Shown piece after piece: positions 1-64,000 of a stretch of DNA of 64,000 nucleotides (position 1 is the first letter of the stretch; every line of letters begins with the position of its first letter). The DNA lies in NCBI GenBank assembly GCA_029204225.1, contig CM055097.1, forward strand, positions 60,082,073 through 60,146,072. Reading direction: 5' to 3'. Source of the DNA: Diphasiastrum complanatum. Taxonomy: Eukaryota > Streptophyta > Lycopodiopsida > Lycopodiales > Lycopodiaceae. The notes beneath the pieces were generated by a model, which worked only from the letters and a program-made list of their open reading frames with translations, had not been told where the DNA came from and did no database searches. The position numbers and the translations under genes are program-made.

Positions 1-129
1 AAGTCTTAATTGGATGGATGCCAGCACATCACAGCCAACTAGATGACGCATTTGACGATCTAATTGCTTAGTATAAATAGCTGCTCATATTTCTACATTA
101 TAATTAACCTCGGTTCTATTGTTTCTAGA

Positions 130-690
130 AGGCAAAGCCTCCTCATGGTGGAGGGAACTTTCCACAAAACCGGTGACTTGGGTTGAATTCCTAGCAGAAT
201 TATGAAAAGCTTTCATCATGATAGACGATTCTAAGTTATATATCCATTTCATTAACTGCAAAATGGGCAATCGAGAACTGGACGCTTATGTCCAAGAGTT
301 CTTGGATTCTTTGGCCAAGGTGCCACTATTTGATCAAAAGTTGGCACAATGGCAGTTCATCTGTGGACTACCAGCTGACAATCAAAACGAGTGTAAACGG
401 AATATCCTCCATTCACTGGAAGATGCTATCCATGTGGCCAAGGCCTATGATAGCACCATTGTTGCCTCGCAAAAAAGCATGCACAGCCAACGGCCCCGAA
501 ACCCAAAATGGATAAGTCAACAAATAAGCGGAAGAAGCAATTTTTTGACGAGCTGGAAGTAGAGGCGTACCAACAGTCTAAGAAAAAAAAGAACAAAAAG
601 AAGCTAGTGGTAAAAGACAAGGCACGGTTAACTGCACTTAGGCAAATTTTGTGTTTTCTTTACAATAAACCTGGGCACTGTGCTAGCAGT
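130..690 (+). pseudogene. Gypsy element G1: gag remnant
   Basis: Fragment of a Ty3/gypsy gag (capsid/nucleocapsid) polyprotein. Reading from about 139 gives a capsid-like stretch with WWRELSTKPVTWVEFLAEL, then a stop, then a frame from 218 with ELDAYVQEFLDSLAKVPLF and LEDAIHVAKAYDS, which resembles the retrotransposon gag helix region. After a lysine-rich linker (about 520-620) a zinc knuckle CFLYNKPGHCASSC is read at about 649-690; the second cysteine of the CCHC box is replaced by tyrosine. The gag stops exactly where copia A1 begins at 691, and the protease of the same element resumes at 6696. Several frame changes show it is dead. The first 130 bases hold no recognisable coding sequence. 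Confidence 0.65.
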
Positions 691-1381
691 TGTGAAAAAT
701 TGCCTACATTGGCAAATCTAGCCATGTAGAATATTGTACATTTTGTCAATATTGTTTGTTGGTTACTTCAATGGCCAAAGTGCCACTTGTACATACACAC
801 TTAAAGTAGGTTACCACGAGTCAAGAGGAGTGGTTGTGTCTATTTGGTAGTGATTCCTACTTTGTAGGATCTAGACCATGATTTATGATAAGATTTGTAC
901 CTACCATGCACCTACCAAGCATGACTCTTGGATCTAGGCTAGGGTTTTCACATTAGGGCAAGAAAGTGGAGTCTACTTCCTTATTACATGCTGGATTTTC
1001 ACCTAACTTTGCAAAGGAAGTGTGTTTTACTATGCATTCCCATTCTCCAAAGTGAGAAGATAGAAACTTTTTGGAGCCTCAAGGAGAAACTCGAGTTTCC
1101 TCTCATTGTATGGTGATTACTCTATTTTTCCAATGAAACCCAGCTTTGGCACTTTGTAAACACTGTCTACAGGCCGTACTACAGCCTTATTTCCACACGT
1201 GTGGAGTTGGATTATACTAATTGATCAATGCTTTGATTGTCTCTACTTGTTTACTATCAAGCTGCTAAACTAGATCTTGTTTTCTGATGACTAGTTTCTG
1301 ATAGATTGTTTAACAAGCATACAATCACCTTGTGGATCATTCAAAGATCCATTTATGGTCCTTAGTACTGTACTTTTCAGA
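691..1381 (+). repeat. 5' LTR of copia A1
   Basis: 691 bp from TGTGAAAAATTG to ACTTTTCAGA, directly followed by the primer site. The other copy of the family ends TTTTCACA, so the G in A1 is a point change in the terminal inverted repeat. It is the same length as the A2 LTR (691 bp). It contains a CCGTACT heptamer (1174-1180) and a 12-bp palindrome with a G-box (1193-1204). No clear TATA box was found. Confidence 0.92.
1193..1204. promoter_or_regulatory. G-box palindrome in A1 LTR
   Basis: Perfect 12-bp palindrome CCACACGTGTGG containing the plant bZIP/bHLH G-box core CACGTG. It is repeated in the 3' LTR at 6561-6572. Related palindromes occur in the leader of this family and in copia B. Binding of any factor is inference. 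Confidence 0.55.
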
Positions 1382-1394
1382 TGGTATCAGAGCC
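1382..1394 (+). other. Primer binding site of copia A1
   Basis: TGGTATCAGAGCC, the usual plant copia primer site complementary to the 3' end of initiator methionine tRNA, starts immediately after the LTR. Confidence 0.9.
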
Positions 1395-2066
1395 AAGTAC
1401 AAGTCCATTGATCTGTGTCTGAATCTAATCCAGTTTTAGCAGGTTTTGGTGCAAAAAGCTAGTATTGGAAGGGCGAGTTGGTATCCAGGTTTTGGTGAGG
1501 GGATTTGATCCCAAACTTTTTCAGGATCAAAATCCGTACTGTTCACATGTGGTGGGCATCTCTGAACCAGCATTTAATAACCCATATTCATTGGATCATA
1601 GAAAATTCTGGTGTCAGTTTGATGTAATTTTTGGTGCAAATCATAGGATAAGCTACCAAGATCACTTGCCACTGATTAGTTTTGAATTTGTTTCATGAAA
1701 ACTAGTTAGTCTAGGCTGATTTCAGACCTTCTTAAAGTGGAAACCAGGTCTTGAAAGTACATCAAAGTGAATGAGAGAGATAGAGTCAGTTTTTGTCCAA
1801 GAATAGCCAAGATTGGCAAGATTTGCTTGAGTGTAGTTTTCATCTCATCTTATCTTCATTCCAGCTTGTGAGGGAGTGATAGAATTCACAGTTCCTTCAT
1901 TGATCAGCTGCCTTACACGAAACACAAGCCAGTGTACTGATATGCACGATTAATCCATTTGTTGGATTAGAAGTCAACATTTGAGTGAAACACTGCAAGT
2001 TAGAAACCTTTGTGACTTTCTAGTACAAACAAATCTATATCTTGTGTGTAGAATCTTGCTAGTAAG
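1395..2066 (+). other. Untranslated leader of copia A1
   Basis: About 670 bases between primer site and gag start, without a convincing gene. It carries a second CCGTACT (1534-1540) followed by a decayed G-box palindrome (CACATGTGG, 1544-1552). In copy A2 the corresponding site is still CACACGTGTG, so the A1 site looks like a CpG-to-TpG type decay. The leader aligns with A2 sequence at 39838-40142 and 46299-46616. Confidence 0.75.
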
Positions 2067-5000
2067 ATGGGATCAGTGGGAGCCTACCTTCTAGAAGCTA
2101 GTGAGAGGTTAAACTCTACCAATTATGCTATTTGGAAAGTGAGAATGGAGTCACTAATGGTGCTCCAGGATCTTTATGAGTTTCTAATAGATGATGAAGA
2201 TGAACCTCTAGGTGCACAGGAATTAGTGAGATACAAGAAGAGGTCTAGGCTTGCACTTCACTGTATTAAGATGAAAGTAAGCAATGATCTTTTAAGGGAA
2301 GTATCATCATGTAAGAGTGCTAAAGAGGCTTGGGAATCTTTAAAATCTATCTATGAGTCTAGTAACACTTCGAGGGTTCTCATGCTTAGGAATCAGATTC
2401 TACAAAGCATGAAGAGGAGTGATGAGAGTGCACAAGATTCTGTGCTAAGAATCAAGTCTCTTAATAGGGAGTTAGCTTCCATTGGAGAGAAGATTCAAGA
2501 TAGTGAGCTTGTTCAGATTGTCCTAAATGGTCTAGGGAGTGGCTTTACAAATTTGGTCCAAAGCTTTGCAATCCAAGACACTTTGCCTACGATAGAAAAG
2601 CTACATAGTGTATTAGTAGCTGAAGAGTATAGGATGTTACATACCAATGCAAGAATGAATGCTATTTCTCTGCAAGATGGTGATGAGAAAGCTAATTTCT
2701 CATTCAAAAGCAAGAAGAAGACCAATGGCAAGAAGAAGCACTTCAAGGAGACCAAGGAGGAGGATGAGGCTTCAAGCTCAAAGGGCAAGATCAAAGACAA
2801 GTCCAAGTACAAATGTTTTTTCTGTGGAAAGAAAGGACATTTTGCATCAGAATGTCTCAAGAAGAAGAAGGCACAAGAGAGCAAACAAAGCAACATTGCA
2901 CATCAGGAGGAAGAGGAGGATGAAGAGTCATCCTTGATGGTTTCCAACAAACCACCATCATCCAAGAGCAACCCCAATGATTCTTGGTGGATTGATAGTG
3001 GGGCAAGTTCCCACATGACATATCAAAAGGACATATTCTCCACCTTACTTTCTTACAATGACTTACATAGATCAATCTATACTGCAAGTAGTCAAGAATG
3101 TAAGATAAGTGGAATAGGAACAATTCCCTTGTATGTGGGATCATCCAAAATGATGAATCTAGATAATGTTCTTTATGTTCCTAAGTTAACCAAGAATTTG
3201 CTTAGTGTTGGCCAGTTAATGGATAATGGCCTAGATGTACAATTTAAGCATGGAGTTTGTTCCATCCTTAGAAATGATGAATATATAGCCAAAGGCTTTA
3301 CGCAAGTTAGATTGTTTAAGCTTGATGCTAATATTGCAGTGGAGAGTGTTAACTTGGCAAAGGTGGAGCTATCAAAGGTGGAACTGTGGCACAAAAGGTT
3401 GGGCCACCCCAACTACAAAGCCATGGAATCTATGGCTACAAAGGAGCTTGCATTTGGACTCCCCAAGCATTTGTCAAAGTGTGGGAAGAGATGTGAAGAA
3501 TGCAGCCTCTCAAAGGCTCACAAACTACCCTTCTCAAGATCTACATCAAGATCAAACTCTCCTCTTGAACTCATCCATTCGGATGTTCATAGATTTTCAC
3601 ATGAATCTAATGGTGGTGCCAAGTACTATGTAATCTTCATTGATGACTATTCTAGATTTTGTTGGATGTACCTCTTGTCTAGCAAATCAATGGTGTTTGA
3701 TTCTTTTGTAAAGTCCAAGACTTTGGTAGAAAATCAACTTAGTACCAAGATTAAGGTATTAAGGAGTGATAATGGAGGTGAATATATCTCCAATAAGTTG
3801 ATTGACTTTTGTATTTCTAATGGCATAAAGAGGGAGTTGTCATGTCCATACACCCCTCAACAAAATGGAGTGAGTGAGAGAAGAAATAGATCTCTTTGTG
3901 AGTGTGCTAAGGCCTTAAGGCTAGATGCTTCTCTATCCAAACCATTTTGGGGTGAAGCAATAACTTGTGCTAACTATTTGTGCAATAGATTGCCAAACCA
4001 AGCCATTGGAGGAATCACACCATTTGAAGCTCTATTTGGAGAGAAGCCCAATCTCAAGGATCTCAAAGTTTTTGGATCCACTTGCTATGTACACCAATCC
4101 TTGGATAAGAGAAGGAAGGATGATGCAACATCCATCAAAGGCATCTTTGTGGGGTATGGTGAGAATAGCAAAGGTTATAGAGTCTTCAATCCCATCACTA
4201 GCAAGGTGATAGTGAGTAGGGATGTTATTTTTGATGAAGGACATGCTTGTGATTTGGATGATAATCTTACGAATCATCTTGATGCCAAGGATCATGCTAG
4301 GATGGAGGAGGAGCTTCCAAGTGAAGAAGAACTTGAGGATCCACCTCAAGATGCAAGAACTCCAAGAATTCCAAGAACTCCAAGAAGATCTACAAGGGCA
4401 AGATCCGAGCCATTGAGGCTCACCTATGATAGTCAAGGTGATCAAAGGGAAGGCTCATCATCTTTCACATCTTACACCTTTCTTACTTCAATGTTAGATA
4501 AGCCAACATGCTATGAAGATGCTTGTAAGTCTAAAAGTTGGATGGATGCTATGCAAGTAGAGTATGATGCTCTTATTGAGAATCATACTTGGGATCTTAT
4601 GGATATTCCTCAAGGGAAGAAACCTCTTGATTGCAAGTGGGTGTTTAGATTGAAGTATAATCAAGATGGATCAATAAGCAAGCATAAAGCTAGGCTTGTT
4701 GCCAAAGGTTTTTTACAGACCAAAGGCATTGATTATGATGAGACTTTTGCTCCTGTGGCTAAGCTTGTTACTATCAGGTTGATCATTAGTCTTGCTACAA
4801 CCTTCAATTGGGAGCTATTCCAACTTGACTTCACAAATGCATTCCTCAATGGTTATTTGGAGGAAGAGATCTACATGAGGCAACCCGAGGGCTTCATCAA
4901 GGCAAAGCATGAAGGAAAGGTGTGCTTTTTGAAGAAGAGCCTTTATGGGCTCAAGCAAGCACCTAGAGCATGGTACTCTAGGCTAAACTCTTTTCTCATT

Positions 5001-6098
5001 TCCATCAATTTTGTAATGAGTGCCTATGATCCATCATTGTATATAAGTTCTCATGATGGCATGATCATTATTCTTGTTTTGTATGTAGATGACATAATCT
5101 TGAGTGGTAATGATCTAGATGGAATTAGAGATGTAAAAATTGCTTTAGCAAAAGAGTTTAAGATGGTAGATCTCGGCCTATTGAGCTTCATTCTTGGAAT
5201 AGAGGTTATTAGAGGATGTGATTTTAGCTTCATTTGTCAATCTAAATATGCTACATCCATCCTAGATAGATTTGGAATGGAGAATTGTAAAGGCATTGAG
5301 ACACCAATGGAGCAACATGTAAAAGCATCTATTGGTTGTGATGAAGCATCCTTTGAGGACATCACATTATATAGAAGGCTTATTGGCTCCTTGATATATT
5401 TAGCTATAACTAGACCTGATCTTAGTTATAGTGTTGGAAAGTTAAGCCAATTCATGCAAAGTCCTCTAGTTTCACATTGGAAGATGGCCAAAAGAATTCT
5501 TAGATACATTTCATTCACTAAGAATTTTGGTATTTTGTATAGAGGAACTAATCTTGGCTTAAGAGCCTATAGTGACTCGGATTTTGCAGGTGACAAAGTG
5601 GATAGAAGATCAACAAGTGCCTTTGCCACCTTTCTATGTGATGGAGTAGTATCATGGCTTTCCAAAAAGCAAGATACCATCTCCCTATCTTCCACAGAAT
5701 CCGAATACAAGGCCTTGACATCAACATGCAAGGAGGTCTTGTGGCTCAAAAGGCTATTGGTGGAGCTTCATGTCATGGAGGAGGAGATCCCTATCATCTA
5801 TTGTGACAACCAATCAGCCCAATCACTTGCAACTAATCCTACATTCCATGCAAGGAACAAACATATCGAAATTGCTCATCATTTCGTGAGGGAAAAACTG
5901 CAAGCTAAAGAGATCAAGCTCCAACATGTGCCATCATCAAGTTGCTTGGCTGATTTGTTTACTAAACCTTTACCTAAAGATTCATTTGTCAAGCTTAGAT
6001 CTTCAATTGGAGTTATTGATAAAAGCATTGTGATCTCCAAGGCTAGATTTGAGGAGGAGTGTGAAAAATTGCCTACATTGGCAAATCTAGCCATGTAG
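2067..6098 (+). CDS. Copia gag-pol polyprotein (A1), intact
   Basis: Single 1343-codon frame encoding everything a copia element needs. Order, with rough residues: UBN2-type gag (1-230); CCHC zinc knuckle CFFCGKKGHFASEC (~248); aspartic protease WWIDSGASSHMT (~307); integrase zinc finger LWHKRLGHPN...CEECSLSKAHK (~440-490); integrase core acidic residues in IHSDVH (~504), LRSDNGGEY (~566) and GVSERRN (~602); reverse transcriptase with KARLVAKGF and YVDDIILSG (~1005); RNase H with YSDSDFAGD (~1168), STESEYKAL and YCDNQSA. The start MGSVGAYLLEASERLN is identical in A2. The frame runs through the polypurine tract (read as EEE) and ends 39 bases inside the 3' LTR. No internal stops or shifts, so it may still make protein, although the damaged 3' LTR limits full function. 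Confidence 0.95.
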   Translation: MGSVGAYLLEASERLNSTNYAIWKVRMESLMVLQDLYEFLIDDEDEPLGAQELVRYKKRSRLALHCIKMKVSNDLLREVSSCKSAKEAWESLKSIYESSNTSRVLMLRNQILQSMKRSDESAQDSVLRIKSLNRELASIGEKIQDSELVQIVLNGLGSGFTNLVQSFAIQDTLPTIEKLHSVLVAEEYRMLHTNARMNAISLQDGDEKANFSFKSKKKTNGKKKHFKETKEEDEASSSKGKIKDKSKYKCFFCGKKGHFASECLKKKKAQESKQSNIAHQEEEEDEESSLMVSNKPPSSKSNPNDSWWIDSGASSHMTYQKDIFSTLLSYNDLHRSIYTASSQECKISGIGTIPLYVGSSKMMNLDNVLYVPKLTKNLLSVGQLMDNGLDVQFKHGVCSILRNDEYIAKGFTQVRLFKLDANIAVESVNLAKVELSKVELWHKRLGHPNYKAMESMATKELAFGLPKHLSKCGKRCEECSLSKAHKLPFSRSTSRSNSPLELIHSDVHRFSHESNGGAKYYVIFIDDYSRFCWMYLLSSKSMVFDSFVKSKTLVENQLSTKIKVLRSDNGGEYISNKLIDFCISNGIKRELSCPYTPQQNGVSERRNRSLCECAKALRLDASLSKPFWGEAITCANYLCNRLPNQAIGGITPFEALFGEKPNLKDLKVFGSTCYVHQSLDKRRKDDATSIKGIFVGYGENSKGYRVFNPITSKVIVSRDVIFDEGHACDLDDNLTNHLDAKDHARMEEELPSEEELEDPPQDARTPRIPRTPRRSTRARSEPLRLTYDSQGDQREGSSSFTSYTFLTSMLDKPTCYEDACKSKSWMDAMQVEYDALIENHTWDLMDIPQGKKPLDCKWVFRLKYNQDGSISKHKARLVAKGFLQTKGIDYDETFAPVAKLVTIRLIISLATTFNWELFQLDFTNAFLNGYLEEEIYMRQPEGFIKAKHEGKVCFLKKSLYGLKQAPRAWYSRLNSFLISINFVMSAYDPSLYISSHDGMIIILVLYVDDIILSGNDLDGIRDVKIALAKEFKMVDLGLLSFILGIEVIRGCDFSFICQSKYATSILDRFGMENCKGIETPMEQHVKASIGCDEASFEDITLYRRLIGSLIYLAITRPDLSYSVGKLSQFMQSPLVSHWKMAKRILRYISFTKNFGILYRGTNLGLRAYSDSDFAGDKVDRRSTSAFATFLCDGVVSWLSKKQDTISLSSTESEYKALTSTCKEVLWLKRLLVELHVMEEEIPIIYCDNQSAQSLATNPTFHARNKHIEIAHHFVREKLQAKEIKLQHVPSSSCLADLFTKPLPKDSFVKLRSSIGVIDKSIVISKARFEEECEKLPTLANLAM
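6051..6059 (+). other. Polypurine tract of copia A1
   Basis: GAGGAGGAG directly before the 3' LTR, the expected plus-strand primer. The same nine bases precede the 3' LTR of copia B. Here it lies inside the open reading frame. Confidence 0.85.
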
Positions 6099-6695
6099 AA
6101 TATTGTACATTTTGTCAATATTGTTTGTCGGTTACTTCAATGGCCAAAGTGCAACTTGTACATACACACCTAAAGTAGGTTACCACGAGTCAAGAGGAGT
6201 GTTGTGTCTATTTGGTAGTGATTCCTACTTTGTAGGATCTAGACCATGATTTATGATAAGATTTGTACCTACCATGCACCTACCAAGCATGACTCTTGGA
6301 TCTAGGCTAGGGTTTTCACATCAGGGCAAGAAAGTGGAGTCTACTTCCTTATTACATGCTGGATTTTCACCTAACTTTGCAAAGGAAGTGTGTTTTACTA
6401 TGTATTCCCATTCTCCATAGTGCGAAGATAGAAACTTTTTGGAGCCTCAAGGAGAAACTCGAGTTTCCTCTCATTGTATGGTGATTACTCTATTTTTCCA
6501 ATGAAACCCAGCTTTGGCACTTTGTAGACACTGTCTACAGGCCATACTACAGCCTTATTTCCACACGTGTGGAGTTGGATTATACTAATTGATCAATGCT
6601 TTGATTGTCTCTACTTGTTTCCTATCAAGCTGCTAAACTAGATCTTGTTTTCTGATGACTAGTTTTTGATAGATTGTTTAACAAGCATACAATCA
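6060..6695 (+). repeat. 3' LTR of copia A1, truncated
   Basis: Matches the 5' LTR from TGTGAAAAATTG to ACAATCA and then passes directly into gypsy protease sequence; the last ~54 bases present in the 5' LTR are missing. CCGTACT has become CCATACT at 6542-6548, while the G-box palindrome at 6561-6572 is intact. Confidence 0.9.
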
Positions 6696-9010
6696 GTTGT
6701 TTCGTGTAAGAGGCAATATATTAGGGAAAGACGTAAATGTACTATTAGATTCTGGTAGTACTCACAATTTTTTGAATGCTCGACTTGTGCAGAAGCTCCA
6801 AGTGCCCACCATGGCCAGTAATCACCGTTATGTGGTCCATCTTGCCTCGAGGTCGGACACAGATGTTTGGGATGTCAAAGTTTCAAACTTAGAGCTTCAG
6901 ATGCATGATTATGTTGAGCTGCTCGACTTCCATGTCATGAATCTAGACAGGACTGATGTGATCTTGGGTTATGAATGGTTTTTTCATAAATTTGATTCAT
7001 TAGCGATAGATTTCAAAAATCATACTTTGGTATTAAAAAATAAAAAATATCAAATAGTCTCTATTTCTAGAGAGACTAATGTACTGCCATCGCCAATGAT
7101 TTTCTCGGCTGAATTAATAGAGAAACTTCATAATTCTGAGTATGAACTCTTTCATTTGGTTTAAAATCTCGTATGCATTGTGATGTTGGTCATGTGAATG
7201 TGTTTTCATGTTTTAACTCCGAAAATTCGCATAAGGAGCAACATGTACTGCAAGATTTAAAACAAGAGTTTGGTGAAGTTTTTCCAAAACAACTACCTTA
7301 TGGACTACCACCCGCTCGGTCGGTGGGGACCATAAGATAGATCTTCCGCCCGACAGTCGTCCTATCTTCAGACAACCTTATAGGTTTAGTCAAAAGGAAG
7401 AGGAGGAAGTGGCTAGGCAAATCGAGGAATATCTCAGCTTGGGGCACATCATCAGACCAAGTAAGTCTCCATTGGGAGCACCTGTCCTTCTTAAGAGTAA
7501 GAAAGATGGGATTTCCAGTTATGTGTGGATTACAAGAGTTTGAACAAACTTACGGTAAAAAATAAGTACTCGTTGCCCAGGGTAGATGATCTCATAGATC
7601 GGTAACCGGTTTTAGGACCAGGTTTGGCCACTACGAGTTTCTAGTTTTGCACTTTGGTTTAACCAATGCTCCGACAACTTTGCAACAAATGATAAACAAT
7701 TTATTTTGTCCATATTTGAGAAAGTTTGTAGTAGTGTTTCTGGACGATATTTTGATCTACAGTAGAACACTCAAAGAGCATGCTAAGCATCTCCATACTG
7801 TCTTACGTATCTTAAGACAAGAGAAGCTTTATGCAAAGGAATCAAAGTGCGAATTCTTTAAAAAGGAACTTCTTTACCTTGGTCATAAGATCACCTCTTT
7901 TGGGATCAAGATTGACGAGAAAAAGGTAAAGACGGTAGTGGAATGGCCAGTCCCTCAAACGGTTCGTGAACTTAATTCATTCTTAGATTGGCAAAGGAGT
8001 ACTCCAAGATCGTTGCACCTCTCAACAATATGTTGAAAGGAGTTAAAAGTCGCAAAGGTAGGCCAAGTCCTCCCATAAGGTGAAATGAGAAGTTAGATGA
8101 GAGTTTTCAGAAACTCAAGCTTCTAATTGCCTCAGCTCCAGTTTTGAGGATAGCGGATCCAGATTTGTCGTTTGTCATTAATACTGACGTGAGTGACATG
8201 GCTATTGGAGCTATTCTCTTACAAGAGGGCTAGCCCGTTGCCTTTGAAAGTAAAAAACTAATCGATGCACATGTCAGGTACACCACGCAGGAAAAAGAGC
8301 TTTTGCGGTGATCCATGCTTTGAAATCATGGAGACATTACCTATATGGTAATAAGTTCGTGGTTAACACAGATCACCAACCTTTAAAGTATTTATGTAAT
8401 CAGAATGATTTGAGAGGTCGTAAGGCCAGATGGGCAAAACTCATGCAAAAAGTGCAGTATATCAAGGGGACCTCTAATCAGGTGGTTGATGCACTTAGTC
8501 GAATTGGTAAAGTGAACAAACTTTCCTTCAATGAGATCAATACAGACTTTTATCTCTCCTTGAGAGGCCTTTATGAGAAAGACCCACATTTTGGACCAAT
8601 CTGGAATAGGGTTCTAGCAGTTACATCAAGCGAGACTGATGTTCATGGTGATTAGTCTAGGGGAAAGGATAAAAAGGGTACTGATGACTTCTCTATCCGT
8701 AATGGACTTTTGTTCAGGAAAGGGAAGGTTTGTGTGCCTGATGTGGATGTTATTAAAAATAAAATTCTTTATGAATGTCATGACTCACCATGCGCAGGAC
8801 ATCCCGACATACATCGTACACTAGATTTGGTATGAAGGGACTTTTATTGGCCAAAACTCAAGCCCTTTGTAGAATCTTATGTGGTCAAGTGTGACCAATG
8901 CTAGTTGAATAAAGCTGAACGCCTTAAGGCTAGCGGATTGTTGCATCCATTGAATATCCCGGATAAGAGATGGGATAGTATTTTCATGGATTTTGTGGTT
9001 GTTGCATACA
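6696..9010 (+). pseudogene. Gypsy element G1: protease, RT, RNase H and integrase remnants
   Basis: Continuation of the element interrupted by A1. Protease (6696-7164): VLLDSGSTHNFL and VILGYEW. RT N-terminus (7240-7600): PPARSVGDHKIDLPPDSRP with stops. The fingers/palm segment with the SKIDLRSGYHQI-type motif is deleted near 7600. The palm continues at 7647-8036 with FGLTNAPTTLQQM and the active site VFLDDILIYS. A frameshift lies near 8000. RNase H (8100-8655) shows DPDLSFVINTDVSDMAIG, DHQPLKYL and VVDALSR. The integrase zinc finger (8690-8910) keeps its H..H..C..C spacing, and the core is lost after DSIFMDFV at ~9005. Multiple stops and shifts make it non-coding. Confidence 0.85.
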
Positions 9011-9099
9011 TACAAACAATTCAAAATCAGTATTTGAAAAAACATGGAAAATGCAGTGAATGAAACACTTATTATTGAAAAGATGTATTTTTACCATAA

Positions 9100-10830
9100 C
9101 GTTGGCACTCCATCAAGGTACGATCAGCCTGATCCTATAAGTAAAAGAACCAATTCTCTTTTGCAACCCAGCACCTATAATCCTTGTCATTGTTTGGAAT
9201 TCCGAATTGACCCCTTAACGTGCCAAGAGTCATTTCTAGCCATTGATTTCTGGTGTCATTCTCCACACAAGCACAACGTAATGTATGCAGCTTCTCCAAG
9301 CCAAATATGAACCGCAACTTTGAAGAGTCAATATTCATAACCATCTCAAACCACTCTCTTCCTAATAACGGTTCAAACCGAGCAATTTTCGTACTTTGTT
9401 TGCCCATTTTGAGTACACAATAGATTCCACTTCTTTTAAAGTTTTTGTTTTCTTCTCTTTTCCTGCATCATACCTTGCTCTAGCATCTTCCAGATCCTTT
9501 TCTATGTCAGCCTACTCAATAAAATAGTACAACCAAGCAATAATAAACCCATATGTTACAATAAATTCTTGTCTCAATAATATTTTGTATCACTTTATCA
9601 CAACAAATAAAACATTGAACATCAAATCTGTATATACCTCAACCAAGATTTTGCCCAACATGAAACATGTCAATGGTTACCAAGGTGTGCAGTTTGATTT
9701 TTTGGCCTCTGCAAGTCTTATTTTCTCGACCTCTTTTAATTCCAAAGTAGTAAATCGTTGTGCAAAGTATGTTGGACTACACTCGGCCAATCAACGCACA
9801 CTATAAAGTTGATCTTTTAGATCACTCTTTACAACTCCAACTTCATTTATCCTTCACAAATAGAATAATATTCCATTAAAATATCATGCAACAATTTCCT
9901 AGCAGGTAAAAATGTAAATTAACAAACAAAAAAATAAGCCACTTACTTGTTGATTCGATTCATTGATGACAAGAGCTGCATCTCACCCTCAGGTGTAGGG
10001 TGAATGAAGCTAGCACGAATGCACACATGGCGACTGCATGAAAAATGAGGATCTTCATGTCTTGCCAATGAGGATCTACACTCACCTGCTCATCAAAATC
10101 ATTACTCATCTTTTCCCATATTGGATCTCATAAAGTTTTCTTGTGATCCATTACCAATATGTATTTGTTTGAAGATGTTGTCAAGGACAATATGAAGTCA
10201 CCTTTTTCCATTATGTAACCTTCAGTTTTGTATGTCCTTTTCAAACGTAGTCTTTCACTACCAACTGTTCTAATTGTTGTATTTTAGTAAACACGACATA
10301 GGGGGATCAAAGGACGAGGGGCAATGCAAGCGAAGCTCATTCAAAGTGACAGATGACATATCTAAATGAAATGACAATGGCAACCACCCCTATCTCATCG
10401 TCAATACTTTTGGCCCCTCCTTTGTTTTTGGCGGATGACAATCGCTCTCGTGTTTGGATGGCTATTTCCTTATCAGGGCTAGAAGGGGATGCCAATATGT
10501 CCTCCCCCACCAAAGATATGCTTTCATTAACGACAACAAATGCAATAGCCATATCATTTTCATGGCTAATCGGTTCACACACTATGGTATCTTCAGTGAC
10601 ATCAGCAGCTACTTCCAGTACAACATCATTGCGTTCAACCTAAAATTTCACATTTTCAAACCCATCAATAAAAAATCTTGCTGTTTAAATGCAGTAATTT
10701 TGACAAACATTAGTCCATTATGAAATTATCGATGAGTAATTTTACCTCAAGCAAGAGACAACATCCGTGCTAGTAATGTCAGTCACCTCGACATTGTCCA
10801 TTGTTCGTTGCAAACGTGCTTGATACCTGG
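9100..10830 (-). pseudogene. Unrecognised, decayed multi-exon gene
   Basis: On the minus strand, coding-like blocks bounded by plausible splice sites follow one another. From the right: an exon near 10740-10830 (YQARLQRTMDNVEVTDITST, acceptor ...ACCAG, donor GTAAAA); an exon 10337-10645 starting VERNDVVLEVAADVTEDTIV; a block 10080-10290 (RLKRTYKTEGYIMEKGDFI, one stop, donor after NDFDEQ); a block ~9690-9800 (RFTTLELKEVEKIRLAEAKK); a charged helical block ~9380-9515 (ADIEKDLEDARARYDAGKEK); and a last block 9135-9395 (FEPLLGREWFEMVMNIDSSK, TRNQWLEMTLGTLRGQFGI). At least one stop and one frame change are present. I do not recognise the family. It could be a decayed host gene or a transposase gene. 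Confidence 0.35.
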
Positions 10831-11240
10831 TCAAAACCATGTTGTGTTTACCAAATTAAAAACATGTTATTTGATTCTATTTGTTAAAGTTGGTCATTGA
10901 TGGAGTTGCAGCTGCTGTTCCATAACTATGCAGTAAATAAAAAAAAATGCCTTGCATAAAAATAAAATCATTGATATGCCTAACAAATAAAAATATACTC
11001 TATAGATAGGGAGGGAGAGGGAACACCAATAGCCTGATATTGCAAAGAATAGTCATAAACTTGGTGTGAGCCAAGAAAGACAAATGAGGAATCCTGATTT
11101 TGTGCAGATTGCAAGTTAGAAACAGCATGTCAGCTATGGATATAAGGCTTGAAGCTCGAAAGATCATGCGTAGGGGTGCTTGAATTACATTTAAAGGTTT
11201 TTGTTGACTGAATTGTTTTCAATCGGTGCAGGCCGTGTAA
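10831..11240. other. Non-coding stretch
   Basis: AT-rich sequence in which I see no gene, motif or repeat. Confidence 0.5.
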
Positions 11241-11262
11241 GCCTCCTCGACGCCGAGGAGGC
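11241..11262. repeat. GC-rich palindromic repeat, copy 1
   Basis: A 22-bp dyad with one mismatched pair (GCCTCCTCGAC joined to GCCGAGGAGGC), followed by CATTTG. Copy 2 is at 11667-11686. The preceding ten bases are also similar (GGCC.TG.AA), so the repeated element is ~40 bp. Confidence 0.7.
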
Positions 11263-11391
11263 ATTTGATAATCCCTAAAGGTGCGTGCTCAATCGGATGC
11301 CTTGAGAGGACGCCAGGCTTTTGTGGTTGGCCATGACTGGAGTGCGATCATTGGCATCTATCATCTACGTCTTCTTTGACCAGACAAACCC

Positions 11392-11994
11392 ATGGTGGAT
11401 CGGACTCGGCCATCTACTGCGCGTGCGTTTTCAAGAGTATCAGACTTGACCATCTACTGTGCATTTTCAAACCAAGAGGATCACACTTGGCCATCAAAAT
11501 CACAGATGGATCAGATCGCATTTGGTGGACCTCACTCAGCCATCTGCTACGCATTTTCAACACTACGTGTTTTCAAATCTGCGCCCACTGCACACCCATT
11601 TGACCATTTGTTACCTAATCAGACTTTTAGTGCTTTCATTGTTTTAGTTAGTGAGGGCCATGCAATCCTCCTCGGCGCCGAGGAGGCATTTGGTGAGAAA
11701 ATTTTTTTTGCTTCAAGTGCAATGGGTTTTCACTACTATGTTGGCAATGGGTTTTCAAAACTTGTGGTTGCGGTGTATGATCCCACCTGTGGTCTATGGG
11801 CCATCGCTGGCAGGGCATTCGTTTACTCTGCCAACACAGTTCATCTTAATCCCACTATACTGGGTTCAAAAAAGAGTACCTTTCTCGAAAAAGAAGGTGC
11901 ATTTTTCAGATCAACCATGATGCTAAATCTCCACCTTGCACTGTCATGTTGCAGCCTTCAGAAGGTTGATTTGATCTTCTTGAAAAATGGGTAG
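11392..11994 (+). CDS. Hypothetical 200-codon open frame
   Basis: Open frame of 200 codons with no recognisable domain. Its first third is made of the local tandem repeat at 11401-11560, and it runs through the palindrome at 11667. No splice or family support. It is long for chance in this base composition but may still be a chance frame. Confidence 0.15.
   Translation: MVDRTRPSTARAFSRVSDLTIYCAFSNQEDHTWPSKSQMDQIAFGGPHSAICYAFSTLRVFKSAPTAHPFDHLLPNQTFSAFIVLVSEGHAILLGAEEAFGEKIFFASSAMGFHYYVGNGFSKLVVAVYDPTCGLWAIAGRAFVYSANTVHLNPTILGSKKSTFLEKEGAFFRSTMMLNLHLALSCCSLQKVDLIFLKNG
11401..11560 (+). repeat. Short diverged tandem repeat
   Basis: Repeated block of the form CT-GGCCATCTACTG-GCATTTTCAA, clearest at 11401-11434, 11441-11470, 11481-11500 (partial) and 11530-11560, spaced about 40-50 bp. 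Confidence 0.6.
11667..11686. repeat. GC-rich perfect 20-bp palindrome, copy 2
   Basis: CCTCCTCGGCGCCGAGGAGG is fully self-complementary and could form a cruciform. It is the second copy of the element at 11241-11262, again followed by CATTTG. Confidence 0.85.
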
Positions 11995-13675
11995 AGCGGT
12001 AATTTACGTGGTTTGACTTGGGCTTGAAGGTCAAAAATTGAATTGAAGCATCTGCCTACTGCTTAAGAGTAAGACTGATCACCCTGTGTGATCTATTGAA
12101 GGGAGATCCTTTTTGTCCACGACAGCATGATACCATCAAAGCAGATGCAATGAGCAAACTCATTTGCCATCGTTACCACAAATAAATAGCAATTTACTAT
12201 AGATAATCGTAAAAGTTGAGTGTAATTGGTTGTTGGAATTTTTTTGAACTCACTTTGTGAAAAATAAAGACAACATAGCTATAATGTTAGATGTGGGCAC
12301 TTTCATTAAAAGCAATTGATAATTTTCAATATATTACATAAACAATACACTTCTATCAAGAGAACAATCTTGTCGAACTTAGTTCATAATCTAGACATAG
12401 CTATGATTAAGTTTTCATTTCCATCCTATTCTATAACATTGGTATTGTTGACGAACTCAATTCATTAAATCTCATGCAAAAATAAAATCTTGAAGTAATC
12501 GTAAAATAATAATTAATCTTTCTTTATATCCTTTCTTATATATTATAATTATTTTTTCAAATAGTCCTTTTCACACAACTATTATTTAGCAGATTATCAT
12601 GAGAAATAGTCATCACAAGGCCCTTATTATGTCAACACTTGCACTATCAAACCTAAACATGTAGGTATCACATAGTTGCAGACTATGTCAGGACTAAAAA
12701 TCACGCTAAATATGAAACTTCCTTTGATTCACTTCACATTCATAACAACATACAAGTTTGTTCTCTTTGTATTTGGAGTAAGTACTAAATGGCATAATTA
12801 TACGCTTTACATTGTTATTTAAAAATACATGAGAGTAATAGATACCTTACAATTTGTAACGTTAGTTTCTTTTATAAGAAGTCTCATAAACACCTTACAA
12901 TATTGTAAGCTTAATTGACTAGTTTTGGATAGTCACATCATGTATTTGTTGCTATTTTGAAAAATTGGACATGGGCATAAATATGAGACTCACTATTTTT
13001 GAAAAGTCGACCTAGCCTTTGAATTTTAAAAAATAGAAAGGATTTTAGGAAGGACTCAAATGATTGTTACGGTCCATTCCCTATACTGAACAAGCAATAA
13101 TATATGAATCAAATTAAGATAATGCAATAAGATCCAGTAAGACACACCTTAATAAAAGAATGTAAAGTCAACAACATATAATATTTTTGGTTCTTGACGT
13201 TCTTGTAAGTGGAGTATTGAACTACGGTTATTATGACTACCATTATCTATAGCAAGTGGCAAGACTAGCCATTAAAAAATAGAAATTACCAAAGTTACGA
13301 TTGAATGGCTTGTCTAGCCGATAATACACGAATTATTGTCGTAGGCAAAATATCATTGTTTGAGTGTGTGGCTTTGCTAACATGAATTGACTTGTTCTGG
13401 TTTCAATGTAATGAAAACCCAAATTGGATTCTTTTTTATATCCATGTGGATATCATAGGATCTCAAAAAATGGCTAAATTTGACTATAAGATTATACTAA
13501 AGTACTGCAAATGTGCATTAAAGAAAAAGTTCAAACCTTTCCAGTATGAGCTTGCTTGCTAGGTTTAAAGTCTGTGACAAGGAGTCCCTACAACCTACGT
13601 ATCAGCCAAATAATTACTATGAGAAGTCATGTCTCCAAATAGCTATATAGAATTACACCAAAAAAAAAATGACTA
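11995..13675. other. AT-rich non-coding stretch
   Basis: About 1.7 kb of AT-rich sequence with no convincing gene, transposon motif or long repeat on either strand. Confidence 0.5.
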
Positions 13676-13935
13676 TTTAAGTAGAATATAAAAACACATT
13701 GTGTTTTGTAGTGAGTAAAAATTTCAGCAAACGTCTCATACCACCTCATTGAACACTCATTCACCCCCCTCCCCTCTCGCTGCAAAAACAAGAAACTTTA
13801 AGTATTTACCTAGGATATAAAAACACAGTGTGTTTTCTGTTGAGTACAAATTTCAACAAATGTCTTATGATTTTTAAAGTAAAACTTAGTGACGTTTGAA
13901 ATACACCACTTCAAATCATACAACCTCACTGAACA
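13676..13935 (+). repeat. Imperfect direct repeat, ~130-bp spacing
   Basis: Two diverged copies. One at ~13676-13760 has TATAAAAACACA-TGTGTTTT, a TTTCA-CAAA-GTCT block and ACCACCTCATTGAACA. The other at ~13806-13935 carries the same landmarks in the same order. Confidence 0.5.
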
Positions 13936-13979
13936 GAGAAACGGTTATGCAAAGTCTATACCTGATGGGGGGAAATCAG

Positions 13980-14498
13980 CTGAAACATGCCAAAACATCA
14001 AATGGATCTTGGCCACAGGTTTGTGCATTTGATACGAACACAAGTTATCCTCCACTGCTCATTAATAATGACTTTGTTTGTCCGGAAACAAGCTTCGTGC
14101 CAAAAAATAAGCTATTACGACATTATGAAAGAGACTGCTTTTTCACCGTCCCGAATAGTGGTGCACTATCATCGAACAGTTTCGATTTACCCAGCCGTTT
14201 GTTTCGGCCAATGGGCAACGTCGACGCAAACCCATAGGAACAACCTAGACCTTGAACAAATCAATAATAGAGAAATGGTCGCACTAAGTCTAGACCCAAG
14301 AAGGGCTTTAGGAAAACTAGTTTTGTTGGACCAAAAATTTGTCGAAATCAACTGGTACATGCCGGAACATCGGAGAAAGAAGACCCCAGATCCGTGTGAC
14401 CAATACGAACACAAGGGACTCTTTGCTGCTCAATTCCGACTTTGTTTGCCAGAAAACCTTCATGCTGAAAAAAGACGCTATTAGGGCATGGGCATAGA
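13980..14498 (+). repeat. Diverged duplicated block before the satellite
   Basis: A ~100-bp block containing GATACGAACACAAG, GACTTTGTTTG and CGCTATTA-like landmarks occurs at ~14027-14125 and again, diverged, at ~14395-14485, about 370 bp apart. It could be an older tandem pair bordering the main array. Open frames here show no family. Confidence 0.45.
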
Positions 14499-17003
14499 AA
14501 ATGGAATAGTTTTCAACCTAGGTCATTTCCATTGCCTCAAAAGCGTTTTCCCTAGGACGATTGATTATTTTGACTGAACGATGTCGGAATTGGGCACAAA
14601 TGGGTTGGCAAACCACTTGTCCCCGAAGTCGTTTTTCGGGGCCAAAATTTAAACGGAGATTACGGGCTGCCTATATGCCCCGTTCAACGTGCTGTCCATT
14701 CCCACAGGTCCCCTCGACGTTGTCGACTGGCCGGAACAGACGGCGAAAAAATTTGACATCGTTTAAAGAAAATGGACTTTTTCACGTAAAATTGCCAAAG
14801 TAGGTCATTTTCATTGCACCAAAAGCGTTTTCCTTGGGACGAAAGATTATTTTGACCGAACGATATCGGAACTGGGCACGAATGGCTCCATCGGGTCCCT
14901 ATCGAGTTTGCAAACTTGGGGCCACCACCTTCTGGAAATCCTTGCGATTTCGACCATTGGGCATGAATGACTCCATCAAGTCTGTATTGGGTTTGTGAAC
15001 CTGGGGACACCCCCCGTCTGGAAATCTAGGCGATTCCGACCAGTTCAAGAACCTGACGGGCCACTTGTCCCCAAAACCCATTTCGGGCCAAACTTCGAAT
15101 AGAGGTTACGGGTTGCTTGTATGCCCGTTCGACGTGCTGCTTGTTTTCACAGGTTCCAATCGACTGGATGGAACAGACGGGATGACAAACAGACGTCGTT
15201 CGGAGAAAATGGACCATTTAACGGAAAACTCCCAAACTATGTCAGTTCCATTGCCCCAAAAGCGTTTTACTTGGGACGAATGATTGTTTTGAGCGGACAA
15301 TGTCGGAATTGGAAATGAATGGCTCCATCGGGTCCGTATCGGGTTTGTGAACCTATGGCCACCCCCCATCTTGAAATTTGGGCAATTCCGACCAGTTCAG
15401 GAACCAGACGGGCCACTTGTCCCTGAAGCCCATTCCAGGGCCAAACTTCAAACGGAGGTTACGGGCTGCCTGTATGCCCGTTCAATGTGTTGTTTCTTCC
15501 CACAGGTTCCACTTGACGTTGCCAACTGGCCAGAATAGACAACACGAGAAACCGATGTCGTTCGGAGAAAATGGACTGTTTCACGAAAAATTGCCAATCT
15601 AGGTTAGTTCCATTGCCCCAAACATGTTTTACTTGAGACAAATGATTGTTATGACCAGACGATGTCGAAATTGGGCACGAATGGCGCCATCGGATCCGTA
15701 TTAGGTTTGCGAACCTGGGGACATACCTCGTCTGAAAATCCAAACGATTCCTACCAGTTCAGTAACCCTAAGGGCAACTTGTCCTTGAAGCCCGTTCCGA
15801 GGCCAAACTTCGAATGGAAGTTACGGGCTGACTGTATGTTTGTTTGACGTGCTGCTGTTCCCACAAGTTTTCCTCGATGTTGCCGACTGGCCAGAATAGA
15901 CGGCGCGAGAAACCGACGCCGTTCGGAGAAAATGGACTATTTCATGGAAAATTGCCAAACTAGGTCAGTTCCATTGCCCCAAAAGTGTTTTCCTTGGGAC
16001 AAATGATTGTTATGACCGGACGATGTCGAAATTGGGCACGAATGGATCCATCAGGTCCGTACTGGGTTTGCAAACCTGGGGACCCACCCCGTCTAGAAAT
16101 CCGGATGATTTCTACCAATTCAATAACCCTACGGGCAACTTGTCCTCAAAGCCTGGGGCCGAACTTCGAATGGAAGTTACGGGCCGACTGTATGTCCGTT
16201 CAATGTGTTGTCTATTCCCACAAGTTTTCCTTGACGTTGCCGACTGGCCGGAATAGACGGCGCGAGAAACCGATGTCGTTCGAAGAAAATGGATCGTTTC
16301 ACGGAAAATTGCCAAACTAGGTCATTTTCATAAAAGCGTATTCCATGGGACAAATGATTATTTAGACCGAATGATGTCGGAATCGGGCAAAAATAGCTTT
16401 GTTAGGTCCGCATTAGGTTTCAAACTTGGGACCAGCCCCCATCTGGAAATCCGGACGATTCCGACTAGTTCCGGAACCCGACGGGCTACTTGACCCCGAA
16501 GCCCATTCTGGGGCCAAAGTTCAAACGGAGGTTACGGGCTGCCTGTATGCCTGTTCAACATCCTGTCTATCCCCACAGGTTCCCCTCGACGTTGTCGACT
16601 GGTAGAACAGACGACGCGAGAAACCGACACCGTTTGGAGAAAATGAACCTTTTTACGAAAAATTGCCAAACTAGGTTAGTTCCATTGCCCCAAAAGCATT
16701 TTTCCTTGGACTCATGATTGTTTTGACCAAATGATGTCGAAATTGGGAAAGAATGGCTTCATCGGGTTTGCGAACCTGGGGACTCCCCCCATCTGGAAAT
16801 CCGACCAGTTCTGGAACCCGACGGGCCACTTGTCCCAGAAACCCGTTTCGGGGCCGAACTTCGACGGAGGTTACGGGCTGCCTGTATGCCCGTTCGACGT
16901 GCTGTCTGTTCCCATGGGTTCCACTCAACGTTGTCGACTGGCCGGAACAGACTCGACAAGAAACAGATGTCGTTTGGAGAGAATGGACCATTTTACGGAA
17001 ACA
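14499..17003 (+). repeat. GC-rich tandem satellite, ~360-bp unit, about 7 copies
   Basis: Using the landmark ATGTCGGAATTGGG (and variants) as anchor, units start at 14581, 14863, 15300, 15662, 16023, 16374 and 16734. Intervals are 282, 437, 362, 361, 351 and 360 bp. The short and long intervals add to 719, twice the normal unit; the long one carries a second copy of the ~80-bp CTCCATC...CCGACCA part that the short one lacks. Each unit has the order CACCCCCCGTCTGGAAATC, GGCCACTTGTCC, GGTTACGGGCTGCCTGTATG, CCCACAGGTTCC, GAAAATGGAC, CCATTGCCCCAAAAGCG. The array is far more GC-rich than its surroundings. The many open frames in it are shared by copies and look non-coding. Confidence 0.88.
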
Positions 17004-17015
17004 ATGTTCCATGGG

Positions 17016-17054
17016 CGCGTTTCGTACGTCGTTTTGAAACGCACCCGAAACGCG
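17016..17054. repeat. Inverted repeat at the end of the satellite
   Basis: CGCGTTTCG (17016-17024) pairs with CGAAACGCG (17046-17054), with a further GAAACGC copy between them. It lies just after the last satellite unit and before a T-rich run (17088-17112). Confidence 0.6.
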
Positions 17055-17139
17055 TATGATACGTCTGGTTCAAGTTCGAAACGAGAAATTTTTTTTTGGG
17101 TTTTTTTTTTTTGAAAATGTGTTTTTGAGGGTTTACAGA

Positions 17140-17393
17140 TGTAATATTCTCCCTAGGATCCCCATGCAACCTATATTGAGCTATTGACCTCCTATTCTTG
17201 CATTAAAGCAGTCATTCACTATGCATGTGCTCCTATGTCCAATTATAGGTCTGGGCCCTCATATGATTATTCATTACATTACAGGCCGAGCCCGGAATGA
17301 CGAGGCATAACCAATAACTATATACATCTGGAGTGACCGGCTATCCACGTCAGGAATTATTTCGATTCCTTTATACTGGACATGGACGTAACA
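17140..17393 (-). repeat. Gypsy-type 3' LTR, minus strand
   Basis: 254 bp that on the minus strand starts TGTTACGTCC and ends ATATTACA, giving TG...CA ends. A G-rich polypurine tract lies directly upstream. No matching second LTR was found, so the boundary call rests on the termini and the tract. Confidence 0.55.
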
Positions 17394-17406
17394 TTCTTCC
17401 CCCCTT
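17394..17406 (-). other. Polypurine tract
   Basis: On the minus strand AAGGGGGGAAGAA directly before the LTR. Upstream of it the minus strand reads ILRTELV, a stop and GGRM, resembling the tail of gypsy polyproteins that end at their polypurine tract. Confidence 0.55.
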
Positions 17407-18470
17407 AAACTAGTTCAGTCCTCAGAATGAGTAACTAGGTAAAATCCAATTTGTATGCTTTTAACTCTTCCCATGAATCATCCTAAGTTATTGGCTATAT
17501 CCCAGTGAGCTCATATACATATATTAGATGACAAAGTCTAACTAATGTCAAGGATAACCACTGATTCAGTTGGAATTTAGCAGAAGTGGTTCTAGGTGAT
17601 TGTATAAAGTTTATTATTTGTTAAAGACAAATGTTATAATGGTCTTTAATCACTAGGTTGATTGTAAAATTTGGAACTCATAATCTGGTTAAGAATTGAG
17701 ATGGAAGAATATTCTTGAAATCCAGTAATTTTCCTTGTGGAAAAGATTTCAGAATGTTTTTTATATTTCCTGAGTGGTATGTTGTGCATATACTCCAGTA
17801 TCTCTAAATGATTAAGTATGGGTTTAGAATCCGATAGATTATGATTGACGAATCATAAGGTTTTAAATGTTTATGATTGACGGATCATAAATTGATACTT
17901 AAAGGTCATTAGATGATTATATGGGAAATATGATGATTCTTAAGATGATGAGTAATTCTTGATCAATTGGTGGAGTTAAAATTTAGATTTGTTATTTGAA
18001 CTCTAAATTTGTGTACAAGCTTGAGATTGTTTGGATCTCACAGGCATTTTCATTAAGTAATTGTTTACTTATGAGGAATTTGCTTACCTTTTCAGATTGT
18101 AGTCAAGGAATGCTTGTGTACTATTTTTCAGCCTAAAATCTCCGATTAATTAGGAGCAGTTAAGTCTATCAAGATTAAATGGTTGCTATTTTCTGGTATA
18201 TGATGCTAGGGATAGAGCACTTATCTCAGGAGAGTATCTAGGGTACTCATGACTGAGTTGAAGTCATTTTTATCTTGATGGATCTCCTAAGAGATTTTGG
18301 TAGGATGAGTTTTGTACCAAGAAGCATTTATGATAGGTCTACAAGCTATTTGTGGATAGTCTTGGACTATAATTGTTTTGGATCTTTAACTTTTGAATAA
18401 ACTGAGTCCACTTTTGATTTCATAAAAAAAAATAACTCCTTGCTTACTCAGCCTAGTCCATAAGTGATAT
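17407..18470 (-). other. Probable gypsy 3' tail and AT-rich sequence with paired palindromes
   Basis: 17407-17520 on the minus strand reads DDSWEELKAYKLDFT with stops, which could be a chromodomain-like end of a gypsy polyprotein (low certainty). The rest has no gene. Two palindromes lie 32 bp apart: TTATGATTGACGAATCATAA at 17839-17858 and the same with one change at 17871-17890. Confidence 0.35.
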
Positions 18471-18479
18471 TTTTTTATA

Positions 18480-19010
18480 ATTGAAGGGCTTTATTGATCT
18501 TGCACAAGTCGACTTCATTATCTTGAATATTAGCAATAGTATTCCTTACTTGACTTGTAAGTTGCTCTGTCTCATCTTCAACATTATCATTGTCCAAAGC
18601 ATCACCAATGGAATCTGATACCATATGTGTGCAGCAACATAATAAATTTCCCCTAATTGTCAGCAAAAACATTCATCAAGGAAGCTCCAAAAACATCTAC
18701 AAGAAAGTTAATCAGAGCATGATATATTAACAGAGGTATATTTGTCAAGAAACACTTCATCGTCACAATGATTTTGACTTTTAGAATAACCAGACTGCTC
18801 TAGAAGCTGCTTCCAGATGACAACATAAAAGATTATCCTCCCCCTCTTCCTCTCTCTCTCTCGATTGGAAAAACTACACAAGTAATGTGGTTTGTTGTTC
18901 TACATGCTACCTTTGCCCACAACCAATGGATAATTTTAGAAGGAATTACCATCATATTCATTTGTGTTGATTGCTTCTGGAATTCTTCCACTACTTTAGC
19001 CTGCTTGCAG
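18480..19010 (-). pseudogene. VPS2/CHMP2-like ESCRT-III gene fragment
   Basis: Two minus-strand blocks match consecutive parts of plant VPS2.2/VPS2.3 (CHMP2 family), an ESCRT-III subunit that polymerises on endosomal membranes. Block 1 (~18950-19006) reads KQAKVVEEFQKQSTQMNMM and ends at a GT donor (GTAATT). Block 2 (~18500-18630) reads MVSDSIGDALDNDN then EDETEQLTSQ and ends at a GTAAGG donor. In the family these are adjacent (QAKVIKDFQKQS, then SEAIDE, then ETEDLTNQ). The intron remains, so this is a DNA-level fragment rather than a retrocopy. The acceptor of block 2 is unclear, and neither the N-terminal nor the C-terminal exons were found. It lies between two gypsy pieces. Confidence 0.7.
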
Positions 19011-19159
19011 ACAATTGTACCTTGCAGACAACACAAGCCTTGACATCGCTTATGCAGTTTCATGATGAGCCAATTCTGCACGAATCCAGGCTCGACACCT
19101 CGGAAGATTGAAAAACAAATTTTGCAATATCTTTAATTAATGAGAGATTATGGCTTGTG

Positions 19160-19290
19160 TTATTGTCGCGATGCAGGGTTCAAGATGCTTTCCTACAGTG
19201 ATGCTAGCTGGGCATCCCTCAAGAACGATTGTAAAAGTGTCCATCGCGTCAGGAGCAGCGATTCTCTGGGTTAGCAAGAAGTAGACCATT
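19160..19290 (+). pseudogene. Possible copia RNase H scrap
   Basis: Plus strand reads MLSYSDASWASLKNDCKSV, then in another frame SGAAILWVSKK. Both resemble the copia RNase H motifs YSDADWAG and GGAISWxSKKQ in the right order. Very short; chance similarity cannot be excluded. Confidence 0.28.
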
Positions 19291-20049
19291 ATGGTGTACA
19301 CACGTTTACAACTTGATTTTCCTTGCCATTTCTTCAAAAGTAATCCATTTAAATTAAGTATTATGAATTTGACTAGGCGATAACAAAATGATAGTCCCAT
19401 TCTTGCAATACAATCACGTTTCAAATTAATACAGCTAGAACTAAAATATAGCACAACTTTAATGATATTGCTATCGGGACTAGGAAAATTAACAATCATT
19501 TGTGTACATTGATCTTCTATACCAAAAAACAAGTTAAATTCAAGAATTAAAATAGAAATTGAATGTAACCATGTATATACATTTGAAAATTGAACTTCAA
19601 AAGTTTTTTGTTGAAGGAGAGCTCTATAATCAAATAGATACAAGAGTTATTCCATAAAAGTTCCAAACTCAATAATTGATACAAAATCCTTTTCATCTAA
19701 TATTTGCTGAATTCAATGTTGCTTTTCGAATATGCATATTGTCGATGTATTATCTTTTTATGAGGTGGTTTGTATTCATAACAAATACCAATTCTAGATA
19801 TACCAAAACCAATATTCAAAGTGTCTTTTATCTTTCTAGAGCATAATCACGTTGAAGTGCTGAATTACTTGGATGATCAGTAAAATTTCTCCTCTCTGAA
19901 ATTTCAAAGCACTAGAAGAACCAACAATCGAAGAATCCACTGAAAGTGTTTGTTGGACATCATTGTCAATGGGATTCACATTTGAATCTTCACGTTGCCC
20001 TCATCTGCTTGTTCCTTGGCTTATATTCACATCTCTCTCTAGTGTCGTA
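19291..20049. other. No recognisable gene
   Basis: AT-rich. A minus-strand open frame of ~168 codons (19137-19643) overlaps the left part, but it has low complexity and no family features. Confidence 0.45.
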
Positions 20050-20690
20050 ATGTTAGGAATGTCGTCTAAGAATAATACCACAAACTTCCCCTAATATGGA
20101 CGAAATAAATCATTCATCATTTGCTGGAACGTTGCTAAAGCATTTCTTAATCCAAATGGCAACACTAGAAATTCATAATGACCAAATCTAGAATGAAATC
20201 CTGTCTTTTGGACATCTCCTGACTTATTCTTATTTGATGGTACCCTGTCCTGAGATCTATCTTGATGAAATACTGTGTTCCACCCAAGCGATCTACAAGG
20301 TCATCCATCCTGGGTAATGGATATTTATTCTCTATAGTCACTTTATTAAGGCCCTTGTAATCCACACACATCCGGAAACCTCCATCTTTCTCGCTTTAAG
20401 AAGAACATGAGCGCCCCATGGTGATTTACTAGGTTGTATATGTCCCATCCTCAGATAGTTTTCTATTTGATTTAAATCTCTCTCTCCTCTTTCTGAGAGA
20501 ACCTATAAGGTTGTCAAGAGACAGGTTGACTTCCTCGAATTAACTCAATCTGGTGGTCTACTGACCTAGATGGTGGTAAATTATGAGATAATTCGGATGG
20601 AAGAACATCCCTAGAATTGCTATTGATAACTCTACACATGCATACACTGTCTCATTACCTTGTCTAAACTCCACTTAGTGTGTTCTGGGC
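20050..20690 (-). pseudogene. Gypsy reverse transcriptase remnant
   Basis: Minus strand reads, with frame changes: LPPSRSVDHQIEL (~20600), RQPYRFSQKEE-like, RMGHIQPSKSPWGAHVLL, then the open frame 20371-20165 [20 protein letters not shown] and [12 protein letters not shown], then [16 protein letters not shown]-like and LFLDDI near 20060, the RT catalytic site. It joins copia C directly at ~20700. It may belong to the element whose 3' end lies at 17140-17520; that link is inference. Confidence 0.75.
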
Positions 20691-20749
20691 CTCACAAGGA
20701 TATTAGTTACTTTTGGGTCACGTCCAGTATGACATGGCATAACTAACAT

Positions 20750-22063
20750 GTACTAAGCGATGATGTCATAGTAATGCTTTATTGACAAGAACAGAGGTTT
20801 TCAAGGCTTGACTAAACTCAGAATAGCAATGTGCCAATCTATATAAATCACTCTACATTCTTACTGAGTGCAAGGATCTTATTACTCCTATCAACTATTT
20901 GCATTGATCAGATTAAAATTTTACCTTATGACCTAAATCTGTAATTCTACTCACTGATAACAAATTTGTAGAGAGTTTAAAAATATATAAGACCTTTGAT
21001 AGTAATTTGAATTGATCATGCTAGAACCGCAATCTTACAGTACCTTCACCTTCAATAGTGTGAGTACTATTGTTACCAAGATGAATAAATTTCTTCGTGC
21101 TATAAGGAGTGTAGGAGTTGAAGATCTCACATTGATTGGTCATATGTTGAGTTGCTCCAGAATCCATAAACCATAAATCATCCAAAAATGCGCTTTGATC
21201 TTTGACCGTGAATGCGCCTTCGTCCACTTTAACCTAGGGAGATGATGAACCTGTGTTTGCTTGTTGATCAGGTTGCTTGGCTGCGTTCTTCGCTTGGAGA
21301 AATCGACAATCCTTGATCTCATGATTATTGCGCTTGCAATACTTGCAAAACATCTTCTTCTTTGATTGTGGATTTGATTATTGTTCTTGACCTTGAGTTG
21401 GCTTTTGATTCGTTGCAGCCTTCTTGGAGCCTTTATGTTTTTGTCGCTTCGAGCCTTTGTTGACATATAGAGCCTGAGAGGAGGAAGTAGACGGAGTGTC
21501 TTGACTTCTTCGATTATCTTCTTGTAGCAACATAGTGATAACTCTAGTAAGAGTTAAATCTGAGTGTGTCGATATGATCATCACCTAGTTCTCATATGTA
21601 GAGGGAAAGCTTAAAAGCAATGTCATAATTGCATCTTGATTGTCTATGATTGATCCGATAGTGGCCATCTGTTGCAAGAGATTTTTAAACTGGTTGATGT
21701 GACTCTGAAGTGAATCACCAACAAACATTTTGAATGTGAAGAATTTCTTTCGTAGATGTAACTTAGTAGTTACGTCCCTCATGTCATATAGTGAATTCAA
21801 GATGTCCCAAACATCTTTTGATGTTTTAACTTCAGCTAGGTGTCCAATATGTGTATCTGATATATTGAGAATAATAAGCACGAAAGCTTTACCGTCCTTC
21901 AATTTCCATTTTGAGTCATCGTCTTCAGGTTTTACTTCTGTACCTGTAACAACATCCCATAAGTCGTTGGCGATTAGCAAGGTCTTCATCTTAAATTTTC
22001 ACAAATGATAATTGGATCCATTCAGCTTGTCTGCGATAAGACCAGCTTTACTTTTAGAATCCA
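20750..22063 (-). pseudogene. Copia C gag-protease remnant
   Basis: The start codon at 22063 opens MDSKSKAGLIADKLNGSNYH, but a TGA at 21999-22001 replaces the tryptophan expected in the NYxLWK motif. The UBN2 gag body follows (21989-21585, TSKDVWDILNSLYD, LHLRKKFFTFKM). The zinc knuckle CKYCKRNNHEIKDC (~21300-21345) has good CCHC spacing. Protease LWFMDSGATQHMT (~21140-21180). Then LSTNLLSVSRITDLGHKVKF (~20920) and a degenerate pre-integrase stretch. At least four stops or frame changes. Short frames in between are decay products of this one gene. Confidence 0.8.
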
Positions 22064-22214
22064 TCTAGAACTTAGTTTGTCGATTGTATCGATGACGCTA
22101 AGATGTGGTAATCCCAGCAATAGGAAATTAATTCTTTGATACTGAAAGGTTGAAAAGAACTGAAGAGTATGATATCAATTTGATATCGCGAAAGATATCA
22201 AGTATTAGAACTTT

Positions 22215-22227
22215 CGCTCTGATATCA
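22215..22227 (-). other. Primer binding site of copia C
   Basis: Minus strand TGATATCAGAGCG directly after the LTR; one change from the usual TGGTATCAGAGC. Confidence 0.75.
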
Positions 22228-23329
22228 TGCTAGAATCAGATGAAGAAGTCAGAAAGTGGTGTTGTGGAAGATAGGCCTAGTTCGAAAAGAAAACGAATTC
22301 GAACAAAAAAATGAATGAAAATAATTCGAGTGTCTAGAAAGAAAACTTTTTGGCATGGCGGAATAGACTATCTTCATCTTTCCAATGCATGACTACGCCT
22401 ATCAATTTCAAACGAAACAATAGTGATAGAAATCACGTTTGAGCTTATAGTAACTAACTTTGAGATTTTTAGTACTACAGTGATTACATAGCCAAACAAT
22501 TAAGCATCGAAAATTATCAGACAAATAATTAGTTGCAAATTGTTCGCGAATTAGTCGTGAAGAAATACAAAAACACATACATTCTGAGATGAAAAATGGA
22601 CGCAATGAAGGATAATATTGATTTAGTATGAAAACGTAACAAAAGTAAATGAGTACAATAAGTTGCGAATCGAAGTCGCGTACTCTATGCTATCTCTGAA
22701 CGACAAAAAGAAAGTATGAATTAAGCGCAATGCTGATAAGTAGTAGCGCAATAGCAATCTCTAAAACAACTCTAAGAAGTAAGCTAGAATGCTCAAGAGT
22801 GTTCAAGCTCGCAAGCTTGAGAGAGAGAGCTAACTATTCAAAATGCTTCTTTTGATAATCTGATAATGATCATGTATGAATATGAATAGATATTTATACT
22901 AAGAAATTAGGTCATCAAATGCAATCACCAGTTGGCTGGTGATCCGTTGGCATCCCTCCAGTCCTTATCATTGATTGCTGATAAGCGGTGAAACTGGCCG
23001 TAAACATTCTGTCTGCATACATGAACCAAAACTACAACTCTACAGAAATGAACTAAAACAACCACAGACGACACTGTCGGGTTTTTTTTGCGAAAAATAT
23101 GAAAAAAGAGAAGGTGTTCTTAAATCTCATTTAGGGTTGCCTTACGCTTTGCCAAAGTCATTTCCTTATGGAGACACTGTCGTAAACTCCGTGTAATTCT
23201 GCAGACTGTGTAAAAACACTTGGAGTCTGCAGACTGTGGAAAAACACGAGAAAATCCGCAGAACTGGATAAACAATGGATGAAGATTAAAACCGATTAGT
23301 CGACCGGTAAGAAGGAGAATAATCCAACA
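22228..23329 (-). repeat. 5' LTR of copia C with TATA box
   Basis: 1102 bp, on the minus strand from TGTTGGATTATTC to ATTCTAGCA. A TATAAATA box lies at 22891-22898 on the minus strand, about 430 bases from the LTR start, the expected place for the promoter. The mate LTR is lost, so the start is judged only from TGTTGG and the primer site position. Confidence 0.7.
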
Positions 23330-23450
23330 CTATTGAGCCAAAAGTGAGTCATGATGCAATCTCGAGCTAGATAGGCATATGAATAGGGTTTTGGCACTTG
23401 TAACAATGCAATTTGAAGAGTGATGAAGTCAAAGAGTCAACCTTGGTCAA
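23330..23450. other. Flank of copia C
   Basis: No gene seen. This would hold the right target duplication (CTATT) if the LTR boundary is correct; the left copy is gone. Confidence 0.3.
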
Positions 23451-23610
23451 GGGGTCCAATAGAAATCAAGAGATCCTCATTAGAGGTCCAATAGAATTAA
23501 GGAGGCCATGATTAGGGGTCCAATAGAATCAAAGAGACTATGGTTAGGGGTCCAATAGAATGTAAGAGGCTATGATTAGGGGTCGAATAGCATGCAAGGA
23601 GAGATCTCCA
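23451..23610 (+). repeat. 32-bp minisatellite, 5 copies
   Basis: GGGGTCCAATAGAA-type units begin at 23451, 23483, 23515, 23547 and 23579, exactly 32 bp apart. The last unit is partly diverged (GGGGTCGAATAGCA). Confidence 0.9.
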
Positions 23611-24365
23611 GACACTTGATATGTACTTCTCCTTATGATCATTATGTAAGTTGACTTTTGAGTCAAATTTGTGTATGGTGAGATTTGCTTGTTCAATATT
23701 CTCTCTCTCTATCCGAGTTGAATTAGCTCTATTCTCTCTCTACCCGAGGAGAGGAGCTTAATTCTAGTTAGTATTTTCAAGAAGCACTTCCTCTCATGTG
23801 TATGTACTTTGGTAATCGACAAATGCATCCATCTTTGCCTCTATGCCTTGGGTTTTTTATCTAGATCTTGGAAATCAATCTAGAATCCATCAACAAGTGC
23901 ACAAGCTTGCTTAGGAGATCAATCACACAAGGTAGGGCATTCTCACATGTGTGAAATTGTACACAATTCCACCAGAAATCTTTACCATACTGTACTTTGG
24001 TATGTTGAATAGTATTTGATGTCGATGTAGTGCTCAATCTTTCTCCTTGGCTACAATTGAATGACGACACGATATTAGAAAAAAAGTTGTATCGAAATTA
24101 TCTGTTGGAGATTAAAAACCGGATTTATCAAGAAATTTATAAATACTGATCACTGATTGGACATGGATAAGATGTTTCTCTACTGCTTTGAGACAATACC
24201 TCAAGTAGTCAATAGAAGGAATGAAGATAATGATGCAATAATGAATTGAGGTTGTTCTTATATCTAAGACGAAAGAAATTCAAAAAAAATCTTCTGTATA
24301 ACTAGAAAATGAAGTGGAATCAAGGACAAATTGTCTAGAAACTCGGATGTGAATTGATATTTTTT
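23611..24365. other. CT-rich and AT-rich sequence
   Basis: Two TTCTCTCTCT...CGAG blocks at ~23698-23755 form a short duplication. The rest shows no convincing gene, although faint coding-like text on the minus strand at 24200-24365 may be the tail of the next gene. Confidence 0.4.
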
Positions 24366-24369
24366 TTCT

Positions 24370-26260
24370 AAATCACACCATTTTTCTTTAGACCTATTAA
24401 GCTCTTCTACAAAATAAGACTTGATGGCTCTTCTCAATAATCTATGATCTTTAACACGAATGCAAAAAGCTTCTAGAGTTAGACTTGTAATAGAATCGCC
24501 TCGAGGAGTATTTCAACATCTTCAGACTTGAAAAAATGTATGGATCCATTAATCAGCCCATCAAAAAGTGTTACCATATCTTTTTCTTTTAGACCTTGCA
24601 CAAGTCGTAAAAGATGACCTGTTATGACAAACAAACAAAAATTCAAAAATGTATATATTGGATACGAGAGTTTTAAAACATAAACTGTTGATATAGCAAT
24701 ATGACTTATCTACTTATACACACCTGATATACACGTCATTTCTGTGCGCGTGTTTGTTATCTCCCCATGATTATTTTGCAACTTTCCTGTCTTCCATATT
24801 TGACAAATCCTTTTCCACTTTTTCCAATACTCATCAGTCAGGAAGATCCAATTTTAGACCTCTTTCAGATCGTTCTTTCTCACTACATTTATTAGCATAC
24901 TTTTGAAATTCTGCAGCATCATTGAAACATAAACCTAAGTGATTTATTCAAATTACACAAAAACAATAAAAACATTATCACATCATTCAAAAAAACATAC
25001 AACATACCTTTCATTCTTCAGGAACCTGGCCACCTTTCTCGTGTCTTTTAGGATGACCCAATGACTCCCATTACATTCTAGCTTGATACAACAACTCCAT
25101 ATAAGAGCTTTTCAAATGGTATTTTTTAGACAGTTCATTCAAAGCTCTAGATATGGCTACACAATCAACAACCAAAATTGAATGACTTATAATACGAGAT
25201 TTCCTCGTCTCATAATATTTTCTCAATTTACCAACATTTTCAATTTTGCCTTTGTTATTGTGCAGTATTCCTAGAACTTTCTTCGCAGCTTCAATTGTAT
25301 GTTGTCTGTCGACAATATAAAATTGTATACCGATTTTATGCACATCATCCAAAACTTTTACCTCCAACAATTCAACCGATCCATCTTCATTTTTACGAAG
25401 TGGGATCAAATCAGCAGGAGTAGAAACTATTCAAGGTGAAGTAAGAAATGAGTGCACTAATTCCTCACAATAAGTAGCATTAAATGGTCGGCAGCTGTAC
25501 TGAGGTGGATGCAACACGCACTTTCCAACAGCTATGTTTGGTGTCATTTTGATACCCAACGGATAACAATTTTCATACTTCTGCAACTTGGCAACAGACT
25601 CTTGTAAAAAATTACTTTTATTGAGTTCTGAAGTTGCTAAAGTCTTGGGAGCTGTAACATCAATCACATTATGTATCACCTCTTCTTTAGATATGCTCTT
25701 TTTCTTCTTTTTTGGAGGTGTACTGTTGCTATATTCTACATATCTTGACACTCAAAACCCATGACTCTTTTTTCAACATTTGTAGTGAACCTTTTTAATC
25801 CAAAATTCGTTGTTTAAACTTGAGTTTAACAGATTTTGTAGTTGGTTTTTCCTTTGCCATGGATGGTTCTTTGGCATTGTTCTTGATTTGTTGGATGCTT
25901 AAGTCTAGCTTGGAAATAGCATCACGAATGATTTCAAACCCAGCAAGAATATTGATATGGGAGATTCTCAAAGCATCAAAATCTATTTTCCAACCTAAGG
26001 AAACACACGAAGTTGAAGAGTTGTTCTTGCTAGAGTCCATCAAATGAATATTGTACTGCTTAGATGATGCAAAACATTCCATAAAAACATTGCCAAGCAT
26101 CACAAACAATAATTTTAATGTTGCACCACCTTTTCTCATTTATAGCTTCTCTCATATCCAAAATTACTCCAATCTTTTTTACTTTTGCCTTTGTAACATC
26201 ACACACCACTAGACAAGGTTCGTATTTTTTTCTCCCATGTAATAAATCTATTTCCATACT
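24370..26260 (-). pseudogene. Decayed multi-exon gene with ParB/sulfiredoxin-like motifs
   Basis: Minus strand. An N-terminal block (26257-25795) has HGRKKYEPCLVVCDVTKAK and SLGWKIDFDALRISHINILA. One long frame, 25751-25071, is broken only by a TGA (25431-25433) and a TAA near 25070. It reads GKCVLHPPQYSCRPFNATYC, STPADLIPLRKNEDGSVE, FYIVDRQHTIEAAKKVL, then KYHLKSSYMELLYQ. The pattern PPQ..RPF...L, then a variable loop, then IVDxQHTxEAAK resembles the ParB/sulfiredoxin fold, where the G/DxQHR-like motif binds nucleotide. Further exon-like blocks follow (LTDEYWKKWKRICQIWK at ~24740-24820; GHLLRLVQGLKEKDMVTLFD at ~24560-24620; AFCIRVKDHRLLRRAIKSYF at ~24400-24480) with GT donors. I do not know this family; the fold assignment is inference from motifs. 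Confidence 0.5.
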
Positions 26261-26349
26261 TCAATATCTTCATAAGGAACAATTGCAACAACCACACAAA
26301 CTAATCAAATCACAAGTAACTCACACATGCGAAGAACAAAAACATTAAA

Positions 26350-26760
26350 AATTTCCCCCTCATTGCCTCTCACACTTAATAATACGACTAAATCACTCTC
26401 AAGTGCTATTTAAAATAATATATATCCGATTGCCCCTCACACTAAATAAAAGTGTGACTAAATCACTCTCATAAGCTAAATTCAAGTTCAAAAATCACCA
26501 TGATCGACAATAATAAAGAGATCTTGGCTCTAGCAGATTAAATCATTTAAATGATTTGCATTTTGAGAATGCAAGCTAGAATTTGAAATGACTTGCAACG
26601 ACATTGCTAGGCCAAATCTAGAACAAACATGAACTAAATCAATAGCACAACAACCAATATAAAGATACAGAAATTGCCTCAGTAAAAATAAAATTTTTTG
26701 TCTCCAAGAACAGTAGAGAAAATTAACATTATAGAAATCCTCAAACAGATTATCTCCACC
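26350..26760. other. AT-rich, no gene; small direct repeat
   Basis: A CCCCTCACAC...GACTAAATCACTCTCA block occurs twice (~26360-26402 and ~26432-26481). Nothing else recognised. Confidence 0.45.
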
Positions 26761-26905
26761 AAATTTAAAGGCAAAAATTATATATCTATAAATTGAAGTG
26801 TAGTTTCGAATTGAAGAGCAGGTTTGAGGTAAGAAACCTAAACATCCATCAAATTTAAAGGCAAAAATTATATATCAATAAATTGAAGTGTAGTTTCAAA
26901 TTGAA
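26761..26905 (+). repeat. Direct repeat of ~57 bp
   Basis: AAATTTAAAGGCAAAAATTA followed by TATATC.ATAAATTGAAG and TGTAGTTTC.AATTGAAGA occurs at ~26761 and again at ~26849, nearly identical. Confidence 0.85.
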
Positions 26906-26911
26906 GACGAC

Positions 26912-27744
26912 CAACTCAAACCAAGTTTGAGTTCATAAGCCTTCACATTGATTCAATTTGATGTCAAAAATTATATCTCTATAGATTTAACTCTTAAACT
27001 TGTGTACATGCCCATTAATCTACTCAAATACTTAGACCTTCGACCTAGAATTTAATTCCATTTAATGTATGTTTAAAGGACTCAACTCGAATCAGATTCG
27101 AGGTTTGAGTGGACAATCTTCTATGTTAGTGTAGTCGAGAAACCTCCACATTGACCAAAAAGAATCAATCAACTCGACCAAGGTTCGAGTTTATAAATAT
27201 TCAAATTGATTCAATTTGATGTCAAAAATATCTTTTTAATTTAAGTCGTTAACCTGTGTATATGCAAAAAGATACTCACACTAACAATAAAACCTGAACC
27301 TAGCTCTTTAATCAACTCGAACTCGAGTTAGACTTCAAACCATAAGCTTGACAAAAACACCTCACTTCAAACTTGACTTCATTTGAATCAACTTGAGAAT
27401 TATAATTGTAATATTATCTTTATAGAGAAATTACGTACAAATGTATGTGTCTGAACTCGAACCTGGGTTGAGCTGTTCTATATAAGCGAAATTGAGATAG
27501 AAGAGAATCAACTCGCACCCGGTTCGAGTTGAGAAACCTCACAGCTCAAATGCCACAACTCCATCGTGGTGCGAGCTGAGAGTTTGCCTCCTTGTATTCA
27601 AGCATAGGCAATACCTTTCATATGCTAGGCTTGTTGTACGAAAATGATACTGACTTAGGTAGTAAAATTAAATTAAGAGAACAGAAGAGACTATAAACTA
27701 TTGGATCATTTGCCAAATGTCACAACTTGAACCTAGTTTGAGTT
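26912..27744. repeat. Cluster of seven CAACTCGAACC/GGTTCGAGTT inverted repeats
   Basis: An imperfect palindrome with half-sites near AACTCGAACC and GGTTCGAGTT recurs at 26912-26933, 27083-27110, 27170-27191, 27313-27330, 27453-27474, 27509-27531 and 27723-27744. Flanks are partly shared (GAATC before, TGAGAAACCTC after; ATTGATTCAATTTGATGTCA at ~26950 and ~27207). No coding sequence. Confidence 0.75.
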
Positions 27745-28672
27745 AAGTGCTCAAACTTAAGAACCTGGATTTCGAAACTTATCGACCTTGTGAAATCATT
27801 ATTGTTCTTTTACTACCTTTAGATGGATACTTATACTATTGTTTCGACAATCTCAATATATACACATGATGTTAAATTAAAAAGATGGCCACAAAATTTT
27901 TGAATAAAGATTTCAAATGTAATACTCCAACCAAGGTCGAGATCCATACATACTGTAAGCAATGAGAATAACTTTAATCCTAAACTGAGAAACTACTATG
28001 CGTTATGTGCTCATAGTAAGCAGCTCCAAGGCTTTATTAGATGATTCTTTTGTATTAGCCAAAAAGACAATCAATTTTCTTGGTCTGATTGCATGCTTGG
28101 CCAACAAAACATTTGATTATTGTGCTTGGTATGACTAAACTTATTGATCGTTGGGTTCCCCCATTTTTTTTTTTTCCAGAAAAGCGGGTATCCGCTTTTC
28201 GAAATAATATTCTTTAAAATATCCACTTCAAGCAGTATCAATTCTTTCACAACAAAAACAAGATTAAAAACGAGTGACACTATCACAACTTGTTTCTGCA
28301 ACTAAGTTGCATCGGATCATGTTCCATGCATCTAGCATTTTGGAATGAACATCCCGAAAAGTAGTGTTCCAAAACATCAAAACATTGGAAAACAAAATCC
28401 TAGAAATTCAAACTTCAAACCCGTTAAACATATCCAAATAGTGACTTGCAAAGCATCCATTGAAATCATGATACATCCCGAGTCCATAAGCAAATGGTTT
28501 TGATTCTTTAATGTTTGAAGTAGATCAAAACTTTTCAAAAGAGGATTTCTATTTGTTTAGGAAAGAATCTTGGTTTAGTAAAACCTTGTTCACAAGTAAA
28601 TGTTGTGGTTGATAAGGTATTTGTATATGTATAACAATATCAAAGTTCTATTAGTGTCTCTACAACTAAGGC
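27745..28672. other. AT-rich non-coding DNA with a strong hairpin
   Basis: GAAAAGCGG (28179-28187) and CCGCTTTTC (28192-28200) form a 9-bp stem with a GTAT loop, just after a T-run. No gene seen. Confidence 0.6.
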
Positions 28673-28772
28673 TTAAAATGTGTCTTGAAGAGCACCTAAG
28701 GCCACATGTTGAAAAGGCTATGTGTTAAAATGTGTCTTGAAGAGCACCTAAGGCCACATGTTGAAAAAGGCT
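28673..28772 (+). repeat. 52-bp tandem duplication
   Basis: TTAAAATGTGTCTTGAAGAG followed by CACCTAAGGCCACATGTTGA occurs at 28673-28719 and 28725-28772, almost identical. Confidence 0.92.
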
Positions 28773-29238
28773 GTGTTAAACCTAAAAAATGGAGTTTCTT
28801 ACTGCTCTCATACTTAGAGACTTAGATAGAGGCAAGAAACTGGACCAACAACTGAACTACATGTCCATTTAACCCTAACTTTAAAACAGCCGTAGGCCTC
28901 AATCTGACCTACTATTCAATCCCCAAAATAACATTATTTGAAATTGATCACTATTCTGACAAAATTTCAATTTGCACTCCTAACAAGATTTTCGCTTAAT
29001 TAAACAAATCACATATTCCACATATTCATTATTGTACATAATCAAAAGCATTTACGATTACATTTGCACATTTCGAGAGTTTCTAATAGTAAGTTTCTAC
29101 ATCTATCAGTAAGTTTCTGACACAACACACATTGTAACAAATAGCACACGTTCTAACAACGTTTCAGATAATTTTAGCATTTCCAATATCCATAATTACT
29201 GATAGGTATGTCAATCCATCACCAATTCAAATGTGAAA
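28773..29238. other. AT-rich, no gene recognised
   Basis: No motif or repeat of note. Confidence 0.45.
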
Positions 29239-30110
29239 CTTGCTTATTTGCAAACAACAAAACCTACTCTCCAAACGACTGAGCAGGAAACGGTTACCTA
29301 CTCTCCAAGCTAAAAATGAAATCTACTCTCCAAAGAACACTTTAGATTGCCCAACGATCTAGCTTGAACCAGTAGACTTCCATTGCAGCGAACCTACGGA
29401 CCAATAGACCTCTGTTCACAACACCATCTTTGGCAGCGAACTATCTTCTCTCTCACTTGCAGCAGCGGTGGTAGTAAGTGCAATGAAACTTGCTTATTTG
29501 GAAACAATGAAACCTACTCTCCAAAGGACTAAAAAAGGAAACGGTTACCTACTCTCCAAGCTAAAAATGAAATCTGCTCTCCAAAGAACACTTCAGACCA
29601 CCCAACGATCTGGCTTGAACCACTAGACTTCTATTGCAGCGAACTTACAAACTAGCAGACCTCTGTTCACAGTACCATCTTTGGCAGCGAACTATCTTCC
29701 CTCTCACATGCAGCAGCGGTGGTAGTAAGTGCAATGAAACTTGCTTATTTACAAAAAAGAAACCTACTCTCCAAACGACTGAGAAGGAAACGGTTACCTA
29801 CTCTCCAAGCTAAAAATGAAATCTGCTCTCCAAAGAACACTTCAGAACGCCCAACGATCTGGCTTGAACCACTAGACCTCCATTGCAGCGAACCTACGGA
29901 CTAGCAGACCTTGGTTCACAACACCATCTTTGGCAGTGAACTATCTTCTCTCTCACATGCAGCAGCGGTGGTAGTAAGTGCAATCTATCTCCTACTTTGT
30001 AGAAGGTTCGCGAGCAGACTTCTCTCTCACATGCAGCAGACGTGGTAGTAAGCAGCAAGCTGTCTCCTGCTCTCCAAAAGGTTCGCGAGCAAAGTCTGAG
30101 AGGAGTGAAA
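29239..30110 (+). repeat. 250-bp tandem repeat, three copies plus partial units
   Basis: Units start at CTTGCTTATTT: 29239, 29489 and 29740 (spacing 250 and 251 bp). Each holds AACCTACTCTCCAAACGACT, CCAAGCTAAAAATGAAATCT, a GATCTGGCTTGAACCA block, CATCTTTGGCAGCGAACTAT and GCAGCAGCGGTGGTAGTAAG. After the third copy two shorter pieces (AGGTTCGCGAGCA plus TCTCTCACATGCAGCAG) lie at ~29985-30095. Open frames in it have no recognisable family. Confidence 0.88.
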
Positions 30111-30189
30111 AAATCCGAAGGTCGAAACTCCTCAAAATTTTGGATTCCTATGCATCTCACCACCAGAATTGTCCTCCCTCCAATTTGGC

Positions 30190-32347
30190 CTTCAAGATTT
30201 TCTCTTTCTCCACAGCCGTCAACAACAAAACTCCTCATGAAATTTGGCATGGGCACAAGCCTAGTGTCAGCCATTTAAAAATCTTTGGTTGTATATGTTT
30301 TGTTCACATTTTTAAACAGCTTAGGAAGAGACTGGATCATGCGACAAATAAATGTATTTTCATTGGCTATCCTGATGAACATAAAGCTTATAAAGTTTAT
30401 GATCCATCCACCAATGTAGTATTTGTCTCTAGGAATGTAATATTTTAAGAACATACATACTATGATTTCAAACAACCATTGATAGACAATGCTATGTCAT
30501 TTCATCCTATTTTACATAGCATGGATTCTTCCAACGTTGATGTCCCTTCTACAAAACCTACAGCTACAGCTAGAGAAGTCGAGTAGTCGACAATACCTAT
30601 CATCAGACCAGACCAAGCTAGCTCGAGCAGATCTGGAGAATTCAAGAAGAAGCATCATCGTATCCTGGTCAACCAAACATCCGCAGATCCTCATGGTCTC
30701 GGACAGTTCCTGAGTGATATACACCTCAATCATTCTAGACTTCATAAGAAGAACCAGAGAGCCTAGCCGAAGCAATTAACTCCAAGGATGCTGTGAAGTG
30801 ACAAGAAGCTATGGAAAGCATACAACTCACTTTTGACGAATCAGACCTGGACACTGGTCGACTTCCTCACTCACAAGAGAGCTATCGACAAAAAGTGAAT
30901 CTTCGAGAAAAAGATCAACTCTGATGGTTCCATTGCTAAATGGAAAGCACGGCTGGTGGCTAAAGGATTCAATCAAGTCCAAGGAGTGGATTATCAAGAA
31001 ATCTTTAATCTTGTCATCAAGATGCAGTCAATCAGGACTCTGATTGCGTAAGCAGTCACAGAAGACCTCGAAATGCACCAAATGGATGTCAAGATAGCAT
31101 TTCTCAATGACAGCGTCGAAGAGGAGCTGTATACCTTCCAACCAGAAGGATTCAAAGTCAAAGGCCAAGAGCACAAAGATAGCAAACTGCACAAAGCAAT
31201 CTATGGTTTGAAACAGGATGCAAGGGCATGGTTCGATAGAATCAACTCTTATCTCATAAAATTGGGATTTGCAAACAATTCAGCTGACTGTAATTTTTAT
31301 TCAAAGCATATAGGCACCAATTCAGTTCACATAGCTCTTTACGTAGATGATGCATTTATTTTGTCTAGCAACACTTCTCTTCTGAACACTACTAAGAGTG
31401 ATCTGTCAAAAGAATTTGACATGATTGATTTAAGAGCTGTCCATTCTTTGCTAGGAATTCACGCTACTAGAAATAGGCTTCAAAAGAAGATCTATCTTAG
31501 CCAACAGACATATCTAAAAGGCATTTTAAAAAAGTTTCATATGTATGATTGCAAACAATTGATACTCCAATGGATCCAAGCATAGTATTGACTAAACCTA
31601 TTTGTGCTGATTCTGATAGTGAAGTACTCGACATAGCAAAGTACCCTTTTCATTCACTAATAGGATCTTTGATGTATGCAATGTTGTGTACTAGACCAAA
31701 TTTAGCATACATTGTTAGCACGTTAAGTCAATTCATGTCTAATCCTAGGATCTCTCATTGGAAAGCATTAAAGAGAGTGATGAGATATATTCAAGGAAGT
31801 CTAGATCACATTTTGTGTTATGATGGAAATGCTATTGACCCACTCATCCTGTGAGACTACTCCGACTCAGATTGGAGAGGAACAGTCTCTACTAGAAAAT
31901 CTACCTCCGGGTTCTGTTTCTATTTGGCAGGGGGACCGATTTCATGGAACTCAAGGAAGCAGAAATCAATTGCACTTTCTTCAACAGAGGTAGAGTACAT
32001 CGCAGCATGCCAAGCTTCAAAAGAAGCTGTATGGATCAGGTTATTACTTCACGACTTACATCACACTCAGTTCAATGCTACCACCATTCTGTGTAACAAC
32101 TTGAGTTGTATTTCACTGTCACTGAATCCCAGATTTCATGTCAAATCCAAGCACATAGAAATCCAGTGTCATTTCATTCGGGAGAAATTTTTCTCAGGTC
32201 AAGTGATTCTTCAATACTACTCCACAACATAGATGGTCGTAGACATCATCTTCACCAAAGCGCTTCCCAGGATCAAGTACCAGAAGTTCTTCAACATGCT
32301 GAACCTGACGAAGATACCAAGACAACAACCGTGACCTTAAGGGGGAC
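30190..32347 (+). pseudogene. Copia element D: integrase C-terminus, RT and RNase H
   Basis: 5'-truncated copia. It starts in the integrase with NNKTPHEIWHGHKPSVSHLK and KIFGCICFVH. RT: WKARLVAKGFNQVQGVDYQE, DVKIAFLNDSVEEELY, the catalytic YVDDAFI (~31340), then LLGIHATR. Frames break near 30445, 30580, 31050 and 31560, and a TGA at ~31852 precedes the RNase H block DYSDSDWRGTVSTRKSTSGF. RNase H continues with STEVEYIAACQASKEAVW and HIEIQCHFIREK (to ~32232). It ends with DIIFTKALPRIKYQKF close to the polypurine tract, as usual for copia. A separate family from A, B and C. The truncated 5' end abuts the 250-bp repeats. Confidence 0.88.
32339..32347 (+). other. Polypurine tract of copia D
   Basis: AAGGGGGAC directly before TGTTGG of the LTR. 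Confidence 0.75.
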
Positions 32348-32915
32348 TGTTGGAGATTAAGCCCACAATTGTCTCCTTGGAATCACAAACTCAGACAACC
32401 AATTTAGTTGAAGAACGTCTAAACGGGCTTCCGGCGGATCTCCAGCAAAGGGTAACCAATTTTGTCATAATTTTCAAGTTCAGATGAAAGAAAGCCACTT
32501 CCCCTAAAAAGTGAAGTGAGAGAATTTGCGACGCCCTCGTCCACGTCAACATTCCCCATGGGTTGACAGTACACTATGTATAGTTGTCACAAAAGTCATA
32601 TACTTCCAAGTACAACGGCTTACCTATTAGGTGACAACCATTTATTGTAGTTAATACATGGATGCAATATATAAATAGATCATCCCAGCACAGATTACAT
32701 GAGACGCTCTCCATAAGACGTATTATTTGAGCCTTCCAGTTACGCCGTCATTCTGTTTGTAATTGCCATTGTTGTGTTTATTGTGATTTGAATGTATTCT
32801 ATCATTGTTCGATCGCTCTTGTTTACTCACTTTGATCAGAACACAGACGTCTACAACTCCGCAGCTTATGTTCATATGATGGCTGTCTTTGACGCCTGAG
32901 GAACTTGCGATATCA
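32348..32915 (+). repeat. 3' LTR of copia D with TATA box
   Basis: Begins TGTTGGAGATTAAG after the polypurine tract. TATATAAATA at 32668-32677 is a good TATA box. The end is set at GATATCA (32915) by the CA rule only; no second LTR is available. Confidence 0.65.
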
Positions 32916-33149
32916 TGCTGCACTTTTATCTATTTCAAAACTATACTTCATATTGAATCTGACTTCCAGTAACACCACACACACACACAAACCATCTCTA
33001 ATCTCTTCGATGGATTGTACTCTCGCTTGTGAGTATAAACTATTTTTTAAGATCATGTTGGGCAATTAGAACACCAAAAGGCTATGATTATACTTAGCAT
33101 AGGCTCTCTATCATATTGTTTTTGCATCTAGCAGTTGATTGTGATGGGA
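32916..33149. other. Short spacer with CA microsatellite
   Basis: An ACACACACACACA run at ~32974-32990; otherwise nothing recognised. Confidence 0.5.
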
Positions 33150-36100
33150 GAGCTATTCCGCAATATGCCTGCTCTCTTCTCCGTTCGAGTTTTTCTATCT
33201 CCCTTGCCCCATCAAATCACCACCATCCTCAGTATCACTAACAGATAATCAACCTTTGGCCGCATGACTATATCCTAACGCCAAGGCAAAAGGACAACAA
33301 TATTAGAGAATACACCATTGGATATAGGAAGCCCAGGCAGAAGAAGCTGCACAAGCCAAGGAAAATCATGTAGAACCTCTAGCCGCAAAAGTTCCAGCAC
33401 CACCAACAGGCTCACCACTAAGAACAGATCTTAATGACTATTTACACCATCAGGAAGTACCATTCTAGATGGGAGAGCCTAAAGTTCCATAGATAGAACT
33501 GCTCACAAGTCTATTGACTAGCAGAATGAACCTATTCCTTGGTGAGTTCCTATGAATTGAGCCACAAGCAAAGAGTGTTCTCACTGGATGGTTGAATTTG
33601 GAACCAGAACTAGAACAAAAAAAAACCCTTGTACTGTGTTGGGTATGAGGGAACCAACAACGTTGGGAAATTGAGCAACACAACATCACCCTGCCAATCA
33701 AGCACAAGCGATACGAGGACGAAGCGACAATGGTAGATGGATGATATAATCTCAACTTGATCTCCAATACTTTATATCAGAGATGGGGTTTACAAGGGCT
33801 AAAGCCAGCAAAATTTTCTATCAAGCTAGCTAACCAATCTTATGTTAAACCAGGTGTAGTTGAAGATATTCATGTAAAGATAGCGGTAGTGCAATTTGCG
33901 ATCACCTTCATGGTGATGGAAATACCAAATCTCCTTTCACCTATCGAGTTCAACTGGGAAGACCTTAGTTGAGAGTTGCGCAAGTGATTCAAAACTGAGG
34001 AACCAGAAAACTCACCTTCGAGAATAGAGAGCAAATAGTAAAGGTAGATCCACCACTTGGGCGATGAAGCTGATGACGACTCCTCCACCACCGACCATAG
34101 CATTGATCGCCCAAGACCAATCAAGGGAGGTAATTATGATTCACAATATGACATTGTGAGTTGGATGGAAGCATTAGCCATCGTTGACCATATGGTTGGG
34201 CATACATGCCATCAGGATTCAGATTCAGAACCCAACACTTCATCTCCCAAGGGATACACCCTAGACACGCCAGTAACTAACAGGGTGAACATGATTAAAC
34301 GATGGCATGGTTAGCAGTGGAACCAATTCTTGAAGTAGTTGAAGATGATCTGGGACCTTGGCAACATGCCTTCTCATACAATGAGGAAGCTGACAGATAA
34401 ATAGATCCTGCAACATATGGATCTTGAACGATATGGGATGAGAAAATTACCAACTCAACCTCCTCAAAAGTTGCCATTAGCTAAAGTTTCGAAGGTGGAA
34501 CCACCCAAGGCACCTGATGCTAAGAAAAATCAGATAAAACAATGATATAATCATGTGATCTGTTGGAGTGATTTGCCGGAAGAAGCAATAGCTATGGTAG
34601 ATCTGAATATTCGCAATCACGAGGCAAATGTGAAACCAGTTTCCAAGAAGGATACCAAGGATGTAGCCCATCTTGTATATAGAAAGGTCAAAAAGAAAGT
34701 TTAAGATTTCTTGAAATTTATTCGATTGGAACAAGATTTGACATCATCATTGTAGATGAATGAAAACCCGCAGCTCACTAGTCAGTGCTAAAATCAATCT
34801 GTTGAAGAAGAGCACTAGTTCACGAGATGCTAGAAACTTTCAAATATTATACTTCAGACGACGTAGTGATTATGCTGCCAAAGGCACAAAGAGATCTTGA
34901 TATCAAGAAGCTAAAGACCAAGTCTATGCAACCAATGAACTTGGCTGAGCCTGGCGAAGAAGAAAAGATTGTTGATGTGGGAGCACAATTGACGCCCACT
35001 CAGTTTACACGGCTACGTAATTTGTTCGTGGAATACAAAGATGGTTTTACGTGGACTTACAAAGATCTAAAGGGTATACCACTAACCGTAGTCCAACACA
35101 CCATACCCTTGGTGGAGGGAGCAGTCCCCAAGGTGAGCCGATACTATCGATGCAATCCTAACTATACAAAGTTGATCAAACAAGAATTGCGAAAACTGCT
35201 CGACGCCGATTTCATCTATGAAATCGAGCATATAGAATGGGTATTATTAATAGTCATAGTACCCAAGAAAACGAAAACATGCTAATATGTTTAATTCTAA
35301 AGGCACTGAATGCGGTCACCAAGAATGATCACTTCCCACTACCTTTCACAAAGAGTGTCCTAGATTGAGTAGTAGGAGCATAAGCTTACAGTTCCTTGGA
35401 TGACTTCAGCGGCTACAATCAAGTGAAAATTGGGCCTGATGATCAACACAAGACAACATTCGCTACTAAATGGGGAACTTATGCCTATAAGATGATACCA
35501 TTTGGTCTTTGCAATGGCCCCAGTACCTTCCAGAGAGTCATGGAAGCAGCATTCAAACAATACCTACAAAATTTTTTGGAGATATTTTGGGATGATTTGT
35601 GCGTGCACGAGCCAAAAAGTGAACACTTATCTAATTTGGAAAAGGTGTTGATTCAATGCCGCAAGTACTAGATATCCTTGAACCTAGAAATGTGTCATTT
35701 TTGGGTTACACTTGGCCTTATATTGGGTCACATTGTATCCAGACACAACTAGGGACGATTCGCGGGGTCTACATTTTCATGGGCCATGCTAACTATTATC
35801 AGATCTTCATTCTAGATTTTGCAGAGTTAGCAAGGCCAATCTACAAGCTCACCACGAAACCACATTGGATGGAGAAAGCCTTCCAGAAGTTTAAAGATGC
35901 ATTGTTCTCAGTGCCAATCTTATGACCACCCAATTGGACGATTGAGTTCCATGTGCATATAGATGCATGGAAGTATGAAGTTGGAGCCATCTTGACCCAG
36001 CGAGTGCAAAGATAATTTCCTAGTCCGATTTGCTAGCCGACAGCTTAGTGAATCAGAGGTGAACTATTAAACCATAGAGGGGGAAGCACTTGCCATGATT

Positions 36101-37580
36101 TTATGTGGTCAAGAAGTTTACACACTATCTGATGGCCACACACTTTGTGTTTTATATGGACCATAAACCCTTGCTATATCTAATGAATAAAACTTGTAAC
36201 ACATGATGGATCACACGATGGTTACTCCTGTTGTTTTTTGACTTCAAGATAGTGGTATGCAAGGAAAAGAAGCACTATATGGCAGATCATGTCTCACAAA
36301 TCAAAGAGAAGAAAATGACAATCCAACCTGATGAAGAGCTACCCGATGTTGCCTTGTTCTATGTTGACACGATACCAGATTGGGCTGTTGATATTGTTGA
36401 ATATTTAATACGGGGCCAACCAGACAAGACATTATCAAAGGCGAAACAATGGAAGTTGATAGCTAGAGCCAAACCTTACCAACTTATAGGATCAGATATC
36501 ATTCTTGGAAGGTGTGTTCTTCCACATGAAACCACCCAGATAATATTGTTATCACATGAAGTCATGGGTGGTGGGCATTCTGCATCTGACATTACAGTTC
36601 GCAAGATTTTGCAATCAGGGTGATGGTGGCCGACAATTTATAAGGATACAAAAGAATATCTGAAGAAATGTGATGTGTGCCAACGAGCTAGAAGACCGAC
36701 AAGATTGCATTATGATCTTCTATGCCACATTCTAGCTCAAGCACCATTCGAGAAGTGGGGATTGGACTGCATCGGTCCCATCCATCTAGCACCCATGAGC
36801 TCACAAGCCCGATATATTATTGTGGCTATAGATTACCTCACCAAGGCAATATGAAGGGTTGATGCTAGGACTACTGCAAAATTTCTATATGAACATATCG
36901 TTGTGCACTTCGATTGTCCGATAGAGATAGTCAGCGATCGCTAAAGTCTTTTTGTCAATGAGACCATCAAGATATTACTAGAGGAATTCTTCATGATCCA
37001 TTGATTCAGCACGCCATATTATCCTCGTGATAATGGGCAGGCAGAATCATCCAACAAGATCTTATGTAGCATAATCATGAAACAGTCCAAGCTAGCAGAT
37101 CTTACTGGAACATAAGTTACATGCTACTCTGTGGGCATTCATGACAACATACAAGGGAACTGATCAAACACCATTCCAACTAGTTTATGGTCAAGATGTT
37201 GTTATGCCAGTGGATTTTTTGGTACCATTATTGAGGGTTGCCACCGCACAACATCTTGATGAGTCCAAATCTCTACAACTACGCAATGAAGCTCTACACA
37301 AACTTTGCAACACGCCTATTGGTTGTGCATGCATTGGCAGCTGATAAAGCCCAACACGAGGCATGGCATGGTCGTCAGTTACACAAGAAAGATCTTTGTT
37401 CTAGAGATCTAGTCCTAATGTACAAGAATATGGCGATCAAAGAAAAATTGAAATTTCCAGACAAATGCCTATACCAGATCAAGGAAATCCTCAACCATGG
37501 AGCCATGAAATTTGAACATCTTGTTGGGACACCATTTGATACACCCATCAATGGTAGTCGATTGCATAACTACTAGCCAC
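33150..37580 (+). pseudogene. Gypsy element G2, decayed gag-pol
   Basis: Weak gag text (33300-33720, LNLEPELEQKK). Protease region: MVDG then NLISNTLYQRWGLQGLKPAK and FSIKLANQSYVKPG (33725-33970). Linker/gag-pol text 34057-34760. RT N-terminus 34827-35285 has FTWTYKDLKGIP, VQHTIPLVEGAVPKVSRYYR and LDADFIYEIE. The palm (35290-35671) has LDDFSGYNQVKIGPDDQHKT and FGLCNGPSTFQRVM, with active site IFWDDLCVH where FLDD is expected. RNase H shows HIDAWKYEVGAILTQ and MDHKPLLYLMNK (35950-36190). The integrase zinc finger (36560-36690) has KKCDVCQRARRP; the core has WGLDCIGPIHL, VSDR, PYYPRDNGQAESSN. Many stops. No LTR was identified at either end; 37580-37742 is featureless flank. Confidence 0.82.
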
Positions 37581-37742
37581 CACAATAGCACAGATCAAGC
37601 TAATAATGACATGAAGATCACTTACCAAAAAGATCTTACACTACAAACGGTCATTGCAGCAAGATCCAGAAAGGATGTACACAATTCTCAACACTCTCTA
37701 TCACTCGTTCAAGTACCATCTCCCTCTATTCCACCTTTATCA

Positions 37743-39837
37743 ACCTTTGCTATTCTCACCATATCCCACAAAGATGCCTTTGATGGATGTTGCATCATCC
37801 TTCCTTCTCTTATCCAAGGATTGGTGTACATAGCAAGTGGATCCAAAAACTTTGAGATCTTTGAGATTGGGCTTCTCTCCAAATAGAGCTTCAAATGGTG
37901 TGATTCCTCCAATGGCTTGGTTTGGCAATCTATTGCACAAATAGTTAGCACAAGTTATTGCTTCACCCCAAAATGGTTTGGATAGAGAAGCATCTAGCCT
38001 TAAGGCCTTAGCACACTCACAAAGAGATCTATTTCTTCTCTCACTCACTCCATTTTGTTGAGGGGTGTATGGACATGACAGCTCCCTCTTTATGCCATTA
38101 GAAATACAAAAGTCAATCAACTTATTGGAGACATATTCACCTCCATTATCACTCCTTAATACCTTAATCTTGGTACTAAGTTGATTTTCTACCAAAGTCT
38201 TGAACTTTACAAAAGAATCAAACACCATTGATTTGCTAGACAAGAGGTACATCCAACAAAATCTAGAATAGTCATCAATGAAGATTACATAGTACTTGGC
38301 ACCACCATTAGACTCATGTGAAAAACTATGAACATCCGAATGGATGAGTTCAAGAAGAGAGTTTGATCTTGATGTAGATCTTGAGAAGGGTAGCTTGTGA
38401 GCCTTTGAGAGGCTGCATGCTTCACATCTCTTTCCACACTTTGACAAATGCTTGGGGAGTCCAACTGCAAGCTCCTTTGTAGTCATAGATTCCATGGCTT
38501 TGTAGTTGGGATGGCCCAACCTTTTGTGCCACAGTTCCACCTTTGATAGCTCCACCTTTGCCAAGTTAACACTCTCCACTGCAATATTAGCATCAAGCTT
38601 AAACAATCTACCTTGCTTAAAGCCTTTGGCTATACATTCATCATTTCTAAGGATGGAACAAACTTTATGCTTAGATTGTACATCTAGGCCATTATCCATT
38701 AACTGGCCAACACTAAGCAAATTCTTGGTTAACTTAGGAACATAAAGAACATTATCTAGATTCATCATTTTGGATGATCCCACATACAAGGGAATTGTTC
38801 CTATTCCACTTATCTTACCCAGTATAGATTGATCTATGTAAGTCATTGTAAGAAAGTAAGGTGGAGAATATGTCCTTTTGATATGTCATGTGGGAACTTG
38901 CCCCACTATCAATCCACCAAGAATCATTGGTGTTGCTCTTGGATGATGGTGGTTTGTTGGAAACCATCAAGGATGACTCTTCATCCTCCTCTTCCTCCTG
39001 ATGTGCAATGTTGCTTTGTTTGCTCTCTTGTGCCTTCTTCTTCTTGAGACATTCTGATGCAAAATGTCCTTTCTTTTCACTAAAAAAACATTTGTACTTG
39101 GACTTGTCTTTGATCTTGCCCTTTGAGCTTGAAGCCTCATCCTCCTCCTTGGTCTCCTTGAAGTGCTTCTTCTTGCCATTGGTCTTCTTCTTGCTTTTAA
39201 ATGAGAAATTAGCTTTCTCATCACCATCCTGCAAAGAAATAGCATTCATTCTTGCATTGGTATGCAACATCCTACACTCTTCAGCTACTAATACACTGTG
39301 TAGCTTTTCTATAGTAGGCAAAGTGTCTTGGATTGCAAAGCTTTGGACCAAATTTGTAAAGCCACTCCCTAGACCATTTAGGACAATCTGAACAAGCTCA
39401 CTATCTTGAATCTTCTCTCCAATGGAAGCTAACTCCCTATTAAGAGACTTGATTCTTAGCACATAATCTTGTGCATTCTCATCACTCCTCTTCATGCTTT
39501 GTAGAATCTGGTTCTTAAGCATAAGAACCCTCGAAGTGTTACTAGACTCATAGATAGATTTTAAAGATTCCCAAGCCTCTTTAGCACTCTTACATGATGA
39601 TACTTCCCTTAAAAGATCATTGCTTACATTCATCTTAATACAGTGAAGTGCAAGCCTAGACCTCTTCTTGTATCTCACTAATTCCTGTGCACCTAGAGGT
39701 TCATCTTCATCATCTATTAGAAACTCATAAAGATCCTGGAGCACCATTAGTGACTCCATCCTCACTTTCCAAATAGCATAATTGGTAGAATTTAACCTCT
39801 CACTAGCTTCTAGAAGGTAGGCTCCCACTGATCCCAT
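37743..39837 (-). pseudogene. Copia A2 gag-protease-integrase, truncated and frameshifted
   Basis: Closely matches the A1 polyprotein. The gag start MGSVGAYLLEASERLN is at 39837. The zinc knuckle reads CFFSEKKGHFASEC, with the second zinc-binding cysteine changed to serine. The protease motif WWIDSGASSHMT is intact. Around 38820 a net 14-base deletion relative to A1 (after TCTATACTG) shifts the frame and ends the first frame at 38815. The integrase then reads on to GIFVGYGENSKG at 37743, with SDNGGEY and GVSERRN intact. Without RT and RNase H it cannot act alone. Confidence 0.92.
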
Positions 39838-40142
39838 CTTACTAGCAAGATTCTACACACAAGATATAGATTTGTTTGGACCTGAAACTCACAAAGGTTT
39901 CAAACTTGCAGTGTTTCACTCAAATGTTGACTTCTAATCCAACAGATGGATTTGTAATCACAGTTCTATCACTCCCTCACAAGCTGGAATGAAGATAAGA
40001 TGAGATGAAAACTACACTCAAGCAAATCTTGCCAATCTTGGCTATTCTTGGACAAAAACTGACTCTATCTCTCTCGTTCACTTTGATGTACTTTCAAGAC
40101 CTGGTTTCCACTTTAAGAAGGTCTGAAATCAGCCTAGATTAA
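39838..40142 (-). other. A2 leader, gag-proximal part
   Basis: Aligns with A1 leader sequence before gag (about 1722-2066). It ends at the 5-bp duplication ATTAA (40138-40142) that flanks copia B. Confidence 0.85.
40138..40142. other. Target site duplication of copia B, left copy
   Basis: ATTAA, identical to 46299-46303. The intact family-A leader has ACTAA at this place (opposite-strand sense), so the host site can be recognised. Confidence 0.92.
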
Positions 40143-40824
40143 TGTAAAAATTACAGCAAATAAGGATCCTAAAACACTTGAAATGATGAGGAAAACAATA
40201 GATTATGATTTCATAAGATTAGCACAAGTTGAACCATCAAAATCCATCAAAAACCTATGCTTGAACCTCACTAAATGGCCCAAATCCTTGAAGAAGGCTT
40301 CACACGTGTGAAAGTACGGCCTCCCACAGTCTGAGTACTGTACACCAGACCTACATTCAATCCTATAATCATTAGTAATCACAAGTACTCAAACAATTAT
40401 GAACATAGAGAGCAATTGCACCATTATGAGAGAAAAAACATGAAATTGCTTGATTGATTTTGGTGAGATATCATCACCTATATATACATGATCCATCACG
40501 GTTTTGGGCAGGTATGAGTAGCCCTAAACCTATCCCTAATGCTAATTTTGGTGGATCTTTCATCCCTACCAAGTTAGGGTTGGAATCTTGGAGATCCCTC
40601 AACAATGCAAAAATTACCAAAAATAGCTCCTATTTTTTCTCCCTTGTATCTAAGCATAATTTGGACTCATTCCAAAGGTTCTAACACTTAGGTATACTTG
40701 AGAACATCCTTATGAATGGAATCCTATGCTATTTGGCACGTGTGACAAGCCACATCATGACCATTTAACTATTTACAAGTCATATGACCAAAACTAGTCA
40801 AGCTAGAATTGTGAATTTTTAACA
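40143..40824 (-). repeat. 3' LTR of copia B
   Basis: 682 bp; minus strand TGTTAAAAATTC...AATTTTTACA. Contains a TATA box (40478-40487, minus strand TATATATAGG), the palindrome TTCACACGTGTGAA (40299-40312) and CCGTACT (complement of 40313-40319). Confidence 0.95.
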
Positions 40825-40833
40825 CTCCTCCTC
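40825..40833 (-). other. Polypurine tract of copia B
   Basis: Minus strand GAGGAGGAG directly before the 3' LTR, identical to A1. Confidence 0.88.
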
Positions 40834-40838
40834 ACTAT

Positions 40839-43800
40839 CTAGCTTGGTTCAATCATTGCTTTACTAATCACTCCAAGTGATGATCTGAACTTCATAAAAG
40901 GTGTCCTTTGAAGTGGTTTAGTAAGTAGATCAGCTACACATTCATTGCTTGGAACATGCTCCAAAGCAATCTCCTTGGCTTGCACCATTTCTCTCACAAA
41001 GTGATGGCATATCTCAATGTGCTTAGATCTTGCATGGAAGATTGGGTTAGATGCAAGGTGTTGGGCTGATATATTGTCATTGTAGATGATTGGTGCCTCC
41101 TCTAAATCCATGATCTTTAGTTCCACCAATAATCTCTTGATCCAAAGTACCTCCTTTGTAGTGGTTGTCAAAGCTTTGTACTCGGCCTCAGTTGAAGATA
41201 GAGATATAGTTTCTTGCTTTTTTGAAAGCCATGAAACCACACCTTCTCCTATGAAAGTTGAATAGGCACTTGTTGATTTCCTATCCCTCTTGTCCCCTGC
41301 AAAATCTGAATCACTAAATGCATGAAGGTTAATCACATCTCCTCTATATAGAATCCCAAAATCCAATGTACCCGAGATGTATCTTAGAATCCTCTTAGCC
41401 TTTTTCCAATGGATATTCAATGGCTTTTGCATGGATTGGCTCAACCTACATACACTAAAGCTAAGATCTGGTCTAGTTATAGTGATCCACATTAAGGAAC
41501 CTATAAGTTGCCTAAACAAAGTGATGTCCATGAAGGATCTTTCATCATCTTCATTTGGCACTTTTACATCTTGCTCCATTGGTGTGTCAACACTTTTGCA
41601 TACTTCCATCTTAAACTTCTTCAAAAGACTTTGAGAATAGTTTACTTGACTTATAAAGATAAAATCAGACCCTCTAAGTACTTCTATGCCTAAGATGAAG
41701 TGAAGACACCCTAGATCTACCATCTTGAACTCTAAGGATAGATCTATCTTGATTTTTTCAATACCATCAACACTATTTCCACTAATGATGATGTCATCTA
41801 CATAAATGAGTAAAAGTACAATACCAACATCATCAAACTTAATGTAAAGAGTGGGATCATATTCACTTTGAACAAAATAAAGTGAAATAAGATAGCAATG
41901 TAGTCTTGAATTCCAAGATCTTGAGGCTTGCTTCAAGCCATAGATGCTTCTTTGGAGATGGCATACTTTGTTCTCCATTCCATGCTTGATGAACCCTTGT
42001 GGCTGCTCCATATAGATATCCTCTTCCAAAAAACCATTCAAGAAAGCATTAGAGATATCCATTTGACATAGAATCCATCCAAAATGTGATGCAAGTGCAA
42101 TGATTAGTCTTATTGTGACCATCTTGGCCACGGGTGCAAAAGTTTCCTCATAGTCTATCCCTCTCTCTTGAGCATAACCTTTTGCAACTAATCTTGCTTT
42201 ATGTTTGTTAACACTCCCATTTGCATTCAACTTAAGCTTGAAGACCCACTTGCATCCTATTACATTCCTTTGAGGTCTCTCAACAAGCAACCAAGTTTCA
42301 ATCTCAATCAAGGCATCATACTCATCCAACATAGCTTTATACCATTCTTTGGAGTTCAATGCATCTTCAACATTAGACGGTTCTTCAAAACTAGATAAAG
42401 CATAAGAAGTGGATGAGATACCCTCAACTTGTTGTCCTTTGCCTTGATATGTGAGCCTTGATGGCTCCACTTTTGCCCTTGAAGATCTCCTTGGTGTGAT
42501 AGGTGGGTTTGGTGCTTGCTCCTCCATGAGCTCCTCCTCAAAACCAAGATCTTGCTCCTCGGCCATCTTCTTCTTGATTGTTGGAGCACTTGAGCCTTCT
42601 TCAATCATATGCATATGATGTTCATCAAAGATGACATCCCTTGAAACAACAAATTTGTTCAAGGATGGAAGATAGACTTTGTAGCCCTTGCTTGAGCTTG
42701 CATATCCAAGCATGATCCCTCTTGTGGAAGATGGATCCTCCTTGGTTCTTGTTTCTAATGGCACATGCACATAACATATACACCCAAAAACTTTCAAGTG
42801 ATTAAGATTGGGTTTCTTTCCATACAACATCTCATAAGGAGTTTTGCCTTCAATTGCTTTGCAAGACACCCTATTCATCAAGTAGTTTGCACATACAAGA
42901 GACTCACCCAAAAAGGATTTGGGCAAACAAGCATCTAATCTTAAAGCCTTAGAACATTCACATAATGTTCTATTCCTTCTTTCAGCAACTCCATTCTGTT
43001 GAGGAGTGTAAGGACAAGAAGTCTCTTTCTTGATCCCTTCCTCCTCACAAAAGGCCTTGAACTCATTGGAGATGAATTCTCCACCATTGTCACTTCTAAG
43101 AATCTTGATGCTATGATTATGATGCTTTTCCACAAACAACTTGAACTTTACAAAAGTATCAAATACTTGAGACTTGAAGGAAAGTAAGAACACCCAACAA
43201 TATCTTGAGTAGTCATCAATGAAGGTTAAAAACATGGATGAACCTCCATTAGATTTGGTGCTAGCAATGTGCACATCCGAGTGTATGAGTTCAAGAGGAT
43301 GAGATGACTTTGTGATGGAGTTAGGAAACACCTTCTTATGTGCCTTGGATAAGGCACAAGCTTCACAAACCTTGTCTTCCTTCCCAATAGACCTTGGTAG
43401 GCCTAAAGCATACTCCTCCTTGATCATAGCCTCCATGGAACCCGAGTTGACATGTCCAAGTCTTTTGTGCCATAAAGTAAAGGTAGATATCTTGCTCTTC
43501 TCGGCCAACATGACAACATTAGTATCCACAAATGCATCCAGCTTATAAAGTTTGCCAAGTCTAGTGCCCTTAGCCACTATCTTACCCTTCTTCTTGATGA
43601 AACATTCATTTGAAGCAAAGTCAACATTGAAACCATTGTCTACCATTTGGCCAACACTTAGTAGATTCTTTGTTATTGTAGGAATGTACAAAACACCTTC
43701 TATGTTGATCTTTTTGGAAGATCCTAAGCAAAGGGGAATGCTACCAACTCCTTCAATCTTACAAGCTTCATCATTTGCTGTATAGATAGAGTTTATAGGT

Positions 43801-44807
43801 CCATCATAAGATAAGAGAGAAGAGAAAAACTCCCTTTTACTAGTCATGTGTGAACTAGCACCCGAGTCAATCCACCAAGGATCTTCTCCTTTGAAGTTTG
43901 TTGAAGAAAATATGGACATCATGAGAGAGTCCTCATGTGAACTCTCCTCCTCCTCCTCTTTGCTCATGTTGGCTTGGATTTGATCTTGCTTCCTCTTGAA
44001 GCATTCCGAGGCATAATGCCCCATCTTGCTACAATAGTAGCACTTCACCTTTGATTTGTCCTTCTTGACTTTGGTGGTTGATGGAGATGCCTTTGGGGGT
44101 CCTTCTTGATCCTCAAGCTTTGTAGACTTCTTGAATGTTGATCCTTTGCCTTTGGACTTGCCTTTGCCTTTGGTGAAGAGAGCTTGGTCATCTCCACCTT
44201 GGATGGAAAGCCTATCCATCCTCTCTTGCATTTGGCTCCTTCTTGATTCCTCGGCCATGAGCGTGCCTTGGAGTTCTTCAAGTATGGGTAGCTTACCCAT
44301 AATTGCATATCCCTGAACCAAATTGTCAAATTCAAAGCTTAGTCCATTCAATATGAGTTGAACAAGCTCTTCATCCTTGATAGGGTCGCCTATAAAGGCT
44401 AGCTCTTTGTTCAATTCCTTTACTCTTAGGACAAAAGTATGTGCACTCTCTCCTTTCTTTTGATAGCTTCTATAGATTTGATTCTTCAAAGCTAACATTC
44501 TAGTTTGGTTCTTGGATTCATAGACCTTTTGCAAAGTCTCCCAAGCATCTTGAGCTGAAGTGCAATCTCCTACCTCTCTTAAGAGTTCATTTGCAACATT
44601 CATTTTTATGCAATGTAGTGCAACATTGCACCTCTTGATGTATTTAGCTTTTTCTTGAGGATGAATAGGTTCACCCTCCTTACCATTTACAATTTCCATC
44701 AGATCTTGCATGATCATGATAGATTCCATTCTAACTTTCCATATGGAATAGTTAGTTTTGTTGAGCCTTTCATTAGTATCCAAAAGATATGCATTTATAG
44801 ATGCCAT
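40839..44807 (-). CDS. Copia gag-pol polyprotein (B), intact
   Basis: 1322 codons without interruption, starting MASINAYLLDTNERLNKTNY. Rough residues: UBN2 gag 1-220; zinc knuckle CYYCSKMGHYASEC (~257); protease WWIDSGASSHMT (~313); integrase zinc finger LWHKRLGHVNS...CEACALSKAHK; integrase core IHSDVHIAST, LRSDNGGEFI, GVAERRN; RT KARLVAKGYAQERGIDYEET and YVDDIIISG (~1003); RNase H FSDSDFAGD (~1165), STEAEYKAL, YNDNISAQ. It ends FRSSLGVISKAMIEPS, 15 bases before the 3' LTR, unlike A1 which reads into its LTR. Its sequence and polypurine tract relate it to family A, but it is clearly a separate family. All catalytic residues are present. Confidence 0.96.
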   Translation of the reverse strand: MASINAYLLDTNERLNKTNYSIWKVRMESIMIMQDLMEIVNGKEGEPIHPQEKAKYIKRCNVALHCIKMNVANELLREVGDCTSAQDAWETLQKVYESKNQTRMLALKNQIYRSYQKKGESAHTFVLRVKELNKELAFIGDPIKDEELVQLILNGLSFEFDNLVQGYAIMGKLPILEELQGTLMAEESRRSQMQERMDRLSIQGGDDQALFTKGKGKSKGKGSTFKKSTKLEDQEGPPKASPSTTKVKKDKSKVKCYYCSKMGHYASECFKRKQDQIQANMSKEEEEESSHEDSLMMSIFSSTNFKGEDPWWIDSGASSHMTSKREFFSSLLSYDGPINSIYTANDEACKIEGVGSIPLCLGSSKKINIEGVLYIPTITKNLLSVGQMVDNGFNVDFASNECFIKKKGKIVAKGTRLGKLYKLDAFVDTNVVMLAEKSKISTFTLWHKRLGHVNSGSMEAMIKEEYALGLPRSIGKEDKVCEACALSKAHKKVFPNSITKSSHPLELIHSDVHIASTKSNGGSSMFLTFIDDYSRYCWVFLLSFKSQVFDTFVKFKLFVEKHHNHSIKILRSDNGGEFISNEFKAFCEEEGIKKETSCPYTPQQNGVAERRNRTLCECSKALRLDACLPKSFLGESLVCANYLMNRVSCKAIEGKTPYEMLYGKKPNLNHLKVFGCICYVHVPLETRTKEDPSSTRGIMLGYASSSKGYKVYLPSLNKFVVSRDVIFDEHHMHMIEEGSSAPTIKKKMAEEQDLGFEEELMEEQAPNPPITPRRSSRAKVEPSRLTYQGKGQQVEGISSTSYALSSFEEPSNVEDALNSKEWYKAMLDEYDALIEIETWLLVERPQRNVIGCKWVFKLKLNANGSVNKHKARLVAKGYAQERGIDYEETFAPVAKMVTIRLIIALASHFGWILCQMDISNAFLNGFLEEDIYMEQPQGFIKHGMENKVCHLQRSIYGLKQASRSWNSRLHCYLISLYFVQSEYDPTLYIKFDDVGIVLLLIYVDDIIISGNSVDGIEKIKIDLSLEFKMVDLGCLHFILGIEVLRGSDFIFISQVNYSQSLLKKFKMEVCKSVDTPMEQDVKVPNEDDERSFMDITLFRQLIGSLMWITITRPDLSFSVCRLSQSMQKPLNIHWKKAKRILRYISGTLDFGILYRGDVINLHAFSDSDFAGDKRDRKSTSAYSTFIGEGVVSWLSKKQETISLSSTEAEYKALTTTTKEVLWIKRLLVELKIMDLEEAPIIYNDNISAQHLASNPIFHARSKHIEICHHFVREMVQAKEIALEHVPSNECVADLLTKPLQRTPFMKFRSSLGVISKAMIEPS

Positions 44808-45605
44808 CTAGTCTCCTAATCAAGGACTTGACACAAATGAAGGTTACTTCTATTGATTTGATTGAAGGTCTACCTTATCCCACTTCTTAGGGACCTGAAA
44901 AGATCAGTAATAGACTTCCTATAAAGATCTAAGAATGATCTCTAACAAAATCAAATCATAGAATACTAGAAACAATGCACTTGCTTGATTGAAGTAGACA
45001 ATACTAGTAGAATTGCCCCTCTTTCTATAAAGAACATTAAAGCTTCCAAATGATCTGATCAAGAGTGAATTTCAGCAAGCTAATATACTTCCAAAATCAC
45101 TTGTAAAAGATCTAAATGGAACTTAATGAGGATGCAACACAATCTACTATCCAATCACAAGCAAAAAATGATCAAAATTGATGAAAAATTGATCTAATTT
45201 GGTGCATAAGTCAAGCAATGGTTGGACTGAACCTAAATCACTTTAGGAGGTGCCTACTACACCTTAGAACAGCCTTGAAGAGTCCCCAAAACTCTGATCT
45301 TCCCTCTCCTTGAATGCTAGAAAGCCTTCTCTATGAAATCACCTCCAAAACTCGCTTAGAAATCAATGCTTGGAGCAAGCAAAACTTGCTATCTTGGTAA
45401 TGTGAATTGAATTCAACTTTGCCTCTGGTTTTAGACACCTAAACACCTGCAAATGAAGTCACACAACACCAATCTCCAATGTATTTGACTCACTTTGAGT
45501 TCTAGAATCAATACTAGATGCTAAGATCCAATCTACACAAGATTTAGATCAAAAATTGTGATAAAATTGAATGCAAACCAAGGATTTAGCTCATTTCAGC
45601 CTTTA
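44808..45605 (-). other. Untranslated leader of copia B
   Basis: About 800 bases between primer site and gag, with no gene seen. Confidence 0.75.
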
Positions 45606-45618
45606 GGCTCTAATCCCA
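45606..45618 (-). other. Primer binding site of copia B
   Basis: Minus strand TGGGATTAGAGCC next to the LTR; two changes from the TGGTATCAGAGCC used by family A, but still recognisably the initiator-Met type. Confidence 0.8.
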
Positions 45619-46298
45619 TGTAAAAATTACAGCAAATAAGGATCCTAAAACACTTGAAATGATGAGGAAAACAATAGATTATGATTTCATAAGATTAGCA
45701 CAAGTTGAACCATCAAAATCCATCAAAAACCTATGCTTGAACCTAAATGGCCCAAATCCTTGAAGAAGGCTTCACACGTGTGAAAGTACGGCCTCCCACA
45801 GTCTGAGTACTGTACACCAGACCTACATTCAATCCTATAATCATTAGTAATCACAAGTACTCAAACAATTATGAACATAGAGAGCAATTGCACCATTATG
45901 AGAGAAAAAAACATGAAATTGCTTGATTGATTTTGGTGAGATATCATCACCTATATATACATGATCCATCACGGTTTTGGGCAGGTATGAGTAGCCCTAA
46001 ACCTATCCCTAATGCTAATTTTGGTGGATCTTTCATCCCTACCAAGTTAGGGTTGGAATCTTGGAGATCCCTCAACAATGCAAAAATTACCAAAAATAGC
46101 TCCTATTTTTTTCTCCCTTGTATCTAAGCATAATTTGGACTCATTCCAAAGGTTCTAACACTTAGGTCTACTTGAGAACATCCTTATGAATGGAATCCTA
46201 TGCTATTTGGCACGTGTGACAAGCCACATCATGACCATTTAACTATTTACAAGTCATATGACCAAAACTAGTCAAGCTAGAATTGTGAATTTTTAACA
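45619..46298 (-). repeat. 5' LTR of copia B
   Basis: 680 bp, nearly identical to the 3' LTR. TATA box at 45950-45959 on the minus strand, ~340 bases into the LTR. The palindrome TTCACACGTGTGAA (45771-45784) with adjacent CCGTACT (complement of 45785-45791) lies about 170 bases downstream of the TATA box, so it is probably transcribed. Confidence 0.95.
45950..45959 (-). promoter_or_regulatory. TATA box of copia B 5' LTR
   Basis: TATATATAGG on the minus strand, placed as expected for an LTR promoter. The same box is in the 3' LTR at 40478-40487. Confidence 0.6.
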
Positions 46299-46303
46299 AT
46301 TAA
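46299..46303. other. Target site duplication of copia B, right copy
   Basis: ATTAA, matching 40138-40142. Confidence 0.92.
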
Positions 46304-46616
46304 TTAGTTTTCATGAAACAAATTCAAAACTAATGAATGGCAAGTGATCTTGGTAGCTTATCCTAGGAATTGCACCAAAAATTACATCAAACTGACACCA
46401 TATGAATTTTCTATGATCCAATGAATATGGGTTATTAAATGCTGGTTCAGAGATGCCCACACGTGTGAACAGTACGGATTTTGATGATGAAAAAGTTTGG
46501 GATCAAATCCCCTCACCAAAACCTGGATACCAGCTCGCCCTTCCAATACTAGCTTTTTGCACCAAAACCTGCTAAAACTGGATTAGATTCAAACACAGAT
46601 CAATGACCTTGTACTT
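46304..46616 (-). other. A2 leader, LTR-proximal part
   Basis: Aligns with A1 leader 1395-1720. It keeps an intact CACACGTGTG (46458-46467) next to AGTACGG (46471-46477), the complement of CCGTACT. Confidence 0.85.
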
Positions 46617-46629
46617 GGCTCTGATACCA
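46617..46629 (-). other. Primer binding site of copia A2
   Basis: Minus strand TGGTATCAGAGCC next to the LTR. Confidence 0.9.
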
Positions 46630-47320
46630 TGTGAAAAGTACAGTACTAAGGACCATAAATGGATATTTGAATGATCCACAAGGTGATTGTATGCTTGTTA
46701 AACAATCTATCAGAAACTAGTCATCAGAAAACAAGATCTAGTTTAGCAGCTTGATAGGAAACAAGTAGAGACAATCAAAGCATTGATCAAATAGTCTAAT
46801 CCAACTCCACACATGTGGAGATAAGGCTGTAGTACGGCCTGTAGATAGTGTTTACAAAGTGCCAAATCTGGGTTTCATTGGAAAAATAGAGTAATCACCA
46901 TACAATAAGAGGAAACTCGAGTTTCTCCTTGAGGCTCCAAAAAGTTTCTATCTTCTCACTATGGAGAATGGAAATACATAGTAAAACACACTTCCTTTGC
47001 AAAGTTAGGTGAAAATCCAGCATGTAATAAGGAAGTAGACTCCACTTTCTTGCCCTAATATGAAAACCCTAGTCTAGATCCAAGAGTCATGCTTGGTAGG
47101 TGCATGGTAGGTACAAATCTCATCATAAATCATGGTCTAGATCCTACAAAGTAGGAATCACTGCCAAATAGACACAACCACTCCTCTTGACTCGTGGTAA
47201 CCTACTTTAGGTGTGTATGTACAAGTGGCACTTTGGCTATTCAAGTAACCAACAAACAATATTGACAAAATGTACAATATTCTACATGGCTAGATTTGCC
47301 AATGTAGGCAATTTTTCACA
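46630..47320 (-). repeat. 5' LTR of copia A2
   Basis: 691 bp. On the minus strand it begins TGTGAAAAATTGCC and ends TTTTCACA, with perfect 8-bp terminal inverted repeats. The G-box palindrome has become CCACACATGTGG (46807-46818), a CpG loss relative to A1. CCGTACT is kept (complement of 46831-46837). An open frame crossing its outer edge is not a gene. Confidence 0.93.
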
Positions 47321-48239
47321 TACCCTTCCATTTGACTCCCATCCAACAAACGTATGTACAATGCTACATCTTCCACCGCCAACCCTCTCTCTAGCTGCAC
47401 TCGCCGCCATACTGGCCCAACCCCTCCTACCACCACTTCTGCCACATCTTCTACACCAAATCCTATGCCTATTACCTGAATTCCTCCATCTTCCATTGTC
47501 ATCCTTGCCACACCCACACCTTCCATCACCATTGAGGACTCCATCCCTCCCTCCTCCCTTGATTCTTTTGTTTCCACTCCCCCCATTGCCATGAGTTCCC
47601 ACAACTCTCAATTGTCTCCCGGGACCCTCACCTTTCTAAACATCATCAACCTGTCACCCCCACATCTCCCTCCATCCTCGACACCACCTTCCAGTTTTCC
47701 ATGCCCAACATCATTCCTTCCTTCGAACACCTCATCCCTCCTCCTCTACACACCTCCGTCATTCCATCCATTCCCCCCACCGACTCATCCCTACAGAATG
47801 TCGAGTCTGACAAACCATTGGATGATGACACATTCCAACAAACGGAGTTCGTTGCCTCACCTCTACATGCTGACCTTATCGCACCTGAGGGTACAACACA
47901 AGAAACTTTGATTGAAGATGACGATGTGACATCTCAACCAACCCTAGTCAGTATCACCAAGTTGGATAGATTAATGGATGTAGACTAAAGATTGATTATT
48001 TGGATAAATCCAACACTCCCCTACCAGCTCCTTCCTCGAGCTCATTTGTCTATTAATGAATCCACCCTTCTTGATATTGCCTCCTTCGGAGGCCTTGACT
48101 TCCACTTGCCTCTGATCAATCCTCTGCACTTATAGGTTGGGAGCCTACTCTTTAGCCTTCCCTCCTTATCTATGTTGTCCATATTAGAGCCAATGCCTTC
48201 AACTCTAGTTGGACCCAGTTAGACCCTCCCCCAGTTTGG
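47321..48239. other. Pro/Ser-rich low-complexity stretch
   Basis: CT- and CA-rich plus strand gives proline/serine-rich open frames (47591-47911, 47701-47988) in more than one frame, typical of compositional bias. It may be the decayed 5' part of the LINE-like remnant that follows; no domain is recognised. Confidence 0.4.
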
Positions 48240-48600
48240 CGTACTAGATTTGCTACCATCCACTCTATCTTGTTAGTGAGATGTCATGCAAGCTTCATTA
48301 TTTTGCTTACCTCATCGATTCCAACTCCCTCCCCCTATGTGCCAAGTGGCCTTTCTCTCTGATCAACTTTACCTAGTTTGCCAATTGCACAAAGAGACTA
48401 TTGAGCATTTGTTCTTCTACTGCAACAAGCACCTCAGAGGGGACTTTGCACTCTTGCTCTACCATTGGGTGGCCCTTTTTCATCTCATTGTTGATTCCAA
48501 ATTGCTAGTTGATGCGCACCACATAGCCAAGGTTTCGCTCACCTTTTGGCATATATGTAGGCTTTCTACGCTATGAAAGCTTTGGATTGCGTGGAACTTC
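48240..48600 (+). pseudogene. Possible LINE ORF2 C-terminal zinc finger
   Basis: The frame 48286-48576 has LYLVCQLHKETIEHLFFYC. This resembles the zf-RVT domain found after the reverse transcriptase in plant LINE elements (pattern C..C....E...HLFF.C), but with the first cysteine pair reduced. No RT was found upstream. Confidence 0.42.
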
Positions 48601-49235
48601 CTCATCACTGCCTTTGGCTGTTTGGTGATTGCAATTCACTATGCACTTGGTTTAGTTGCTAGCCACCATACTTTTTTCTTCTTGTTCCCAATTCTAGCCT
48701 ATGCCATGAGCAATGTTTACTCAACGTTGAGGCTATCCACGTGGCATCCGTTTGTTGGCCCTGCAACGTTGAGGCTATGCTAGTCACGTGCCATTAGTTT
48801 GTTGGCCCTGCTCTTCTTGGGCATTTATCTAGGGACAAAAGCTATTCTTCACCAACTAATGACGTGTTAGCATCACGTTCATCTGGGGACAAAAGCTATT
48901 TCACAGTTTTGCAAAACATTTTTATTAATGATATTAATGGACGTGCACATGAAGGCCACGTGAATCATTATGTGGTCATCGTGACCCCATCATGCTGCAC
49001 GTGATAAGGTGATAAGTGATAACGATCAGAGCACAACTTCTTAGAGATAGAGCACAACTTGTATCTTGCTGCTCAGACAAATGCTTGCATCTGCTGAAGA
49101 GATCGTGTTGCAAGGAGGTATCGCTACACAGAACAGTTGAAGAGATCGTGTTGCGAGGAGGTCCAGTTACGTGACAGAGAATTGTCTATTATAATATTCA
49201 TAGTGCATTTTGCAATGTGGACATGCCGTCCACAA
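48601..49235. other. Non-coding with small direct repeats
   Basis: CAACGTTGAGGCTAT...TTTGTTGGCCCTG occurs at 48722-48763 and 48764-48810. GGGACAAAAGCTATT occurs at ~48831 and ~48885. GAAGAGATCGTGTTGC occurs at ~49096 and ~49140. No gene seen. Confidence 0.6.
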
Positions 49236-49239
49236 GGTA

Positions 49240-50100
49240 CCAGCATGATTGTTTGGTTCATATTTTGCTGTTGCATTTGGATTCAGATGGGATGGGCGGT
49301 AGCGTCGATCTCAGCGCAACGAACTCGTTGAAGGGGCCGTTGAGATTGAGGGTGGAGGTGATGATCATGACATTGTGCTCAAACATGCGAGCTGCAAAGC
49401 CACTACCGCCGCCTAGATCAAGCCCAATGCGGATTGTCCCCCAGAATTTGCTCGATCTTCATGAAGTCATGGGGAATCGCCCAATGATTTCTTTGTGGCC
49501 CAGTGAGCTCAAAGCAATATGTGTAGTCAGCAAAGGCTTTGCTCTCTCTCGCTTTTCTATTTATACACTCGAAGCTCTTGCAAGAGTAGTGTGTCCATCG
49601 CACCGTGTCACCAGGTGGGCAAGACCAAAGGACGCTTGGAGTACTGGATCAGAGCTCTAGCAAAACAACGTCGTTGGGGGAGAGGCTCACTACCATAAGC
49701 TTCTGCGCCAGCGCCCAGTGCGCCAAGTCATCAGAACACAGATCACCCACAGTGTAGCTCATATACTCTTTTAGCAGCTCTTTATGCAGGTAGCAGAGAT
49801 GGCCAATCGAGGAAGCCATGGTTTGTGATCCATAGGAAGGATTCCTTCTCAGAGGCAAACGCCGATCTTCAGTGAATTCTAGCAGCTCTGAGCTAAGAAG
49901 TGTTTCTTATTCTTCTTGCTTTTGCTTGATAATATTGTCTCCATAGCTACACCTTGTGTGAGCTGCGCATGTGGTCCAACAAATGTCTTTGTGTACGACG
50001 AAGTCCCTCACGGATTGAGGATAGTTCATGAAGGATAGATGTTGGTAGATCACTATGGAGCTGGGTCCAGCTTGTAGAAGACAAGCTATGCTGAAGCTCC
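49240..50100 (-). pseudogene. SAM-dependent methyltransferase (plant DUF family) pseudogene
   Basis: Minus-strand remains of a plant-specific putative S-adenosylmethionine methyltransferase, recalling Arabidopsis proteins such as At5g40830. From the right: weak N-terminal text ILHELSSIREGLRRTQ (~50020); SSELLEFTEDRRLPLRRNPS (~49880) and KEYMSYTVGDLCSDD...WALAQKLM (~49700-49790), where the family has MSYxVxGxCPDDxxLAQKLM; a stop near 49658; WTHYSCKSFECINRK and CFELTGPQRNHW (49603-49480); then after a one-base shift TIRIGLDLGGGSGFAARM, the SAM-binding motif I, and NVMIITSTLNLNGPFNEF (49430-49290). The glycine motif lacks one residue and the cysteine/arginine-rich segment after LAQKLM is gone. 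The C-terminal half is missing. Clearly broken. Confidence 0.72.
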
Positions 50101-50123
50101 GGAGCTATAGAGAGGCGGATCCA

Positions 50124-51565
50124 TTTGACATTATTTCATCATTTTAAAATGGATATATTATGATTGTCCATATCTTTCACATCTTAACATGCAAAAGGAT
50201 TACAAATGTATGTATCATGAGATCACATAGAAGTGTGAATAAACACATATAATTCAAATTTAATTTACAACATAATCACATAGCTTTGTATAATCATAAA
50301 TCGATAGAATTGTTGTGCCTTGTAGATTGCCATATGTATTGAGCAATAGGACATAGATCGTGTTTCTATAAGATTCTAACACAACTTAGGATACTTCAAG
50401 ATATTTTGTGAAGGTTTTTAAATCCTCTTGCTTCCTAATATTTGCTTTTTAATCTTATTGGTGGCGATTATATTTGCCCACATTTGTAATCCAATGTAGT
50501 ATTTTCAATTTCCTACTTTTAATTTTTAATATCACTTTTCCATGTTTGTACCTATTCTATATTCATTTTTGGTGCATGGCTACTTATTTTGTTATGTGCT
50601 ATTGATGAATTTTTAAAACCACTTTTGTGTTGATAATTATTGATTTCTCCTTGATGAACAACTATTCCTTTACCTAGATGTTTTTGATGAATGTATAACT
50701 ACTATGGTTGTTTGTTGCATGGTTAGCGCCAATTTCTGGTTATTTTGAATTCATTTATTGTTCACGGCTATTCACTTAACTATGTGCTATTGATGACTCT
50801 CAATAACCATTTGTGTACCTGATAATTATTGATTCATCTTTGCTGCACAACTATTTACTTGATTGGGTGCTATTGATGAATTGTTTGTTGCATGATGACT
50901 CTTCAGTTTCGGAATATTCTAAATTCATTTTTGGTGCATGGCCATTTATTTGGCTAGGTGCTACTCATGAATTTCCAATAATTTTTTCTACACCTGCTAA
51001 TTGTCGATTCATTTTTGGTGCATGGCCATTCATTTGGGTAGGTGCTATTGATGAATGCATAATTATCATGGTTGTTTGTTGCATGTTTATTATTTAAGAA
51101 TTGTGTGCAATCTATGACTGTGTTGCCTGAAGATTTGAAAAATACATAAATGTTTCAATTTTAACATTTTTAGTATATGTTTTTATTTTTGTATGTGATT
51201 TAGTACATTTCAATTTTGTATTTCATATTTCAATCACAACACATGCTTACAATTTCATATTTCTAGTATTATCAACTCATTAACTTTTTTATGATTCATA
51301 ATAACTTAATTGTGATTCATGAAGTGGGCTTTATTACGAGACTGGGTCTGTAAATTGTTATTCCTAATTAGTAAAAAAGACTTTTTTATCATATGCAATT
51401 TGTTGTTTTAACAGTTGTTCTACAATCAAATTTGTTATTGTAAATTCAATATTTCGGCATTAGTAACCGTTAAGTTTTTCCACAAAAATTATCGGCGACA
51501 AAAGAAAAATTCTTCTCAAATCTTTACGTACATCTATTTGCAGAGATTTCAACAACTTTTACATG
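50124..51565 (+). repeat. Helitron 5'-region repeat R1
   Basis: First of three tandem copies of ~1.4 kb, aligned with R2 from CATTAT...TATTATGATTGTCC to the end, where it reads GDKRKILLKSLRTSICR, the N-terminus of the Helitron gene at 54162. It contains nested ~85-bp subrepeats (TTCATTTTTGGTGCATGG at 50562, 50922 and 51010; TGCTATTGATGA at several places). Open frames inside arise from the subrepeats. Confidence 0.85.
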
Positions 51566-52018
51566 CGCATTGAGAGTGACGAGCAGCGGATTCGATCGAA
51601 ACCAAGAAAATGTTTCATTATGACAAAAATTTAGACCAGGAGTTTGCAAATGAACGAGATATGAACTACATAGGCATGATCCACCTTCTTTGTAATATAT
51701 GATGTAAGTTCACGAAACTTTACTTGCATATATCATTCAACTTTGAAAAGCTCTACTGACTTTTCTCAGAAGATGAGTACAAGTTATTAATATGCATTTC
51801 ACATTGGTAAAATAATGTCAATTAGATGCGAACGATCTTTTCTTTGGCAAACTTCAAAGTTCAAATTTCATATTGCGAAATTGTACGAAGACATGCATAA
51901 TCTCCTTCCTGAAAAATTTGAAGAGGACAATTGCCACCTCTTCATGGCAACATGCCAACAACACAATACTAACATTTCTAACTTATAACAACTACTAACA
52001 ATGTGGAAAAGGCTATTC
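51566..52018 (+). other. Unique segment between R1 and R2
   Basis: Contains coding-like plus-strand text: MRIESDEQRIRSKPRKCFIM next to the R1 end, and RCERSFLWQTSKFKFHIAKL with NLLPEKFEEDNCHLFM at ~51830-51960, ending in a stop. Not recognised; it could be part of a related transposon gene. Confidence 0.4.
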
Positions 52019-53436
52019 GCATCCAATCGACATTATATTATGATTGTCCGTATCTTTCACATCTTAACATGCAAAAGGATTACAAATGTATGTATCATGA
52101 GATCATATACAAGCGTGAATAAACACATACAATTCAAATTTAATTTACAACATAATCACATAGCTTTGTATAGTCATAAATAGATAGAATTGTTATGCCT
52201 TGTAGTTTGCCATATGTATTGAGCAATAGGACATGGATCGTGCGTCTATTAGATTCTAACACAACTTAGGATACTTCATGATATTTTGTGAAGGTTTTTT
52301 AATTCTCTTGCTTCCTAATATTTGTTTTTTAATCTTATTGATGGCAATTATATTTGCACACATTTGTAATCCAACGTAGTTTAATTTTCAATTTTCTACT
52401 TTTAATTTTTAATATCGCTTTTCCATGTTTGTATTTATTCTATATTCATTTTTGGTGCGTGACTATTTATTTTGTTATGTGCTATTGATGAATTTTTAAT
52501 ACCCACTTTTGTGTCGATAATTACTGATTTCTCCTTGGTGCACAACTATTCATTTACCTAGCTATTTTTGATGAATGTATAACTACTATGGTTGTTTGTT
52601 GCATGGCTAGTCGCCAATTCCTGGTTCTTTTTAATTCATTTCTAGTTCACGGCTATTTACTTGGCTATGTGCTATTGATGACTCTCAATAATCATTTGTG
52701 TACCTGATAATTATTGATTCATCTTTGGTGCACGACTATTTACTTGATTGGGTGCTATTGATGAATCTATATTTACCATGGTTGTTTGTTGCATGATTAC
52801 TCTTCAGTTTCGAAACATTCTAAATTCATTTTTGGTGCATGGCCATTTATTTGGCTAGGTGCTACTCATGAATTTCCAATAATCCTTTCTATACCTGCTA
52901 ATTGTCGATTTATTTTTGGTGCATGGCCATTCATTTGGGTAGGTGTTATTGATGAATGCATAATTATCATGATTGTTTGTTGCATGTTTATTATTTAAGA
53001 ATTGTGTGTATTCTATAACTGTGTTGCCTGAAGATTTTAAAAATATATAAATGTTTCAGTTTGAACATGTTTAGTATATGTTTTTATTTTTGTATGTGAT
53101 TTAGTACATTTCAATTTTGTATTTCATATTTCTAGTATTATCAACTCATTAACTTTTTTATGATTCGTAATAACTTAATTGGTGATTCATGAAGTGGGCT
53201 TTATTACGAAGTTGGGTATGTAAATTGTTATTTTCTAACTACTAGAAAAGATTTTTTATTATATGCAATTTGTTGTTTTAATTGTAAATTCAATATTTCG
53301 GCATTAGTAACCGTTAAGTTTTTTCGCAAAAATTATCGGCGACTAAAGAAAAATTCTTCTCAAATCTTTACGTACATCTATTTGCCGATCAATAAGTGGT
53401 TTCAACAACATTTAGTTACAAGAAATTCTTTGTAAT
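52019..53436 (+). repeat. Helitron 5'-region repeat R2
   Basis: Second copy, ~1.88 kb downstream of R1. It ends after the first ~31 codons of the Helitron gene (KILLKSLRTSICR, FNN, then LQEILCN), and at 53437 it jumps into the middle of the next repeat. Confidence 0.87.
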
Positions 53437-54161
53437 GGCTATGTGCTATTGATGAATCTCAATAACCATTTGTGTACCTGATAATTATTGATACATCTTT
53501 GGTGCATGATCATTTACTAGTTAGGTGCTATTGATGAATCTATAACTACGATGGTTGTTTGTTGCAAGATTACTCTTCAGTTCCTGATTATTCTAAATTC
53601 ATTTTTGGTGCGCGACCATTACTTGGCTAGGTGCTACTCATGAGTGTCCAGTAATTCTTTGTATGCCTGATAATTGTCGATTCATGTTTGGTGCATGGCC
53701 ATTCATTTGGGTAGATGTTATTGATGAATGCATAATTATCATGATTGTCTGTTGCATGTTTATTATTTAAGAATTGTGTGCATTCTATAACTGTGTTGCT
53801 TAAAGATTTTAAAATTATATACATGTTTCAATTTTAACATTTTTAGTATATGTTTTTATTTTTGTATGTGATTTAGTACATTTCAATTTTGTATTTCATA
53901 TTTCAATAATAACAGATGCTTGCAATTTCATATTTCTAATATTATCAACTCATTAATTTTTTTATGATTTGTAGTAACTTAATTGTGATTCATGAAGGGG
54001 GCTTTATTACAAGGCCGGGTCTGTAAATTGTTATTCTTAACTAGTAAATTTTTTTTTTATTATATGCAATTTGTTGTTTTAACAGTTGTTCTGCAATCAA
54101 ATTTGTTATTGTAAATTCAATATTTCGGCATTAGTAACCGTTAGATTTTTCCGTAAAAATT
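53437..54161 (+). repeat. Helitron 5'-region repeat R3, upstream of the gene
   Basis: Third copy, partial at its 5' side (starts in the GCTATGTGCTATTGATGA subrepeat) and continuous with the Helitron gene. The same TTTCGGCATTAGTAACCGTT block precedes the start in all three copies. Confidence 0.87.
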
Positions 54162-57100
54162 ATGGGTGACCAAAGAAAAATTCTTCTCATATCTTTACGT
54201 ACATCGGTTTGCCGATTAATAAGTAGTTTCAACAACACTGAGTTACAAGAAGTTGTTTGTAATGAGGCTCATGTGAGAGCACTTACAAACAAAATAATTC
54301 AAGCGGCGTGTAAAAAGTATAACTCCAAAGAAGAAAAAGTCTCAGAAAATATTTCTAGTTTTATTGGAAATGTCAGTAAGTGTCTTCAAGACTTGGGAGA
54401 TGAAGTTCCCTTGAGGATAGATAGAACTAAATTAGAATGTTGGGACAAGCTGTGGAGAATACAGAATGAAAAAAACATAAAAGAGCTAAACACATCGAGT
54501 CAGTAATTGTGCTATCAAAAAAAATGTTGGGATTAGAGCCTTTTGTAGTGCAAAATTTAGCCTTCGTTGATGTTTCAATTGAAACAAAAAGATGATATAA
54601 AATTTTTTTAGAAGGCTGGATCACGACAAAATCATTGCTTGATAATGCAATTGCATGTGATCTACATATTGAAAATGAGTCTGCGAAGAGAAAGTCCTTC
54701 AAAGATTGTTAAAACAAAATTTTAAACATAATTCATTATTTGCAAGGTTTTACACCATCTATGAGAAAAATGCTTCGGACAATAGTCTAGCCTTCATTTC
54801 TCTACAATCTATCGATCATCTTCTCCCTGGCAATGTTGCATATGAAACTATGACTGTTGACTCCCTCCAGAAATCGTATATTCTACTAGAAGATACAACC
54901 CCATTATCAAAGCATAATAACAAACGACATCATGATATTTATCAAGATTCAAATGTAAAACTAAGAAACAGTAACACAATTTACAAAACATATAGAACTT
55001 GTAAATACTAGTCAACATGATGAGGAACCCACGTTAACATTGGAAACGAGCCTGTTTCCTTTTTTATTTCCGTTTGCTCATGGATTTTATGATGGAAATA
55101 TAAGCTTTGTTGATTATGCTAGCCTACGAGCAAGTTCTTTCTTTTCGATTTTTACACTATATCCGCCCTACATAATAGTCATACCAAATTAGGCAAGCAA
55201 TTTTAATATCAAATAGTGTTCCATCAATAGTACTACAAAAAGATATAATCAGCTTTCTCTCAAAGAATAAGAAAGCATCTTAACAACAAATATTCAGTCA
55301 TGTTTTAAAATATACTCTACCAACTCAAATTCCAAACACACCATCTTGGCATAGACGCAATTTAAAAGATCTCTTAACAATGGTTGAACACTAGGGACTC
55401 CCCCAATTTTTTTTATCATTGACTGTGGACGAAAATTCAGAGACGAATTGGTTTGAAATCACTGGAATAAAGAAAATTGCACAACAAATAAACATGGATT
55501 TTTATTGGCGAAATTGTCCGATTGAGTATACGATGCTATTTGTGGCCCGATTGGAAAGATTCATGAAAGAGTATCTACTTTCAAACTTCTTCTTAGGAAG
55601 AATCAAACACCATCTCATTCGATATGAGATCCAAAACAGAGGATCGGTTCATGCACATATCATGTTTTGGATTGAAGAAGAAGATGTAGAAACAATTCCA
55701 AATGAAATCGTTACATGCATTCCAACAAAATGGAATGACCAATTACACAAATTTGATGAGCCTATTAATGAATTTGATAGAGACCTATACAATTTGGTTG
55801 TTAAAAAACAGATCCATTATTGTCGAAAAACTGCAGAATAAAAGGCAACAGAAAAAATCCATGCAATTATGGATTTCCATTTCAACCATCTTCATCACCA
55901 ACACATGTAAGTTCCGAAAATAGAAATTGGATATATTATCGACCTAGACATGAAGATAGGAATGTAGTACCATATCATCCAAGTATACTTTTTCTTTAAA
56001 AAGCGCACATGAACTTACAAAGGATTAGCAGCACAAATTGGTCATATTACATTCTAAAATATGCTATAAAGTCTGAACCATCTGGACATTTAAATCTGGA
56101 AATAGAAGATGCAAAACGTATAGGATTGGAATACACGGACAATAACATGTTAAATCTAATTACAACATCAATCTTAACAAAGCCAACAAGCCTACCTGAA
56201 ATAACATTTGCTTGTTTGCAAATTCCTATGATAAAAAGAAACGAAGCTGTTCATTATATTGATAGTTCTCCTCAAAATCTTAGATGTAGATATGTGAGTC
56301 GAAATAACACATTGATGTTCCATCCAATGTTTACACATACAGACTTGTAGAATTGGAAAATATAACATTCTATAAATTCTGGAGTATGTACGATATAGAA
56401 AAAAATTAAAAGTCAATACTCCTTTTGATTACATTGACAAGACATGAAACTACTTGTATAGGAGTAGGAAACTTATAAGATTTACTGACTATCATCTTGT
56501 GCATCATACAAAAGCCTTCTTTTTCAATGTTTTGCTCAAAAACGTATGTTTTCGTAATGAGCAAAAATTGATAAGAGAAAATAATACTGATCGTTCATAT
56601 TTCTTGGAGTGCGTACTTCGAAATTTTGTTGAGAAAGAGGAGGATATCGATATCTACAGAATACGCCAATAGACAACTTTTTGAAAGAGAACAACGACAA
56701 GAAATGTCAAATATACTTCTACAAAAAAAATTGCTTATCAACAAAACATTAACAATGTCAAAATCAGCAATCGAAAATGCACAAACCATATCTTTTCCAG
56801 AAGATACGAAAAATGATTTGGGCTTGGAATCTGAATTTGAAAACATGCGGATTTCATCGCTTACTGACGAACAAGATAAGGCATATAAAATTATTACAAC
56901 TCAAATTCAGGATTGTTTATTCTATCAAGCACTCAAGGAAGTGAAAAAACATTTTTGATACGATACCTCACTATCGAGAAAAGACAACAGATTTTGTTAG
57001 CCGCAACAACAGGTGCAGCTGCATCTCGATTAGCAAAACAAGCATTCACAATCCACAACTTATTCGCAATTCCAATATATCAACTTTACATAAAAAATCT

Positions 57101-58125
57101 GATACCAACCGATTTCCGACACAAATTAATATCTGAGGCCAAATTTATTGTGATAGATGAAATGTCAATGCTAACTGCTCAAATTTTAACATATGTAATT
57201 CAATAAATAAATCAAGCAAAAACAAATCCATCTAGCACTGTATTTGAAAATTATATCTTACTTTTAGTCGGTGATCATGCACAGCTTCCAACCATTTGTA
57301 AACACAAATCAGAATCACTTTGTTTAATATGTCATCTTTTAAACTCTCCATTCTGGAAAATTGCAACACACTTGCAACTATCCTACTCAATTAGGCATGC
57401 TGAAGATCCTGAATACCTTCATAACCTTAACAAAATCAGATTCCAAAAGCCCACGCAACTGAAAATAGACGAAACATTAACTAGTTGTGCACTTCCTAGG
57501 TCCGACATACCTGATGTAGCAAACCATAATACGACCATCATATGTACTCATAGAGAAGATGTGCTCTATTTCAACAAACTCATCTTAGAAAAACTATTTT
57601 CTACCTCTGATATACTACAAATTTCTGTTAAAACAAATGCTACATTAGAAAGCGACCTGACAACATGGATCAATGATCCATTATTCCATCAAATTCCAAA
57701 ACTAGCTATAGGAGCAAAGGTGATGGTACTTGCAAACTTGGATATTTCAAATGGTATAGTCAATGGCACCATAGCTCACATAACTGCCTTCAAATATTCC
57801 AAGATTCATGAATTGACAACAATCATCATTCAAACTGAAACCCAAAAAAAAAAAAATTCAATATAACAAAATCTGCATTTGCAAAAATTCAATTCGATAC
57901 AAAAATATTTTACAAATCTACATTTCCAATAATGTTAGCATATGCTATCACTGCACACAAAACACAAGGTGTGACCATTTGGGAAAAGCCATCCTAGATA
58001 TAAGATCAAATTTTGCATCTGGCTTGGTTTATGTCATGTTATTTCGAGTAACAAAACGTGAAAACTTGTTGTTAACAACTAAATTGACACCAGAACATTT
58101 CCAACCGATATTGATTTCCGTCTGA
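54162..58125 (+). pseudogene. Helitron Rep-helicase (HUH nuclease plus Pif1-type helicase)
   Basis: N-terminal region 54162-55011, broken by stops. Then SLFPFLFPFAHGFYDG and FVDYASLRASSFFSI (~55040-55150). The Rep domain (55300-56350) has FFLSLTVDENSETNWFEITG-like text, the two-histidine HUH motif in GSVHAHIMFW (HAH at 55650-55658) and the tyrosine motif YYILKYAIKSEPSG (~56042). Pif1-type helicase 56670-58125: Walker A region SSTQGSEKTFL (~56930), degenerate from the usual GxxGxGKT; AATTGAAASRLA; Walker B FIVIDEMSML (~57145); LLVGDHAQLPTI (~57264); GAKVMVLANLD; YAITAHKTQGVT (~57940); final YVMLFRVTKRENLLLTTKL and stop at 58123. At least seven stops or frame changes, so no active protein. Confidence 0.88.
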
Positions 58126-58266
58126 AACATAAATATCCGAAATACTGTCATATCTTCAGAGATGTACTATAATCATTTCTACCCTCTTATTTTGTCTTCA
58201 TGTATGACTTTATATTTTTATTTTTAAATATGTCTTTCTAATATTTGTAGATTATCAGAAAAAAAA

Positions 58267-59631
58267 ATGGCATCTGAAATTGAGTATGATCCAGAAGAGG
58301 TAATTATACAAATTTCATTCTCACTTTGGACTCATAAATGTCCTTTCTCGGAATAACTACAATATCAAATTCATTGTTTCAGTTATTCTGAAAATTGAAA
58401 GCCTAGATGTCCTCTTCGAAAACTTCTCCTGAAATACCATCATCCACAGAAAAAATATTCCCTACAACAAAAGAGATGTTCGTATTGAACTCATGTGGTA
58501 TTGATCCAAACACATACAATGAAGGCTTCCAAACAAATTTAGCTCTAAGCAGATTCATTGAACAAAAGAAGCACAAAAGAGGTCAATACATCAATCAATA
58601 TCATGGAGATCCAATTGAAGATATATTCTATTCTTATTCTTTTATAATTTTATAACATTCTATTTTTTTAAATGTCCATTTTTAATCACCTAGTACAAAA
58701 TCTATGAATGTTAAATACATCTTTTGAAATGCCATTCTTATTTCAGGGTTTTTAAAACATCTATATAACATATTCTCCATAAACATCCCTGCAACAATCA
58801 CAACAAATCGACCAGCAATACAACATTTCCGATGCTATGTTAAATAAGAACTACTACACAACGAGAAATCTTTACTCCGGCTACAAGATTCCAATTGATG
58901 ATTGAAAAGACATGAGTCGTGCCGAACTGAACGCAATCACAACGGGTTTGGGAAAAAAATTGGGCCACTTGTCAGATGACGGTACAAAGCTAACACATGG
59001 CCCGATTTAAATTGACACAGTTTTGGAGATTCTTGAAGGCGAAGTTTCTGCAATGATAACTAACCCAGTAAGTGTGTGTTGTCGTCTACATTTCCATATA
59101 TGTGATTATAAGTAACCGTTTTAACCCATTACATGTTAATACAAAATTTCTTGCAAGAAGAAACTTCTCCATCGACATTGCCATTTGCATCCAGTACACA
59201 GGTGAATTTGAACCATACAATGATCTTCTTCTTTATTTATAAGCTTTCCATTAAACTAATACGATCCGCTTGCAGGAAACAACATTAACAAAAAAACATC
59301 CAAGATCAAATATTCAATCTACAAAATAGAATGCAAAGAAACCCATAGTGTCTACATCGGTTAAACATGCAATCTACGACGCCGATTGCAACAACATGCA
59401 AGGCTACCACCCAAAAAAATGAGAAAACACTATTCTATGGACCGATCTTTTTATGAGCAGTTTCATGTTCAAGTTTTAGATGTTGTTGAAGATAGAAAAA
59501 TAGCTAACATAATCGAAAGGTTTTATGTTCGACATTACAAATCAACAAGCGAGTCTGGATACAACAAACTAAGATGTAATCCTGTAAATTCAAAGGCATA
59601 CTGGTATTTAAAGAGACGCAAGCTCCTATAA
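58267..59631 (+). pseudogene. Intron-containing gene with C-terminal GIY-YIG nuclease
   Basis: Probable exon 1 58267-58299 (MASEIEYDPEE, donor GTAATT). Exon 2 from 58407 (MSSSKTSPEIPSSTEK; CGIDPNTYNEGFQTNLALSR) if the AG at 58405-58406 is used. A block 58800-59070 has YTTRNLYSGYKIPIDD and MSRAELNAITTGLGKK, ending at a GTAAGT donor after SAMITNP. A small exon lies at ~59158-59201. The last exon, 59276-59631, is one frame with a single TAA at 59362-59364: KYSIYKIECKETHSVYIG, then TCNLRRRLQQH, then ANIIERFYVRHYKS and ESGYNKL. These give the GIY (SIY), YIG (YIG), arginine, glutamate and asparagine landmarks of GIY-YIG endonucleases, in order. Other stops at ~58771, ~58904 and ~59008. The N-terminal part is not recognised. 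Exon phases do not fully agree, so some junctions are uncertain. Confidence 0.72.
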
Positions 59632-60340
59632 TTCTGTTCATAATACATTTCTCACATGCCTTTCGTGTATGCCTGCCAATTAAGCTTTTGGCTTGTTAAT
59701 TTCAAATTTTTCTTCGTTCTTATGCTATATGTTACAACAACTTGGTTTTTTGCAAATTGTAATTCTAACAATTTTAGAGACAAATTTTTTAAGCTTTCAA
59801 CGTTCTTGATTTTTGTTGCGACTCTTACAAATAATTCAATAGCCTCATTTTCTGCAACTCAATGCAAGGTTAGAATTGTGTAGCCAGTTGTAACTTTTAC
59901 AATGTGTCAATAGAATGTCTCTTCAACTCAATGCAAGGCTAGAATTGCGTAGCTAGTTACTTATTGGACCTCCTTCTTGTGTGGTGTGCTAATAGTCCTC
60001 CTATGCATTGCATAGTTTTCGTCTTTGGAGAAGGACTTGTTCTACCTTGGGTTGCTTTGGACGCTTCATATGTACAATTTGTTAATATCTAATAGTAACT
60101 AAAGGTTTTGCAAAAAAAAAACACGGGCTTAAGGTCCCATAAGAGAAATGAAATGTACTCAATTTGATAATTCATAGTACAAGAGAGTGATTGTGTCCAC
60201 ATGCTAAAAGCATTTTTACTATTGTGCACTTAAAGTTTTGTATAATATTATTTCCAATAGTTAGTTATGTGAGATGCAAATTTCCATTGCTTGCTTATAA
60301 TGGGTTTTGTAGATTGCCAAGTGTTTAGTTTAGTTTATTT
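59632..60340. other. Downstream flank with 35-bp direct repeat
   Basis: CAACTCAATGCAAGG.TAGAAT..GTAGC.AGTT occurs at 59855-59890 and 59924-59958. A GGGCTTAAGGTCCC half-palindrome near 60124 is too weak to call a Helitron end. No gene seen. Confidence 0.55.
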
Positions 60341-60998
60341 ATGGGATAAGTGGAGTGTGACTAGTGTTGGATGGTTGTTTAGTGAAAGAGAGAGAGGTGT
60401 AAAGTGTGTGGATGGGGTAGAGAGTGAGGTTAGAAGAAGAAATGTGAAAGCATAGCGATTACTTACTTTTTTCCTTGTGCCTCTATTTCTCGCTTGCAAC
60501 TACATGTGAATTTATCTTAAACTTTAGTTTTTTGTTGCACTTATTTTTTGGAGTGATATAATGAGAGTGGGAGGCTCCATCTTCTTAGTTCCTCATAGAA
60601 TTGTGTTATATTAACACTCTTATCATCTCAATACCTGTGATATCTCGATTAAAGAATCTTATTACATATATGGGATAAGTCGAGTGTGACTAGTGTTGGA
60701 TGGTTGTTTAGTGAAAGAGAGAGAGGTGTAAAGTGTGTGGATGGGGTAGAGAGTGAGGTTAGGAGAAGAAATGTGAAAGCATAGCGATTACCTTACTTTT
60801 TTCCTTATGCCTCTATTTCTTGCTTGTAACTACATGTGAATGTTATCTCTTAAACTTTAGTTTTTTGTTGCACTTATTTTTTTGAGTGATATTATCAGAG
60901 TGAGAGGCTCCATCTTCCTAGTTCCTCATAGAATTGTGTTATATTTGGCAATCGTACCATCTCGATACCTGTGATATCTTGATAAAAGAATCCTGATA
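60341..60998 (+). repeat. 330-bp tandem duplication
   Basis: Two copies starting ATGGGATAAGT.GAGTGTGAC at 60341 and 60670 (offset 329 bp), highly similar through GAAAGAGAGAGAGGTGTAAA, TTCCT.ATGCCTCTATTTCT-type text and CAT.TC.ATACCTGTGATATC. Non-coding. Confidence 0.92.
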
Positions 60999-62591
60999 CA
61001 TTTCAAAAGCCAAGGACCATAAGAATGTTCCACAATTGTTTTGTTAGCTTCATGAGTGGTCTAAAGTCATTAAATAAACATTATGGAAGGAGAATTCATC
61101 AATGAGAAACATGTTGGCTTTGATTTTTTTCAAAGGCTCGCTTGGCCAAGCTCGCTCAAACTTTATACTCCCTTCGGAAAAAAGGTATATGATATCCACT
61201 TTCAAAGGTTCATTGAATGTTTCATAAACAACCTTGTACCCATGGACTTCAGTGCCCTCATAAATTTTGAAGGAAGAAAGTTAAATCTTCAGAACGTGAG
61301 GGAATCTTCCAAGAAAAATCATTTCCCAATAATAAGAACTTTAATAACATCTCACCGAACAATAGCACATGAATTATACATGGTGATACATATACAAATT
61401 ACATCACACCACTAAAAAACCAGTTGTCAGTTTTCATGAAGAAAACAATTGCGCCTCTCCAAGTGAAATCCATGGGTTGCTTTTTTATTTTTATTTACGT
61501 GCACCTTTTCATGCCTACAAGGTGCATGTGGAAAAAATTTCGACAAGTGGAAAAAAAAAAGAGTCAACTCTCTTTTCAACTCAAGGTCTATCTCCTCGGC
61601 CATTCCACTGTCACAAGGGCCTTTCACCTCGCTCGGGCTATCGCCCTCCGCCGAAGGCCCTTCTCGGACAGAACGTCCTTGAAGGGCAACCTTCCACACC
61701 CAAACCTTGAACACCATACAAATAGTACATGACAATATTAAGATTAGGTAAAGAAAACAAGAAAAATAAAAACAAGGACATTTTGAGTTGTGTGCCTTTC
61801 AAGACCATACAAGATAAGCCATTAGGCTCAATTAAGCTAGGTATATGAAAAGTGTAAATGTCACTAGAAAAATCCACTCCTTTTAATTTATTGACCTAAA
61901 TATGTAACATGTCAATATTGAATAAACAAAGGGTGCATGGCTTGTACATCCAAAACATAAATCAAATTCTATCACCCTGAAATCAGATTTTAGTATAAAA
62001 AACGGAATGATCCATTCCTTACATGAGGGATAATTTCCAAAGAAGTGTCTATAAGAAACCTAATTGCACCAACGATCTAGAACACTCCGGATATTGATCA
62101 AGGATCTTGTCCCCATTACCTTGGAACACAATTTTTTTTTTAAGAAATGTACATATATACATACATACATGTATGTAAAAAAAAAAAGCAAATATTTTTA
62201 GGGATGGTGATGGAGGAAAGTTGTCCTGTTCTCTAATATCATTCTCAAGATAAACAAGAAAACATGGACATTATATTGTATAACATAGAAACCTTGAAAC
62301 TCACAAAATTGAGAGCAAAGTTGCTCACCTTTTGAAACCCTTTTGTAACAAAGGAGCTTCATCTGCTTTTAAGCTCAGCAGTTGCACTATACAGAAGAAA
62401 AAAACAAGAGTCGTCGTGTTCGTCTTCCTACCTACTTACTCACTTTTGTTTTACGTCTTCATACAACTTTTTGCTTCACATTTACAAGATTTTGTCAGTA
62501 CAAAACGAGATATCCCGAGATAGATATATTTTGTACAAGAAGCTGCAACACAAGAGGACAGTACCAGCATGAGTAAGAAGTGATATGAGAG
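60999..62591. other. Intergenic region
   Basis: No convincing gene. An open frame 61083-61415 lacks family features. A short GC-rich island (61580-61690) has a nested inverted repeat: AAGGGCCTT (61615-61623) with AAGGCCCTT (61654-61662), enclosing GGGC/GCCC (61635-61646). A TACA/TATA microsatellite lies at ~62150-62178. The right end would hold the 3' UTR of the reductase gene; no clear AATAAA was seen. Confidence 0.5.
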
Positions 62592-62973
62592 TCAGTCGGG
62601 ATCGCAAATTTTGACAATTTTTTTGCCAATGTTTTTGCCTTCGAAGAGATCGATCAAGGCTCGCGGTGCCTTCTCCAAGCCTTCACTCACATCTTCAAAG
62701 TATACCAGTTTCTCGTCTTTCAAGAGCCCGCTCACTCTCTCCGTGAACTCCTCGTACAGGTCTTCGTAATCAAAGACAAGGAAGCCTTGCATCCTCACAC
62801 TTTTTGCAACGATGCGGAAGAGATTGGACACCCCTTCAGGCTTCTCAAGGTTGTACTGTGAGATCATTCCGCAAGCAGGAATTCGCCCAAACTTGTTGAT
62901 GTTCTCCAATACAGCTTCTAACATTTTCCCACCCACGTTCTCCCAGTATATGTCGATTTTCTTGGGAAGATGC
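62592..62973 (-). CDS. NADPH-dependent alkenal/double-bond reductase, last exon
   Basis: C-terminal exon of a zinc-independent medium-chain reductase (2-alkenal reductase / phenylpropenal double-bond reductase type), which reduces the alpha,beta double bond of reactive aldehydes or ketones with NADPH, normally in the cytosol. It reads IDIYWENVGGKMLEAVLENI, RIPACGMISQYNLEKPEGVS, FLVFDYEDLYEEF, YFEDVSEGLEKAPRALIDLF, GKNIGKKIVKI and ends CDPD with TGA at 62592. The DIYxENVGGKMLxAVL and CGMISQYN motifs are typical. The acceptor AG is at 62974-62975; 382 bases plus the 2 carried from the previous exon give whole codons, so the frame is consistent. No damage seen. Exact substrate cannot be told. 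Confidence 0.93.
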
Positions 62974-63414
62974 CTGTAAGGGAAGATAGGCTCCAACCAT
63001 AATAAGTGCAGTCAACCACAAAGTTAAGATTCTTAAAGCATTGAAGGTGTAGACTTAATCTAACGGAAAATACAATATAAAATAAAGCTTATCAAAGGTT
63101 TGACGATAGAAGTTCGAAGAATATGACTAATGTGATAAATACATTCGAGTCTGTCATGATTACTTTGATAGATATAAACAGACAGCATACAGTAAGTTTT
63201 CCACTCTGTGTCGAGTAACCGTGAGAAATGTATCACTAATGTCAAATTTTACCTAGAACGATTCCTCTGCATCACTTAGGCTTACCTTAAAGTTTGTCAA
63301 AAACAAAATTTTCAGCTTCAGAATTTTCCATCCTCATGTCCAGTGGCACAGAAATCATGGACAACAAAGCAACGTCAAAATACCAAAGACATGTTTTCCT
63401 TAAATTTTAGATTA

Positions 63415-63949
<535 letters not shown>

Positions 63950-64000
63950 TCAGACAATTAGGTGTTAAATCTCAGAGATGGAAGATATTAATGAAACGAG

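Follow-up and report, generated by a model that had tools for sequence, protein, structure and literature searches.

Helitron2 elements (Bao and Jurka 2013, PMC3627910) carry asymmetric terminal inverted repeats of 8–15 bp, one arm located near the 5′ end and the other in a subterminal position at the 3′ end. They begin with a 5′ T, use the repeat in a 5′ hairpin and have a 3′ arm that lies ~20–30 bases from the end (PMC3627910). How Helitrons open their target and handle the second strand is not known to have been settled. In eukaryotic transposable elements, GIY-YIG domains have been stated to be part of Penelope-like elements (PMC5718144), and one has also been described in the Mariner-like element PGv-1 (PMC3627910). 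An initial annotation of the locus studied here knew of no established Helitron with a GIY-YIG nuclease, and we found no description of such a gene in the open-access literature searched, including the Helitron sections of PMC6585611 and PMC10487979; prior publication is not excluded.

We analyzed a 64,000-nucleotide stretch of genomic DNA from Diphasiastrum complanatum (the window, to which coordinates given without a contig name refer) in which a GIY-YIG exon lies downstream of a Helitron Rep/helicase (RepHel). Related helicase lineages bearing this exon form at least six families, named A, B (with C), D, E, F and G, and the window copy belongs to family A. The recurrence of the accessory gene that contains the exon, its fixed position, the element ends, its motifs, signs of purifying selection and its occurrence in six lineages are shown. 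We lean towards the view that it is an accessory gene of a Helitron2-type clade, encoding a conserved N-terminal domain of unknown fold and a C-terminal homing-type GIY-YIG domain, and that its product would serve as a second nuclease of transposition. The biochemical step and the nuclease activity are inferred, and there are no biochemical or expression data.

The element and its termini

The window contains an entire, decayed Helitron2-type element on the + strand (48685–59958), recognized from empty paralogous sites and shared termini, which reads from CCCAATTC, preceded by TT, to GTAGCTAG, followed by TT. The Rep part of its RepHel (HUH, Y2) occupies 55395–56350 (+) and matches PF14214 over 55395–55838 (E=1.3e-9); within it, HAH (RGSVHAHIM) and YxxxY (SYYILKYAIK), read by eye, are what we take to be the Rep motifs. 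The PIF1-like helicase part (56575–58128, +) is distributed over several frames and matches PF05970 (E=4.5e-10) and PF21530 (E=2e-7); the PF05970 match in another copy, L016, reaches E=5.8e-22. The criterion for the Helitron superfamily, a RepHel with an HUH/Y2 Rep and a PIF1-like helicase, is satisfied. No match to an AP endonuclease was obtained in the window pieces or in the family B helicase frames of L016 and L017, the sole copies tested. No copy of the element has been demonstrated to be complete or active.

Two further observations concern the surroundings of these genes. Self-comparison reveals that the 5′ part of the element (50154–54264, +) is rich in long direct repeats, with a ~1.4 kb unit, 88% alike, and smaller units. 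Just outside the element, pieces of a zinc-binding-dehydrogenase-like gene lie on the − strand (62592–63949); they match PF00107 at E=1.1e-6, slightly below the cut-off, and at E=0.019, and we take them to resemble plant alkenal reductase.

The ends were located using five insert-free paralogous stretches of the surrounding repeat, of which L060–L063 match both flanks and L064 the 3′ flank only. Two-sided alignment with the four empty sites L060–L063 placed the joins at 48683–48686 and 59956–59959, with several joins tied. TT flanks the element on both sides and, with equal-scoring joins (404) against diverged empty sites, a TT terminus and a TT duplication are indistinguishable. Joins at 48660/59974, preferred by a cruder flank scoring and located at the edge of the range, were rejected in favor of the two-sided alignment.

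At the 3′ end, the window element and five of the six fetched A copies terminate in AATTGYGTAGCTAGTT, with dissimilar flanks, and three D copies (L032, L035 and L037) terminate in the same way. The 5′ end TTCCCAATTCTAGCCTATGCC is common to the window, L012 and L013, and it contains CAATTCTAGCCT, the 12 bp 5′ arm (48689–48700, +) of an asymmetric terminal inverted repeat; the inverse of this arm, AGGCTAGAATTG, occurs close to the 3′ end, where the 3′ arm (59936–59947, +) stops 9–11 bases short of the element end. When the initial 40 bases were shuffled 5000 times, a length of 12 was never reached, with the caveat that the 40-base piece was picked after the inverted repeat had already been noticed. 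The repeat is present in three of the seven A copies examined (the window, L012 and L013), and neither it nor the 5′ end was found in the available stretches of L010, L011, L014 and L015. An early comparison of the family A 3′ end with the 5′ regions initially examined gave no inverted repeat because the real 5′ end sat further upstream.

A 5′ hairpin using the inverted repeat stands out from shuffles in L013 (z −3.0, 1/200 shuffles), the corresponding values for the window copy being z −0.88 and 34/200. At the 3′ end, evaluated in family A only, no subterminal hairpin rose above shuffles (z +0.53 in the window, +0.11 in L013). The ends do not conform to canonical Helitron1 (5′ TC; hairpin and 3′ CTRR), as the 5′ end is TTCCCAATTC and no 3′ hairpin is supported; CTAG itself fits CTRR. 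The 12-bp asymmetric terminal inverted repeat, the 5′ TT and the 3′ CTAG(TT) make it likely that the termini are Helitron2-like, a judgment that does not draw on any clustering of the RepHel with Helitron2.

In family B the 3′ end is sharp: with a query spanning the end, for which 40 of 109 candidates were scored, 36 of 39 other matches stop at query positions 220–223, where 220 is the last T of GCTAGTT. The family B 5′ end was not found with either of two queries. A candidate at AAGAAATAATG, seen in two copies, was discarded, most genomic copies extending further upstream, and a longer query gave several starts, the commonest at 1391 (9/49 rows) and 138 (7/49).

These ends bear on one alternative, that the GIY-YIG exon derives from a Penelope-like retroelement inserted next to the Helitron. 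GIY-YIG domains are known in Penelope-like elements (PMC9033089, PMC5718144), which speaks for this origin. Against it, no reverse transcriptase match was found in the Helitron pieces or in the six frames tested immediately downstream, and the GIY exon lies inside the shared element end in five of six A copies and five of six B copies fetched (L014 and L018 stop short). We consider a Penelope origin virtually ruled out and continue with the reading that the gene belongs to the Helitron.

As a separate observation, an inverted near-copy of the 3′ end of the window element and its flank lies ~128 kb away on the − strand (C6:60013553–60014379), matching the window at 99% over 300 bases; it might represent a segmental duplication.

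The accessory gene and its overlapping frames

The accessory gene starts with an ATG at 58267, 139 bases past the helicase stop (58126–58128) and on the same strand, and comprises five exons (all +). Exon 1 (58267–58299, MASEIEYDPEE) has a similar small exon by eye in families B and D; exon 2 (E2, 58383–58620) is broken in the window copy and has homologues in families B, D, E, F and G; exon 3 (E3, 58747–59067) encodes a strongly conserved domain of unrecognized family; exon 4 (59157–59201) is short and its acceptor is changed in the window copy; and exon 5 (59276–59631) encodes in its phase-0 frame a basic peptide followed by a stop, with the GIY-YIG domain in the −1 frame from ~59311. The GIY frame of the window reads KYSIYKIECKETHSVYIG, a stop, TCNLRRRLQQH and then, in order, IIERFYVRHYKS, GYNK and YWYLKRRKLL, up to a terminal TAA at 59629–59631; its one interruption is the TAA at 59362–59364. 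With X replacing this stop, the domain matches Pfam PF01541 at E=5.1e-10 (40 bits; cut-off 22.6), and the stretch 3′ of the internal stop by itself gives E=0.0037 and 18 bits, below the cut-off. A less-decayed family B copy yields E=8.2e-13. The initial annotation, made from sequence alone, had proposed a GIY-YIG frame with its motifs in order and a single TAA at 59362, in a gene starting 140 bp past the helicase stop on the same strand; these claims held, and the profile match is significant. The window copy itself is a decayed pseudogene, because there are stops in exons 2 and 5, splice sites are altered and the RepHel is spread over several frames.

Nuclease motifs are conserved among copies, and the activity is inferred from motifs and profiles. 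Two residues, His40 and Asn95, never vary in an 18-row alignment, and conservation reaches 90% at Y15, Y26 and G28; in the 20-row set used for dN/dS, four rows (L012, L013 and two of L038) have Lys in place of the presumed catalytic Glu. PF01541 matches all 18 aligned members at E≤0.1; two homing-endonuclease PHROGs and TIGR01453 also match 18/18 each, the last being below its cut-off in the one member shown. The GIY profile finds I-TevI at E=7e-8, and a single-sequence PDB search finds it at just E=0.7. A structure model (pLDDT 78, pTM 0.70) has I-TevI as its top PDB match (E=0.22); because no match reached 0.001 when two structure libraries were searched, this predicted fold is merely supportive. 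A search of IMG/VR with the GIY alignment returned 14 pattern matches, none of which was confirmed. By profile, the domain is closest to the phage and group-I-intron homing endonucleases typified by I-TevI.

This affinity brings in a rival explanation, homing, in which the nuclease would cut a site in insert-free copies or alleles and the element would be copied by repair, alongside rolling-circle transposition. The closest profiles, those of homing endonucleases, favor it. Against it, the 3′ flanks appear by eye to be unrelated save for TT, so that no long target site is evident, and we regard homing as an unlikely alternative to a second nuclease acting in transposition.

The initial annotation had also placed the GIY domain at the end of the gene, which held only in part: phase 0 from the consensus acceptor at 59275/59276 misses the domain, which is in the −1 frame, and how the domain connects with the upstream exons is unresolved. 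The phase-0 last-exon peptides, each terminated by a stop, are ETTSTKKRPRSNIQSTK (A, L013), DASPPPSKRPRTSTSHYTK (B), DLTPPPPPKRLRGSSSQSTK (D), ENTPPPKRARRTFTSTN (E) and NLHLPRKRNRTEAYGFTK (F); a basic peptide in frame 0 alongside GIY in −1 is seen in examples of A, B, D, E and F, five families in all. Twenty-six copies were tried, four of them without an anchor, and 13 of the 22 anchored copies combine a C/T-AG acceptor with a −1 GIY frame (A 2/6, B 5/6, D 3/5, E 2/4, F 1/1). One D copy (L046) has GIY in frame with its own acceptor; in the other anchored copies the acceptor is lost or shifted or the copy is truncated. Deviations from KRxR among the 13 are KKHPR in the window, KRPQ in L021 and a stop before the peptide in L019.

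Inspection by eye shows conservation of the KRxR peptide in frame 0 and no such conservation of the −1 linker, a pattern suggesting use of both frames; without expression data this is no more than a possibility. The final phase-0 stop could also be a by-product of YK(I/L) codons. An AG that restores the GIY frame lies 12–24 bases 5′ of the Tyr codon in families A, B, D and E and is absent in F, and phase continuity of exon 5 with exons 3 and 4 rests on a by-eye reading in A, E and F only. The overlap is compatible with splice choice and with −1 frameshifting, and either may apply.

The exon 3 domain has 27 invariant columns among eight rows. Sequence searches with it gave no credible family or structure match, and a fold model with pLDDT 48 was discarded as unusable. 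Its conservation is relevant to a further rival, regulation or warfare, in which the product would act in silencing escape or against competing elements instead of in the DNA steps of transposition. In support, conservation seems higher in the exon 3 domain than in the nuclease (mean column identity 70% vs 54%, with differing row sets), and a basic, nuclear-signal-like peptide terminates the phase-0 product in some copies. The tight linkage to the RepHel and the conservation of the nuclease motifs argue against it. We judge this rival unlikely too and retain the second-nuclease reading, for which homing and regulatory roles are the main competitors.

Recurrence, linkage and signs of constraint across the genome

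Searches covered the window's own genome (1.74 Gb, 5176 contigs). Candidates were scored in part only, 150 of 758 for an 88-residue GIY exon query and 150 of 779 for a helicase piece, so that both counts are lower bounds; for a control with the canonical Helitron Rep (PF14214) 150 of 1332 candidates were scored, and a PF01541 genome search reported 150 of 471. The copies are not fully independent because the assembly seems to contain duplicate contigs (e.g., C600, C4779 and C21, with identical scores).

In the initial match lists, at least 66 of 150 helicases (all contigs) have a GIY match within 6 kb downstream, against a chance expectation of 0.04 (large contigs). When GIY matches from a family B query and from PF01541 were added, at least 87 of 150 had one on the same strand within this distance, and with a second helicase query the figure was 98 of 197. 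The distances peak at ~1.5 and 1.64 kb and are typically 1.3–1.8 kb, 75 of the 150 scored helicases having GIY at 1.2–2.0 kb downstream. In the control, a single canonical Helitron Rep match in 150 had GIY within 12 kb downstream, at 8.4 kb. There were two off-pattern pairs: in one, GIY preceded the helicase, at a distance within 6 kb, and in the other it followed the helicase but lay on the opposite strand. Separately, the canonical Rep match at C19:33997427 falls within an open frame of 3591 residues.

Linkage is weaker when viewed from the GIY side. For 52 of 124 family A and 16 of 26 family B GIY matches, a scored helicase on the same strand lies no more than 15 kb upstream, and one lies within 6 kb upstream of 43 of 150 PF01541 matches and 97 of 318 GIY matches in total; limited candidate scoring and truncated copies may account for part of this. 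Of the 70 helicases without a scored GIY, eight were hand-picked for inspection, partly for long open frames, and E2 was present in all eight and GIY remnants in six. Six upstream stretches, hand-picked from 80 GIY loci without a scored helicase, contained E2 (6/6), E3 (5/6) and RepHel remnants (4/6). The initial annotation had reasoned that the gene would be a new Helitron accessory nuclease if recurrent and cargo if not. Recurrence was found, with 87 of 150 helicases having the gene at the same place in the same genome, which supports the former. The pattern that would have refuted it, Helitron copies lacking the gene and the gene occurring alone as a host gene, was not seen among the inspected loci (8 of 70 and 6 of 80).

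Two loci depart from this arrangement. On contig C8 (0.6–3.2 Mb, L038), 59 GIY matches, mostly of family C and in both orientations, span ~2.6 Mb, and just 1 of the 59 is linked to a scored helicase; Helitron 3′ parts could have been amplified locally here, perhaps in a satellite-like manner. L055 (C6:46175100–46178300) has a Rep piece and accessory exons with no helicase detected between them, and is possibly a deletion derivative that retained the GIY gene.

Among A, B, D, E and F, helicase identity is 40–68% by copy and GIY identity 37–58%; family G is partial (30–46% identity) and has Rep, E2 and GIY, and family F has helicase, E2, E3 and GIY across two adjoining stretches. Helicase and GIY identities correlate across the five families with r=0.71, a value matched by 11 of 120 permutations, and so provide no evidence.

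Within families, dN/dS of the GIY exon is 0.55 (A), 1.22 (B), 1.08 (C) and 0.54 (D, a single pair), and between families it is 0.15–0.44, the maximum being at B–C, the closest pair; this 20-row set left out matches shorter than 85 residues, those starting past profile position 12 and the duplicates L003, L005 and L008. Single-copy GIY ratios are 0.22 (A–B), 0.41 (A–D) and 0.14 (B–D). The helicase gives 0.14–0.20 in the five of six pairs that have a finite dS (B–D 0.14), and E2 gives 0.11 for B–D; the A–D ratio of 0.41 indicates weaker constraint on GIY than on the helicase. Synonymous sites are saturated or nearly so between most families, with infinite dS in several E2 and E3 pairs, and these values are therefore only rough. 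A passenger gene would be expected to have dN/dS of ~1. Taken as signs only, the ratios make it likely that the accessory gene has been under purifying selection across several old branches.

These data bear on the rival of captured cargo, in which a host GIY-YIG gene was picked up and spread as a functionless passenger. Two points are in its favor: Helitrons do capture gene fragments (PMC6431247, which also describes full-length gene capture as exceptionally rare), and the window copy is broken. Against it, the gene is present in six lineages whose helicases are 40–68% identical in the five compared, and the between-family dN/dS values are those given above. In addition, 14 further PF01541 matches, fetched as hand-picked short pieces, all fit the Helitron GIY profile (14/14, E≤1.3e-14); a host parent beyond the scored list is not excluded. 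Cargo is very unlikely in our view, and we return to an accessory nuclease of the Helitron.

Proposed role and relation to known systems

In the proposed mechanism, the HUH Rep would nick one donor strand and, with its N-terminal domain as a guide, the GIY-YIG protein would cut the target or the second strand, a supposed parallel with the AP endonuclease of animal Helentrons that rests on our own comparison. One gene would give two products, one ending past the basic KRxR peptide and the other carrying the nuclease, which may arise via −1 frameshifting or splice-acceptor choice. A clade that keeps a dedicated second nuclease under selection would be a natural test of which transposition step needs one, and GIY-YIG enzymes would be connected to Helitrons, beyond Penelope-like elements.

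A bolder reading, which we put forward tentatively and would not at present back over its negation, is that a Helitron2-type lineage independently gained a homing-type GIY-YIG nuclease, as animal Helentrons have an AP endonuclease, and encoded it in an overlapping −1 frame, the ratio of KRxR-tailed to nuclease-tailed product being set by frameshifting or splicing. If this were true, a target-cutting second nuclease would be a repeated solution in rolling-circle transposition.

Among described systems, Penelope-like elements and the rotifer Terminons (PMC6431247, PMC5718144) resemble the present clade in being eukaryotic mobile elements with GIY-YIG, but they are retroelements with a reverse transcriptase, none of which was found at the window Helitron. 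Homing endonucleases of the I-TevI type share the catalytic domain and motifs, whereas the Helitron GIY protein has a different N-terminal part and no surrounding intron was noticed, without a dedicated search. Plant RPA Helitrons (PMC4683698) also carry an accessory gene, yet theirs is an RPA homologue and not a nuclease. The likeness to Helitron2 extends to the RepHel, the asymmetric inverted repeat (12 bp here), the 5′ T and, with support in L013 but not in the window copy, the 5′ hairpin; the differences are a 3′ arm 9–11 bases from the end in the window, no 3′ hairpin above shuffles and the added GIY-YIG gene. The 5′ TT and 3′ CTAG of the window element are as in proto-Helentron-Pi (PMC4067079). 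Helentrons (PMC4067079) likewise have a second endonuclease in addition to Rep, but theirs is of the AP endonuclease type and is fused C-terminally to the Rep/helicase, whereas in the clade described here it is a GIY-YIG domain encoded by a separate downstream gene.
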